A stretch of DNA of 46,250 nucleotides. Source: an uncultured Anaeromyxobacter sp. (lineage in GTDB: Bacteria > Myxococcota > Myxococcia > Myxococcales > Anaeromyxobacteraceae). Where the stretch lies: positions 1 through 46,250 of the forward strand of contig CAIVAR010000095.1 of the NCBI GenBank assembly GCA_903904005.1, read 5' to 3'. Position numbers and translations under genes: made by a program. Positions 1 through 46,250 of this stretch are shown here, one piece after another. Position 1 is the first letter of the stretch. Each line of letters starts with the position of its first letter. The notes under the pieces were generated by a model. It was not told the origin of the DNA. It worked only from the letters and a program-made list of their open reading frames with translations, and did not search any database.

Positions 1-392
1 ACCTGCTCGCCGAGTGCGGGGTGGTCTTCCTGGCGGTCCCGGGCCTGGCTCACCTGCGCAGGGGATTCCCTGGATCGCTCGACGGGGCCCCGGTGCTCCT
101 GCCCACCCCGGGCACCGCCCTGCGCCAGGCGCTCGACCCCTGGTTCGAAGCGCACGGCGTGAAGCCCCAGGTGGTCGGCGAGTTCGACGACGGCGCGCTG
201 CTCAAGGCCTTCGGCGCGCGCGGCATGGGGATCTTCGTGGCGCCCACCCTGATCGAGAAGGAGGTCTGCGCCCAGTACGGGGTCGTTGCGGTGGGGCGCA
301 CCGAGGAGGTGCGGGAGCGCTTCCACGCGATCACCGTGGAGCGCCGCCTGCGCCACCCGGCGGTGGCGGCCATCGCGAAAAGCTTAGGTTGA
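1..392 (+). CDS. nhaR: LysR-family regulator, NhaR-like, C-terminal part (cut by window edge)
   Basis: The reading frame is open from the left edge to the TGA at 390-392, so only the last ~130 residues are present and the start lies outside the window. What remains resembles the second half of the effector-binding domain of LysR regulators of the NhaR type. It has the run 'VFLAVP', then a 'GAPVLLPTPGTALRQ' stretch, 'VGEFDDGALLKAFG' and the characteristic end 'GRTEEVRERFHAITVERRL.HPAV'. The DNA-binding helix-turn-helix is not in the window. In enterobacteria NhaR controls a Na+/H+ antiporter in response to sodium; that role is family knowledge, not shown here. The next gene, htpX, follows on the same strand after 97 bp, so a functional link is possible but unproven. 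A LysR regulator is near certain; the NhaR subgroup is likely. Confidence 0.8.
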   Translation, partial: LLAECGVVFLAVPGLAHLRRGFPGSLDGAPVLLPTPGTALRQALDPWFEAHGVKPQVVGEFDDGALLKAFGARGMGIFVAPTLIEKEVCAQYGVVAVGRTEEVRERFHAITVERRLRHPAVAAIAKSLG

Positions 393-489
393 AGCTAATG
401 AACCGTTCGACATTTCGTCATGGCCCCAGGCCGCGGCGTGGCTAGCTTCCTCCTGCCGGCACCGGAACGCCGGACACGGAGGAAGCACG

Positions 490-1380
490 ATGAACCAGCT
501 GAAGACCATCCTTCTCCTCGGCGCCCTCTCGGCCCTCGTGGTCGCGGCGGGCGCCGCCCTCGGGCCCGGGTGGATGTGGGGCTCGCTCGCGATCGCGCTC
601 GGCATGAACCTGTTCGCCTGGTTCTTCTCCGACCGGCTCGTGCTCCGCATGTCCGGGGCCCGCGACGTCTCCCGCGAGGAGGCGCCCGAGCTCCACCGCA
701 TGGTCGAGGAGCTCTCGGCGCGGGCCGGGCTGCCCAGGCCGCGGGTGCTCCTCATCGACGCCCCGCACGCCAACGCCTTCGCCACCGGCCGCAGCCCGGA
801 GCGGGCGGCCGTGGCCGTCACCCGCGGCCTGCTCGAGGTGCTCTCGCCCCGCGAGGTCCGCGGGGTGCTGGCCCACGAGATCGCCCACGTCCAGAACCGC
901 GACGTGCTCGTCGCCACGGTGGCGGCCGGCCTGGCCACCGCGGTCACCCACCTGGCGCACGTCTTCGCCTTCTCCGGCCTGCTCGGGGGGCGCGAGGACG
1001 AGGAGGGCTCCGGCGCCGCCGGCCTGCTCTTCGCCCTGGTCGCGCCCATCGGCGCCACCCTGGTCCAGCTCGGGATCTCCCGCTCGCGGGAGTACCTGGC
1101 CGACGAGGCAGGGGCCCGCCTGTCCGGCGATCCGCTGGCGCTGGCGAGCGCCCTCGAGAAGCTGCACCGGGAGGCCGAGGTTGTCCCCGCCCAGGCCGAG
1201 CCGGCCACCGCCAGCCTCCACATCGTGAACCCGTTCGGAGCGATCGGGGGGCTCACCCGGCTCTTCTCCACCCACCCCCCGGCCGAGGAGCGGATCCGCC
1301 GCCTGCGGTCCCTGGCGCTCGCCACCCCGACGAACCCGCTCATCCGGGGCGCGGCCCCGCGCCGCCCCCAGCACGGCTGA
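490..1380 (+). CDS. htpX: HtpX-type membrane zinc metalloprotease
   Basis: This is a 296-residue peptidase M48B protein, the usual HtpX length. Two hydrophobic segments lie at about residues 5-25 and 28-47. The zinc motif HEIAH is at 129-133, followed by 'VQNRD'. Two more hydrophobic stretches (about 140-165 and 175-197) precede the 'SREYLADEAGA' segment that carries the third zinc-ligand Glu. The C-terminal 'FSTHPPAEERIRRL' is also typical. HtpX degrades damaged or misassembled inner-membrane proteins, with its active site on the cytoplasmic face, as a heat/envelope-stress backup to FtsH. The ATG at 490 has a strong ribosome-binding site (GGAGGAAG) 6-7 nt upstream. A small zinc-ribbon gene follows 26 bp downstream and probably shares the transcript. 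Function is well supported by motif and length. Confidence 0.95.
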   Translation: MNQLKTILLLGALSALVVAAGAALGPGWMWGSLAIALGMNLFAWFFSDRLVLRMSGARDVSREEAPELHRMVEELSARAGLPRPRVLLIDAPHANAFATGRSPERAAVAVTRGLLEVLSPREVRGVLAHEIAHVQNRDVLVATVAAGLATAVTHLAHVFAFSGLLGGREDEEGSGAAGLLFALVAPIGATLVQLGISRSREYLADEAGARLSGDPLALASALEKLHREAEVVPAQAEPATASLHIVNPFGAIGGLTRLFSTHPPAEERIRRLRSLALATPTNPLIRGAAPRRPQHG

Positions 1381-1406
1381 CCAACCCGAAGGAAGGAGAC
1401 GACACC

Positions 1407-1724
1407 ATGGCCGACACGACGACCCTGAAGCCGACCCGCGCGGAGGACGAGTTCTTCGCCCGGGAGGACGCCGAGAAGCGGCGCAAGATCGCGCTCGCGG
1501 CGAAGCAGGAGACCGCCCTCGCCGAGCAGGAGCGGCTCCGCGCCCTCCACCACATGCGCTGCCCCAAGTGCGGGCTGGAGCTCCAGGAGGTGGCCTTCCG
1601 CGGCGTGGACGCAGACCTCTGCTTCGCCTGCGGAGGGGTCTTCCTGGACCGGGGGGAGATCGACCGGATCGCCCGCCCCGACCAGAAGGGGATCATGGAG
1701 GGGCTGCTCGGGCTGCTCCGGTAG
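1407..1724 (+). CDS. Small TFIIB-type zinc-ribbon protein
   Basis: A 105-residue soluble protein. The N-terminal half (residues 8-47) is charged and Ala/Glu/Arg-rich, probably helical or coiled coil. The C-terminal half is a zf-TFIIB ribbon with CPKC at 52-55 and CFAC at 72-75, followed by the family's typical 'GGVFLDRGEID' segment. Such proteins are widespread in bacteria and their function is not established; zinc binding is inferred from the four cysteines. The start at 1407 was chosen because a GGAAGGAG ribosome-binding site sits about 8 nt upstream and the protein then starts just 26 bp after htpX. The frame is open far upstream, but that stretch is only the shadow of htpX. Co-transcription with htpX is likely. 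Confidence 0.85.
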   Translation: MADTTTLKPTRAEDEFFAREDAEKRRKIALAAKQETALAEQERLRALHHMRCPKCGLELQEVAFRGVDADLCFACGGVFLDRGEIDRIARPDQKGIMEGLLGLLR

Positions 1725-1744
1725 CGCCGGTCAGGCGGGGCAGA

Positions 1745-1903
1745 TCAGGCGGCGCGGCGGGGTTCGGAACGGGGCGAGTCCTCGGACGCCTCGGCCTGCC
1801 GCCTCGCCTCGACCCCCGTGTTGCGGCCGAGCATCCATCCGAGCAGCGTGCCGGTGAGCAGGCCGGCCAGCCAGAAGATCGCGAAGTGGGCCCCGGGACT
1901 CAT
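1745..1903 (-). CDS. Small single-pass membrane protein, 52 residues
   Basis: A short frame from ATG (1903-1901) to TGA (1747-1745) encodes 52 residues. A clean membrane segment occupies about residues 7-27 ('HFAIFWLAGLLTGTLLGWML'), followed by a polar, Arg/Glu/Ser-rich tail of about 25 residues. This is the look of a small inner-membrane protein with a cytoplasmic tail, but I recognise no family. No ribosome-binding site precedes the ATG. Instead the AT-rich TATGAAT box at 1918-1912 ends 8 nt before it, so the mRNA may start at or very near the start codon. It lies downstream of the reductase/heme/zinc-ribbon genes on the same strand and may be read with them as well. Coding status rests on composition and hydrophobicity pattern only. 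Confidence 0.55.
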   Translation of the reverse strand: MSPGAHFAIFWLAGLLTGTLLGWMLGRNTGVEARRQAEASEDSPRSEPRRAA

Positions 1904-1911
1904 TGTGAAAT

Positions 1912-1918
1912 ATTCATA
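1912..1918 (-). promoter_or_regulatory. -10-like box (TATGAAT) 8 nt before the start codon of the 52-residue membrane protein
   Basis: On the minus strand, TATGAAT stands out in otherwise GC-rich DNA and ends 8 nt upstream of ATG 1903-1901. No ribosome-binding site lies between them, and no convincing -35 hexamer is visible. It fits a promoter giving a leaderless or near-leaderless mRNA; this is inference from position and composition. Confidence 0.35.
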
Positions 1919-1981
1919 GACAGGATGCGCCGCCGGAAAGAAGCGTTCGATCGGGGAGGGTCCGCCTCGACCCGTTCCGGT

Positions 1982-2221
1982 TCAACCCGCCCGGAAGAGC
2001 ACGTACAGGAAGCCGACCCCCACCAGGGCGGCCACCGCCCAGAACCGCAGGTCGATCCCGGTATTGCTGGAGTCGCGCACATTGCGGGGCCTGCGGGCGC
2101 GCCAGTGGCACTCCCTGCACTCGAAGTACCGTTCCTGCGACCAGGCCCGGAGGAATTGTTCCCGCCGGCCCCGGGGCCGGGACGGGCGAACCCTCAGCGA
2201 GCCGCAAGCCGGGCAGGGCAT
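1982..2221 (-). CDS. Zinc-ribbon protein with C-terminal membrane anchor
   Basis: A 79-residue protein. Cys pairs CPAC (residues 3-6) and CREC (35-38) form a zinc-ribbon-like module separated by an Arg-rich stretch. After a short linker, a single membrane segment covers about residues 58-76 ('LRFWAVAALVGVGFLYVLF'). The topology suggests a ribbon in the cytoplasm anchored by a tail helix. No named family is recognised. The start at 2221 is chosen because it places the first Cys pair at the very N-terminus. A longer in-frame extension exists upstream but would overlap the heme-peptide gene antiphase and looks non-coding. It lies 32 bp downstream of that gene on the same strand, so it is probably the third gene of the reductase cassette. 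Confidence 0.6.
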   Translation of the reverse strand: MPCPACGSLRVRPSRPRGRREQFLRAWSQERYFECRECHWRARRPRNVRDSSNTGIDLRFWAVAALVGVGFLYVLFRAG

Positions 2222-2253
2222 CGGACCGACTCTACACGCCCGGGTGCCTTCCG

Positions 2254-2424
2254 TCAGCGTCCGTGGCAGGTGGCGCAGGTCCCCGCGCCGAAGTTCCGGT
2301 GCGTGGCCGGCCAGGCGCCGTCCGCGCCGCCGGGCGAGCGGACCGCCAGCGCGAACGCCACCGCGCTCGCCACGAAGGCGATGAGCACGAGACGGAGGGC
2401 GGCGGCGACGATGCGATGGGTCAC
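2254..2424 (-). CDS. Membrane-anchored 56-residue monoheme (CXXCH) peptide
   Basis: A short frame from GTG (2424-2422) to TGA (2256-2254) encodes 56 residues. Residues 5-28 are strongly hydrophobic ('IVAAALRLVLIAFVASAVAF'), acting as an uncleaved signal anchor. A polar stretch of about 20 residues follows, and the protein ends with a c-type heme attachment motif: Cys50-Ala-Thr-Cys53-His54, then Gly-Arg-stop. With the N-terminus inside, the motif would face the periplasm, where cytochrome c maturation takes place. No distal Met ligand is evident, so the sixth ligand would come from His42 or another protein. It begins 6 nt after the stop of the flavocytochrome reductase gene, suggesting translational coupling and a shared electron path. 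Heme attachment is inferred from the motif alone. Confidence 0.6.
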   Translation of the reverse strand: MTHRIVAAALRLVLIAFVASAVAFALAVRSPGGADGAWPATHRNFGAGTCATCHGR

Positions 2425-2430
2425 GGGGCC

Positions 2431-3762
2431 TCAGACCATGTCGAACCGCTCGGTGTGGATCCGCCCGGCGGGGATGCCGAGGGAGGGAAGGATTCGCTCC
2501 ATGGCGTCCATGAGCGGCGCCGGGCCGCACACGAAGTACTGGAACCGCCGGTGCTCGTGGGGCAGGTGGCGCCGGAGCACCCCCTCGTCGATCAATCCCG
2601 CCTCGCCGGCCCAGCCCTCGGGCGGATGCTCGAGCACCCGGACCACGGTGAGGTCGAGCCGGGCCCGGAGCGCGTCGATCCGTTCACAGAGCGTCAAGTC
2701 CGACTCGACGTGCGCGCCGTGGAAGAGCACCACCGGCCGCCGGTCCTCCCGGTCGGCGAGCGTCTCCACCATGGAGACGAGCGGCGTCACCCCCACGCCG
2801 CCGCCCACGAGGACGTAGCCCGGCCCCTCTTCCCGGTCGGGCGTGAAGACGCCGTACGGGCCGTCCACCCAGACCCGATCGCCGGGACGGAGTCCGGGAA
2901 CGACCCGTCCCGACCAGTCACCCAGGTTGCGGATGGTGAAGGCGATGGACCCGCCCGGGGCCACCTCGCCGCTCGAGGACATCGAGATCGGGTGCTGCTC
3001 GCGGTGAAAGGGGGTCCGGCCGGTGTTGAGCCAGCAGAACTGGCCGGGCTGGAAGGAGAAGCCGGGGTGCCCCACCGGGCCCAGGCGGACCGTGAACGCG
3101 GCGCCCCGCTCCCCATCGTTCGAGAGGACCGTCCAGGGTCGGCGCAGCATCGCGAGCGGACGCAGCACCCGGAAGCGGAGGATCACGCCGAGGAAGAGGG
3201 CCAGGTAGACCAGGCCCACCACCCGCATCGGCATCGAGGCGGCGAACCGGCCCAGCGACGCCACGTGGAGGACGCCGAGCCCCACGATCACGACGGCCAG
3301 GATCCCGTGGAGGAGCTGCCAGGTCTCGAAGCGGAGGTGCAGGCGGCGCCGCCCGATCGAGATCCCGACCAGGAGGAGGGTGGACCCCGCGGCGAGCGTT
3401 CCGACCCGGATCGGCCAGGGAACGCCCGGGCCGAGCCCGAGGATGGCGAGCGGGTAGCCGCGGGTCGAGAGCAGGAGGACCACGTGGGCGAGGGCGAGGA
3501 CCAGTGCCGCGAGCCCCGCCTCCCGGTGGAACTGGAGGAGCGCGTCGAGCCCGAAGGCGCCGGTCGCCTCGTCGGTGCGGGAGACCAGCGCCATCTCGAG
3601 CGCGAGCATGGTGAGCGCCAGGTAGCCGAGGCCGTCGGCCAGGTCCACGACCGGGGTGCCCGACCCGCTCCGCGGGACCGAGAGGGCGCCCACGAGGAGG
3701 GGGAAGGTCACCAGGAACGCGTAGAGGCCGAACCAGAAGATGCCGCGGACGATGAGCTGCAT
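2431..3762 (-). CDS. Ferric-reductase-like transmembrane flavocytochrome (FAD/NAD(P)H)
   Basis: A 443-residue protein with the layout of the FRE/NOX ferric reductase family. Residues ~1-200 hold about six membrane helices with two bis-histidine pairs (His79/His93 and His152/His166), each spaced as for heme b. An FAD-binding domain follows (~210-310, with the 'HPIS' motif at 257-260 and 'GPYGVF'), then an NAD(P)-binding domain ('GGGVGVTP' at 320-327, 'FVCGP' near the end). It would carry electrons from cytoplasmic NAD(P)H through FAD and two hemes across the inner membrane to an outside acceptor. The acceptor (iron, oxygen or a heme protein) cannot be read from sequence. I prefer the ATG at 3762, 18 codons inside the longest frame, because the first helix then begins normally and a G-rich Shine-Dalgarno precedes it. 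A CXXCH peptide gene follows directly. Confidence 0.85.
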   Translation of the reverse strand: MQLIVRGIFWFGLYAFLVTFPLLVGALSVPRSGSGTPVVDLADGLGYLALTMLALEMALVSRTDEATGAFGLDALLQFHREAGLAALVLALAHVVLLLSTRGYPLAILGLGPGVPWPIRVGTLAAGSTLLLVGISIGRRRLHLRFETWQLLHGILAVVIVGLGVLHVASLGRFAASMPMRVVGLVYLALFLGVILRFRVLRPLAMLRRPWTVLSNDGERGAAFTVRLGPVGHPGFSFQPGQFCWLNTGRTPFHREQHPISMSSSGEVAPGGSIAFTIRNLGDWSGRVVPGLRPGDRVWVDGPYGVFTPDREEGPGYVLVGGGVGVTPLVSMVETLADREDRRPVVLFHGAHVESDLTLCERIDALRARLDLTVVRVLEHPPEGWAGEAGLIDEGVLRRHLPHEHRRFQYFVCGPAPLMDAMERILPSLGIPAGRIHTERFDMV

Positions 3763-3869
3763 GGCGCTGCCCCCACGATACCCCCGGCGGAGCGGGAGGG
3801 ACATCGATCCGGACATCGAAGTCGCGGCGCCCGCCCCGCCTGCTAGGCTCGGCGCCGGAGGAACGACCC

Positions 3870-4559
3870 GTGAAGAAGCCGAGCGCCTCGCTGCTCCTCG
3901 CCGGACTGCTCGCCTGCGCCGCCGGCCCGGCCGGGGCCCAGTCGTACACGCGCCAGGGCTACGTCGAGCCGTCGGCGAAGACCTTCGAGCTCACCCCGTA
4001 CGGCGGGCTCTTCTGGAGCACGCGGGTGAACGGCTCGAGCGGCACCCTGGCCTTCGACGCGGCGCCCGAGGCGGGGATCGTCCTCGGCATCCCGCTCGAC
4101 TGGAAGTCGCAGCTCGAGCTGGTCTACCTCTTCGCCCGTCCCCAGGCCCGCTTCGCCTCGACCAGCGCCTTCTACGCGAGCAGCCCCGCCTTCCCGGTGA
4201 CCACCCAGTACCTCCAGCTGGGCGGCGTGACCACCTTCGACCAGGGGACGATCGAGCCCTTCCTGGCGGGTGGGCTGGGGCTCGCCTGGTTCAGCCCGGG
4301 GAGCGTCGAGCCGACCGGGGCCGGGATGGCGACGATCCAGCCCCAGGACACCTGGCTCTTCGCCTTCCACCTCGGCGGCGGGATGAAGTGGTGGATCTCC
4401 GAGGTGATCGGGCTCCGCCTCGAGGCCCGGTTCCTGATGCCGGTGCTGTTCAGCTCCGGCGCCTTCCTCTCCGGCCCGAACGGCGCGGCGTTCCAGGTCA
4501 GCGCAGGCATCCCCGTCGTCCAGGGGGATGTCACGGTGGGGCTCGTGATCTCGCCGTAG
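3870..4559 (+). CDS. Outer-membrane beta-barrel protein (small, OmpA/OmpW-like size)
   Basis: A 229-residue exported protein starting at a GTG with a strong GGAGGA site (3857-3862) upstream. The first ~24 residues form a cleavable signal peptide (KK, a Leu/Ala core, cleavage near 'AGAQS'). The rest alternates polar and hydrophobic residues with many Gly and aromatic residues, as in 8-stranded barrels. Recognisable strands include 'ELTPYGGLFWST', 'SQLELVYLFARP' and 'EPFLAGGLGLAWF', and it ends with a 'VTVGLVISP' strand. It probably sits in the outer membrane, with unknown cargo or role. It is divergent from the reductase gene (about 107 bp between starts) and converges on the lipoprotein gene, with only 5 bp between the stops. 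Confidence 0.75.
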   Translation: MKKPSASLLLAGLLACAAGPAGAQSYTRQGYVEPSAKTFELTPYGGLFWSTRVNGSSGTLAFDAAPEAGIVLGIPLDWKSQLELVYLFARPQARFASTSAFYASSPAFPVTTQYLQLGGVTTFDQGTIEPFLAGGLGLAWFSPGSVEPTGAGMATIQPQDTWLFAFHLGGGMKWWISEVIGLRLEARFLMPVLFSSGAFLSGPNGAAFQVSAGIPVVQGDVTVGLVISP

Positions 4560-4564
4560 GCGGG

Positions 4565-5140
4565 CTACCGCAGGAGCGCGGCCAGGAGTGCCAGCGCAGT
4601 CTGGGGCATGGGCGCGTCGTTGGTGATGGCGGAGCCCTTGAGTGTGAGCATGCCGGCGGGACCGTCGTACTGCCCGGTCCCCTGGCGCGACAGGTCGAAG
4701 GTGTTGCGTCCGGCGCCGCCCTTCACCCGCGTGATCGTGAGCTCGAAGCGCACCGGGGCGTCGAAGACCATGCCGGTGACCCAGGTCCCGGCGCCGTGAC
4801 GCTCGATCGCGAGGTCGATGCCCGACCCGACGATCTGTCCGAGCGAGGTGGAGAGGGTCACCGGCCGGCCGAAGAAGGTGCCGGTCCACATCCCGTCCGG
4901 GCGCCGGGCGATCTTGACGTCGGGGCCGTCGACGAGCCAGGCGTCGAAGCGGGCGCGGCGCGGGGTCTGCGCCTGTCCGATGTCGGCCCAGAGCACCTCG
5001 CCTCCGGGGCCGGGGTACTGGCCGGGCTTGCCGGGCGGGACGGCCGACATCGGGACCGGGACGGTGGGCTGGGACGCCGAGTCGAGCGTGGCGCACCCGG
5101 CCACGAGGAGGACGAGAAGGAGGGAGGCCGCGGTCTTCAT
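4565..5140 (-). CDS. Lipoprotein of unknown function
   Basis: A 191-residue protein with a type II signal peptide: a Lys-containing start, a Leu/Val core and the lipobox 'LLVAGC', placing the lipidated Cys at about residue 16. The mature part begins with a Pro/Ser/Thr-rich linker, then a globular region rich in short beta-like segments ('MWTGTFFGRPVTLSTSL', 'WVTGMVFDAPVRFELTITR'). I recognise no family. The start at 5140 is fixed by the signal peptide; longer frames upstream are not coding-like. No ribosome-binding site lies close to this ATG (a GGAGGG is about 18 nt away), and the box TATCGT ends 6 nt before it, so it may be translated from a leaderless mRNA. It is divergent from the hybrid histidine kinase, with 139 bp between starts. 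Confidence 0.7.
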   Translation of the reverse strand: MKTAASLLLVLLVAGCATLDSASQPTVPVPMSAVPPGKPGQYPGPGGEVLWADIGQAQTPRRARFDAWLVDGPDVKIARRPDGMWTGTFFGRPVTLSTSLGQIVGSGIDLAIERHGAGTWVTGMVFDAPVRFELTITRVKGGAGRNTFDLSRQGTGQYDGPAGMLTLKGSAITNDAPMPQTALALLAALLR

Positions 5141-5146
5141 CGGCGC

Positions 5147-5152
5147 ACGATA
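5147..5152 (-). promoter_or_regulatory. -10-like box (TATCGT) 6 nt before the lipoprotein start codon
   Basis: On the minus strand TATCGT ends 6 nt before ATG 5140-5138. The only purine-rich ribosome-binding-like sequence is too far upstream to serve that ATG. This fits a promoter whose transcript begins at the start codon; no -35 is evident. The remaining sequence up to the kinase start at 5280 shows nothing else I can name. Confidence 0.3.
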
Positions 5153-5279
5153 CGGTGCCCTCCACGCCGGCGGAAGGCCCGGGCGGGTCTCCCTTCGGCG
5201 TGGGACAGACCCACCAAGGGCACCGGGAGCCCTGCAGGGCGTGACATCATTGCCCGGAGGCTGCTTCCCGGGAGTGGCA

Positions 5280-8204
<2,925 letters not shown>

Positions 8205-8222
8205 CGGTTCCTCGCGTTCTCG

Positions 8223-11200
8223 TCAGGCCAGCACGGCGACCAGGTCGTCCTTCTCGACCTTGTCCCCTTCCTTGACCCGGACCTCGATCACGGTCGCGTC
8301 CCCCTTCAGCTTGACGTTGGTCTCCATCTTCATGGCCTCGGTGACGAAGAGCACGTCCCCGCCGCGGACCTTGTCCCCCGGCATGACGTTCACCTTGAGC
8401 ACCTTGCCCGGCATGGGGGCCCCCACGTGCTTGGGGTTCAGGCGATCGGCCTTCGGGCGGGCCGCCGTCGTCGTGGTCGCGGCCTGGTCCCGGACCGTCA
8501 CCGCGCGGGCCTCCCCGTTCAGCTCGAAGTAGACGCTGCGCGTCCCGTCGGCCTGGAGGCTGCCCACCGCGTTGAGCTTGATGATGAGGGTCTTGCCCGG
8601 CTCGATCTCGACCGAGGTCTCCTGCCCCGGGTCGAGGCCGTAGAGGAAGGTCGGGGTCGGGATGACCGAGGTGTCGGAGTAGTCGTCGAGGTGGCGGCGG
8701 AACTCGGGGTAGACGCCGGGGTAGAGGAGCCACGAGACGAGCCCCTTGTCGTCCACCGGGCCGCCCACCCGCTCCACCGCCTTCTTCCGCTCGGCCTCCA
8801 GGTCGGCCGGCTCGAGCAGTTCGCCGGGGCGGCAGTGGATGGGCTCCTGCCCCTTCAGCACCACCTCCTGGAGCCGCTTCGGGAAACCGCCGGGCGGCTG
8901 CCCCAGCATGCCCTTCATGAGCCCGACCACCGACTCGGGGAAGGCCAGATCCTCGCCGCGGGCCAGCACGTCCTCGGGCTCGAGGTCGTTCTTCACCAGG
9001 AAGAGCGCCATGTCGCCCACCACCTTGGAGGTGGGCGTCACCTTGATGATGTCCCCGAAGAGGATGTTCACCTTCCGGTACATGGCCTTGCACTCCTCCC
9101 ACCGGTCGAGGAGCCCCAGCCCGGCCACCTGGGGCCGGTAGTTCGAGTACTGGCCGCCGGGGATCTCGTGCCAGTAGACCTCGGCCGTGCCGCTGCGGAG
9201 CCCCGACTCGAAGGGCGCGTACCACTCGCGGACCCCCTCCCAGTAGTCGGCGAGCCGCTGCAGTCCCGGGCCGTCGAGGCCGGGGTCGCGCTCGGTCCCG
9301 GCGAGCGCCGCGCACAGCGAGTTCAGGTTGGGCTGGGCGGTGAGGCCGGAGAGCGAGGAGAGGGCCGCGTCCACCACGTCGACCCCGGCCGCGGCCGCCT
9401 CGAGCACCGTGGCCGAGGCCACGGCCGAGGTGTCGTGGGTGTGGAAGTGGACCGGGATGCGCACCTCGCCCTTGAGCGCGGTGAAGAGCTTGCGGGCCGC
9501 CATGGGCTTCATGAGCCCCGCCATGTCCTTCACGGCGAGGAAATGGGCGCCCATGCGCTCCAGCTCCCGGGCCAGCGACACGTAGTAGGTGAGCGGGTAC
9601 TTGTCCCGCTTCGGGTCGGTGATGTCGCCCGTGTAGCACATGGCGGCCTCGCAGACCTTCCCGCTGCGGCGCACCGCCTCCATGGCCACGGTCATGCTCT
9701 TCGTCCAGTTGAGGGCGTCGAAGACCCGGAAGACGTCGACCCCGCTGGCCGCCGCCTCCTCGACGAAGCGCTCCACCACGTTGTCGGGGTAGTTGGTGTA
9801 GCCGACGGCGTTGGAGCCGCGCAGCAGCATCTGGAAGAGGACGTTGGGGATGGCCTCGCGCAGCCGGTGGAGGCGCGTCCAGGGGTCCTCGCGGAGGAAG
9901 CGCATGGCCACGTCGAAGGTGGCCCCGCCCCACAGCTCCAGGCTGAAGAGCCCGGCCCCCAGCCGCGCCGTGGCCGGGGCGATGCGCAGGAGGTCGTGGC
10001 TGCGCACCCGGGTGGCGAGCAGCGACTGGTGGGCGTCGCGCATCGTGGTGTCGGTGAAGAGGAGCTTCTTCTGGTCCTTGGCCCAGGCGGCGAGCCCCTC
10101 CGGCCCGCGGGCGAGCAGCAGGTCGCGGGTGCCCTGCGGGGGCGGCGAGGCCAGGTCGACCTTCGGGACCGGCGCCTCGCGCAGCTCGCTGGGGCGCAGG
10201 GGCTTGGCCACGCCGGGCGAGCCGTTCACCACCACCTCGCCGATCCAGGAGAGGAGCTTGGAGCCGCGGTCCTGCTTGCGGGAGGCCACCAGCAGCTCGG
10301 GGTGGCGGTCGATGAAGGAGGTGTCGGCGCTGCCGTCCAGGAAGGCCGGGTGGGTGACCACCTTCTCCAGGAACGGGATGTTGGTCTTCACCCCGCGGAT
10401 GCGGAACTCCTGCAGGCTGCGGTGCATGATGCGCGCCGCCTCCTGGAAGGAGAGGCCCCAGGCGCATACCTTCACCAGGAGTGAATCGTAGTGCGGGGTG
10501 ATCTGGGCCCCGGTGAAGCCGTTGCCGGCGTCGAGCCGGACCCCGGCGCCGCCGGCGGTCCGGTAGGCCTTGATGGTCCCGAAGTCGGGGGCGAAGCCGT
10601 TCTGGGGATCCTCGGTGGTGACGCGGCACTGGATGGCGAAGCCGCGCATCTGGATGTCGGCCTGGGAGCCGAGGCCGACCTCGGGATCGGCGAGCCGGTA
10701 CCCCTGGGCCACCAGGATCTGGGCCTGGACCAGGTTGCGGCCGGTGATCATCTCGGTGACGGTGTGCTCCACCTGGATGCGCGGGTTCACCTCGATGAAG
10801 TAGTGGCGCCCGTCGCCGTCGAGGAGGAACTCGATGGTCCCGGCGTTGCGGTAGGAGACCAGCCGGCAGATGCGCAGCGCGTCCTCGCAGAGCGCGGCCC
10901 GCTGCTCCGGCGAGAGCGCCATGGACGGGGCGAACTCCACCACCTTCTGGTGGCGCCGCTGCACCGAGCAGTCGCGCTCGAAGAAGTGGACCAGGCCCCC
11001 GTGGGCGTCGCCGAGCACCTGGACCTCGAGGTGCTTGGGGTTCTCGACGTAGCGCTCCAGGAAGACGGCCGGGTTGCCGAAGGAGGCCTGGGCCTCGCTG
11101 CGGGCCGAGACGAGCCCCTCGAGCAGCTCCTTCTGGCTGCGCGCCACCCGCATGCCGCGCCCGCCGCCGCCGGCCGCGGCCTTCACGATGATGGGGTAGC

Positions 11201-11669
11201 CGTGCTGCCGGGCGAAGATGAGCGCCTGCTCGTCGTGCAGGATGGGCTCGGGCGTGCCGGGGACCACCGGGACGCCGGCGGCCACGGCGGCCCGCCGCCC
11301 GGCCACCTTGTCCCCCAGGCTGCGCATCATCTCGCCGGTGGGGCCGATGAAGGCGATGCCGGCCTTCTCGCAGGCATCGGCGAAGTCGGCGTTCTCGGCC
11401 AGGAAGCCGTATCCCGGGTGGATGGCGTCGGCGCCCACGCGCCGGGCCAGCTCCACGATCTCGTCGATGCCCAGGTAGGCGTCGATGGGCTTCTTGCCCT
11501 TGCCCACCGGGTAGGCCTCGTCGGCCTTGTAGCGGTGCAGCGAGAGCCGGTCCTCCTCCGAGTAGATGGCGACGGTGGGAATCCCGAGCTCGGTGCAGGC
11601 CCGGAAGATGCGGATGGCGATCTCGCCGCGGTTGGCGGCCATGACCTTGCGGAACGGGCGAACGGGCAT
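8223..11669 (-). CDS. pyc: Pyruvate carboxylase (single-chain)
   Basis: A 1148-residue protein, the standard length of single-polypeptide pyruvate carboxylases. The biotin carboxylase part (about 1-460) starts 'KVMAANRGEIAIRIFRAC' and has the Gly-rich ATP loop 'KAAAGGGGRGMR'. The carboxyltransferase part (~530-830) includes 'TDTTMRDAHQSLLATR'. A PYC-type linking domain follows, and the biotin carrier domain ends the protein with 'EAMKMET', whose Lys1114 is the biotin site. It makes oxaloacetate from pyruvate, bicarbonate and ATP in the cytoplasm, refilling the TCA cycle and feeding gluconeogenesis. The ATG at 11669 follows a GGAGGA site. The gene is divergent from tryptophanase, which releases pyruvate, so shared control of that ~100-bp region would make metabolic sense. 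It converges on the histidine kinase, with 18 bp between stops. Confidence 0.97.
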   Translation of the reverse strand: MPVRPFRKVMAANRGEIAIRIFRACTELGIPTVAIYSEEDRLSLHRYKADEAYPVGKGKKPIDAYLGIDEIVELARRVGADAIHPGYGFLAENADFADACEKAGIAFIGPTGEMMRSLGDKVAGRRAAVAAGVPVVPGTPEPILHDEQALIFARQHGYPIIVKAAAGGGGRGMRVARSQKELLEGLVSARSEAQASFGNPAVFLERYVENPKHLEVQVLGDAHGGLVHFFERDCSVQRRHQKVVEFAPSMALSPEQRAALCEDALRICRLVSYRNAGTIEFLLDGDGRHYFIEVNPRIQVEHTVTEMITGRNLVQAQILVAQGYRLADPEVGLGSQADIQMRGFAIQCRVTTEDPQNGFAPDFGTIKAYRTAGGAGVRLDAGNGFTGAQITPHYDSLLVKVCAWGLSFQEAARIMHRSLQEFRIRGVKTNIPFLEKVVTHPAFLDGSADTSFIDRHPELLVASRKQDRGSKLLSWIGEVVVNGSPGVAKPLRPSELREAPVPKVDLASPPPQGTRDLLLARGPEGLAAWAKDQKKLLFTDTTMRDAHQSLLATRVRSHDLLRIAPATARLGAGLFSLELWGGATFDVAMRFLREDPWTRLHRLREAIPNVLFQMLLRGSNAVGYTNYPDNVVERFVEEAAASGVDVFRVFDALNWTKSMTVAMEAVRRSGKVCEAAMCYTGDITDPKRDKYPLTYYVSLARELERMGAHFLAVKDMAGLMKPMAARKLFTALKGEVRIPVHFHTHDTSAVASATVLEAAAAGVDVVDAALSSLSGLTAQPNLNSLCAALAGTERDPGLDGPGLQRLADYWEGVREWYAPFESGLRSGTAEVYWHEIPGGQYSNYRPQVAGLGLLDRWEECKAMYRKVNILFGDIIKVTPTSKVVGDMALFLVKNDLEPEDVLARGEDLAFPESVVGLMKGMLGQPPGGFPKRLQEVVLKGQEPIHCRPGELLEPADLEAERKKAVERVGGPVDDKGLVSWLLYPGVYPEFRRHLDDYSDTSVIPTPTFLYGLDPGQETSVEIEPGKTLIIKLNAVGSLQADGTRSVYFELNGEARAVTVRDQAATTTTAARPKADRLNPKHVGAPMPGKVLKVNVMPGDKVRGGDVLFVTEAMKMETNVKLKGDATVIEVRVKEGDKVEKDDLVAVLA

Positions 11670-11773
11670 CGGGTCCTCCGGCGGGCGCGGCGTGGGGACC
11701 CCATCCAATGCCACGTTGGAAGGCGCACTTGGAAGCCCCCTCCCGAGAAATGGTAGGTGGTACACCCTTCTAC
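11670..11773. promoter_or_regulatory. Divergent promoter region between pyc and tryptophanase
   Basis: These 104 bp must hold the start signals of both genes. On the minus strand a GGAGGA ribosome-binding site precedes pyc, and a weak -10-like TACCAT lies near 11751. For tryptophanase an AGGTGG (11754-11759) is the only candidate ribosome-binding site, somewhat far from the chosen ATG. I see no clear -35 element or operator. Confidence 0.4.
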
Positions 11774-13144
11774 ATGCCGAAGACCCTGATCGAGCCCTTC
11801 CGGATCAAGTCGGTGGAGCCCATCCGAATGACCACCCGGCCGGAACGGGAGGGGCTCCTCGAGGCCGCGAAGCTGAACGTCTTCCAGCTCCGGGCCGAGG
11901 ACGTGCTGCTCGACTGGCTGACCGACTCGGGCACCGGCGCCATGAGCACCCGGCAGTGGGCGGCCATCATGCTCGGCGACGAGAGCTACGCCGGGGCCCG
12001 CAGCTTCTACCGGCTCGAGGCGGTGGTCCGGGACCTCACCGGTTACGAGCACTTCGTGCCCACCCACCAGGGGCGGGCCGCCGAGCGCATCCTGTTCGGA
12101 ACGGTGTGCAAGCCGGGGCACGTCGTGCCCAGCAACTGCCACTTCGACACCACCCGGGCGCTGCTCGAGTGGAGCGGCGCCGAGGCCCGGGATCTCGTCA
12201 TCCCGGAGGGGCTCCAGCCGGCCACCGTCCACCCCTTCAAGGGGAACATCGACCTGGGCCGGGTCGAGGATCTGCTGAAGCGCGAGGGGGACAGGATCCC
12301 CTTCGGGATGATCACGGTCACCAACAACACCGGTGGCGGCCAGCCGGTGTCGATGGCGAACCTCCGGGCCTACGCCGAGCTCCTCCACCGCCACGGCAAG
12401 CCGCTCGTCATCGACGCCTGCCGGTTCGCCGAGAACGCCATGTTCGTGAAGATGCGCGAGCCGGGCTATGCCGACGTGCCGGTGAAGCGCATCGCCCAGG
12501 AGATGTTCGCGCTGGCCGACGGCTGCACCATGAGCGCCAAGAAGGACGGCATGGTGAACATCGGCGGATTCCTCGCCCTGCGGCGCGACGACTGGCTGGA
12601 GGGGGTGCGCAACATGCTCATCCTCACCGAGGGCTTCCCCACCTACGGCGGGCTGGCCGGGCGGGACCTGGAGGCCATGGCGGTGGGGCTCGAGGAGGTG
12701 CTCGACGAGCAGTACCTCCGTTACCGGCTGCGCACCGCGGAGTACCTGGGGGAGAAGCTCGACGCCATCGGGGTGGGGTTCGTCCGCCCCACCGGCGGCC
12801 ACGCCGTCTACATCGACGCCCGGTCGGTGCTCCCCGAGATGCCGGTGGACCGCTACCCGGCCTGGGCGCTCGCCAACGCCCTCTACCTCGGGGGGGGCAT
12901 CCGGGGGGTGGAGATCGGCTCGGTGATGTTCGGCAAGCGGCGCGACGACGGGGAGGAGACCTTCCACGCCATGGAGCTCGTCCGGCTCGCCTTTCCCCGC
13001 CGGATGTACACGCAAAGTCACTTCGACTACGCTGCCGAGGTGATCGCCGAGGTGAAGGAACGAGCCGGGGAGGTGCGCGGCGTGCGCATCGTGAAGCAGG
13101 CCCGGTACCTCCGCCACTTCACCTGCGAGTGCGCATGGGCCTGA
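11774..13144 (+). CDS. tnaA: Tryptophanase (PLP-dependent beta-eliminating lyase)
   Basis: A 456-residue member of the tryptophanase/tyrosine phenol-lyase family. The PLP lysine is Lys257 in 'SAKKDGM', with 'PTHQGR' near residue 96 and 'RFAENA' also conserved. The overall wording looks like tyrosine phenol-lyase ('EPFRIKSVE', 'MVNIGGF', 'GGLAGRD.EAMA'), but the specificity positions do not. Asp125 (Asp in tryptophanase, Thr124 in the lyase), Ile381 where the phenol-lyase has the phenol-binding Arg381, and His448 (tryptophanase His463; the lyase has Phe) all argue for tryptophan to indole, pyruvate and ammonia. I chose the ATG at 11774 because it leaves the family's short N-terminus before 'EPFRIK'. 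ATGs at 11708 and 11750 add residues without homology. Its last 10 bp overlap the next gene. Confidence 0.85.
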   Translation: MPKTLIEPFRIKSVEPIRMTTRPEREGLLEAAKLNVFQLRAEDVLLDWLTDSGTGAMSTRQWAAIMLGDESYAGARSFYRLEAVVRDLTGYEHFVPTHQGRAAERILFGTVCKPGHVVPSNCHFDTTRALLEWSGAEARDLVIPEGLQPATVHPFKGNIDLGRVEDLLKREGDRIPFGMITVTNNTGGGQPVSMANLRAYAELLHRHGKPLVIDACRFAENAMFVKMREPGYADVPVKRIAQEMFALADGCTMSAKKDGMVNIGGFLALRRDDWLEGVRNMLILTEGFPTYGGLAGRDLEAMAVGLEEVLDEQYLRYRLRTAEYLGEKLDAIGVGFVRPTGGHAVYIDARSVLPEMPVDRYPAWALANALYLGGGIRGVEIGSVMFGKRRDDGEETFHAMELVRLAFPRRMYTQSHFDYAAEVIAEVKERAGEVRGVRIVKQARYLRHFTCECAWA

Positions 13145-13905
13145 GCATCGCTGCCGGCGTCGCCTTCTGGGACCACGCCCCCGAGGGTGCCCGCGGGGCA
13201 CCCCTCCTCCTCGTCCACGGCGCCGGGGGAACCCACCTCCACTGGCCCGAGACGCTCCGCGCGCTCCCCGGGCGCCGGGTCCTCGCGGTCGACCTCCCCG
13301 GACACGGCCAGGCCCCGCTCCCCGGGGAGACCACCATCGCCGGCTACGCCGGGGCGCTCCTCGGCATGCTCGACGCGCTCGGGATCCCGCGCGCCGTCGT
13401 GGCCGGCCACTCCATGGGAGGCGCCATCGCCCTCTCCCTCGCGATGGACGCGCCCGACCGGGTGGCCGGGCTCTTCCTCGTCGGGACGGGGGCCAGGCTC
13501 CGGGTGGCCCCGGCCATCCTCGAGGGATCGGCCGATCCGGCCCGGGCGGCCGAGGTGGCGGAGGGCGTGGCGGCCTTCTCCTTCGGCCCCTCGACGTCGG
13601 TCGCGGACCGGGCCGCCCATGCCCGGGCGGTGGCGGCGCTGCCGGCCGGCGTCCTGCACGACGACTTCGCCGCCTGCGATGCCTTCGACGCGATGGCCCG
13701 GCTCGGGTCGATCCGGGCGCCGGCGTTCGTGGTGGTGGGGGAGGAGGACCGGCTCACCCCCCCGAAGTACGCCGCCTTCCTGCGGGAGCGGCTCCCCGGG
13801 GAGGGGCTGCTCCTCGTCCCGGGCGCCGGCCACATGGTCGCGATCGAGTCGCCGATCGAGGTGACCGCCGCGGCCGCCGCCTTCCTGGACCGGGTCTCCC
13901 CGTGA
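13135..13905 (+). CDS. Alpha/beta-hydrolase
   Basis: A 256-residue single-domain alpha/beta hydrolase. An oxyanion-hole 'LVHGAGGTHLHW' lies near residues 25-36, the nucleophile elbow 'GHSMGG' near 88-93, the acid in 'GEEDRLTPP', and the catalytic His in 'GAGHMV' near the end. It is of the size and style of esterases, lactonases or haloperoxidase-like hydrolases; the substrate is not readable. The ATG at 13135 lies inside the end of the tryptophanase gene (10 bp overlap), and its own stop shares bases with the GTG of the following receiver gene. Translation of the three genes is therefore probably coupled. The neighbourhood hints at handling of a tryptophan- or indole-derived compound, but that is inference. 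Confidence 0.85.
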   Translation: MGLSIAAGVAFWDHAPEGARGAPLLLVHGAGGTHLHWPETLRALPGRRVLAVDLPGHGQAPLPGETTIAGYAGALLGMLDALGIPRAVVAGHSMGGAIALSLAMDAPDRVAGLFLVGTGARLRVAPAILEGSADPARAAEVAEGVAAFSFGPSTSVADRAAHARAVAALPAGVLHDDFAACDAFDAMARLGSIRAPAFVVVGEEDRLTPPKYAAFLRERLPGEGLLLVPGAGHMVAIESPIEVTAAAAAFLDRVSP

Positions 13906-14345
13906 ACGAGGAGGGTCCCTCCGGCGGGATCCTCGGCCGGATCGTCGCGCCCCCACCCGAGCAGGGGGTCCCCGCCTCGCCGGTCGACGTGCTGCTCGTC
14001 GACGGCGACGCCGCCTTCCGGGGCCGGGTGGCCGCCCTCCTGCGCCGCAGCGCGCACACCGTGGTGGAGGTGGCCTCGGCCGTGGAGGGGCTCGAGGCGG
14101 TGCGCCGGGGTTGCGCCCCGCGCCTCCTCGTCGTCGGCCTCGAGGGGATCTCGCCGGACGGGCGGGGCGACCTCGCCGCCCTCCGCGACGACCCGGCCTG
14201 CGCGGGCGCCTCCCTGCTCGCGGTCACCCGGATCGGGGGGGATTCGCCGCCGGGGCTCCGTTCGACCGCGACCCTGTTCAAGCCCCTCGATGCCCAGGAA
14301 CTGGTCGAGGCGGTGCGCCGATTGTGCGGTACGCTCGGGCCGTGA
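13902..14345 (+). CDS. Receiver-like domain protein lacking the phospho-acceptor Asp
   Basis: A 147-residue protein with a ~26-residue Pro/Gly-rich N-terminus and one CheY-like fold (about 28-145). The acidic pair is present ('LLVDGD', Asp34 and Asp36), as are the Thr-region 'LAVTR' and the conserved Lys127 in 'LFKPLD'. The position where a phosphorylated Asp should stand at the end of strand 3 is Gly79 ('LLVVGLEGIS'). No output domain is attached. It may be a pseudo-receiver working by protein contact rather than phosphorylation. The GTG start overlaps the hydrolase stop (GTGA), and its own stop overlaps the next GTG in the same way. The partner is unknown; a stand-alone regulator or adaptor is the simplest reading. 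Confidence 0.75.
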   Translation: MNEEGPSGGILGRIVAPPPEQGVPASPVDVLLVDGDAAFRGRVAALLRRSAHTVVEVASAVEGLEAVRRGCAPRLLVVGLEGISPDGRGDLAALRDDPACAGASLLAVTRIGGDSPPGLRSTATLFKPLDAQELVEAVRRLCGTLGP

Positions 14346-15004
14346 CCCCGAGGACCCTGCTCGCCATCACCGCGCTCGTCCTCCCGGCGATGGGCCTGCC
14401 CGCCGCGCCGGAGGAGCCTTCCCCGCCGGTGCTGGGCTTCGCGCTCGGCGCCCGGGTCTCGGCGGCCTTCCCGATGGGGAGCGTGCTCTCCGATCCCGGA
14501 AACGGGTCCCTGCTCATCGACGAGCTCATCGCGGTGTCGATCCCGCTGCAGATCGACGTGGGGATGACCGTCCACCGGCGCTGGTTCGTGGGCGCCTACG
14601 CCCAGTACGCCTGGAGCGTGCTCCAGATCGGTGAGTGCAAGGTGGGCCAGTCCTGCTCGATGACCGGGCTCCGCCTCGGGCTGCAGGCCACCTATGCCTT
14701 CCGCGACCACGGCGGTCCGTGGGCCGGGCTGGGGACGGGGTGGGAGTGGATGTTCACCTCGTACACGAGCCCGTCCTTCACCACGAAGCTCGACGTCGCC
14801 GGATGGGAGTACGCGAATTTCCAGGCCGGATGGGACGTCGAGGTCTCCCCGGGCTGGATGGTCGGCCCGTGGGTCTCGGGATCCGTCGGCGAGTTCAGCC
14901 GGGCCAGCCTGAAGCGGGACGGACAGACCACCGACACGAGCATCCCCAACAGGGCGGTCCACGGGTGGTTCCAGATCGGCGTGAAGGGAAGCTTCTCGCT
15001 CTGA
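14342..15004 (+). CDS. Outer-membrane beta-barrel-type protein
   Basis: A 220-residue exported protein whose GTG start overlaps the previous stop by the GTGA arrangement. Residues 1-22 form a signal peptide ('LLAITALVLPAMGLPAA'). The mature part shows barrel-like alternating strands rich in Gly, Trp and Tyr ('WFVGAYAQYAWSVL', 'WAGLGTGWEWMFTSYT', 'AGWEYANFQAGWDVEVSPG', and a final 'WFQIGVKGSFSL'). Two Cys residues form a short 'CKVGQSC' loop. It closely resembles small barrels of unknown role in myxobacterial genomes. As the last gene of the tryptophanase string, it could be a pore or surface sensor for the same pathway, but nothing in the sequence proves this. Confidence 0.7.
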   Translation: MTPRTLLAITALVLPAMGLPAAPEEPSPPVLGFALGARVSAAFPMGSVLSDPGNGSLLIDELIAVSIPLQIDVGMTVHRRWFVGAYAQYAWSVLQIGECKVGQSCSMTGLRLGLQATYAFRDHGGPWAGLGTGWEWMFTSYTSPSFTTKLDVAGWEYANFQAGWDVEVSPGWMVGPWVSGSVGEFSRASLKRDGQTTDTSIPNRAVHGWFQIGVKGSFSL

Positions 15005-15081
15005 CCGGAACTTTCCGCTGGAACTCCGGCGGTTTCGGATGGACGCCCCACCCGGGGGGTGCCCGGGCGCGCCAACCCCGC

Positions 15082-15097
15082 TGGCACGCGTGGTGCA
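15082..15097 (+). promoter_or_regulatory. Candidate sigma-54 (-24/-12) promoter for kup
   Basis: TGGCACG (15082-15088), a 4-nt spacer and GTGCA (15093-15097) match the sigma-54 consensus TGGCACG-N4-TTGCW at all but one base, with exact GG-to-GC spacing. Transcription would start near 15108, about 117 nt before the chosen kup start. The whole 15005-15224 stretch holds no gene; I see no clear activator-binding repeats in it. Confidence 0.5.
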
Positions 15098-15224
15098 ACC
15101 CCCTCGACCGGCGGCGCGGGATCGGTTAACCCTGTCGCCGCCGATCCGGAGCCCCCGCCTGACAGACCCCTCGCCCAGCCCAGCAGCCCACGTCCACCCG
15201 GCGGGTCCGAAGTCCAGGGGCGCG

Positions 15225-17087
15225 ATGGCGGCGCTCGCCCTCGGCGCGCTCGGGGTGGTCTACGGCGACATCGGGACGAGCCCGCTCTACGCCCTCAAGG
15301 AGAGCTTCCAGGGCACCCACAGCGTGCCGCTCACGCCCGAGAACGTGCTCGGGATCCTGTCGCTCGTCGTCTGGGCGATGACCTTCGTGGTCACCTTCAA
15401 GTACCTCTCCTTCGTCATGCGGGCCGACAACCGCGGCGAGGGGGGGATCCTCGCCCTCATGGCGCTCGTCAGCCAGCAGGAGAAGACCAACCGCGGCCGC
15501 AAGACCCTCCTCATCCTCGGCCTCTTCGGGGCGGCGCTCCTGTACGGCGACGGCGTCATCACCCCCGCCATCAGCGTGCTCGGCGCCATGGAGGGGCTCA
15601 TCGAGGTCACGCCGGCGATGAAGCCCGCCGTGGTGCCGGCGACCGTGTTCGTCCTCGTCCTGCTCTTCGCCTTCCAGAAGCGGGGGTCGGCCGCGGTGGG
15701 CGCGGTCTTCGGCCCGGTCATGCTGCTCTGGTTCGCGAGCATCGCCGCCATCGGCGCCTGGAACGTCTGGCAGGAGCCGGGCGTGCTCCGGGCCATCAAC
15801 CCCGTGCACGGCTTCGAGTTCTTCGTCCGGAACCGCGGCGCCGGGTTCCTCGTGCTGGGGAGCGTGGTGCTGGTCCTCACCGGCGCCGAGGCGCTCTACG
15901 CCGACATGGGCCACTTCGGCCGCCGCCCCATCCGGCTCGCCTGGTACACGATCGCGATGCCGTCGCTCCTGCTCAACTACATGGGGCAGGGGTCGCTGCT
16001 CCTCCGGAACCCCGAGGCGGTGACCAACCCCTTCTACAAGGCGGTCCCGGGTTGGGCGCTCTGGCCGATGGTGATCATCGCCACCGCCGCGGCCATCGTG
16101 GCCTCCCAGGCGCTCATCTCCGGCGCCTACTCCCTCACCAACCAGGCCATCCAGCTCGGCTACGCGCCCCGCCTCACCGTGCGCCACACCTCGAGCACCG
16201 AGTACGGCCAGATCTACGTCCCCGAGGTGAACTGGGCGCTCGCCGTCGGGACGGTGGCGCTGGTGCTCGGGTTCGGGTCGTCCAACGCGCTCGCCGCGGC
16301 CTACGGCATCGCCGTCACCGGCACGATGACCATCACCACGCTGCTCTTCCACCGCGTGGCGCGCGACCGCTGGCACTGGTCCCGCTGGGCCGTGTGGCCG
16401 CTCACCTTCGCCTTCCTCGTCGTCGACCTGTCCTTCCTCTCCGCCAACCTGGTCAAGGTGCGGGAGGGCGGCTGGTTCCCGCTCGTCGCCGGCGGCTTCA
16501 TCTTCGCCATCCTCTCCACCTGGAAGCGGGGGCGCGAGGCGCTGGCCCGGTCGGTGGCCGGGACGACCCTGCCGCTCGACCTCTTCCTCCCGGACCTGGA
16601 GCGCCACCCCCCCCACCGCATCCCCGGCACCGCGGTCTTCATGACCTCCGATCCCGCCGGGACGCCCGGGGTCCTGCTCCACCACCTGAAGCACAACAAG
16701 GTGCTCCACGAGCGGGTGCTCATCGTCTCGATCGGGACCGAGGAGATCCCCGTGGTCGACCCGGCCGACCGGATCACCGTGCGGAGCCTGGGGAACGGGA
16801 TCCACCAGATCATCGGGCGGTACGGGTTCATGGAGACCCCCAACGTGCCGGCGCTCCTGGCCGCGCTGCCCCCCTTCGCCATCCCGGGTCCCCGGCTCGA
16901 GAACGCGGTGATGGAGACGAGCTACTACCTGGGGCGGGAGACGCTGCTCCCCGACGGGCCCTCCACCATGCCCCGCTGGCGGAAGCGGCTCTTCATCATC
17001 CTGGCCCGGAACGCCCGGCCGGCGAGCGCCTTCTTCGGCCTGCCCCCGAATCGTGTCGTGGAGATGGGCGCGCAGGTCCAGTTCTAG
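15225..17087 (+). CDS. kup: Kup-family potassium uptake permease
   Basis: A 620-residue low-affinity K+/H+ symporter of the inner membrane, full length for the family. The N-terminus holds the signature 'GALGVVYGDIGTSPLYAL'. About twelve membrane helices follow to residue ~440, including 'LYGDGVITPAISVLGAMEG' and 'QALISGAYSLTNQAIQLGY'. A ~180-residue hydrophilic cytoplasmic tail ends the protein. The frame is open back to an ATG at 15039, but that would start translation upstream of the predicted sigma-54 transcription start, and the added residues are Pro/Ser/Arg-rich. The ATG at 15225 with GGGG just upstream is therefore preferred. A start somewhat upstream of it remains possible, since only two residues then precede the conserved block. 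A TetR gene follows at once. Confidence 0.92.
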   Translation: MAALALGALGVVYGDIGTSPLYALKESFQGTHSVPLTPENVLGILSLVVWAMTFVVTFKYLSFVMRADNRGEGGILALMALVSQQEKTNRGRKTLLILGLFGAALLYGDGVITPAISVLGAMEGLIEVTPAMKPAVVPATVFVLVLLFAFQKRGSAAVGAVFGPVMLLWFASIAAIGAWNVWQEPGVLRAINPVHGFEFFVRNRGAGFLVLGSVVLVLTGAEALYADMGHFGRRPIRLAWYTIAMPSLLLNYMGQGSLLLRNPEAVTNPFYKAVPGWALWPMVIIATAAAIVASQALISGAYSLTNQAIQLGYAPRLTVRHTSSTEYGQIYVPEVNWALAVGTVALVLGFGSSNALAAAYGIAVTGTMTITTLLFHRVARDRWHWSRWAVWPLTFAFLVVDLSFLSANLVKVREGGWFPLVAGGFIFAILSTWKRGREALARSVAGTTLPLDLFLPDLERHPPHRIPGTAVFMTSDPAGTPGVLLHHLKHNKVLHERVLIVSIGTEEIPVVDPADRITVRSLGNGIHQIIGRYGFMETPNVPALLAALPPFAIPGPRLENAVMETSYYLGRETLLPDGPSTMPRWRKRLFIILARNARPASAFFGLPPNRVVEMGAQVQF

Positions 17088-17111
17088 TAGAATGCGAGCA
17101 ATGGCTCGCAT
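17088..17111 (+). promoter_or_regulatory. -10-like TAGAAT plus perfect inverted repeat over the tetR start codon
   Basis: TAGAAT (17088-17093) lies directly after the kup stop codon and ends 7 nt before the tetR ATG at 17101, with no ribosome-binding site between. Overlapping it, ATGCGAGC (17092-17099) and GCTCGCAT (17104-17111) form a perfect 8-bp inverted repeat separated by AATG, which contains the start codon. One reading is a promoter for a leaderless mRNA; another, not exclusive, is an autoregulatory operator for the TetR protein encoded here. Confidence 0.5.
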
Positions 17112-17775
17112 CCGAACCGCTCCCCGCAAGTCCCCCACCCAGCAACGGTCCCGCGCCACGGTCGACGCCATCGTCGACGCCACCGCGCGGGTGCTCGTGC
17201 GCGACGGCTACGACGCGCTCTCCACCAACCGGGTCGCCCAGGAGGCCGGGGTGAGCGTGGGATCGCTCTACCAGTACTTCCCCGGCAAGGAGGCGCTCGT
17301 CGCCGCGGTGATGGAGCAGTACGCCTCGCGCATGCAGGAGAACATCGCCGGGCGGATGCAGAACGCGCCGCCGGCGGCGACGGCCGAGGACGTGGCCACC
17401 GAGATGATCCGGGCCATGCTGGCGGCCCAGCAGGCCGAGCCACGCTTGCACCGCGCGCTCGTCGAGCAGGTGCCGCGCATCGGCGCGCTGCGCAGGCTCC
17501 ACGAGCTCTTCACCAACTACGAGCGTCTGGTGGAGGCCTGGCTGCTCGAGAACATCGAGCGCATCGAGGTGAAGGACGCCAAGATGGCCGCCTTCGTCCT
17601 GGTGGCCGCGGTGGAGGGGCTCGTGAACCGCGCCACGCTCGACCGGCCCGACCTGGTGGCGTCGGGCAAGCTGGAGGAGCAGATCCTGCGGCTCGTGCTC
17701 GCCTACGTCGTCCCGTCCTACGTGGCCTCGGCCTCGGCCGAGGAGCGCTACGGCGGACAGCGTCGGCGCGGCTAG
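17101..17775 (+). CDS. TetR-family transcriptional regulator
   Basis: A 224-residue repressor. After a basic N-terminal tail (residues 1-17), the TetR DNA-binding domain covers ~18-70, with the helix-turn-helix 'LSTNRVAQEAGVSVGSLYQYF' region and the usual 'PGKEALV' following it. The ligand-binding half (~75-205) is all helical, with 'RLHRALVEQVPRI' resembling the TetR_C domain of this subgroup. The inducer cannot be read. It starts 13 bp after kup, but through its own TAGAAT box and without a Shine-Dalgarno. An inverted repeat across its start codon suggests autoregulation. The nearest other gene, an Omp85-type barrel, converges on it with 7 bp between stops. A half-site of the same repeat recurs at 26743, hinting at a second target. 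Confidence 0.9.
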   Translation: MARIRTAPRKSPTQQRSRATVDAIVDATARVLVRDGYDALSTNRVAQEAGVSVGSLYQYFPGKEALVAAVMEQYASRMQENIAGRMQNAPPAATAEDVATEMIRAMLAAQQAEPRLHRALVEQVPRIGALRRLHELFTNYERLVEAWLLENIERIEVKDAKMAAFVLVAAVEGLVNRATLDRPDLVASGKLEEQILRLVLAYVVPSYVASASAEERYGGQRRRG

Positions 17776-17782
17776 GAACGGC

Positions 17783-19144
17783 TCAGAAGTACTCCCCGGC
17801 GTTGAACCACACGCCGAAGGAGCTCTCCCCGAGGGCGAAGTCGAGCGACACGGCGGTCCGGGAATCGCGGTTCATCATGAAGCGCAGGCCGAAGCCTCCG
17901 GCGGGCCGGATGAACTGGAGGAGCCCGACCTTCTCGTTCGCGTAGCTCCAGCCCGGGCCGCTCGCCTGGAAGGCCGGTGCGGCGAAGGACTCGGCGTTGG
18001 CGAAGACCACCCCGCCGAGCAGCCCGTTGTTGGTGATCCGGAAGCGCCACTCCACCTCGCCGTAGAGCTCCTGCGTTCCGCGCCAGCGCCCCTGGACGTA
18101 GCCACGGCCGGTGCGGTTCTTCTGGTCCCAGCCGATCGAGGGCAGGGTGAGGTACGGGGCGACGCCCGAGGTGATGCCCCGGTAGAGCAGCCAGACCCCG
18201 ATCACGTTGCGGGGCACGTCGTCGCTGAGCGGGACGTAGGCGCGGAACTGGGCGTCCATGCTGGTGCTCGACTGGGAGGAGCCGAGCCAGGTGGGGTTCA
18301 CGGTGAAGGAGGCGGCGCCGTAGAGCCCGCGGTAGGGGTCGATGGTGGAGTCGCGGCTGTCGTAGAGGAAGGCCAGGGAGGCGCCCGAGACCACGCCCTG
18401 GGACGGATTGAAGCCGTAGGCCAGGCTGTAGGCGTAGTCGGGCCCCACCACCGGCGCCGCCGCCGTGAGGTCCATGCCCTTGTCCTTGACGGCGTAGTAG
18501 CTGTCGAGCCGGTAGCCGAGCCCGAAGTAGAGGTCGCCCCAGATCCGCTTCATCACCGTCTCGTGGAGGCGGACGAGGTTGAAGTCCTCCACCATGGCGG
18601 CTGCCGACATGGCCTGGGGTCCGGTTCCGAGACCGTAGGTCTTCTGGTTGAAGAGGAGGAAGCGCCAGTCCCCCTGCAGCTCCCACTCGTTGCCCGACGT
18701 CATCACCGTCGTCGAGACCTGGAGGGTGAGCTGGGCCATCGTCGAGTAGAGGGCCACCGCCTGCAGGCTGGAGATGGTCGTGTCGGCGAGCGGTCCCAGG
18801 TACATCCCCAGCGTCCCGGTGACGCCGAAGAGCACGCCCATGGCCGGGTTGTAGCCGACGGCCGGGAGGATGGCGGGCAGGAGCACGAGCGGCTCCGGCG
18901 GGCCCTTGCCCTCCCGGGCCAGCCCCACCCAGTCGAGGAGGCTCCAGGCGTCCTCGTAGGGAGCGCAGTGCCCCTCCACGCAGACGCTGCCGTACTGGAT
19001 CGCCCGCACGCAATCGGCGCTGCAGGTGCACGGAACCGTCGCCTCGCGAGCCGCATCGACCGCCGGTTCCACGGCGAGTGTCGGCAGCGGCGAGGCGAGG
19101 GCCGCGGCGAGGAGCAGGGTGGCGCCGAGGCGGACGGAGCGCAT
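17783..19144 (-). CDS. Omp85/surface-antigen-type barrel with Cys-rich N-terminus
   Basis: A 453-residue exported protein. A signal peptide covers ~1-24 ('LLLAAALASPLPTLA'). Mature residues 36-62 contain five Cys (39, 41, 45, 55, 60) in a 'CTCSADCV...CVEGHC' pattern common in myxobacterial surface proteins. A Pro/Leu-rich stretch ('LLPAILPAVGYNPAMGVLFGV') leads into a ~16-strand-type barrel resembling the C-terminal half of BamA-like surface antigens. Strands such as 'LAFLYDSRDSTIDPYRGLY' (the D15 'D.R....P..G' signature), 'ITNNGLLGGVVFAN' and the final 'ESSFGVWFNAGEYF' support this. No POTRA domains are present, so it is not BamA itself; lipase- or calcineurin-linked barrels of this type are usually of unknown function. 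The ATG at 19144 is chosen for the signal peptide. Confidence 0.75.
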   Translation of the reverse strand: MRSVRLGATLLLAAALASPLPTLAVEPAVDAAREATVPCTCSADCVRAIQYGSVCVEGHCAPYEDAWSLLDWVGLAREGKGPPEPLVLLPAILPAVGYNPAMGVLFGVTGTLGMYLGPLADTTISSLQAVALYSTMAQLTLQVSTTVMTSGNEWELQGDWRFLLFNQKTYGLGTGPQAMSAAAMVEDFNLVRLHETVMKRIWGDLYFGLGYRLDSYYAVKDKGMDLTAAAPVVGPDYAYSLAYGFNPSQGVVSGASLAFLYDSRDSTIDPYRGLYGAASFTVNPTWLGSSQSSTSMDAQFRAYVPLSDDVPRNVIGVWLLYRGITSGVAPYLTLPSIGWDQKNRTGRGYVQGRWRGTQELYGEVEWRFRITNNGLLGGVVFANAESFAAPAFQASGPGWSYANEKVGLLQFIRPAGGFGLRFMMNRDSRTAVSLDFALGESSFGVWFNAGEYF

Positions 19145-19172
19145 GCTTCGTTGTATCGCCCCCCGGCGGGTG

Positions 19173-19198
19173 GGGGGCGACTCGATCGGGTCGCCCCC
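19173..19198 (-). terminator. Hairpin downstream of slyD, possible terminator
   Basis: GGGGGCGAC (19173-19181) pairs perfectly with GTCGCCCCC (19190-19198) around an 8-nt loop. It begins 7 nt past the slyD stop and lies before the next minus-strand gene. There is no U-run, as is common in such GC-rich genomes, so termination activity is uncertain. Confidence 0.45.
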
Positions 19199-19205
19199 GT
19201 CCAGG

Positions 19206-19691
19206 CTAGTGGTGGTGATGCCCACCCGGTTCGTGAACGTGCCCGTGCTCCTTCTCCTCGTCGGTCGCCTCGCGGACCTCGCGGATGGCGATGTCGAAGT
19301 GGAGCTCCTGGCCGGCCAGGGGGTGGTTCAGGTCGACCACCACCACCTCCGGCTTGATCTCCTTCACCACGAAGGGGACGACCTCCCCCTCCGGTCCACG
19401 GGCCGTGTACTGGTGGCCGACCTCGGGAAGCTCGCCGCCGAAGGCCTCCTTCGGGACCTCCTGGACGCCCTGGGGATCGTGCGCGCCGTAGCCGTCCTCG
19501 GCGGTGACGATGACCTGCTTCGTGTCGTCCTTGCCGAGCCCCTCGAGCGCACGCTCGAGCCCGGGCACGATGTTGCCCGCCCCCTGGATGTAGTAGAGCG
19601 GGCTGCCCGGCTCCGATGCGTCGACGATGTCACCGTCGCCCAGGTGGAGCTTGTAGTCGACGCCCACCACCAAACCGTTCGCGATCTTCAA
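19206..19691 (-). CDS. slyD: SlyD-type FKBP peptidyl-prolyl isomerase
   Basis: A 161-residue cytoplasmic FKBP of the SlyD class. The FKBP core is split by the insert-in-flap domain: 'GLVVGVDYKL', 'SPLYYIQGAGNIVPGLERAL.G', the insert (~70-120, 'EDGYGAHDPQGVQEVPKEAF') and the closing 'VDLNHPLAGQELHFDIAIREV'. A His-rich tail ('EHGHVHEP..HHHH') resembles the metal-binding tail of SlyD, which helps nickel delivery in other bacteria. It speeds prolyl isomerisation and acts as a chaperone. The start codon is TTG (19691-19689), set by alignment to the family N-terminus 'KIANGLVV' and a GGAGAA site 6-8 nt upstream; no ATG/GTG fits. It is divergent from prolyl oligopeptidase, which also uses TTG. Confidence 0.93.
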   Translation of the reverse strand: MKIANGLVVGVDYKLHLGDGDIVDASEPGSPLYYIQGAGNIVPGLERALEGLGKDDTKQVIVTAEDGYGAHDPQGVQEVPKEAFGGELPEVGHQYTARGPEGEVVPFVVKEIKPEVVVVDLNHPLAGQELHFDIAIREVREATDEEKEHGHVHEPGGHHHH

Positions 19692-19843
19692 AGGACGTTC
19701 TCCAGCGTGAGGGGAAGTGGCGGATATTGCCCGGAGGCAGGGAGGTTTGCCAGGATTCCGGCATGGACGGGGCACCTTCCCGTCAAGCGCCGGTGCCGGG
19801 ATTCGGCTAGATTCCGCTCGCACCGCCCCACCTGGAGGCCACC

Positions 19844-22023
<2,180 letters not shown>

Positions 22024-22027
<4 letters not shown>

Positions 22028-22989
22028 AGTCGACGATCTCCCCGCCGCGCGAGGTCGCGCCGGGTGTCGTGCTCGTCGACACCGGCTACGTGGGACCGGG
22101 GATCGCCGCCGCGTGGATCGTGAAGGGCGGCGGGAGCGCCGCGGTGATCGAGACCGGGACCGCGCACAGCGTTCCCCACGTCCTCGCCGGCCTCGCCGCC
22201 GCCGGGGTCGCGCCGGAAGGGGTGAGCCACGTCCTCGTCACCCACGTCCACCTCGACCACGCCGCCGGCGCGGGGGCGCTGCTCGAGCGGCTGCCCGCGG
22301 CCAGGCTGGTCGTCCACCCGCGCGGCGCCCGCCACATGATCGATCCGTCGAAGCTGCTCGCCGGGGCGGCCGAGGTCTACGGGGGCACGGAGGCGATCCG
22401 CAGGCTCTACGGCGACGTCCGCCCGGTGCCGGCCGAGCGCGTGGTCGAGGCGCCGGAGGGAACGGTCGTCGACCTGGGTGGCCGCGCGCTGCGCATGCTC
22501 GACTCGCCCGGCCACGCGAAGCACCACTTCGTCGTCCACGATCCGGCCACCCGGGGCTTCTTCACCGGCGACACCTTCGGCATCTCCTACCGGGAGTTCG
22601 ACGACGCGTCCGGTCCGTTCATGTACCCGACCACCACCCCGGTGCAGTTCGACCCGCCGGCGCTGCGGGCGTCGGTGGCGCGCATGCTCGCCGAGCGGCC
22701 GGAGCGGATGTACCTCACCCACTACGGCATGATCGAGGGGCGGATCCCCGAGGCCGCGGCGGCCATGCTCGCCGCCGTCGACGGGCACGTGGCGGTGGCC
22801 CAGGGCGCGCCGCCGGGACCCGCTCGGCAGGCCGCCATCCGGGCGGGGCTGGCCGCGCAGCTCCTCGAGCTGCTCGCCGGCCGCGGGTGGAAGGGAACGC
22901 GGGAGGAGGCGCTCGCGTCCTTCTCCGTGGACCTCGACCTGAACGCGCAGGGGCTCGAGTTCTGGATGGCCTCCCAGCCGAACGGCTAG
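22024..22989 (+). CDS. Metallo-beta-lactamase-fold hydrolase
   Basis: A 321-residue MBL-fold protein. The metal motif H-x-H-x-D-H is at His74, His76, Asp78, His79 ('THVHLDHAAG'). Further ligands are in 'DSPGHAKHHFV' (His), 'FFTGDTFG' (Asp) and 'YLTHYG' (His). A C-terminal extension (~250-321) is helical. Such enzymes include glyoxalase-II-like thioesterases, lactonases and phosphodiesterases; the sequence does not let me choose. The GTG start overlaps the prolyl oligopeptidase stop, giving coupled translation. Its TAG stop overlaps the TAG of glgX on the other strand, the two sharing a CTAG, so the operon ends here. No terminator hairpin is visible between them, as there is no room for one. 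Confidence 0.88.
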
Positions 22990-25049
22990 GGAGGCGGCAT
23001 CCGCTCCGGCGCGAGCGCCGCAAGGAAGACGAACGAGTACGGGCTGGCGAGGTAGCTCGCCTCCTCGACGATCGGAGCCTCCTCCCAGGTCAGGATGTCG
23101 TTCGGCGCCGGGAGGAAGGTGTCCACCATGAGGTGCCAGCCCTCCTCCACCCGGGGCAGCTCGAACTCGAGCGGCTCCTTCCAGGCGTTCACGATGACGT
23201 GGGCCAGCGCCGGTCCGTCCGGTTCCTGGAAGGTGACGGCGATGCTGCGGCTCCGGTCGCTCCAGTCGGGCGCGCCGAGCTTCACCCCGTGCCAGGCGAT
23301 GCAGGCGCTGCGCAGGAACTGGGTGAGGGTCCCCGAGCGGCGCGGGTCGGGGTGGACCGACGAGCGCAGGCGGACGAGCCGCCGCAGGAAGCGGTGCACG
23401 TCGGCGTGGACCTTCCGCCGGCTCCAGTCGAGCCAGGAGAGCTCGTTGTCCTGGCACCAGGCGTTGTTGTTCCCGAGCTGGGTGCGGCGCATCTCGTCCC
23501 CCATCAGGATCATGGGGACGCCGGCGGACAGCATGTTCACCGCCAGGAAATTCTTCACCTGCCGGTTGCGCAGCTGCTCCACGGCCGGGTCGTCGGAGGG
23601 CCCCTCCACCCCGCAGTTCCAGGCCAGCCCGTGGTCCGTGCCGTCGAGGTTCTTCTCGCCGTTCGCCTCGTTGCGCTTCTTCTCGTAGGTGACCAGGTCG
23701 TTGAGCGTGAACCCGTCGTGGCAGGTGACGAAGTTCACGCTCTGCTCGGGCTCCCGCTGCTTCTGCTCGTAGAGGTCGGGGCTGGCCAGCAGCCGGTTGG
23801 CGAACGCGGAGACCTGCCCCGGGTCGCCGCGGAGGAAGGACCGGACGTCGTCGCGGAACCTGCCGTTCCACTCCTTCCAGGCGTCGCCCACGAAGTTGCC
23901 CACCTGGTAGAGACCGGCCGCGTCCCAGGCCTCGGCGATGAGCTTCGAGCCGGCCAGCACCGGGTCGCTCTCGATGTCCCAGACCGCCGGCGCGTTCTTC
24001 ACCGGGGTGCCGTCGGTGCCCCGGGAGAGCACCGAGGCCAGGTCGAAGCGGAACCCGTCGACGTGCATCTCCGCGACCCAGTGGCGGAGGGCGTCGAGCA
24101 TGAGACGGCGCACCACCGGGTGGTTGGCCTTGAGCGTGTTTCCACACCCCGTGAAGTTGGCGTACTTCCGGAAGCCCTCCAGGATGTAGTAGGCCCGGTT
24201 GTCGAGGCCGCGGAAGGAGAGGGTGGGACCCTTCTCGTCCCCCTCGGCGGAGTGGTTGAAGACCACGTCGAGGATCACCTCGATGTCGGCCCGGTGCAGG
24301 GCCTTCACGAGGTCGCGGAACTCGTCGAGGGCGCCGAGCGGCGTGCCGGCCGCGGCGTAGGGCAGGTGGGGCGCGAAGAAGGAGACCGGCGAGTAGCCCC
24401 AGTAGTTGGAGAGCGCGCCCTTCCCGTCCTGGGCGTCGAACTGGAAGACCGGCATGAGCTCCACCGCGGTCACGCCCAGGTCGCGCAGGTAGGGGATCTT
24501 CTCGACGAGCCCGGCGTAGGTGCCGCGCTTTCCGGGCGCGACGCCGGAACTCTCGTGGGCGGTGAAGCCCTTCACGTGCATCTCGTAGATCACCGCGTGG
24601 GGTGAGTTGCGCCGGAGCGGCAGGTCCCCCTCCCAGTCGTAGCGGGAGAGGTCGGCCACCACCCCCTTCATGGCCGTCCCGGCGTTGTCGCCTCGGCGGG
24701 CCGCGGCCTGCCGGTCGTAGGTGGATGGGACGGCCACCGCGCGGGCGTACGGGTCGAGGAGCAGCTTGTGGCCGTCGAACCGGTAGCCGTGCGCCGGGTC
24801 CCACGGGCCGTGGATGCGCCATCCGTAGAGCTGCCCCGGGGCGAGCCCCGCCACGTGGGCGTGCCAGTAGTGGTAGGTGCGCTGCAGGGCCGGGTCGAGC
24901 CGGATGATCCGGGAGGGCCTCGCATCCTCGGCGCGGTCGAAGAGGCAGATCTCCGCGGCGGTGGCGTGGCGCGACCAGATGCTGAAGTTGACGCCCGCCC
25001 CGTCGAGGGTGGCGCCGAGTGGCCAGCTGCGCCCCGGGGTGACGTCCAT
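22986..25049 (-). CDS. glgX: Glycogen debranching enzyme GlgX
   Basis: A 687-residue GH13 enzyme of the GlgX/TreX/isoamylase type at the expected length. An N-terminal CBM48 region (~8-100) begins 'PLGATLDGAGVNFSIWSRHA'. The catalytic barrel follows, with 'DVVFNHSAEGDE', nucleophile Asp336 in 'GFRFDLAS', acid Glu373 in 'IAEAWDAAG', and 'TCHDGFTLNDL'. A C-terminal beta domain ends the protein. It hydrolyses alpha-1,6 branch points of limit dextrin during glycogen use, in the cytoplasm. The ATG at 25049 is followed by the family's start; frames further upstream belong to the ygiC-like gene in another phase. That gene ends 8 bp upstream on the same strand, so glgX may be the last gene of the ygiB-ygiC transcript. 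Confidence 0.95.
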   Translation of the reverse strand: MDVTPGRSWPLGATLDGAGVNFSIWSRHATAAEICLFDRAEDARPSRIIRLDPALQRTYHYWHAHVAGLAPGQLYGWRIHGPWDPAHGYRFDGHKLLLDPYARAVAVPSTYDRQAAARRGDNAGTAMKGVVADLSRYDWEGDLPLRRNSPHAVIYEMHVKGFTAHESSGVAPGKRGTYAGLVEKIPYLRDLGVTAVELMPVFQFDAQDGKGALSNYWGYSPVSFFAPHLPYAAAGTPLGALDEFRDLVKALHRADIEVILDVVFNHSAEGDEKGPTLSFRGLDNRAYYILEGFRKYANFTGCGNTLKANHPVVRRLMLDALRHWVAEMHVDGFRFDLASVLSRGTDGTPVKNAPAVWDIESDPVLAGSKLIAEAWDAAGLYQVGNFVGDAWKEWNGRFRDDVRSFLRGDPGQVSAFANRLLASPDLYEQKQREPEQSVNFVTCHDGFTLNDLVTYEKKRNEANGEKNLDGTDHGLAWNCGVEGPSDDPAVEQLRNRQVKNFLAVNMLSAGVPMILMGDEMRRTQLGNNNAWCQDNELSWLDWSRRKVHADVHRFLRRLVRLRSSVHPDPRRSGTLTQFLRSACIAWHGVKLGAPDWSDRSRSIAVTFQEPDGPALAHVIVNAWKEPLEFELPRVEEGWHLMVDTFLPAPNDILTWEEAPIVEEASYLASPYSFVFLAALAPERMPPP

Positions 25050-25057
25050 GGAAGATT

Positions 25058-26260
25058 CTAGCGCCCTTCGCCGATGGCCCGGAAGCGGGCCCGCCGGCGC
25101 GGGTCGCCGCCTCCGTCCTCGGAGATGAGGTGGGGGACGAAGCGGGAGAGGTTTCCCGTGATCGGACCGTCCGACTCGCGCAGGCCGGCCCCGGCCGGGA
25201 CGCCGCGCACCAGCCAGCTGCCGATGGAGAGGGAGCGGGGCATGGGGACGGCCGGCTCCCAGAGCGCCTGCCAGACGTGCCCCTCCTTGCCGTAGCCCTC
25301 GTCCTTCCCCTCGGCGATCACGTCGCCGTCCCGCACCAGCACCACGTTCGCCCCCTCGCGCGAGAGGAGCGGCTTGCGCGCGTAGGTGGTGAGGTCGCCG
25401 GGCTCGAGGAAGGCGGGGAGCAGGTTGGGGTGGTCGGGGTAGAGCTCCCAGAGCACCGCCAGGATCCCCTTGTTCGACGCCACCATCTTCCAGGCGGGCT
25501 CGATCCAGCGGGTGTGGGCCTGGGGCAGCATGGCGCCGAAGGTCTCCCGCGCCATCCACTCCCACGGGTAGAGCTTGAAGCAGGCGCGCATCTCCACGCC
25601 GTCGCCGTCGACGAAGGCCCGCTTGCCGGCGTCCCAGCCGATGGTCCGCATCTCCACGAAGGAGGTCGAGAGCCCCGCCTGCGCCGCGGTGTCCTGGAGG
25701 TAGGTGGCCGTCAGCACGTCCTCGGGGACGTCGAGGCTCGCGAAGTGGAGCGGCCCCACCGGGAGCCAGGGCGCGAGCTCCTTCCACCCGGCCACCAGCC
25801 GCTCGTGGAGCGAGTTCCACTGGTCGGCTGCTGGGTCCACGTCCTGCAGCCAGTGCCACTGGACCACCGCGGTCTCCACCAGGCCGGTGGGGGTGTCGGC
25901 GTTGTACTCGAGGAGGCGAGGCGTGCCGGCGCCGTCCCAGGCCAGGTCCATCCGGCCGTAGATGGAGGGGTCCCCGTCGCCGTCCACGCCCTCCCAGGAG
26001 CGGGCGACGAGCGGCACCATCTCCCGCGGGATGGCGAGCCGCTCCCAGTAGCGCCCCGTGTCGAGGACGTGCCCCACCGCGGCGAGGACCATCTCGTGGA
26101 GCTCGGCGGTGGCCCGCTCGAGGAGCTCCACGTCACCGGGGGTGAATACCCAGAAGGCCGACTCGTCCCAGTAGGGGGCGTCGGCGGTGTGGATGGGGAA
26201 CCCCACCTTCTCCACCCGCTCCTGCCAGCCGTCGCGTGGCTCCCGTTCCCGTCGCTCCAC
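25058..26260 (-). CDS. ygiC: YgiC-like glutathionylspermidine-synthase-family ATP-grasp protein
   Basis: A 400-residue protein of the glutathionylspermidine synthase C-terminal (ATP-grasp) family, close in size to E. coli YgiC (386). Signatures are 'YWDESAFWVFT' near the start, 'GRMDLAWDG', 'LLEYNADTPTGLVET', 'CFKLYPWEWM' and the C-terminal 'SIGSWLVRGVPAGAGLRES'. There is no N-terminal amidase domain, as in YgiC. These proteins are thought to ligate an amine to a peptide, but YgiC itself does not make glutathionylspermidine and its substrate is unknown. The start is GTG at 26260 with GGGGGAG upstream. It lies 18 bp after a YgiB-like lipoprotein gene, the same order as ygiB-ygiC in enterobacteria. 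Confidence 0.85.
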   Translation of the reverse strand: MERREREPRDGWQERVEKVGFPIHTADAPYWDESAFWVFTPGDVELLERATAELHEMVLAAVGHVLDTGRYWERLAIPREMVPLVARSWEGVDGDGDPSIYGRMDLAWDGAGTPRLLEYNADTPTGLVETAVVQWHWLQDVDPAADQWNSLHERLVAGWKELAPWLPVGPLHFASLDVPEDVLTATYLQDTAAQAGLSTSFVEMRTIGWDAGKRAFVDGDGVEMRACFKLYPWEWMARETFGAMLPQAHTRWIEPAWKMVASNKGILAVLWELYPDHPNLLPAFLEPGDLTTYARKPLLSREGANVVLVRDGDVIAEGKDEGYGKEGHVWQALWEPAVPMPRSLSIGSWLVRGVPAGAGLRESDGPITGNLSRFVPHLISEDGGGDPRRRARFRAIGEGR

Positions 26261-26278
26261 CGTCTCCCCCGACCCGCG

Positions 26279-26692
26279 TCAGCTGCCCGACGCCGAGGTG
26301 CCGGCGTGGGAGGCGCCCGTGGCGCCGAAGCCGCCCCGGCTCACCGACCCCGAGGAGGCCGGGCCCTGGACGGTACCCCCGCCCGGTCCGGAGCGGACGT
26401 AGCCGGGAGCGAAGGTGCCCACTCCCCCGTACATGCCGTAGGGGATCCAGATGAAGTGGAAGCCGCCGTGGGACTGCTGGACGCCGCCGTCGGGCGAGTC
26501 CCAGCTGCCGGTGGCGTTCGAGCCGACCCCGCCGTCGGGGGCCGGGGTCCCAACCGAGCAGAGCGCCTCGTCCACGAACTGCCCGTCCCTGTCCACACAG
26601 CGCTTCTCCTTGGGCTTTTCCCCCTCGCAGCCGACCAGCAGGGCCGACACGGCGAGGAGGAGCCCCAGACGGATCGAGGAGGGCTTGCGCAC
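26279..26692 (-). CDS. ygiB: YgiB-like (DUF1190-type) lipoprotein
   Basis: A 137-residue lipoprotein. The GTG start at 26692 gives a compact type II signal peptide with lipobox 'LLVGC' (Cys at about 22). The mature protein has a Cys-containing segment ('RCVDRDGQFVDEALCSV'), a Pro/Gly-rich stretch, an aromatic 'FHFIWIPYGMYGG' block, and a low-complexity Gly/Ser tail. The tail contains 'SRGGFG', which also closes E. coli YgiB. The match is patchy, but the neighbour (YgiC-like) makes it convincing. No role is established for YgiB; envelope localisation is inferred from the lipobox. There is no good ribosome-binding site at the GTG. The upstream region holds a cluster of ATGCGA repeats that may control this pair and the divergent lipoprotein. 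Confidence 0.65.
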   Translation of the reverse strand: MRKPSSIRLGLLLAVSALLVGCEGEKPKEKRCVDRDGQFVDEALCSVGTPAPDGGVGSNATGSWDSPDGGVQQSHGGFHFIWIPYGMYGGVGTFAPGYVRSGPGGGTVQGPASSGSVSRGGFGATGASHAGTSASGS

Positions 26693-26741
26693 GCCCGAAG
26701 TGGAGCACGGGGAAGGGCGGCTGTCGACGGCTGGATGACCG

Positions 26742-26769
26742 AATGCGAGCAATGATGCGAATTCGCGAT
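26742..26769. promoter_or_regulatory. Operator-like repeat cluster in the ygiB/lipoprotein divergent region
   Basis: Bases 26742-26755 repeat the 14-mer GAATGCGAGCAATG found at the tetR start (17091-17104 region). Directly after it come a second ATGCGA (26755-26760) and the palindrome GCGAATTCGC (26757-26766). The remaining intergenic DNA to 26882 is unusually AT-containing for this genome and holds no gene. It may be a binding site for the TetR protein at 17101 or for another regulator. Confidence 0.4.
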
Positions 26770-26869
26770 GCCGGTGCGGCCAGGTACTCCCTGGGTATGG
26801 GGACATCTGTTCGTATAGTGCTGATGTTGCTGTGTAAAATGTTAGGCGGCGCGCGGGAACGAAACTGGT

Positions 26870-26875
26870 TAGAAT
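26870..26875 (+). promoter_or_regulatory. -10-like box (TAGAAT) 7 nt before a lipoprotein start codon
   Basis: TAGAAT ends 7 nt before ATG 26883, exactly the arrangement seen at tetR, and the following bases (GTGAGCC) resemble those at tetR (GCGAGCA). There is no ribosome-binding site for this ATG. It is consistent with a leaderless transcript. Confidence 0.45.
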
Positions 26876-26882
26876 GTGAGCC

Positions 26883-27602
26883 ATGACCCGACGCTCGCGA
26901 AACCTCCTCCCGGCCATGCTCGTCGTTCCCCTCCTCCTCGCCGCCTGCGGGACAGAGGTCACGGAGCTGCCGCCAGGGCTCGGACCGCTCTCCTCGGCCT
27001 CCGAGGTCGCCTTTCCGGCCGACTGCCAGCAGGCGACCGGCACCGGCTCGGTCGCCATCGGCGACGTGCGCACGGTGCTCGCGAACCCGAGCTACAGCGA
27101 GCGCCGGGCCAAGGGTTGCGTGAACGTCCCCCTCGCGCAGGTGTGGCAGGCGCTCCAGATCCCGACCGGGGTCGACATCGGCTTCTATCCGGAGCGGAAC
27201 GACAGCGACTGCGAGGCGTGGCTGGTCACGGGCGCGGAATACCCGATCAACTTCGTGACGAAGGAGATCCCGCACGGCGGCATCGAGAGCCACTACACCT
27301 TCGAGATCACCTGGCGGGCCGGCATCCAGACCGGCACCGCCACCGACCCCACCGAGGTGCGGATGCTCTACGGGAAGACCTCCGGCACCATCGAGGTCCC
27401 CAAGATCCTCGGCTCCATGGTCTTCACCGCCGATCCGGCCCACCCGGGCTGGACGCAGATCGACATGATCCGGCAGCTCAACACCAACGGCCACTCCGAC
27501 GACGCCGGGAAGCTCTACAGCTGGCTGCAGGGCTTCTACGACGGGCTCAAGGGGCACCTCGCCGGCACGGTGGTGACCTCCGGCTACTGCGTCCGGCTGT
27601 AG
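26883..27602 (+). CDS. Lipoprotein of unknown function, possibly START/SRPBCC-like
   Basis: A 239-residue lipoprotein. A type II signal peptide with 'RRSRN' start and lipobox 'LLAAC' puts the lipidated Cys near residue 22. The mature domain includes 'ERRAKGCVNVPLAQVWQALQ', then alternating strands ('NFVTKEIPHGGIESHYTFEITWRAG', written here in part) and a long C-terminal helix ('DAGKLYSWLQGFYDGLKGHL'). Strands followed by a closing helix recall the helix-grip fold, but I cannot assign a family with confidence. The ATG lacks a Shine-Dalgarno and follows TAGAAT by 7 nt. It is divergent from ygiB and ends at a strong hairpin facing fadL. Role unknown; probably anchored in the outer or inner membrane facing the periplasm. 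Confidence 0.65.
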   Translation: MTRRSRNLLPAMLVVPLLLAACGTEVTELPPGLGPLSSASEVAFPADCQQATGTGSVAIGDVRTVLANPSYSERRAKGCVNVPLAQVWQALQIPTGVDIGFYPERNDSDCEAWLVTGAEYPINFVTKEIPHGGIESHYTFEITWRAGIQTGTATDPTEVRMLYGKTSGTIEVPKILGSMVFTADPAHPGWTQIDMIRQLNTNGHSDDAGKLYSWLQGFYDGLKGHLAGTVVTSGYCVRL

Positions 27603-27612
27603 CCGAAACGAA

Positions 27613-27636
27613 GAGCGCGCCCCGGAGGGCGCGCTC
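27613..27636. terminator. Bidirectional hairpin between the lipoprotein and fadL
   Basis: GAGCGCGCCC (27613-27622) pairs perfectly with GGGCGCGCTC (27627-27636) around a CGGA tetraloop. It sits between two convergent stop codons (27602 and 27663). No U-tract follows on either strand, but position and symmetry suit a terminator serving both directions. Confidence 0.65.
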
Positions 27637-27662
27637 GTTCACCGCGGCGTGACGTCCGAGGC

Positions 27663-28952
27663 TCAGTTCGCCTTGGCCTGCGTCGCCTGCGGGTCCCACT
27701 TCCAGTTGAGCCCCACGCTCGCGATCCAGGCCCAGTTCCTGAACGAGCCGGGGAAGGACGAGGCGTTGTCGAGCGTCGCCGTGCTGGCCGCCGGGACCGA
27801 GTTCAGGGTCTCGAACCAGGCGTTGAAGAAGCTGGCGCTCAGGTTCAGGTTCTTCATCACGTCCCAGCCCAGGCCCACCGAGGCGGCGAAGGCCTTGGCG
27901 TCGGGCAGGGACGGGTTGAAGTAGGCGGGATTCACGCCCGACTGGTCGTAGAGGGCGCCACCACGAACCTCGAGCACCGGCAGGACCTGCCAGGCCACGC
28001 CGACCCGGTAGATGCTCGCGTTGCCGTAGTTGCGCCACACCGAGAGGTTGAGCGGCTGGCCGGTGGACGGGTCGATGGTCTGCCCGACGAAGGTGTCCGA
28101 CTGGTAGACGCTGTAGTGCTCCGCCGTGTAGGCCGCGGTGATGTCGACCACCGGGATCGGACGCCAGGCCACGCCCACGTTGAACGTGCTCGGGTAGGGG
28201 AGCGTGTGGGTGAAGTCCTGGTTCGGATAGGTGGCACCGAAGGCCGCCGGGAAGGCGAAGTTGGCCGGTCCCTTCAGCTTCATGAAGGCCTGCTGCTTGT
28301 AGTCGGCGGCGATGCGCAGCGGGATGTCGAGGAAGGGCTGGATCTCGATGGCCGCGTCCCAGCTCGGGGCGCCGCCGGAGTCGGCCAGGGTGACGAGCCC
28401 GTCGCTGCCGCCGGGGAGCGCCTTGTCCACGGTGAGCTTCTCGGTCCCGTAGTAGTAGATGAAGCCGCCGCCCACGCGGACCTGCGGGATGATCTCGACG
28501 CCCAGCGAGATGTAGCCGGCGAAGACTTTCCGGTCGACGGAGATGATGGCGTGGCGCCCGGCCCAGTCGCTGGGCCAGAAGACGTTTCCGCCGCCGGGGA
28601 CACCGACGCCGACGCCCACGCCGTAGCCGTGGCCGGAGATCTTGCCCGACCAGGAGAGGTAGAAGGCCACCGGCGTGGCGGCCTTGAAGTCCTGGGAGAC
28701 GGGTGAGGGGTAGAGGTCGGTGGTGGTGGTCCAGGTGGACCCGTTGCCGACGATCCCGAGGGCGAGCGTCAGGTCGAGCCCGGAGAGGCGCGAGAGCGCC
28801 GCCGGGTTCCGGTAGACGGCGCCGGACGTGGTCTGGTCGGCCACCAGCGAGTCGCCCATGGCGAGGTCGCGGGGAACGACGTTGGGGATGGAGTAGCCGC
28901 CCGCGGAGGCGACGGCCGGGACCAGGAGGAGGGCGAGCAGGAGCTTGCGCAT
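27663..28952 (-). CDS. fadL: FadL/OmpP1-family outer-membrane transporter
   Basis: A 429-residue outer-membrane protein of the FadL/TodX family. The signal peptide (~1-17, 'LLLALLLVPAVASA') is followed by the family's N-terminal hatch: 'GGYSIPNVVPRDLAMGDS' with 'TSGAVYRNPAALSRL', matching the FadL 'NPA' signature. A 14-strand-type barrel follows, with 'YGVGVGVGVPGG', 'FAGYISLGVEIIPQVRVGGG' and 'PSTFNVGVAWRPIPVVDITAAY' as clear strands. FadL proteins take long-chain fatty acids or other hydrophobic molecules through the outer membrane. The ATG at 28952 has a GAGGA site. It lies 8 bp downstream of a VolA-like surface lipase, so the pair probably releases and imports fatty acids, as proposed for volA-fadL in Vibrio. 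Confidence 0.88.
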   Translation of the reverse strand: MRKLLLALLLVPAVASAGGYSIPNVVPRDLAMGDSLVADQTTSGAVYRNPAALSRLSGLDLTLALGIVGNGSTWTTTTDLYPSPVSQDFKAATPVAFYLSWSGKISGHGYGVGVGVGVPGGGNVFWPSDWAGRHAIISVDRKVFAGYISLGVEIIPQVRVGGGFIYYYGTEKLTVDKALPGGSDGLVTLADSGGAPSWDAAIEIQPFLDIPLRIAADYKQQAFMKLKGPANFAFPAAFGATYPNQDFTHTLPYPSTFNVGVAWRPIPVVDITAAYTAEHYSVYQSDTFVGQTIDPSTGQPLNLSVWRNYGNASIYRVGVAWQVLPVLEVRGGALYDQSGVNPAYFNPSLPDAKAFAASVGLGWDVMKNLNLSASFFNAWFETLNSVPAASTATLDNASSFPGSFRNWAWIASVGLNWKWDPQATQAKAN

Positions 28953-28960
28953 GGCGGTCC

Positions 28961-31924
28961 TCAGGGGGAAGGAACGACGACGGGGGTGGTCTCGACGGGA
29001 CCGCCGAGGAGGTACGAGACGACGCTGGTCTGCGCCCGGGTCGCCAGGGCCGGGTTGGTCCAGTCGAGCAGGAAGCCGTGCGGGGCTCCGGGACCGGTGG
29101 TGCTCGCCGGGCAGCTTCCAGCCGTCGAGTTCATGAACCACTGGAGACCGGGAGAGGTGGCGTTCGCCGTCGGGTCGAGCGGCCCGAGACCGACGAGTCC
29201 GTAGAGCAGTTCGTTGGCGGCGTTGGGAACGGTCAGGTCGCAGCGCGCCCCCTGGCCCAGGATGGACTTGGCCGCCATCGGGGTCTGGCCGGTGGGGTCG
29301 ACGAGCAGGTTGGGGAGGGGCGACGTCACGAGGTGCGTCGCGAAGTTGGCCGGGTCGGCCGGATCGACGATCCACTTCGCGCTGATGAGGAAGAGCAGGT
29401 AGCCGGTCGTCCCGGGCGTCAGGTGGAGTGACTCGAGGAGCCCCTCGTAGAGCGGCTCGAAGCTCGGGGCGGTGGTGAGGATGTCGATCAGCGTGGCGCC
29501 GCCGACGTTCAGCACGGCGCGGGAGACCCGGGGGTTGGCGGCGAGGTCGTTGGTGCCCTCGATCGCTCCCCAGGACTGGCCGACGTAGAAGACGCGCGAG
29601 GGATCGATGGTGACCGTGGCCTCGGCAGCGGCGGCGAGAACCGCCACGCCATTGGCCGAGGTCAGCACCCGGATCAGCATCGACTGGTCGAGGATGTCCT
29701 GCCGGACGGTGTCCCGGCTGCGGAACAGGTTGGCCGTGACCACGAAGGAGCCCGAAGTCGCCGAGGTTCCGCCCTTGCCGTCCCAGCAGCCAGGCGTCAA
29801 GGCGGGGTTGCAGCCGATGGGCAGGAGTTCCAGCGCGTTGTTCACGCAGAGACCGGGCTTGCCGGTGGGCTCATCCCCCTGCTGTCCGGCGAAGACCGTG
29901 GTGTCGCAGGCGACGCCGCTGGCGCAGCCGAAGGCGACGCCCGTCACCGTGTTCTTCGTGCACCAGGCCCGGGCGCCGTGCTTGGCGGCGTCGATGGCGG
30001 CGACCACCATGCCGTTGCCGGCGAGCGCCTGGGCGATGAAGAGGGAGTCGCCGCGGCTGCGGCCGAGCCCGTGGTGGACGATCACGAGGGGCCAGCCGCC
30101 CACGGGGGGCTCGCTGGCGGGAATGGCGATGATGGTCGGCAGCGGAACGTAGGTCCCCGCCGTGGGGGTCGGGTTGAAGGCGCCGGTGGCCGGGTCGAGC
30201 TTGTCGAAGGTGATGACGTTCGCCTCGATGAAGGTCGAGATGCCCGAGGAGAGCAACGTCGGGGGCACGCCCCACTTGAGCGCCATGGCGGCCGGCGTGA
30301 CTTTCACCGCACCCACCGGCGCATCCGGGAAGGCGTCGGTGCTTGTCCCGGGGATCTTGGCGTAGGGCGCGGCGCCGAGCAGGAGCGCTTCCGAGAGGAT
30401 GGTCTGGGTGCGGAAGGTGTAGGGCATCACGATGTCGGCCCGGGCCACGCCGTGGTCGGTCGCGATCTGCGAGACCACCGGCTGGAGGCGCAGCCGCATG
30501 CCCTCGAGGAGCGACGCGAGCGGTCCGGAAACCCCCGAGATGTTGGAGGCGGCGGTGGGGGCGCCGGCGGGGGTGCCGCACGAGGGCGACGGCGAGCAGA
30601 TCGGGTGGGTGAAGAGGAGCATCTGGCCGAGCGTGGTGTTGGAGAGCGGGATGCCGGAAGGATCGGTCACGCCCTTGGTCACGATGACCGCGTACTCGGT
30701 CCTGTCCTCGAGCGGCGGGAGGACGAACGGCTCGCCGCCGGTGGGGATCAGGACGGCCGGCTGGATGCCGATGATCGTCGAGACGCAGTTCGGGCCGAAG
30801 TCACCCTGGGCGTTCACCGGGGCGCAGGGCTTGCCGGTGGAGGGGTCGATGGTGATCGGTGGCGGCTCCACGACGACGGTCTGCACCTCGGACGCCGAGG
30901 TGGCCCCCGCCCTGTAGAGGTAGACCCCCTTGCCGGTGGAGCTGCGGACGCTGGCCGCCTTGATGGGGCCCGAGGTCTGGGCGATCTCGAGGGCGGTGGT
31001 GCTGAAGCCGTCGAGCGAGCTCATGGGGAGCCCGATGAGTGCGTCGACCGCGGCGGAGACCCGGTTGGTGAGCGGGTCGAGCAGGAAGTTGGAGGGGATC
31101 GGCACCACGCCGGTGCCGGGATCGGCGACCACCCAGGTCGTGGCCGGGGCGACCGTGAAGGCGCCCACCACCACGGTCTCCTGGAGCGGGAAGGCCCGGT
31201 TCTGCACGGCGGCGAAGATCGGCTGGTAGAGGAGCTGGAGCTTCTTCAGGTCCTTCAGCGCGCAGTCGGGCGCGGTGGAGGGGCAGGTGAAGTCGGCGGG
31301 CTCACCGTAGATCAGCGTGTACATCGTGGAGGAGGGCTGCAGCGGCACCGCCGCCTGGGTCTTGATGCCGTTCGCCCCGCCGCGCAGCGCGTAGAAGTAG
31401 GTCGCGCCCGGGCGCCAGGTGGTGACCTTGCCGCCGGAGACGGGGGTCGCGCTCAGGGTGCCCTGCGTGGCGCCCTTGGTGTAGCCCGTGGTGAGCGCGG
31501 GGAACGACACGGCGGCCGGCGCCAGCGCGTCGTAGACGAAGAGGTTGCAGTTGCCCGGCGCCTGCTGGCCGGTGCACGGGACGATCGACCCCATGTCGAG
31601 GTCGGGCGGCGCCGAGGTGACGGCGTTCGGGCCGTTCACGGTGAGCGCGGCGATGGGGAAGGTGATGGGAAGAACCTGGTCGGGTGGGAAGCCGCCCTGG
31701 CCGTAGAAGTAGGCGAGCAGCTCGTCCTGCGCGTTGCGCGGGTGGAGGACGTAGGGGTTCAGCAAGGGGTTGATGGCGAGCGCGCTCGGCAGCGGGAAGT
31801 TCCCGGTCGTCGGATCGAACGCGGCGGTCGGGACGTACGTGTTCGGATTCGAGGGGACGGAAGGCGTGCAGGCGAGGATCGCAACCGCGAGGAGTGGCGC
31901 GGGCGCGAGGTGGCGAAGCGTCAT
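28961..31924 (-). CDS. VolA-like surface lipase/lysophospholipase lipoprotein
   Basis: A 987-residue lipoprotein. The type II signal ends at lipobox 'AILAC' (Cys near residue 19), followed by a Pro/Asn-rich linker. The N-terminal half (~25-560) resembles the bacterial virulence-factor lipase N-terminal domain: 'FDPTTGNFPLPSALAINPLL', a 'PYVLHPRNAQDELLAYFYGQ' segment, and repeated 'LEDRTEYAVIVTKGV.D..G' units. The C-terminal half is an alpha/beta hydrolase with 'WPLVIVHHGLGRSRGDS' (oxyanion region), nucleophile Ser784 in 'GQSWG', and a late 'GAPHGFLLDW' His. Vibrio VolA, of this kind, is a surface lysophospholipase that frees fatty acids for FadL. Many Cys residues and Pro/Thr-rich stretches suit life outside the cell. 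GGAGG precedes the ATG; fadL follows 8 bp on. Confidence 0.8.
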   Translation of the reverse strand: MTLRHLAPAPLLAVAILACTPSVPSNPNTYVPTAAFDPTTGNFPLPSALAINPLLNPYVLHPRNAQDELLAYFYGQGGFPPDQVLPITFPIAALTVNGPNAVTSAPPDLDMGSIVPCTGQQAPGNCNLFVYDALAPAAVSFPALTTGYTKGATQGTLSATPVSGGKVTTWRPGATYFYALRGGANGIKTQAAVPLQPSSTMYTLIYGEPADFTCPSTAPDCALKDLKKLQLLYQPIFAAVQNRAFPLQETVVVGAFTVAPATTWVVADPGTGVVPIPSNFLLDPLTNRVSAAVDALIGLPMSSLDGFSTTALEIAQTSGPIKAASVRSSTGKGVYLYRAGATSASEVQTVVVEPPPITIDPSTGKPCAPVNAQGDFGPNCVSTIIGIQPAVLIPTGGEPFVLPPLEDRTEYAVIVTKGVTDPSGIPLSNTTLGQMLLFTHPICSPSPSCGTPAGAPTAASNISGVSGPLASLLEGMRLRLQPVVSQIATDHGVARADIVMPYTFRTQTILSEALLLGAAPYAKIPGTSTDAFPDAPVGAVKVTPAAMALKWGVPPTLLSSGISTFIEANVITFDKLDPATGAFNPTPTAGTYVPLPTIIAIPASEPPVGGWPLVIVHHGLGRSRGDSLFIAQALAGNGMVVAAIDAAKHGARAWCTKNTVTGVAFGCASGVACDTTVFAGQQGDEPTGKPGLCVNNALELLPIGCNPALTPGCWDGKGGTSATSGSFVVTANLFRSRDTVRQDILDQSMLIRVLTSANGVAVLAAAAEATVTIDPSRVFYVGQSWGAIEGTNDLAANPRVSRAVLNVGGATLIDILTTAPSFEPLYEGLLESLHLTPGTTGYLLFLISAKWIVDPADPANFATHLVTSPLPNLLVDPTGQTPMAAKSILGQGARCDLTVPNAANELLYGLVGLGPLDPTANATSPGLQWFMNSTAGSCPASTTGPGAPHGFLLDWTNPALATRAQTSVVSYLLGGPVETTPVVVPSP

Positions 31925-31989
31925 GCTGCCTCCAATTACGGTGGGTGAATCCCGGTGCGAACGCGCCGGAGCCGGCGCGTAAGCGCTTG

Positions 31990-32018
31990 TTGTTTGTCGG
32001 GAGAAGCCTCCGTGTCAA
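31990..32018 (-). promoter_or_regulatory. Candidate promoter for the lipase-fadL operon
   Basis: On the minus strand a perfect -35 hexamer TTGACA (32018-32013) is followed after 17 nt by the AT-rich AAACAA (31995-31990), a poor -10. An AAGCGCTT palindrome (31981-31988) lies just downstream. The 163-bp gap (31925-32087) holds no gene. Confidence 0.35.
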
Positions 32019-32087
32019 GACGACGAGGCCCCCCGTTGAAGGGATTCGCACGGCGGGACGCGTCATTCGACGCCGCGCGTCACGCGC

Positions 32088-33365
32088 CTACACGCGGCGG
32101 CGGTCGACGACGCGCCGGGCCTTGCCCTCGGAGCGGGCCAGCGTCCGGGGTGGCACGAGCTCGACCCGCACCGAGACCCCGAGCGCGGAGGCGAGCCTCC
32201 GCTCCACCGTCGCGCGCAGCGGCTCGTCCCCGGGGGAGGCCGCCTCGACCCGCACGGTGGCCTCGTCCCGGCCGTCGCCCCGGGTGAGCTCGATCTCGTA
32301 ATGGGGCTCGGTGCCCTCGACCTCGAGCAGGACCGACTCGATCTCGGACGGGAAGACCCGGGCGCCCTTGAGAAGGATCAGGTCGTCGGTGCGCCCCTTC
32401 ACGCGGCTCATGCGGGCGAAGGTCCTCCCGCAGGCGCAGGGGACCCGGGTGACCGAGGCCAGGTCGCGGGTGCGGAACCGGATCACCGGCTGGGCCTCCC
32501 GCGTGAGCGTCGTCACCACGAGCTCCCCGGTGGTGCCGTCGGGCACCGGCGCGAGGGTCTCCGGGTCGACCACCTCGACGAGGAAGTGGTCCTCGGCCAC
32601 GTGGAGCCCGTTGCGCTCCAGGCACTCCCCGGCCATGCCGGGGCCGCCCACCTCGGAGAGGCCGTAGTTGTCGGTGGCGACGAGCTTCAGCTTGGCCTGG
32701 AGCTCCGCGCGCATCGACTCCGACCAGGGCTCGGCCCCGAAGAGGCCGAACCGCAGCGAGAGCTCGCCGGGGCGGATCCCGGCGTCGAGCGCGGCGTCGG
32801 CGAGCGTCATGGCGTGGCTGGGCGTGCAGACGAGCGCGGTGCTCCGGTAGTCCCGGAGGATGTCCACCTGCCGCCGCGCGCTCGCCGAGGAGACCGGGAT
32901 GACCGACGCCCCCAGCCGCTCGGCCCCCTGGTGGAAGCCGAAGGCACCGGTGAAGAGGCCATAGTCGAAGGCCACCTGCACGACGTCGTCCTTGCCGACG
33001 CCGCCGGCCACGAGCACCCGGGCCACCAGGTCGGACCAGGTGGCGAGGTCGTTGCGGGTGTAGCCCACCGCGGTGGCGAGCCCGGTCGTGCCCGAGGAGG
33101 CGTGGACCCGCACCACCTCGCGCAGCGGCACCGCGAAGAGCCCGGAGGGATGGTTGTCGCGCAGGTCGCGCTTCGTCGTGAAGGGCAGGCGCCTCAGGTC
33201 GGCGAGCGAGCGCAGGTCCTCGGCGTCGAAGCCCGCCTCGGTGAACCGGCGCCGGTGGAAGGGCACGTTCCGCTGCACCCGGTTGAGCGTGGCCTCGAGC
33301 CGCTCCAGCTGGAGCTGCTCGATCGCCTCGCGGTCCATCGCCTCGCGGTCCGGAAGCCCGTTCAT
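32088..33365 (-). CDS. paaK: Phenylacetate-CoA ligase family protein (paralogue 1)
   Basis: A 425-residue AMP-forming ligase of the PaaK type. The ATP loop '[16 protein letters not shown]' is near residue 85, followed by 'YGLFTGAFGFHQGAE', 'FGAEPWSE', 'YGLSEVGGPGMAGEC', 'RFRTRDL' and the hinge/C-domain 'KGRTDDLILLKGARVFPSEIE', ending 'RSEGKARRVVDRR'. These enzymes join an aryl acid to CoA using ATP. The exact acid is not readable. Compared with the other two copies it differs at 'GLATAVGYT' (others have 'GKPT') and 'LKGARVFPS' (others 'VRGVNVFPS'), so its substrate may differ. Its ATG overlaps the livF stop (ATGA), so it is the last gene of the transport operon, suggesting it activates what the importer brings in. 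Confidence 0.88.
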   Translation of the reverse strand: MNGLPDREAMDREAIEQLQLERLEATLNRVQRNVPFHRRRFTEAGFDAEDLRSLADLRRLPFTTKRDLRDNHPSGLFAVPLREVVRVHASSGTTGLATAVGYTRNDLATWSDLVARVLVAGGVGKDDVVQVAFDYGLFTGAFGFHQGAERLGASVIPVSSASARRQVDILRDYRSTALVCTPSHAMTLADAALDAGIRPGELSLRFGLFGAEPWSESMRAELQAKLKLVATDNYGLSEVGGPGMAGECLERNGLHVAEDHFLVEVVDPETLAPVPDGTTGELVVTTLTREAQPVIRFRTRDLASVTRVPCACGRTFARMSRVKGRTDDLILLKGARVFPSEIESVLLEVEGTEPHYEIELTRGDGRDEATVRVEAASPGDEPLRATVERRLASALGVSVRVELVPPRTLARSEGKARRVVDRRRV

Positions 33366-34087
33366 GGGATCACCTCGCTGCCCAGGTAGGCGCGCTGCAC
33401 GTCGCGGTTTCGCAGCAACTCCTCGGAAGTCCCCTCCAGCACCACCCGCCCGTTCTCGAGCACGTACCCGCGGCGCGCCACCCGGAGCGCGCTGCGGGCG
33501 TTCTGCTCGACGAGGAGCACCGTGGTGCCCCCGGCGGCGATGCGCTCCACCGTGAGGAGGATGTCCTTCACCACCAGCGGGGCGAGCCCCATGGATGGCT
33601 CGTCCAGCATGACCAGCGCCGGTCGGGCCATGAGCGCCCGTCCGATGGCGAGCATCTGCTGCTCGCCGCCCGAGAGGGTCCCGGCGAGCTGCCGCTCCCG
33701 TTCCTGGAGGCGCGGGAAGAGCCGGTAGATCTTCTCGAGGTCCCCCTCCACCTCGCGCCGGAGCCCGCGCCGCACCCGAAGGGACCCGCCGATGAGCAGG
33801 TTCTCCCGGACCGGCAGCGTGGCGAAGACCTGGCGCCCCTCGGGCACGAGCGAGCAGCCCTGGGCCACGAGCCGCTCCGGGCGCATCCCGAGCACGGAGG
33901 CCCCGCGGAAGAGCACCTCTCCCCCCTGGGCCGGCGTGAGCCCGGCGATGCTGCGGAGCAACGTGGTCTTGCCGGCGCCGTTGGCGCCGATGAGGGTGGC
34001 GATCTCGCCCGGGTTCACGTGGAGCGAGACGCGACGCAGCGCCGCCACCGGCCCGTAGGAGACGTCGAGGTTGCGGACGCGGAGCAT
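33362..34087 (-). CDS. livF: Branched-chain amino acid-type ABC transporter ATPase LivF
   Basis: A 241-residue ATPase with Walker A 'GANGAGKTT', signature 'LSGGEQQML', Walker B 'LVMLDEPSMGLAP' and the H-loop region 'LLVEQNA'. The 'GEQQM' signature and short C-terminal end are typical of LivF rather than LivG. It pairs with LivG at the inner membrane to drive import. Its ATG and the livG stop share one base (TGATG), and its stop overlaps paaK copy 1, so translation is coupled across the operon. The substrate may be branched-chain amino acids, but many Liv-type systems carry aromatic acids or urea; neighbours here favour amino or aryl acids. Confidence 0.95.
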   Translation of the reverse strand: MLRVRNLDVSYGPVAALRRVSLHVNPGEIATLIGANGAGKTTLLRSIAGLTPAQGGEVLFRGASVLGMRPERLVAQGCSLVPEGRQVFATLPVRENLLIGGSLRVRRGLRREVEGDLEKIYRLFPRLQERERQLAGTLSGGEQQMLAIGRALMARPALVMLDEPSMGLAPLVVKDILLTVERIAAGGTTVLLVEQNARSALRVARRGYVLENGRVVLEGTSEELLRNRDVQRAYLGSEVIP

Positions 34088-34845
34088 CAGTCCTCACCCA
34101 GGTAGACCCGGACGACCTCCGGGTTGCGCTGCACCGAGCGCGGGTCGGCGTCGGCGATCTTCTCCCCGAAGCAGAGCACCGCCACCTCGTCCGAGATGCG
34201 CATGACGAGCGACATGTCGTGCTCGACGAGCAGCACCGTGACGCCCCGGTCGCGGATGCGCAGCACCTGCTCGGCGAGCGCCCCGGTCTCCCGCATGTTG
34301 AGGCCGGCGGCGGGCTCGTCGAGGAGCAGGAGGGTGGGCTCGGCGCAGAGGGCGCGGGCCAGCTCCACCGCCCGCTGCTGACCGTAGGCCAGGCTCCCCG
34401 CCGGCGCGCCGGCGAGCGCTTCCACGCCCAGGAAGGCCATCTCGGCCCGGGCCCGCGCCTCGATCTCCCGCTCCTCCCGCCGCGCCGCCGGGGAGGAGAG
34501 CATGCCGGCGAGCATCCCCGCGCGGCTGCGCACGTGGCGCCCCACCATCACGTTCTCGAGCGCGGTCATGTGGCCGAACAGCTTCAAGTTCTGGAAGGTG
34601 CGCGAGAGCCCCAGGGCCGCCACCTCGTGCGGGGGGCGCCCCTGGATCTCCCGGTCCTGGAAGCGGACCGTGCCCTCGTCGGGCGCGCGGAAGCCGGAGA
34701 GCAGGTCGAAGAGGGTGGTCTTGCCGGCGCCGTTCGGGCCGATGACCGCCTTCACCGCCCCCTTGCGGACGCGGAACGACACGTCCTTCACGGCCTGCAC
34801 CCCGCCGAAGCGCTTGGAGATCCCGATCACCTCGAGGAGGTTCAC
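34087..34845 (-). CDS. livG: Branched-chain amino acid-type ABC transporter ATPase LivG
   Basis: A 252-residue ATPase with Walker A 'GPNGAGKTT', the long LivG-specific segment 'SRTFQNLKLFGHMTALENVMVGRH', signature 'LAYGQQRAVELARAL' and Walker B 'LLLLDEPAAGLN'. The ending 'NPEVVRVYLGED' is classic for LivG. The GTG start at 34845 has a strong GGGAGGG site and overlaps the livM stop as GTGA; longer frames upstream are livM read out of phase. It works with LivF to energise uptake. Confidence 0.95.
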   Translation of the reverse strand: MNLLEVIGISKRFGGVQAVKDVSFRVRKGAVKAVIGPNGAGKTTLFDLLSGFRAPDEGTVRFQDREIQGRPPHEVAALGLSRTFQNLKLFGHMTALENVMVGRHVRSRAGMLAGMLSSPAARREEREIEARARAEMAFLGVEALAGAPAGSLAYGQQRAVELARALCAEPTLLLLDEPAAGLNMRETGALAEQVLRIRDRGVTVLLVEHDMSLVMRISDEVAVLCFGEKIADADPRSVQRNPEVVRVYLGED

Positions 34846-35930
34846 GATCCCTCCCCGGGCCGGGCCGGACGGGGGCGCAGCCGCTCGAGGAGCCCGCGCG
34901 CCGGGATCTTCAGGATCCCGTCGGGCGAGAAGAGCATGACGAGGAGCAGGATGCCGCCGAAGACCGCGTCGTCGTGGGCGCCGAAGACCCCGCGGAGCGA
35001 GAGGAACTCGAGCACCGCCGCCGCCGAGAGCGCGCCCCAGAGGCTTCCCATCCCGCCCACCGCCACCATGGCCACGTAGCGGACCGACTTCATCACCGAG
35101 GACTCGGAGGGGCCGATGCCGCCGACGTAATGGGTGAGGAGCACACCGGCGGCCGCCGCCATCGCCGCGGCCAGGACGAAGACGCGGACCTTGAGCCGCG
35201 CCGCGTCCACCCCCATGGCCCGCGCCGCGTCCTCGGCGCCGTGGATGGCCCGCAGCGCGCGGCCCGTGCGGGAGCCGACCAGGTTCCCGAGGAGCAGCAT
35301 GGCGAGCCCGACGAGCCCCCAGGCCACGTAGTAGTTGGCCACCCGGTCGGCTCCGCCGCCGCCGATCCGCAGCCCGGGGAGGAACGGGAAGGGGGGCACG
35401 CCGGAGATCCCGTCGGCCGCACCCAGCCGCTGCGTGCCCACCACCACCGCCGACACGATGGTGCCGAAGGCGAGGGTGGCCATGGCCAGGTAGTGCCCCC
35501 GCAGCCGCAGGACCGGCACGCCCACCGCGAAGGCCACGCCGGCGGCGAGGGCCACGCCGAGCACGAGCCCCACCCACGGGTTCACCCCGAGTGTCGTGCC
35601 GCCGTAGAGGTCGGGCCGGGAGAGCAAAAGGCCCAGCCGGGTGGCGAGGGCCACCCCCGCCCCGCCCCGCCCCGCGGAGAGGTCGACGGTGGAGAGGAAG
35701 GCCGCCGTGTACCCGCCGATGGCGAAGAAGCCGGCCTGCCCGAGCGAGATCTGCCCGGCGTAGCCCATGAGCAGGGAGAGCCCCAGCACGGCCAGCGCGT
35801 AGTAGGCCGTCATGGTGAGCTGGGTGAGGTAGAAGCCCTTGCCGGAGGCCTGGGTGGCGAGCTGGACCGCCACCACCAGGACGGCGAGGAGGGCCACCCG
35901 GGCCGGGGCGGGGAGGCGGAACCCGGCCAC
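34842..35930 (-). CDS. livM: Branched-chain amino acid-type ABC transporter permease LivM
   Basis: A 362-residue inner-membrane permease with about nine to ten helices and the LivM signature 'LSLLMGYAGQISLGQAGFFAIGGYTAAF'-type block (given here in part: 'GYAGQISLGQAGFFAIGGY'). The EAA-like loop 'RALRAIHGAEDAARAMGVD' contacts the ATPases. The GTG start at 35930 comes one base after the livH stop, and the stop overlaps livG. The C-terminal ~25 residues are Arg/Pro-rich and cytoplasmic. Confidence 0.95.
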   Translation of the reverse strand: MAGFRLPAPARVALLAVLVVAVQLATQASGKGFYLTQLTMTAYYALAVLGLSLLMGYAGQISLGQAGFFAIGGYTAAFLSTVDLSAGRGGAGVALATRLGLLLSRPDLYGGTTLGVNPWVGLVLGVALAAGVAFAVGVPVLRLRGHYLAMATLAFGTIVSAVVVGTQRLGAADGISGVPPFPFLPGLRIGGGGADRVANYYVAWGLVGLAMLLLGNLVGSRTGRALRAIHGAEDAARAMGVDAARLKVRVFVLAAAMAAAAGVLLTHYVGGIGPSESSVMKSVRYVAMVAVGGMGSLWGALSAAAVLEFLSLRGVFGAHDDAVFGGILLLVMLFSPDGILKIPARGLLERLRPRPARPGEGS

Positions 35931-35931
35931 C

Positions 35932-36822
35932 CTAGAACTCCTTCAGCCGGGCGGCCTCGCCGCTCGCGAAGAGGCCGCTCGGCCGGACCACCAGCACGGC
36001 GAGCAGCAGGGTGAGGGTGACCACGTCCTTGTAGGCGGCCGGCAGCACCGAGACGGCGAACGACTCGACGATCCCGAGCGCCAGGCCGGCGGCCACCGCG
36101 CCGCCCGAGTTGCCGAGCCCGCCCAGGATGGCGACGGTGAAGCCCTTGATGGCGAGCGGGCCGCCCGCCGCGTACGAGGTGTAGGTGATGGGGGAGACCA
36201 CCGCGCCGGCCAGCGCGCCGATGGCGGCGGCCAGCGCGAAGGAGAGGGTGACGAGCCCCCGGACCGGGACACCGCACAGCGCTGCGGCGTCGCGGTTGGC
36301 GGCGCAGGCCTGCATCTCCCAGCCGAGCAGGGTGCGCCGGTAGAACCACTCCAGCAGCACCACGATCACCGCCACCGTTCCGAGCACCCAGAAGACCTGG
36401 GGCGAGACGCGGGCCCCCCCGATCGCCACCGACGAGACCTCGTCCCCGGTGAAGTAGGGCAGCGAGCGCACCCCCTCGCCCCACAGGAAGAGCGCACCCT
36501 CCCGGAGCAGGATGGAGACGCCGATGGTGATGACCACCATGCGCAGCACGGTGGGTTTCCGGAGCCAGCGGATGAAGGCCACCTCGACGAGCGCGCCCAC
36601 GGCCGCCGCGGCGACCACGGCGAGGGCGACCGCCACCGGCAGCGGCATCGAGGCCGAGAGCTGCACGGCGATCATCCCGCCCAGCATGACGAACTCACCC
36701 TGGGCGAAATTGATGATGCCGGTGGCGCTGTAGACGATGTTGAAGCCGATGGCGACGACGGCGTAGATCGCCCCGTAGGTCAACCCCGCGACGAGGTACT
36801 GGAGCGCGAGGTCGAGGGTCAT
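35932..36822 (-). CDS. livH: Branched-chain amino acid-type ABC transporter permease LivH
   Basis: A 296-residue permease partner of LivM, with about eight helices. It starts 'LQYLVAGLTYGAIYAVVAIG', contains 'NIVYSATGIINFAQGEFVML', a LivH hallmark, and the coupling loop 'GWEMQACAANRDAAALCGV'. Together with LivM it forms the membrane channel of the importer. It begins 24 bp after the first binding-protein gene, clearly in the same operon. The ATG at 36822 has a GGGCGG stretch as ribosome-binding site. Confidence 0.95.
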   Translation of the reverse strand: MTLDLALQYLVAGLTYGAIYAVVAIGFNIVYSATGIINFAQGEFVMLGGMIAVQLSASMPLPVAVALAVVAAAAVGALVEVAFIRWLRKPTVLRMVVITIGVSILLREGALFLWGEGVRSLPYFTGDEVSSVAIGGARVSPQVFWVLGTVAVIVVLLEWFYRRTLLGWEMQACAANRDAAALCGVPVRGLVTLSFALAAAIGALAGAVVSPITYTSYAAGGPLAIKGFTVAILGGLGNSGGAVAAGLALGIVESFAVSVLPAAYKDVVTLTLLLAVLVVRPSGLFASGEAARLKEF

Positions 36823-36846
36823 GCCGCCCAGGTACCCGGTCGCAGC

Positions 36847-37983
36847 TCAGCCGCCCAGCGGGGCGAAGCGGCCGTTCCGCACGGTGCAGAGCTCGAAGGC
36901 GCCGATGTCGAGGCCGTTGTGGTCGGTGGGCGAGAAGTTGAAGATGCCGGCCGTTCCCACGAAGCCCTTCATCTCCTCGATGGCGGCGCGGACCTTCACC
37001 CGGTCCGGCCCCACCTGCTCGATGGCCTTGACCAGGATCCCGAAGGCGTCCCAGGCGTGTCCGCCGAAGGTGGAGACGTCCTCCTTGTAGCGGGCCTCGT
37101 AGGCCTTCCGGTAGGCCTCCACCACCGGCTTCTGTGGGTTTCCCGCCGGGAGCTGGTCGGCCACGACGATGCGGCTGGCGGGGAAGATGACCCCCTCCGC
37201 CGCGCTGCCGGCGGCCTTGGCGTACTGGACGTTCGCGAACCCGTGGCTCTGGAAGAGGGGCACGGCCAGCTGGATCTGCCGCGCGTTCTTCAGCACGATC
37301 GACTGGGCCGGCTCGATCGACCAGTTGAGGAGCGCCTGCACGCCCGCGGCCTTCATCTTGACCACCTCGGCGGTGAGGTCGGTGGCGTTCTTGTCGTAGA
37401 CCTCGTTCACCAGGAGCGAAAGACCGTACTGCGGGGCGAGCTTCTCCACCTGCTCCTTGCCCCCCTTGCCGAAGCCGGTGTTGGAGGAGAGAAGCCCGAG
37501 CCGGGTGACGCCCATCCGCTGCATCCGCTGGAAGATGAGCTCCACCGCGAGGCTGTCCTTGGGGGCCACCTTGAAGACGTGGGGCAGGACCGGGTTCACG
37601 ATGGCCTCGGCGGCCGCGAGCGAGAGGAGCAGCGTCTTCCCCTCCTCGGCGATCCCCTTCACCGCCATCGACTCGCCCGAGGTGGACGGCCCGATGATGG
37701 CGAAGACCTTCTCCTCCTCGATGAGCTGCCGCGCGAAGGAGACGGCCTTCTCGGGGCTGCCGCCGGTGTCCTTGATCACGAGCTGGATGGTGCGGCCGCC
37801 CACGCCCCCCCTGGCGTTCAGCTCCTGCACGCGCATCTCCAGCGTGCGGGCCTCCGGGGCCCCGAGCAGCGCGGCCGGTCCGGTGACCGCGAGGAGTGCC
37901 CCCACCTTGATGGGCTCGGGCGCGGCGCGGGCGGCGCCGGGGAGGAGGGCGAGGAGGGCGAGGACGGGGACGAGTCGGGTCAT
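36847..37983 (-). CDS. livK: Periplasmic amino-acid/aryl-acid binding protein, LivK-like (copy 1)
   Basis: A 378-residue solute-binding protein of the Leu/Ile/Val-binding (type I periplasmic) family. A signal peptide (~1-20, 'VLALLALLPGAARA') leads into 'PIKVGALLAVTGPAALLGAPE', then 'LVIKDTGGSPEKAVSFARQL', 'IIGPSTSGESMA' and 'LSSNTGFGKGGKEQ'. It captures the substrate in the periplasm for LivHMGF. It is a tandem duplicate of the following gene (the two share long identical runs such as 'EARTLEM' and 'GVIFP'). The two differ in the binding-cleft region, so they may broaden substrate range. The ATG at 37983 has a GAGGGA site. Confidence 0.93.
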   Translation of the reverse strand: MTRLVPVLALLALLPGAARAAPEPIKVGALLAVTGPAALLGAPEARTLEMRVQELNARGGVGGRTIQLVIKDTGGSPEKAVSFARQLIEEEKVFAIIGPSTSGESMAVKGIAEEGKTLLLSLAAAEAIVNPVLPHVFKVAPKDSLAVELIFQRMQRMGVTRLGLLSSNTGFGKGGKEQVEKLAPQYGLSLLVNEVYDKNATDLTAEVVKMKAAGVQALLNWSIEPAQSIVLKNARQIQLAVPLFQSHGFANVQYAKAAGSAAEGVIFPASRIVVADQLPAGNPQKPVVEAYRKAYEARYKEDVSTFGGHAWDAFGILVKAIEQVGPDRVKVRAAIEEMKGFVGTAGIFNFSPTDHNGLDIGAFELCTVRNGRFAPLGG

Positions 37984-37994
37984 GGCGCGATCCC

Positions 37995-39134
37995 TCACTT
38001 CGCGAGCGGGACGAACTTGCCGCCCTTCACGGTGAGCATCTCGAAGGAGTCGATGCCGAGGCCGTTGTGGTCGGTGGGCGAGAACCGGAAGACGCCGCTC
38101 TGCCCCACGAAGCCCTGCGTGTTCTCGAGGGCGGTCCGCACCTTGGCCCGGTCGAGCCCCACCTGCTGGACGGCGGCGGCGATGAGCTGGAAGGCGTCCC
38201 AGGCGTACCCTCCGAAGCCGCTCACCTCCTCGCCGTACTTCTTCTGGTAGGCATCGCGGTAGGCCAGGAGCACCGGCTTCTGGGGACTGCCGGCGGGCAG
38301 CGCGTCGGCCACGGCGAGGTGGCCGAGCGGGAAGATCACGCCCTCCGCGGCCGTGCCCGCCGCCTTCGCGTAGGCCAGGTTGCCGAAGCCGTGGCTCTGG
38401 TAGATGGGGAGCGTGAGGCCGAGCTGCCGGATGTTCTTCACCAGGATCGACTGGGCCGGCTCGATGGACCAGTTGAGGACCGCCTGGGCGTTCGAGCCCT
38501 TCAGCTTGGTGGCCTCGGCCGAGAGGTCGGTGGCCGCCTTGTCGTAGACCTCGTCGAGGACGATCTGGACCCCGTACTCGGGGGCGATCCGTGCGATCTG
38601 CTCCTTGCCGGCCTTGCCGAAGCCGGTGTTGGACGAGAACACGGCGATCCGGGTGATGCCGCGCTTCTTCATGTCCTGGAAGATGAGCGCGGCGGCGTGG
38701 CTGTCCTTCTGGGCGGTCTTGAAGACGTGGGAGGCCACCGGGTTCACGATCACCTCGGCGGCGGCCAGCGAGACGAGCAGGGTCTTCGACTCCTCGGCGA
38801 TGGCCTTCACCGCCATGGTCTCCCCGGAGGTGGACGGCCCGATGATGGCGAAGACCTTCTCCTCGTCGATGAGCTGCCGCGCGAAGGAGACCGCCTTCTC
38901 GGGCGAGCCCCCGGTGTCCTTCACGATGAGCTTCACCGGGTGGCCGGCCACGCCGCCGCGGGCGTTGGCCTGCTCGACCAGCATCTCGAGCGTGCGGGCC
39001 TCCGGCGCGCCCAGGAAGGCGGCCGGGCCGGTGACGGAGAGGAGCGCGCCGATCTTGAGCTCCTCGGCGGCGTGGGCCGGACCGGCGAGCGTGGAGAGGA
39101 GGAGGGCAACGACGGTGAGGGGAGCGGGGCGCAT
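37995..39134 (-). CDS. livK: Periplasmic amino-acid/aryl-acid binding protein, LivK-like (copy 2)
   Basis: A 379-residue paralogue of the adjacent binding protein, placed first in the transport operon. The signal peptide (~1-22) ends near 'GPAHAAEE'. Core blocks are 'LKIGALLSVTGPAAFLGAPE', 'IVKDTGGSPEKAVSFARQLI', 'IIGPSTSGETMAVKAIAEE' and 'VLNWSIEPAQSI'. A GGAGGA site precedes the ATG. A weak -10-like TATCCT lies at 39171-39166, in the 85-bp gap to paaK copy 2, so the transporter genes may have their own promoter within the long minus-strand block. Confidence 0.93.
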   Translation of the reverse strand: MRPAPLTVVALLLSTLAGPAHAAEELKIGALLSVTGPAAFLGAPEARTLEMLVEQANARGGVAGHPVKLIVKDTGGSPEKAVSFARQLIDEEKVFAIIGPSTSGETMAVKAIAEESKTLLVSLAAAEVIVNPVASHVFKTAQKDSHAAALIFQDMKKRGITRIAVFSSNTGFGKAGKEQIARIAPEYGVQIVLDEVYDKAATDLSAEATKLKGSNAQAVLNWSIEPAQSILVKNIRQLGLTLPIYQSHGFGNLAYAKAAGTAAEGVIFPLGHLAVADALPAGSPQKPVLLAYRDAYQKKYGEEVSGFGGYAWDAFQLIAAAVQQVGLDRAKVRTALENTQGFVGQSGVFRFSPTDHNGLGIDSFEMLTVKGGKFVPLAK

Positions 39135-39219
39135 GGATCCTCCGGCAAGGGGAACGGGACCGGGCAGGATACCCGATCGGCGGCCACCTCCGCAGCACCG
39201 GTCCGGACCTCGGTGGGGG

Positions 39220-40557
39220 CTACGCCGGGTCGCGCCCCGGGACCCCGGCGCGTCGGTGGTCGATGACGCGCCGCGCCTTCCCCTCGCTGCGCCCCAGCGC
39301 GCTCGGGGCGACGAGCTCCACGGTCATCCGGATCCCGGTGATGGAGTGGATCTCGTGGTCGATGCGGTCGCGCAGCGCGACCATGTGACGCATCTCATCG
39401 GAGAAGTCGCCGGGGCGGATCTCCACCCGCACCACCGCCTCGTCGAGCGTTCCCGGGCGGGCGATCTCGATGACGTAGTGGGGCGCGGCCCCCTCCACCC
39501 GGAGCAGCGCCTCCTCGATCTGGGAGGGGAAGACGTTGACCCCGCGCACGATGAACATGTCGTCGGAGCGCCCCACCACCCGGCTCATGCGCGCCCCGGT
39601 CCGGCCGCAGGGGCAGGGGGAACGGTCGAGCGCCGCCAGATCCCGGGTGCGGTAGCGCAGGATCGGCATGGCCTCCTTGGTGAGGCTCGTGAAGACCAGC
39701 TCCCCCACCTCGCCGTCGGCCACCGGCTCGAGGGTCCAGGGGTCGACGCACTCGACGAGGAAGTGGTCCTCGGCGACGTGCATGCCGGTCCGCGCGGCGC
39801 ACTCGCCGGAGACGCCCGGGCCGATGACCTCGGAGAGGCCGTAGTTGTTGAAGGCGCGGATGCCGAGCTCCCGCTCGATCTCGAAGCGCATCTCCTCGGT
39901 CCAGGGCTCGCCGCCGAAGTGGCCGAAGGCGAGCCCCAGTTCCCGCGGGTCGCCGCCGTCGGCGCGGGCCACCTCCGCGATGTGGAGCGCGTAGCTCGGC
40001 GTGCAGACGAGCACGTCGGGGCGCAGGTCGCGCAGCAGCATGACCTGGCGGGGGGTGTTGCCGCCCGCCACCGGCACGATCCCGGCTCCCACCCGCTCGA
40101 TGCCCTGGTGGAGGCCGAAGCCGCCGGTGAAGAGCCCGTAGCCGAAGGCCACGTGGACGAGGTGGTCGGGGCGCAGGCCGCCGGCCACCAGGAAGCGCGC
40201 GCACAGCCCGGACCAGCGCTCCAGGTCGCCGTGGGTGTAGGCGACGAAGGTGGGCTTGCCGGTGGTGCCGGAGGAGCCGTGGATGCGGGCCACCTCGGCC
40301 CGGGGCACGGCGAGGAGCCCCAGCGGGTAGTGGGCCCGCAGGTCGTCCTTGGTGGTGAAGGGGATGCGGCGCAGGTCGTCGAGCGTGCGCAGGTCTCCGG
40401 GGGCGACGCCGGCCCGGGAGAGCACCCCGTCGTAGAAGGGGGTGACGCCGGCGCGGGAGACCGAGGCGCGCAGCCGCTCGAGCTGGAGCTCGGCCAGCCG
40501 GGCGCGGGGCAGGAGCTCCGCCGGATCCCAGACGCGGTTCTCGGCGGAGGGGGCCAT
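39220..40557 (-). CDS. paaK: Phenylacetate-CoA ligase family protein (paralogue 2)
   Basis: A 445-residue PaaK-type ligase. The ATP loop '[16 protein letters not shown]' is near residue 95, with 'YGLFTGGFGLHQGIE', 'FGGEPWTEEMR', 'NNYGLSEVIGPGVSGEC', 'LRYRTRDLA', the Cys pair region 'CPCGRTGARM' and '[21 protein letters not shown]', ending 'RSEGKARRVIDHRR'. It activates an aryl acid as its CoA thioester. It follows an ACT-domain gene by 9 bp in the iorAB operon, so its likely substrate is an arylacetate, or it works on the acyl-CoA produced there. Compared with copy 3 it has a longer N-terminus ('MAPSAENRVWDPAELLP'). Confidence 0.9.
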   Translation of the reverse strand: MAPSAENRVWDPAELLPRARLAELQLERLRASVSRAGVTPFYDGVLSRAGVAPGDLRTLDDLRRIPFTTKDDLRAHYPLGLLAVPRAEVARIHGSSGTTGKPTFVAYTHGDLERWSGLCARFLVAGGLRPDHLVHVAFGYGLFTGGFGLHQGIERVGAGIVPVAGGNTPRQVMLLRDLRPDVLVCTPSYALHIAEVARADGGDPRELGLAFGHFGGEPWTEEMRFEIERELGIRAFNNYGLSEVIGPGVSGECAARTGMHVAEDHFLVECVDPWTLEPVADGEVGELVFTSLTKEAMPILRYRTRDLAALDRSPCPCGRTGARMSRVVGRSDDMFIVRGVNVFPSQIEEALLRVEGAAPHYVIEIARPGTLDEAVVRVEIRPGDFSDEMRHMVALRDRIDHEIHSITGIRMTVELVAPSALGRSEGKARRVIDHRRAGVPGRDPA

Positions 40558-40566
40558 CCGGGACGG

Positions 40567-41010
40567 TCAGGCGCCCACGGCCTCGAAGGCCTGCTCCCGG
40601 GTGAGCACCCGGACCTGCCGGGCCTGGAGGAGCTTCGCGGCCCGCTCCGGCTCCTCGACCCGGAGCACGAGCACCGCGGTCTTGCCGCGGTGGCCGGCGG
40701 CGAGCGGGTAGATGTACTCGATGGAGAGGCCGGAGCCCTCGAAGGCGCCGAGCATGTCGGCCAGGCCGCCGGCCCGATCGGGGACCTCCACCGCCAGGAC
40801 GTCGGTGGCCTTCACCACGCACCCGGACTCCTCGAGCACCTTGCGGGCCCGGTCGGGATCCTTCACGACGATCCGGAGGATCCCGAACTGCTGGGTGTCG
40901 GCGAGCGACATGGAGAGGATGTCGATGCCGGCCAGGCCGAGCACCTGGCAGGGCAGGCGCAGCGCGCCGGGTCGGTTCTCGAGGAAGAGCGAAAGCTGGG
41001 TCAGCTTCAT
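40567..41010 (-). CDS. ACT-domain protein (tandem ACT)
   Basis: A 147-residue protein made of two ACT domains (~1-70 and ~72-140). The first starts 'TQLSLFLENRPGALRLPCQVL' and contains 'GIDILSMSLADT'; the second contains 'VEVPDRAGGLADMLGAFEGS' and 'SIEYIYPL'. ACT pairs bind amino acids and usually regulate enzymes by allostery. Stand-alone forms like this commonly sit next to iorAB and paaK. It has a GGAGG site and starts 18 bp after paaK copy 3. It probably senses an amino acid and modulates the neighbouring ligases or oxidoreductase; which one is unknown. Confidence 0.9.
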   Translation of the reverse strand: MKLTQLSLFLENRPGALRLPCQVLGLAGIDILSMSLADTQQFGILRIVVKDPDRARKVLEESGCVVKATDVLAVEVPDRAGGLADMLGAFEGSGLSIEYIYPLAAGHRGKTAVLVLRVEEPERAAKLLQARQVRVLTREQAFEAVGA

Positions 41011-41028
41011 GTGGGTGCCTCCGGATCG

Positions 41029-42348
41029 TCAGATCTGGCGCTGGTCGATGACCCGCTTCGCCTTGCCCTCGCTGCGCTGGATGGTGCGGGGTCCGACGAG
41101 GGTGACGCGGGCGCGGATGCCGAGCGTGTGGTCGAGCGACTGCTCCAGCTTGTGCTGCAGGGCCTCGAGCGCGCGGATCTGGTCGGAGAAGACCTCGGGG
41201 GTCACCTCCACCTTCACCTCCATCTCGTCGAGCCCCTTCTCGCGGGAGAGAACGATCTGGTAGTGCGGGAGCGTCCCCTCCACCGCCAGCAGCGCCGTCT
41301 CCACCTGGCTCGGGAAGACGTTCACGCCGCGGATGATGAACATGTCGTCGGAGCGCCGGCCGATGCGCCGGATGCGCCGGATGGTGCGGCCGCAGGCGCA
41401 GGGCTCGGGGATGAGGCTCGTCACGTCCCGGGTCCGGTAGCGGATCATGGGCATGGCGTCCTTGGAGAGGGTGGTGAGCACGAGCTCCCCCTCGGCGCCG
41501 TCGGGGAGCACCTCTCCCGAGACCGGGTCGATCACCTCCGGGTAGAAGTGGTCCTCGAAGACGTGCAGCCCGGACTGGGCGAAGCACTCGACGCCCACGC
41601 CCGGGCCGATGATCTCGGAGAGGCCGTAGATGTCGTAGGCCTTCACCCCGGTGTCGGCCTCGATGCGCCGGCGCATGGCCTCGCTCCAGGGCTCGGCCCC
41701 GAAGATCCCGGCGCGCAGCCGGGAGAAGTCGCTCCCCATCTCCTTGGCCCGCTCGACGAGGTGCAGGAAGTAGCTGGGGGTGCAGCAGATGGCGGTCACC
41801 GCGAAATCCTGCAGGACCATGATCTGCCGGTCGGTGTTGCCGCCGGAGATGGGGATGACGGTCGCGCCCAGGGCCTCGGCCCCGTAGTGGGCGCCCAGAC
41901 CGCCGGTGAAGAGGCCGTAGCCGTAGGCGTTCTGCACCACGTCGCCGCGGTGGAGGCCGCAGGAGGCGAAGCTGCGCACCATCACCTGGGTCCAGACGTC
42001 CAGGTCACCCTGCGTGTAGGCCACCACGGTGGGCTTGCCGGTGGTCCCCGACGAGGCGTGCAGGCGCACGATCTCGTCCATGGGGCTCGCGAAGAGGCCG
42101 AAGGGGTAGGTGTCGCGCAGATCGGTCTTGAGCGTGAAGGGGAATCGGGCCAGGTCCTCGAGCGACTTGAGATCGGCCGGGGAGACCTGCCGCTCCTGGC
42201 AGCGGGTCCGGAAGAGGGGGACCCGGTCGTAGGCGCGGCGCACGATGCGCTGCAGCCGCTCGAGCTGGAGGCCGCGCAGCTGGTCGGCCGGGACGTAGTC
42301 GGGTGCGCTGGCCGGGTGGAACCGGCGCGAGGGATCAGGGGTGGGCAT
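41029..42348 (-). CDS. paaK: Phenylacetate-CoA ligase family protein (paralogue 3)
   Basis: A 439-residue PaaK-type AMP-forming ligase. It shows '[20 protein letters not shown]' near residue 92, '[20 protein letters not shown]', '[13 protein letters not shown]', '[15 protein letters not shown]', '[11 protein letters not shown]', '[12 protein letters not shown]' and '[21 protein letters not shown]', ending '[15 protein letters not shown]'. This copy is closest to the family consensus for phenylacetate activation. Its start overlaps the end of iorB by 14 bp, so the two are translated together. That fits a path in which aryl-pyruvate from Phe, Tyr or Trp is oxidised by IorAB and the arylacetate is then activated to CoA, or the reverse reaction makes ATP. 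Confidence 0.92.
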
Positions 42349-42850
42349 GTCGTGCCTTTCCCGGGGCGCGGGCCCGCTCGGCGGCCCGCCCGGCCTCGAA
42401 GGCCTCGAGGTTGACCTGGAGGAGCCGCTCGGGGAGCGCGCTGGCGATGGCGGCCTGCCAGTGCTCCTCGGCGATGGAGAGGTGGGTGGAGAGCGCGCCG
42501 AGCAGGGCGACGTTCAGGCTGCGCTTGTTCCGGAGCTTCTCCTCCGGGACGAGGTCGGGCGGGAAGAGCACCCCCTCCTTGCGGAGCTGGTGGACGTTGT
42601 TCTCCACCTGGGTGGGGGCGAGCACCACGAGGAAGTCGGCGTGGCCGTCCGGGATCATGGGGGAGTGGACCGACGGGCCGAAGCGGACGTCGGAGGTGAC
42701 CGAGCCACCCCGCTGGCTCATGCCGTGGATCTCCGCCTTCTTCACGTCGTGGCCGGCCCGGAAGGCGGCGTCGGCGAGGACGTCGGAGGCCTTGATGACC
42801 CCCTGGCCGCCCAGGCCGGCGAAGACCACGTTGGTCACCCTATGGGGCAT
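42335..42850 (-). CDS. iorB: Indolepyruvate:ferredoxin oxidoreductase beta subunit
   Basis: A 171-residue gamma-domain subunit. The N-terminal '[21 protein letters not shown]' Rossmann-like motif and '[22 protein letters not shown]' are typical of IorB, as is '[14 protein letters not shown]'. It is somewhat shorter than usual (about 190-200 residues), missing some C-terminal residues. With IorA it oxidatively decarboxylates aromatic 2-oxo acids (indolepyruvate, phenylpyruvate) to aryl-acetyl-CoA. Its start overlaps the iorA end by 11 bp and its end overlaps paaK copy 3. The last residues ('[17 protein letters not shown]') are basic and unlike the family core. Confidence 0.93.
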
Positions 42851-44498
42851 CGTCGCTCCCGCAGGCGGCGCAGGGGGAGGCCGCGGCCGCCTTCTCGGCG
42901 TTCACCTTCTCGAAGTGGCGGATGTCGGCGGCGGCCAGGATGCAGGGGCGCCGCGAGACGATCACCGACAGGTCGTTCGAGGCCAGCCGCCGGGTGAGCA
43001 GCTCCTCGAACCCCTTCGGATCCTTCACCGGGTCGACCACGTCGACGTTCGTGACGCCGGCGGCGCGGGCCATCCCCTCGATGGAGACGTGGCCGGTGGC
43101 GTCGTGGGCCATGGTGCGCCCGGTGCCCGGGTGCTCCTGCTGCCCGGTCATGGCGGTCGTCCCGTTGTCGAGCACGAGCAGCACGTGGCCGGTGGCGGGC
43201 GGGTTGTAGACCATCTCCACGAGCCCGGAGAGGCCGCTGTGGATGAAGGTGGAGTCGCCGATGACGCTCACCACCTTGCGGGCCTGTTCCTCGGGGAGCA
43301 CGTGGCGCAGCCCCAGCCCCACGCCCACCGAGGCCCCCATGGCCACGCAGGTGTCCATGGCCTGGTAGGGCTCCATGACGCCGAGCGTGTAGCAGCCGAT
43401 GTCCCCGGCCACGATGCAGCCCATGCGCTGGAGGGCGCCGTAGACCGGGTGGTAGGGGCAGGCGTCGCAGAGCTCGGGGGGCTTGGCCTTGGCGGCCGGC
43501 GGCTCGGGAGACTCGTCGCGGGCCAGGATGCGGCGGACCCGCGCCACCGAGAGCTCGCCGAAGCGGAACATCTCCGGCTTGCCCTCCACCGGGATGCCGG
43601 CGGCGAGCATCGCGTCGGCGATGACCGGGTCGCCCTCCTCGACCACCACGCAGCGCTCCACGCCGGCGGCGAAGCGGCGCAGGGCCTCGATGGGGAGCGG
43701 GTAGACCACCCCGAGCTTCATCACGCTCGCCTCGGGGGCGGCCTCGCGCACGTGCTGGAAGGAGATGCCGGCGGTGACGATGCCGAGGGCGGGGCTGGCC
43801 TCGTGGACCACGTTGAGGGGCGCGGTCTCGGACCAGGCCTGGATCTCGGCCAGCTTCTTGCGGAGCTTGAGATGCGCGGGGCGCGCGAAGGCCGGCACCA
43901 TGACGCGGCCGCGGATGTCCCGGACGAAGTTCGGCGGCGGCGCGGGGGGCACGGGGGGGCGCCGGACGACCACCGACTTGGAGTGGCAGACCCGGGTGGT
44001 CATGCGCAGGATGACCGGGATCTTCCAGCGCGCCGACAGCTCGAAGGCGGAGAGCGTGAAGTCGTAGGCCTCCTGGGACGAGGCCGGCTCGAGCATGGGG
44101 ACGCCGGCGGCCACCGCGTAGCGCCGGTTGTCCTGCTCGTTCTGCGAGGAGGCCATGCCGGGATCGTCGGCCGACACCAGCACGAGCGCCCCGTCCACGC
44201 CGGTGTAGGCGGCGGTGAAGAGCGGGTCGGCGGCCACGTTCACGCCGACGTGCTTCATGGTGACGAGCACGCGGGCGCCGGCGAAGGCCGCCCCGAGCCC
44301 CACCTCGAGGGCCACCTTCTCGTTCGGGGCCCACTGGGCACGCCCCCCCAGCTCGGAGAAGGCCTCCAGGATCTCGGTCGACGGGGTGCCGGGGTAGCCG
44401 GTCCCGAGCGCGACCCCGCCGTCGAGCGCCGCCAGGGCAACCGCCTCGTCACCGCTCCACAGCCCGCGAGCGGGCGCCTTCGTCGCAACCGTCTCCAC
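42840..44498 (-). CDS. iorA: Indolepyruvate:ferredoxin oxidoreductase alpha subunit, apparently without ferredoxin tail
   Basis: A 552-residue subunit. The N-terminal pyrimidine-binding domain shows 'GTGYPGTPSTEILE', 'WAPNEKVALEVGLGAAFAG', 'MKHVGVNVAADPL' and 'DDPGMASSQNEQDNR'. The TPP domain begins near 'LCDACPYHPVYGAL' and has 'GDIGCYTLG', 'MGASVGVGLG' and 'IGDSTFIHSGLSGLVEMVYN' with TPP/Mg ligands. Known IorA proteins continue into a C-terminal 2x[4Fe-4S] ferredoxin domain. Here the chain ends ~40 residues after 'RRPCILAAAD' with only '[10 protein letters not shown]', so no cluster domain is visible. I chose GTG 44498, with GAAGAGG upstream; an ATG at 44561 would add 21 residues of poor quality. 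First gene of the twelve-gene block, and divergent from the TAXI-type protein. Confidence 0.92.
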   Translation of the reverse strand: METVATKAPARGLWSGDEAVALAALDGGVALGTGYPGTPSTEILEAFSELGGRAQWAPNEKVALEVGLGAAFAGARVLVTMKHVGVNVAADPLFTAAYTGVDGALVLVSADDPGMASSQNEQDNRRYAVAAGVPMLEPASSQEAYDFTLSAFELSARWKIPVILRMTTRVCHSKSVVVRRPPVPPAPPPNFVRDIRGRVMVPAFARPAHLKLRKKLAEIQAWSETAPLNVVHEASPALGIVTAGISFQHVREAAPEASVMKLGVVYPLPIEALRRFAAGVERCVVVEEGDPVIADAMLAAGIPVEGKPEMFRFGELSVARVRRILARDESPEPPAAKAKPPELCDACPYHPVYGALQRMGCIVAGDIGCYTLGVMEPYQAMDTCVAMGASVGVGLGLRHVLPEEQARKVVSVIGDSTFIHSGLSGLVEMVYNPPATGHVLLVLDNGTTAMTGQQEHPGTGRTMAHDATGHVSIEGMARAAGVTNVDVVDPVKDPKGFEELLTRRLASNDLSVIVSRRPCILAAADIRHFEKVNAEKAAAASPCAACGSDDAP

Positions 44499-44617
44499 GA
44501 TCGATCGAACCTCTTCCGGAAATGGGTCGGCGATTCTCCCTTTTCGTGGCCCCTGCGGCAAGGGCTCGCGCCTGCGTGCTTGTCGTTCCAGGGGTTCGCC
44601 GGTACGTTTCCGCCCCG

Positions 44618-45958
44618 ATGAGTCTGTGGAGCTACGTCGCCAGCGTCGTCCGCGCCGAGCTGAAGGCGATCGCCGACCAGGCCCGCGAGTCGAAGGTCCT
44701 GCTGGCCGCGTTCCTGGCCTGCCTCGTCGGGATCATCGCGTACCTCGACCCGTTCCCCGAGCGGCAGGTGCACTTCGCCACCGCCTTTTCCGGCTCCGAC
44801 TGGCACCAGTTCGGGGAGATGGCGGTCGAGTACCTGCGCACGAAGGGGCTCGACGGGAGCGTGGTCGTGACCAACGGTGCGGCCGAGAACGTCGACCGGC
44901 TGATCGACCCGGAGGACCCGGTCAACGCCGCCTTCGCCTACGGGATGGCGCTCACCGACGCGCAGCGGAAGGAGGTCGTCTCCCTGGGGAGCGTCTCCTA
45001 CGACCCGATCTGGGTCTTCTACCGGAAGGACCGGATCGCCCACCTCGAGGATCTCCACGGCCTCGTCGGGCTTCGCGTCGGCCTGGGGCCCCCGCGAAGC
45101 GGGACCTACGCGATCGCGAGGCTGCTCCTCGCGGAGTACGGCATCGATCTCGAGCGGGACGGCAGCTTCGTCCCGGACGGCTTTCCGGAAGGCGCGAGGA
45201 ACTTCCTCGAGGGGCGGCTCGACGCCCTCGTGATGGTCGCGAGCATCCAGGACCCGATCGTCCAGAAGCTGGTTCGCTCCGAGGGGATCGAGCTCCACAG
45301 CTTCGGGAACGCGCCGGCCTTCGAGAAGCGCTACAACTCGCTCGAGAAGCTGCTCCTCCCGGCCGGATCGCTCGCCATCTTCCCGCCCGTGCCGGCCCGC
45401 GACGTCTCGCTCGTCGCGACCACCACGACCCTCGCGGTGAAGAGGAGCATGCACCCCGACCTGCAGCTCGCGCTGCTCATGACCATCAAGGAGATGAACC
45501 GCAGCTCGGTCCAGCTCTTCTTCGCCGGCCGAAACGAGTTCCCCTCCTACGTGGACCCGCTCGTGCCCCTGAGCCCGGTGGCGTCGCGGTTCTACGACTA
45601 CGGACCGCCGCCGGTCATGCGCTACCTGCCCTTCTGGATCGCCGGCTTCGTCGACCGCGCCTGGGTCCTCTTGCTCACCCTCGTCGCGGTCTTCTATCCG
45701 CTCTCGAAGCTCAACCTGCACCTGCGCAAGCTCCGGTTCCTGGTCCAGGAGCGTCCGCACTACGAGGAGCTCCTCGAGATCGAGGAGATCCTGTCCAGCC
45801 GGAAGCTGTCCGACGAGGAGAAGGAGGGGCTCCAGAAGCGGCTCGACGAGATCAACCGACACGCCATCCGGGCCGGCGTTCCCGTCGGGGAGGAGTCCCA
45901 CTACTTCGAGCTCCTGAACTCCATCCACCTGCTGCGTGGGAAGATCGCGAGCAATTGA
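44618..45958 (+). CDS. Membrane-anchored TAXI-family solute-binding protein
   Basis: A 446-residue protein. A short cytoplasmic N-terminus and TM1 (~27-43) are followed by a periplasmic TAXI/NMT1-like binding domain (~48-330): 'FATAFSGSDWHQFGEMAVEYL', 'VTNGAAENVDRL', 'LRVGLGPPRSGTYAIARLLL' and 'FLEGRLDALVMVASIQ'. TM2 is at ~340-365 ('FVDRAWVLLLTLVAVFYPL'). The cytoplasmic tail of ~80 residues is helical and charged. Usual TAXI proteins are free in the periplasm or lipid-anchored and serve TRAP transporters; no TRAP permease is in the window. The two membrane spans suggest a sensor or docking role instead. The start lacks a Shine-Dalgarno, and TACGTT ends 9 nt before it. A ptb-like gene follows after 1 nt. 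Confidence 0.75.
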   Translation: MSLWSYVASVVRAELKAIADQARESKVLLAAFLACLVGIIAYLDPFPERQVHFATAFSGSDWHQFGEMAVEYLRTKGLDGSVVVTNGAAENVDRLIDPEDPVNAAFAYGMALTDAQRKEVVSLGSVSYDPIWVFYRKDRIAHLEDLHGLVGLRVGLGPPRSGTYAIARLLLAEYGIDLERDGSFVPDGFPEGARNFLEGRLDALVMVASIQDPIVQKLVRSEGIELHSFGNAPAFEKRYNSLEKLLLPAGSLAIFPPVPARDVSLVATTTTLAVKRSMHPDLQLALLMTIKEMNRSSVQLFFAGRNEFPSYVDPLVPLSPVASRFYDYGPPPVMRYLPFWIAGFVDRAWVLLLTLVAVFYPLSKLNLHLRKLRFLVQERPHYEELLEIEEILSSRKLSDEEKEGLQKRLDEINRHAIRAGVPVGEESHYFELLNSIHLLRGKIASN

Positions 45959-45959
45959 G

Positions 45960-46250
45960 ATGGAACCGATCCGGACCCTCGACGAGCTCGTCGTCCGCGC
46001 CCGGGCGCTCGGCCCCCGCGTCGTCGCAGTGCCGGCCGCGGAGAGCGAGACCGCGCTCGCCGCGGTGGTGGAGGCCCGGCGGCGCGGCATCGCCCGCGGG
46101 CTGCTCCTCGGCGACCGGGAGGGGCTCGTCGACCGGCTCTGGAAGCTGGAGGAGGACCCGTCCCACCACGAGATCGTCCACGAGCCGGACGACCGCCGGC
46201 CCCCCGCCATCGGGGAGTAGCGGGTCCGCGCCGGCGAGGCCTCGCTGCTG
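45960..46250 (+). pseudogene. Phosphate butyryltransferase-like gene, interrupted, cut by window edge
   Basis: From ATG 45960, one base after the previous stop, the first ~75 residues match the start of phosphate acetyl/butyryltransferases: 'TLDELVVRARALGPRVVAVPAAE', then 'VEARRRGIARGLLLGDRE' and 'HEIVHEPD'. The frame then meets TAG at 46218-46220. After it the same frame resumes with 'RVRAGEASLL', which fits the family's next block. Between the two, bases 46193-46222 read in another phase as PPAPRHRGVA, the sort of linker expected. Two compensating indels thus seem to disrupt ~10 codons. It may be a real pseudogene, a sequencing error, or a short truncated protein of 86 residues. Function, if intact, would be acyl-CoA to acyl-phosphate. 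Confidence 0.55.

Follow-up and report, generated by a model that had tools for sequence, protein, structure and literature searches.

The reductase locus and its small genes

The window analysed here is a stretch of 46,250 bp, which constitutes contig C95 of genome G000 (4.56 Mb, 98% complete) of an uncultured Anaeromyxobacter sp. Sequence and Pfam analysis confirmed that it contains four genes, all located on the minus strand, exactly as the initial annotation had described them: a reductase with heme-b, FAD and NAD(P)H features, a signal-anchor-like peptide that starts 6 nt past the reductase and ends in CATCH-Gly-Arg, a zinc-ribbon protein with a tail anchor, and a 52-residue membrane protein. 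The genes and the features of the peptide are the following:

2431..3762, minus strand: NAD(P)H flavocytochrome b of the long-form ferric reductase/NOX type, 443 aa (Pfam, alignment, AlphaFold2, fold search).
2254..2424, minus strand: 56-aa single-TM micro-subunit with a C-terminal CATCH-GR tail (GTG start; kept in G003; absent together with the reductase in G002; single-TM proteins at the corresponding position in most relatives).
2341..2403, minus strand: predicted TM helix of the peptide, approximately residues 8-28, N terminus inside (Kyte-Doolittle; AlphaFold2 helix; Arg4 and Arg11 on the inner side).
2263..2277, minus strand: C-A-T-C-H heme c attachment motif with Cys50, Cys53 and His54 (sequence; DNA identical in G003).
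2299..2301, minus strand: His42, a candidate second axial ligand (conserved in G003).
1982..2221, minus strand: 79-aa zinc-ribbon protein with a C-terminal TM helix, a neighbour probably outside the module (persists in G002 without reductase and peptide; dN 0.32).
1745..1903, minus strand: 52-aa membrane protein, a neighbour probably outside the module (homologue beside the zinc ribbon in G002; none in the G003 locus).

On the plus strand, positions 490-1724 encode an M48 peptidase and, after it, a zinc-ribbon protein of the TFIIB type, in the same order as in congener G002.

The reductase matches PF01794 (E 1.4e-11) and NAD_binding_1 (PF00175, E 1.4e-20), both over the cut-off, and the heme ligands His79, His93, His152 and His166 are each at least 90% conserved in a 15-row alignment. 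Its AlphaFold2 model (pLDDT 81) displays six TM helices followed by the FAD and NAD domains, and the closest solved fold is that of SpNOX (8qt6; Z 30.6, rmsd 3.2, 392 residues aligned). A pair of His ligands for each of two b hemes, together with C-terminal FAD and NAD(P)H domains, places it among the bacterial long-form FRD/NOX enzymes. In this enzyme family electrons pass from NAD(P)H to FAD, then to the inner heme b and on to the outer heme b. NOX members form superoxide and FRE members reduce metals; the gene context of the window reductase pointed to no particular acceptor. Plasmid-borne relatives of the reductase are annotated as 'ferredoxin reductase family protein'. The same genome encodes a second FRD protein (G000:C20:23713-24057, L001), and the micro-ORF profile described below gave no match in the stretch around it.

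The stop codon of the reductase is followed by six nucleotides (GGCCCC) and then by the GTG start codon of the peptide, which lies in the same frame and is preceded by a weak ribosome-binding site (GAGG, four bases ahead of GTG). The 56 residues of the peptide (MTHRIVAAALRLVLIAFVASAVAFALAVRSPGGADGAWPATHRNFGAGTCATCHGR) comprise one hydrophobic helix, with a Kyte-Doolittle value of 2.84 over 17 residues starting at residue 12, and a tail in which His54 is located two residues before the stop codon. Of the 92,496 codon positions in the six frames of the window, only 3 have the pattern C..CH.

Conservation and joint absence of the reductase-peptide pair

Congener G003, the nearest reductase-bearing species, possesses a reductase that is 76% identical to that of the window, and the CXXCH frame recurs beside this ortholog at the same place, ending in CATCH-PGGR (MPHRIVATAIRIVLLSFVAAAVAFALSVRSPVGGDGAWPATHRYFGARTCATCHPGGR), so that the conservation on which the initial annotation depended is found in this species. 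The substitution pattern likewise identifies the peptide as coding and under purifying selection: between G000 and G003 its dN is 0.130 and its dS 0.435 (p 0.0014, one-sided, on counts), corresponding to a dN/dS of approximately 0.3, while the values for the reductase are 0.164 and 0.558. The tail is the most conserved part of the peptide (dN 0.068, dS 0.324; p 0.023 for the tail alone); the DNA of the CATCH motif is identical between the two genomes, and His42 is conserved in both. The zinc-ribbon gene evolves faster, with a dN of 0.32 against G003. Elsewhere in the reductase family the search for a CATCH peptide returned only weak matches (E 0.018 or worse), the peptide of this form being found in G000 and G003 only.

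Neither the reductase nor the peptide has a match in the genome of a third congener, G002 (98% complete), which retains the flanking genes in order: a beta-barrel-like gene, the zinc ribbon and beside it a homologue (72% over 25 aa) of the 52-residue protein, the TFIIB-type zinc ribbon and the M48 peptidase. Approximately 50 bases are present where the reductase and the peptide are expected; the last of these can be aligned to the 3' terminus of the gene for the peptide and translate to T-C-H-E-R-stop. Since the peptide is kept beside the reductase in G003 and both are missing from G002 with intact flanks, reductase and peptide form one module. The simplest reading is that G002 lost this module by deletion as a unit, in which case the C-H-x-R ending would date to the common ancestor.

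The four genes had been presented as a group, and of this grouping the pair of reductase and peptide, which are absent together from G002, is upheld. The zinc ribbon and the 52-residue gene do not belong to it: in G002 the former and a homologue of the latter persist in the absence of reductase and peptide, which rules out a single operon module of four genes, and a search of the 9.3-kb G003 locus gave no homologue of the 52-residue protein. Two further candidate explanations were examined and rejected. The CRECH sequence of the zinc ribbon in the window is not a second heme site, as G003 has CRDCG at this position and the gene outlasts the loss of the reductase. Nor is the peptide a longer cytochrome truncated by a frameshift, as only about 30 nt separate its stop codon from the next gene in both species.

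Single-helix frames beside related reductases

Homologues of the reductase were collected from five phyla (Actinomycetota, Chloroflexota, Acidobacteriota, Myxococcota and Pseudomonadota). The ORF directly downstream, usually less than 25 bases away and often with a clear Shine-Dalgarno sequence, encodes a single TM helix, and in most cases is only 28-38 residues long, as in Nonomuraea (MRHLYTTRAVFLITLLLVLASAAFAVVTNA) and Dehalococcoidia (MRHIYTRWVMLGTSALFLAASFVFALLRNA). Among the Anaeromyxobacter relatives a bare frame of 30 residues (MRQRLALLSAVATGIALLLAAVLFALARRS) is located directly upstream of the reductase (L011-L017, L019 and L020), so in this family the gene order changed and the pairing was kept. 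Over the 88 distinct reductases of the survey, whose rows include close relatives and are not independent of each other, a bare micro-ORF was found at approximately 39 (30 downstream and 9 upstream), a TM helix with a cytochrome c domain at 10, the CATCH form at 2, and a TM helix with a DUF4142 domain at 9; a further 8 Pseudonocardia rows were provisionally given this last label, the frame being at a larger distance in some of them, 2 rows were labelled 'other', and no partner was detected at 18, among them the close relatives L039-L041. The loci of the latter three contain no convincing CXXCH frame that could belong to a nearby cytochrome gene.

The helix extends into a class-I cytochrome c in Myxococcota (L018, L021-L024), in Ardenticatenia and a second genome of that phylum (L042, L077), in a gammaproteobacterium (L045), in Acidobacteriota (L088) and in Actinomycetota (L111); Pfam searches on representatives of the five lineages assigned these domains to Cytochrom_C/CBB3. 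In Pseudonocardia (L046-L061, L069) the place of the cytochrome is taken by a TM-anchored protein that follows the reductase and that was recognized as DUF4142 by Pfam on representatives; this domain may be an electron acceptor or a partner domain. Downstream TM frames of 29-35 residues with a different N terminus were observed in the Pseudomonadota loci L067 (Sulfitobacter), L095 and L098, and may represent a second type of micro-ORF.

The association with the reductase was compared with 685 other long ORFs taken from the same fetched loci. The test for an adjacent bare ORF was positive for 32 of 90 reductases versus 5 of the 685 controls, and three of these five are themselves members of the micro-ORF family adjoining a reductase. 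When all six-frame ORFs of all loci were searched with a micro-ORF profile, every match below E 1 was adjacent to a reductase, and HMMs built by leaving one group out found the adjacent micro-ORF as the best match in the other six groups, with some members weak or missed. For the window pair held out of the HMM the scores were not significant (E 2.1 for G000 and E 0.065 for G003), while the value of E 0.0011 for the window peptide was obtained with the peptide itself in the training set. By position, the peptide is a single-TM frame directly beside a reductase of this subfamily, and the best reading is that it belongs to the micro-ORF family by position, topology, anchor size and joint loss, and not by sequence score.

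A maximum likelihood tree of the 88 reductases places that of the window in a group of ten with 100/99 support. This group holds four TM plus cytochrome c systems, three reductases without a detected partner, and L043, in which a bare helix is followed immediately by a gene for a secreted cytochrome c. As cytochrome-bearing anchors occur within the group, the CATCH peptide fits the description of such an anchor trimmed to its heme motif; the reverse history, in which a bare helix acquired a motif, is possible.

Neither Pfam nor NCBIfam has a model for the micro-ORF, which is also missing from the gene table of two plasmid records, a table that PLSDB calls incomplete. Micro-subunits as such are a known kind of protein, CydX being an example (PMC4325964). 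In the literature searched, which largely excluded subscription journals and preprints, we found nothing relevant on a small subunit of a bacterial ferric reductase/NOX, on the annotation name or on DUF4142; the combination of a NOX-like reductase and a conserved one-helix partner with exchangeable domains, in this case down to a bare heme motif, appears, provisionally, to be undescribed there.

Proposed function and comparison with known systems

Judged by the sequences compared, the conserved element is the anchor helix and not the CXXCH motif, most relatives possessing only a bare helix of about 30 aa; the peptide would thus be a micro-subunit first and a heme carrier second. The initial annotation had proposed a periplasmic heme relay. 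This proposal gains support from related reductases beside which a true cytochrome c, held by a TM anchor of the same kind, occupies the equivalent position, and is modified in that the motif on which it was centred is not the element that is conserved. We consider it reasonably probable that the peptide serves the flavocytochrome as an accessory micro-subunit of one helix, whose minimal c-heme tail receives electrons from the outer heme b.

The reductase would move electrons from NAD(P)H via FAD and the two b hemes to the periplasmic face of the membrane. The helix of the micro-subunit, with its N terminus in the cytoplasm, would pack on the membrane domain of the reductase and aid assembly or stability, as CydX does for cytochrome bd and p22phox for NOX2, and in many relatives its role may end there. 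In the present genus, the C terminus would emerge near the outer heme as a periplasmic tail of approximately 25 residues, to which the cytochrome c maturation system of the host would add a covalent c-type heme at CATCH, with His42 as a potential second ligand. The exposed heme c could then accept electrons from the outer b heme and hand them to a soluble periplasmic acceptor, a task that in related systems falls to a complete class-I cytochrome c domain and here would be done by the minimal CATCH motif. The heme and the relay are predicted features of the peptide.

Several observations bear on the individual steps. SpNOX reduces cytochrome c directly (PMC5676040). CcsBA attaches heme in vitro to CXXCH peptides of 9 and 11 residues (PMC8112865), almost every exported CxxCH is a substrate for the Ccm System I, and the Em of exposed bis-imidazole-like hemes is near -215 mV (PMC6962350). 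The host genome encodes four Cytochrom_C_asm proteins, which is permissive for heme attachment only. An AlphaFold2 model of the read-through frame of reductase and peptide has a helix at 449-475 (pLDDT ~64-80, a moderate confidence) and a disordered tail; it came without an inter-domain error and is uninformative on docking. The fold search gave no match to the partner helix, an absence that proves nothing. Weighing against the favoured reading are the non-significant held-out score of the window peptide, the occurrence of the CATCH form in two genomes only, the 18 reductases with no detected partner, some of them close relatives, and the absence of a class-I cytochrome fold and Met ligand.

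The peptide could also be a purely structural micro-subunit, its tail being what is left of a former cytochrome c domain and carrying no functional heme, a reading that agrees with the bare helix of most relatives, with a tail that lacks both a heme pocket and a distal ligand and that the model leaves disordered, and with the full cytochrome c domains of the nearest relatives, which make a truncation plausible. A freely drifting remnant should have accumulated more replacements at a dS of ~0.4; however, the tail is the best conserved part, its motif DNA is identical in G003, its replacement sites are constrained, and the scar in G002 still reads T-C-H-x-R-stop, so that we regard this reading as unlikely. 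Less likely still is that CATCH is a metal or thiol site (Fe, Cu or a disulfide) presenting metal to a ferric or cupric reductase. The bacterial FRD/NOX family does include metal reductases (PMC3591440), and CXXC with a His is generally able to bind metal or form a disulfide; however, where the host encodes c-type maturation, an exported CXXCH would be expected to receive heme, and true cytochrome c domains are present in relatives at the place of the peptide. Cleavage of the N-terminal helix as a signal peptide at the A-F-A site, releasing a free periplasmic heme peptide of ~30 residues, would agree with the sequence AVAFA-LAV, which fits the signal peptidase rule, and is very improbable, as the bare relatives stop a few residues past the helix (e.g. 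MRHLYTTRAVFLITLLLVLASAAFAVVTNA) and cleavage would leave nothing, which makes the helix itself the product. Finally, the short frame, GTG start and weak ribosome-binding site could be those of a functionless chance ORF, which the rarity of C..CH in the window, the conservation of frame, motif and motif DNA in G003, the control counts and the G002 scar contradict almost completely.

Beyond the accessory micro-subunit with a c-heme tail favoured for this locus, a broader proposal is put forward more tentatively: a subfamily of these reductases in at least five phyla may have a single-helix subunit of ~30 residues as the anchor to which interchangeable periplasmic acceptors (cytochrome c, DUF4142) dock, the acceptor being reduced in the present genus to a bare CXXCH tail, which would rank among the smallest natural c-type heme proteins. 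Bacterial NOX-like enzymes serve as models of the human NADPH oxidases, and if a sister subfamily does have a conserved micro-subunit that annotation misses, this would change the purification and assay of such enzymes. With cytochrome c and DUF4142 domains attached, the question of the periplasmic electron acceptor becomes directly testable, and a natural minimal c-heme tail, if true, would reveal how little protein suffices for a heme relay.

The reductase shares its six TM helices, the four His ligands of two b hemes, and FAD and NAD(P)H domains with SpNOX and the bacterial long-form FRD/NOX enzymes (8qt6; PMC5676040; PMC3591440). SpNOX is described as independent of a p22phox-like subunit (PMC5676040), whereas the subfamily described here has a micro-ORF partner. 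Similar to the micro-ORF, CydX, which belongs to cytochrome bd oxidase and has 37 residues in E. coli, is small, encoded with a redox enzyme, poorly conserved and often unannotated (PMC4325964). The micro-ORF is not identified as CydX by any Pfam or NCBIfam match, and the adjacent gene is the reductase and not cydAB. We know of no CydX with a c-heme tail or a cytochrome fusion. Like the proposed micro-subunit, p22phox of NOX2, which PMC3591440 mentions, is a small membrane partner of a NOX/FRD flavocytochrome; it is bigger than the micro-ORF and has several TM helices. With the membrane-anchored class-I cytochromes c (PF00034/PF13442), true members of which are found beside related reductases, the peptide shares the anchor helix and a periplasmic CXXCH; however, it ends two residues past the motif, without the helical fold of ~80 residues and the distal Met ligand, and the ~30-nt gap before the next gene holds no remainder of a cytochrome. 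A parallel to the proposed heme c on a short peptide without a pocket is provided by microperoxidases and CXXCH tag peptides (PMC8112865, PMC6962350), which are artificial or proteolytic products, whereas the peptide of the window would be natural and anchored in the membrane.
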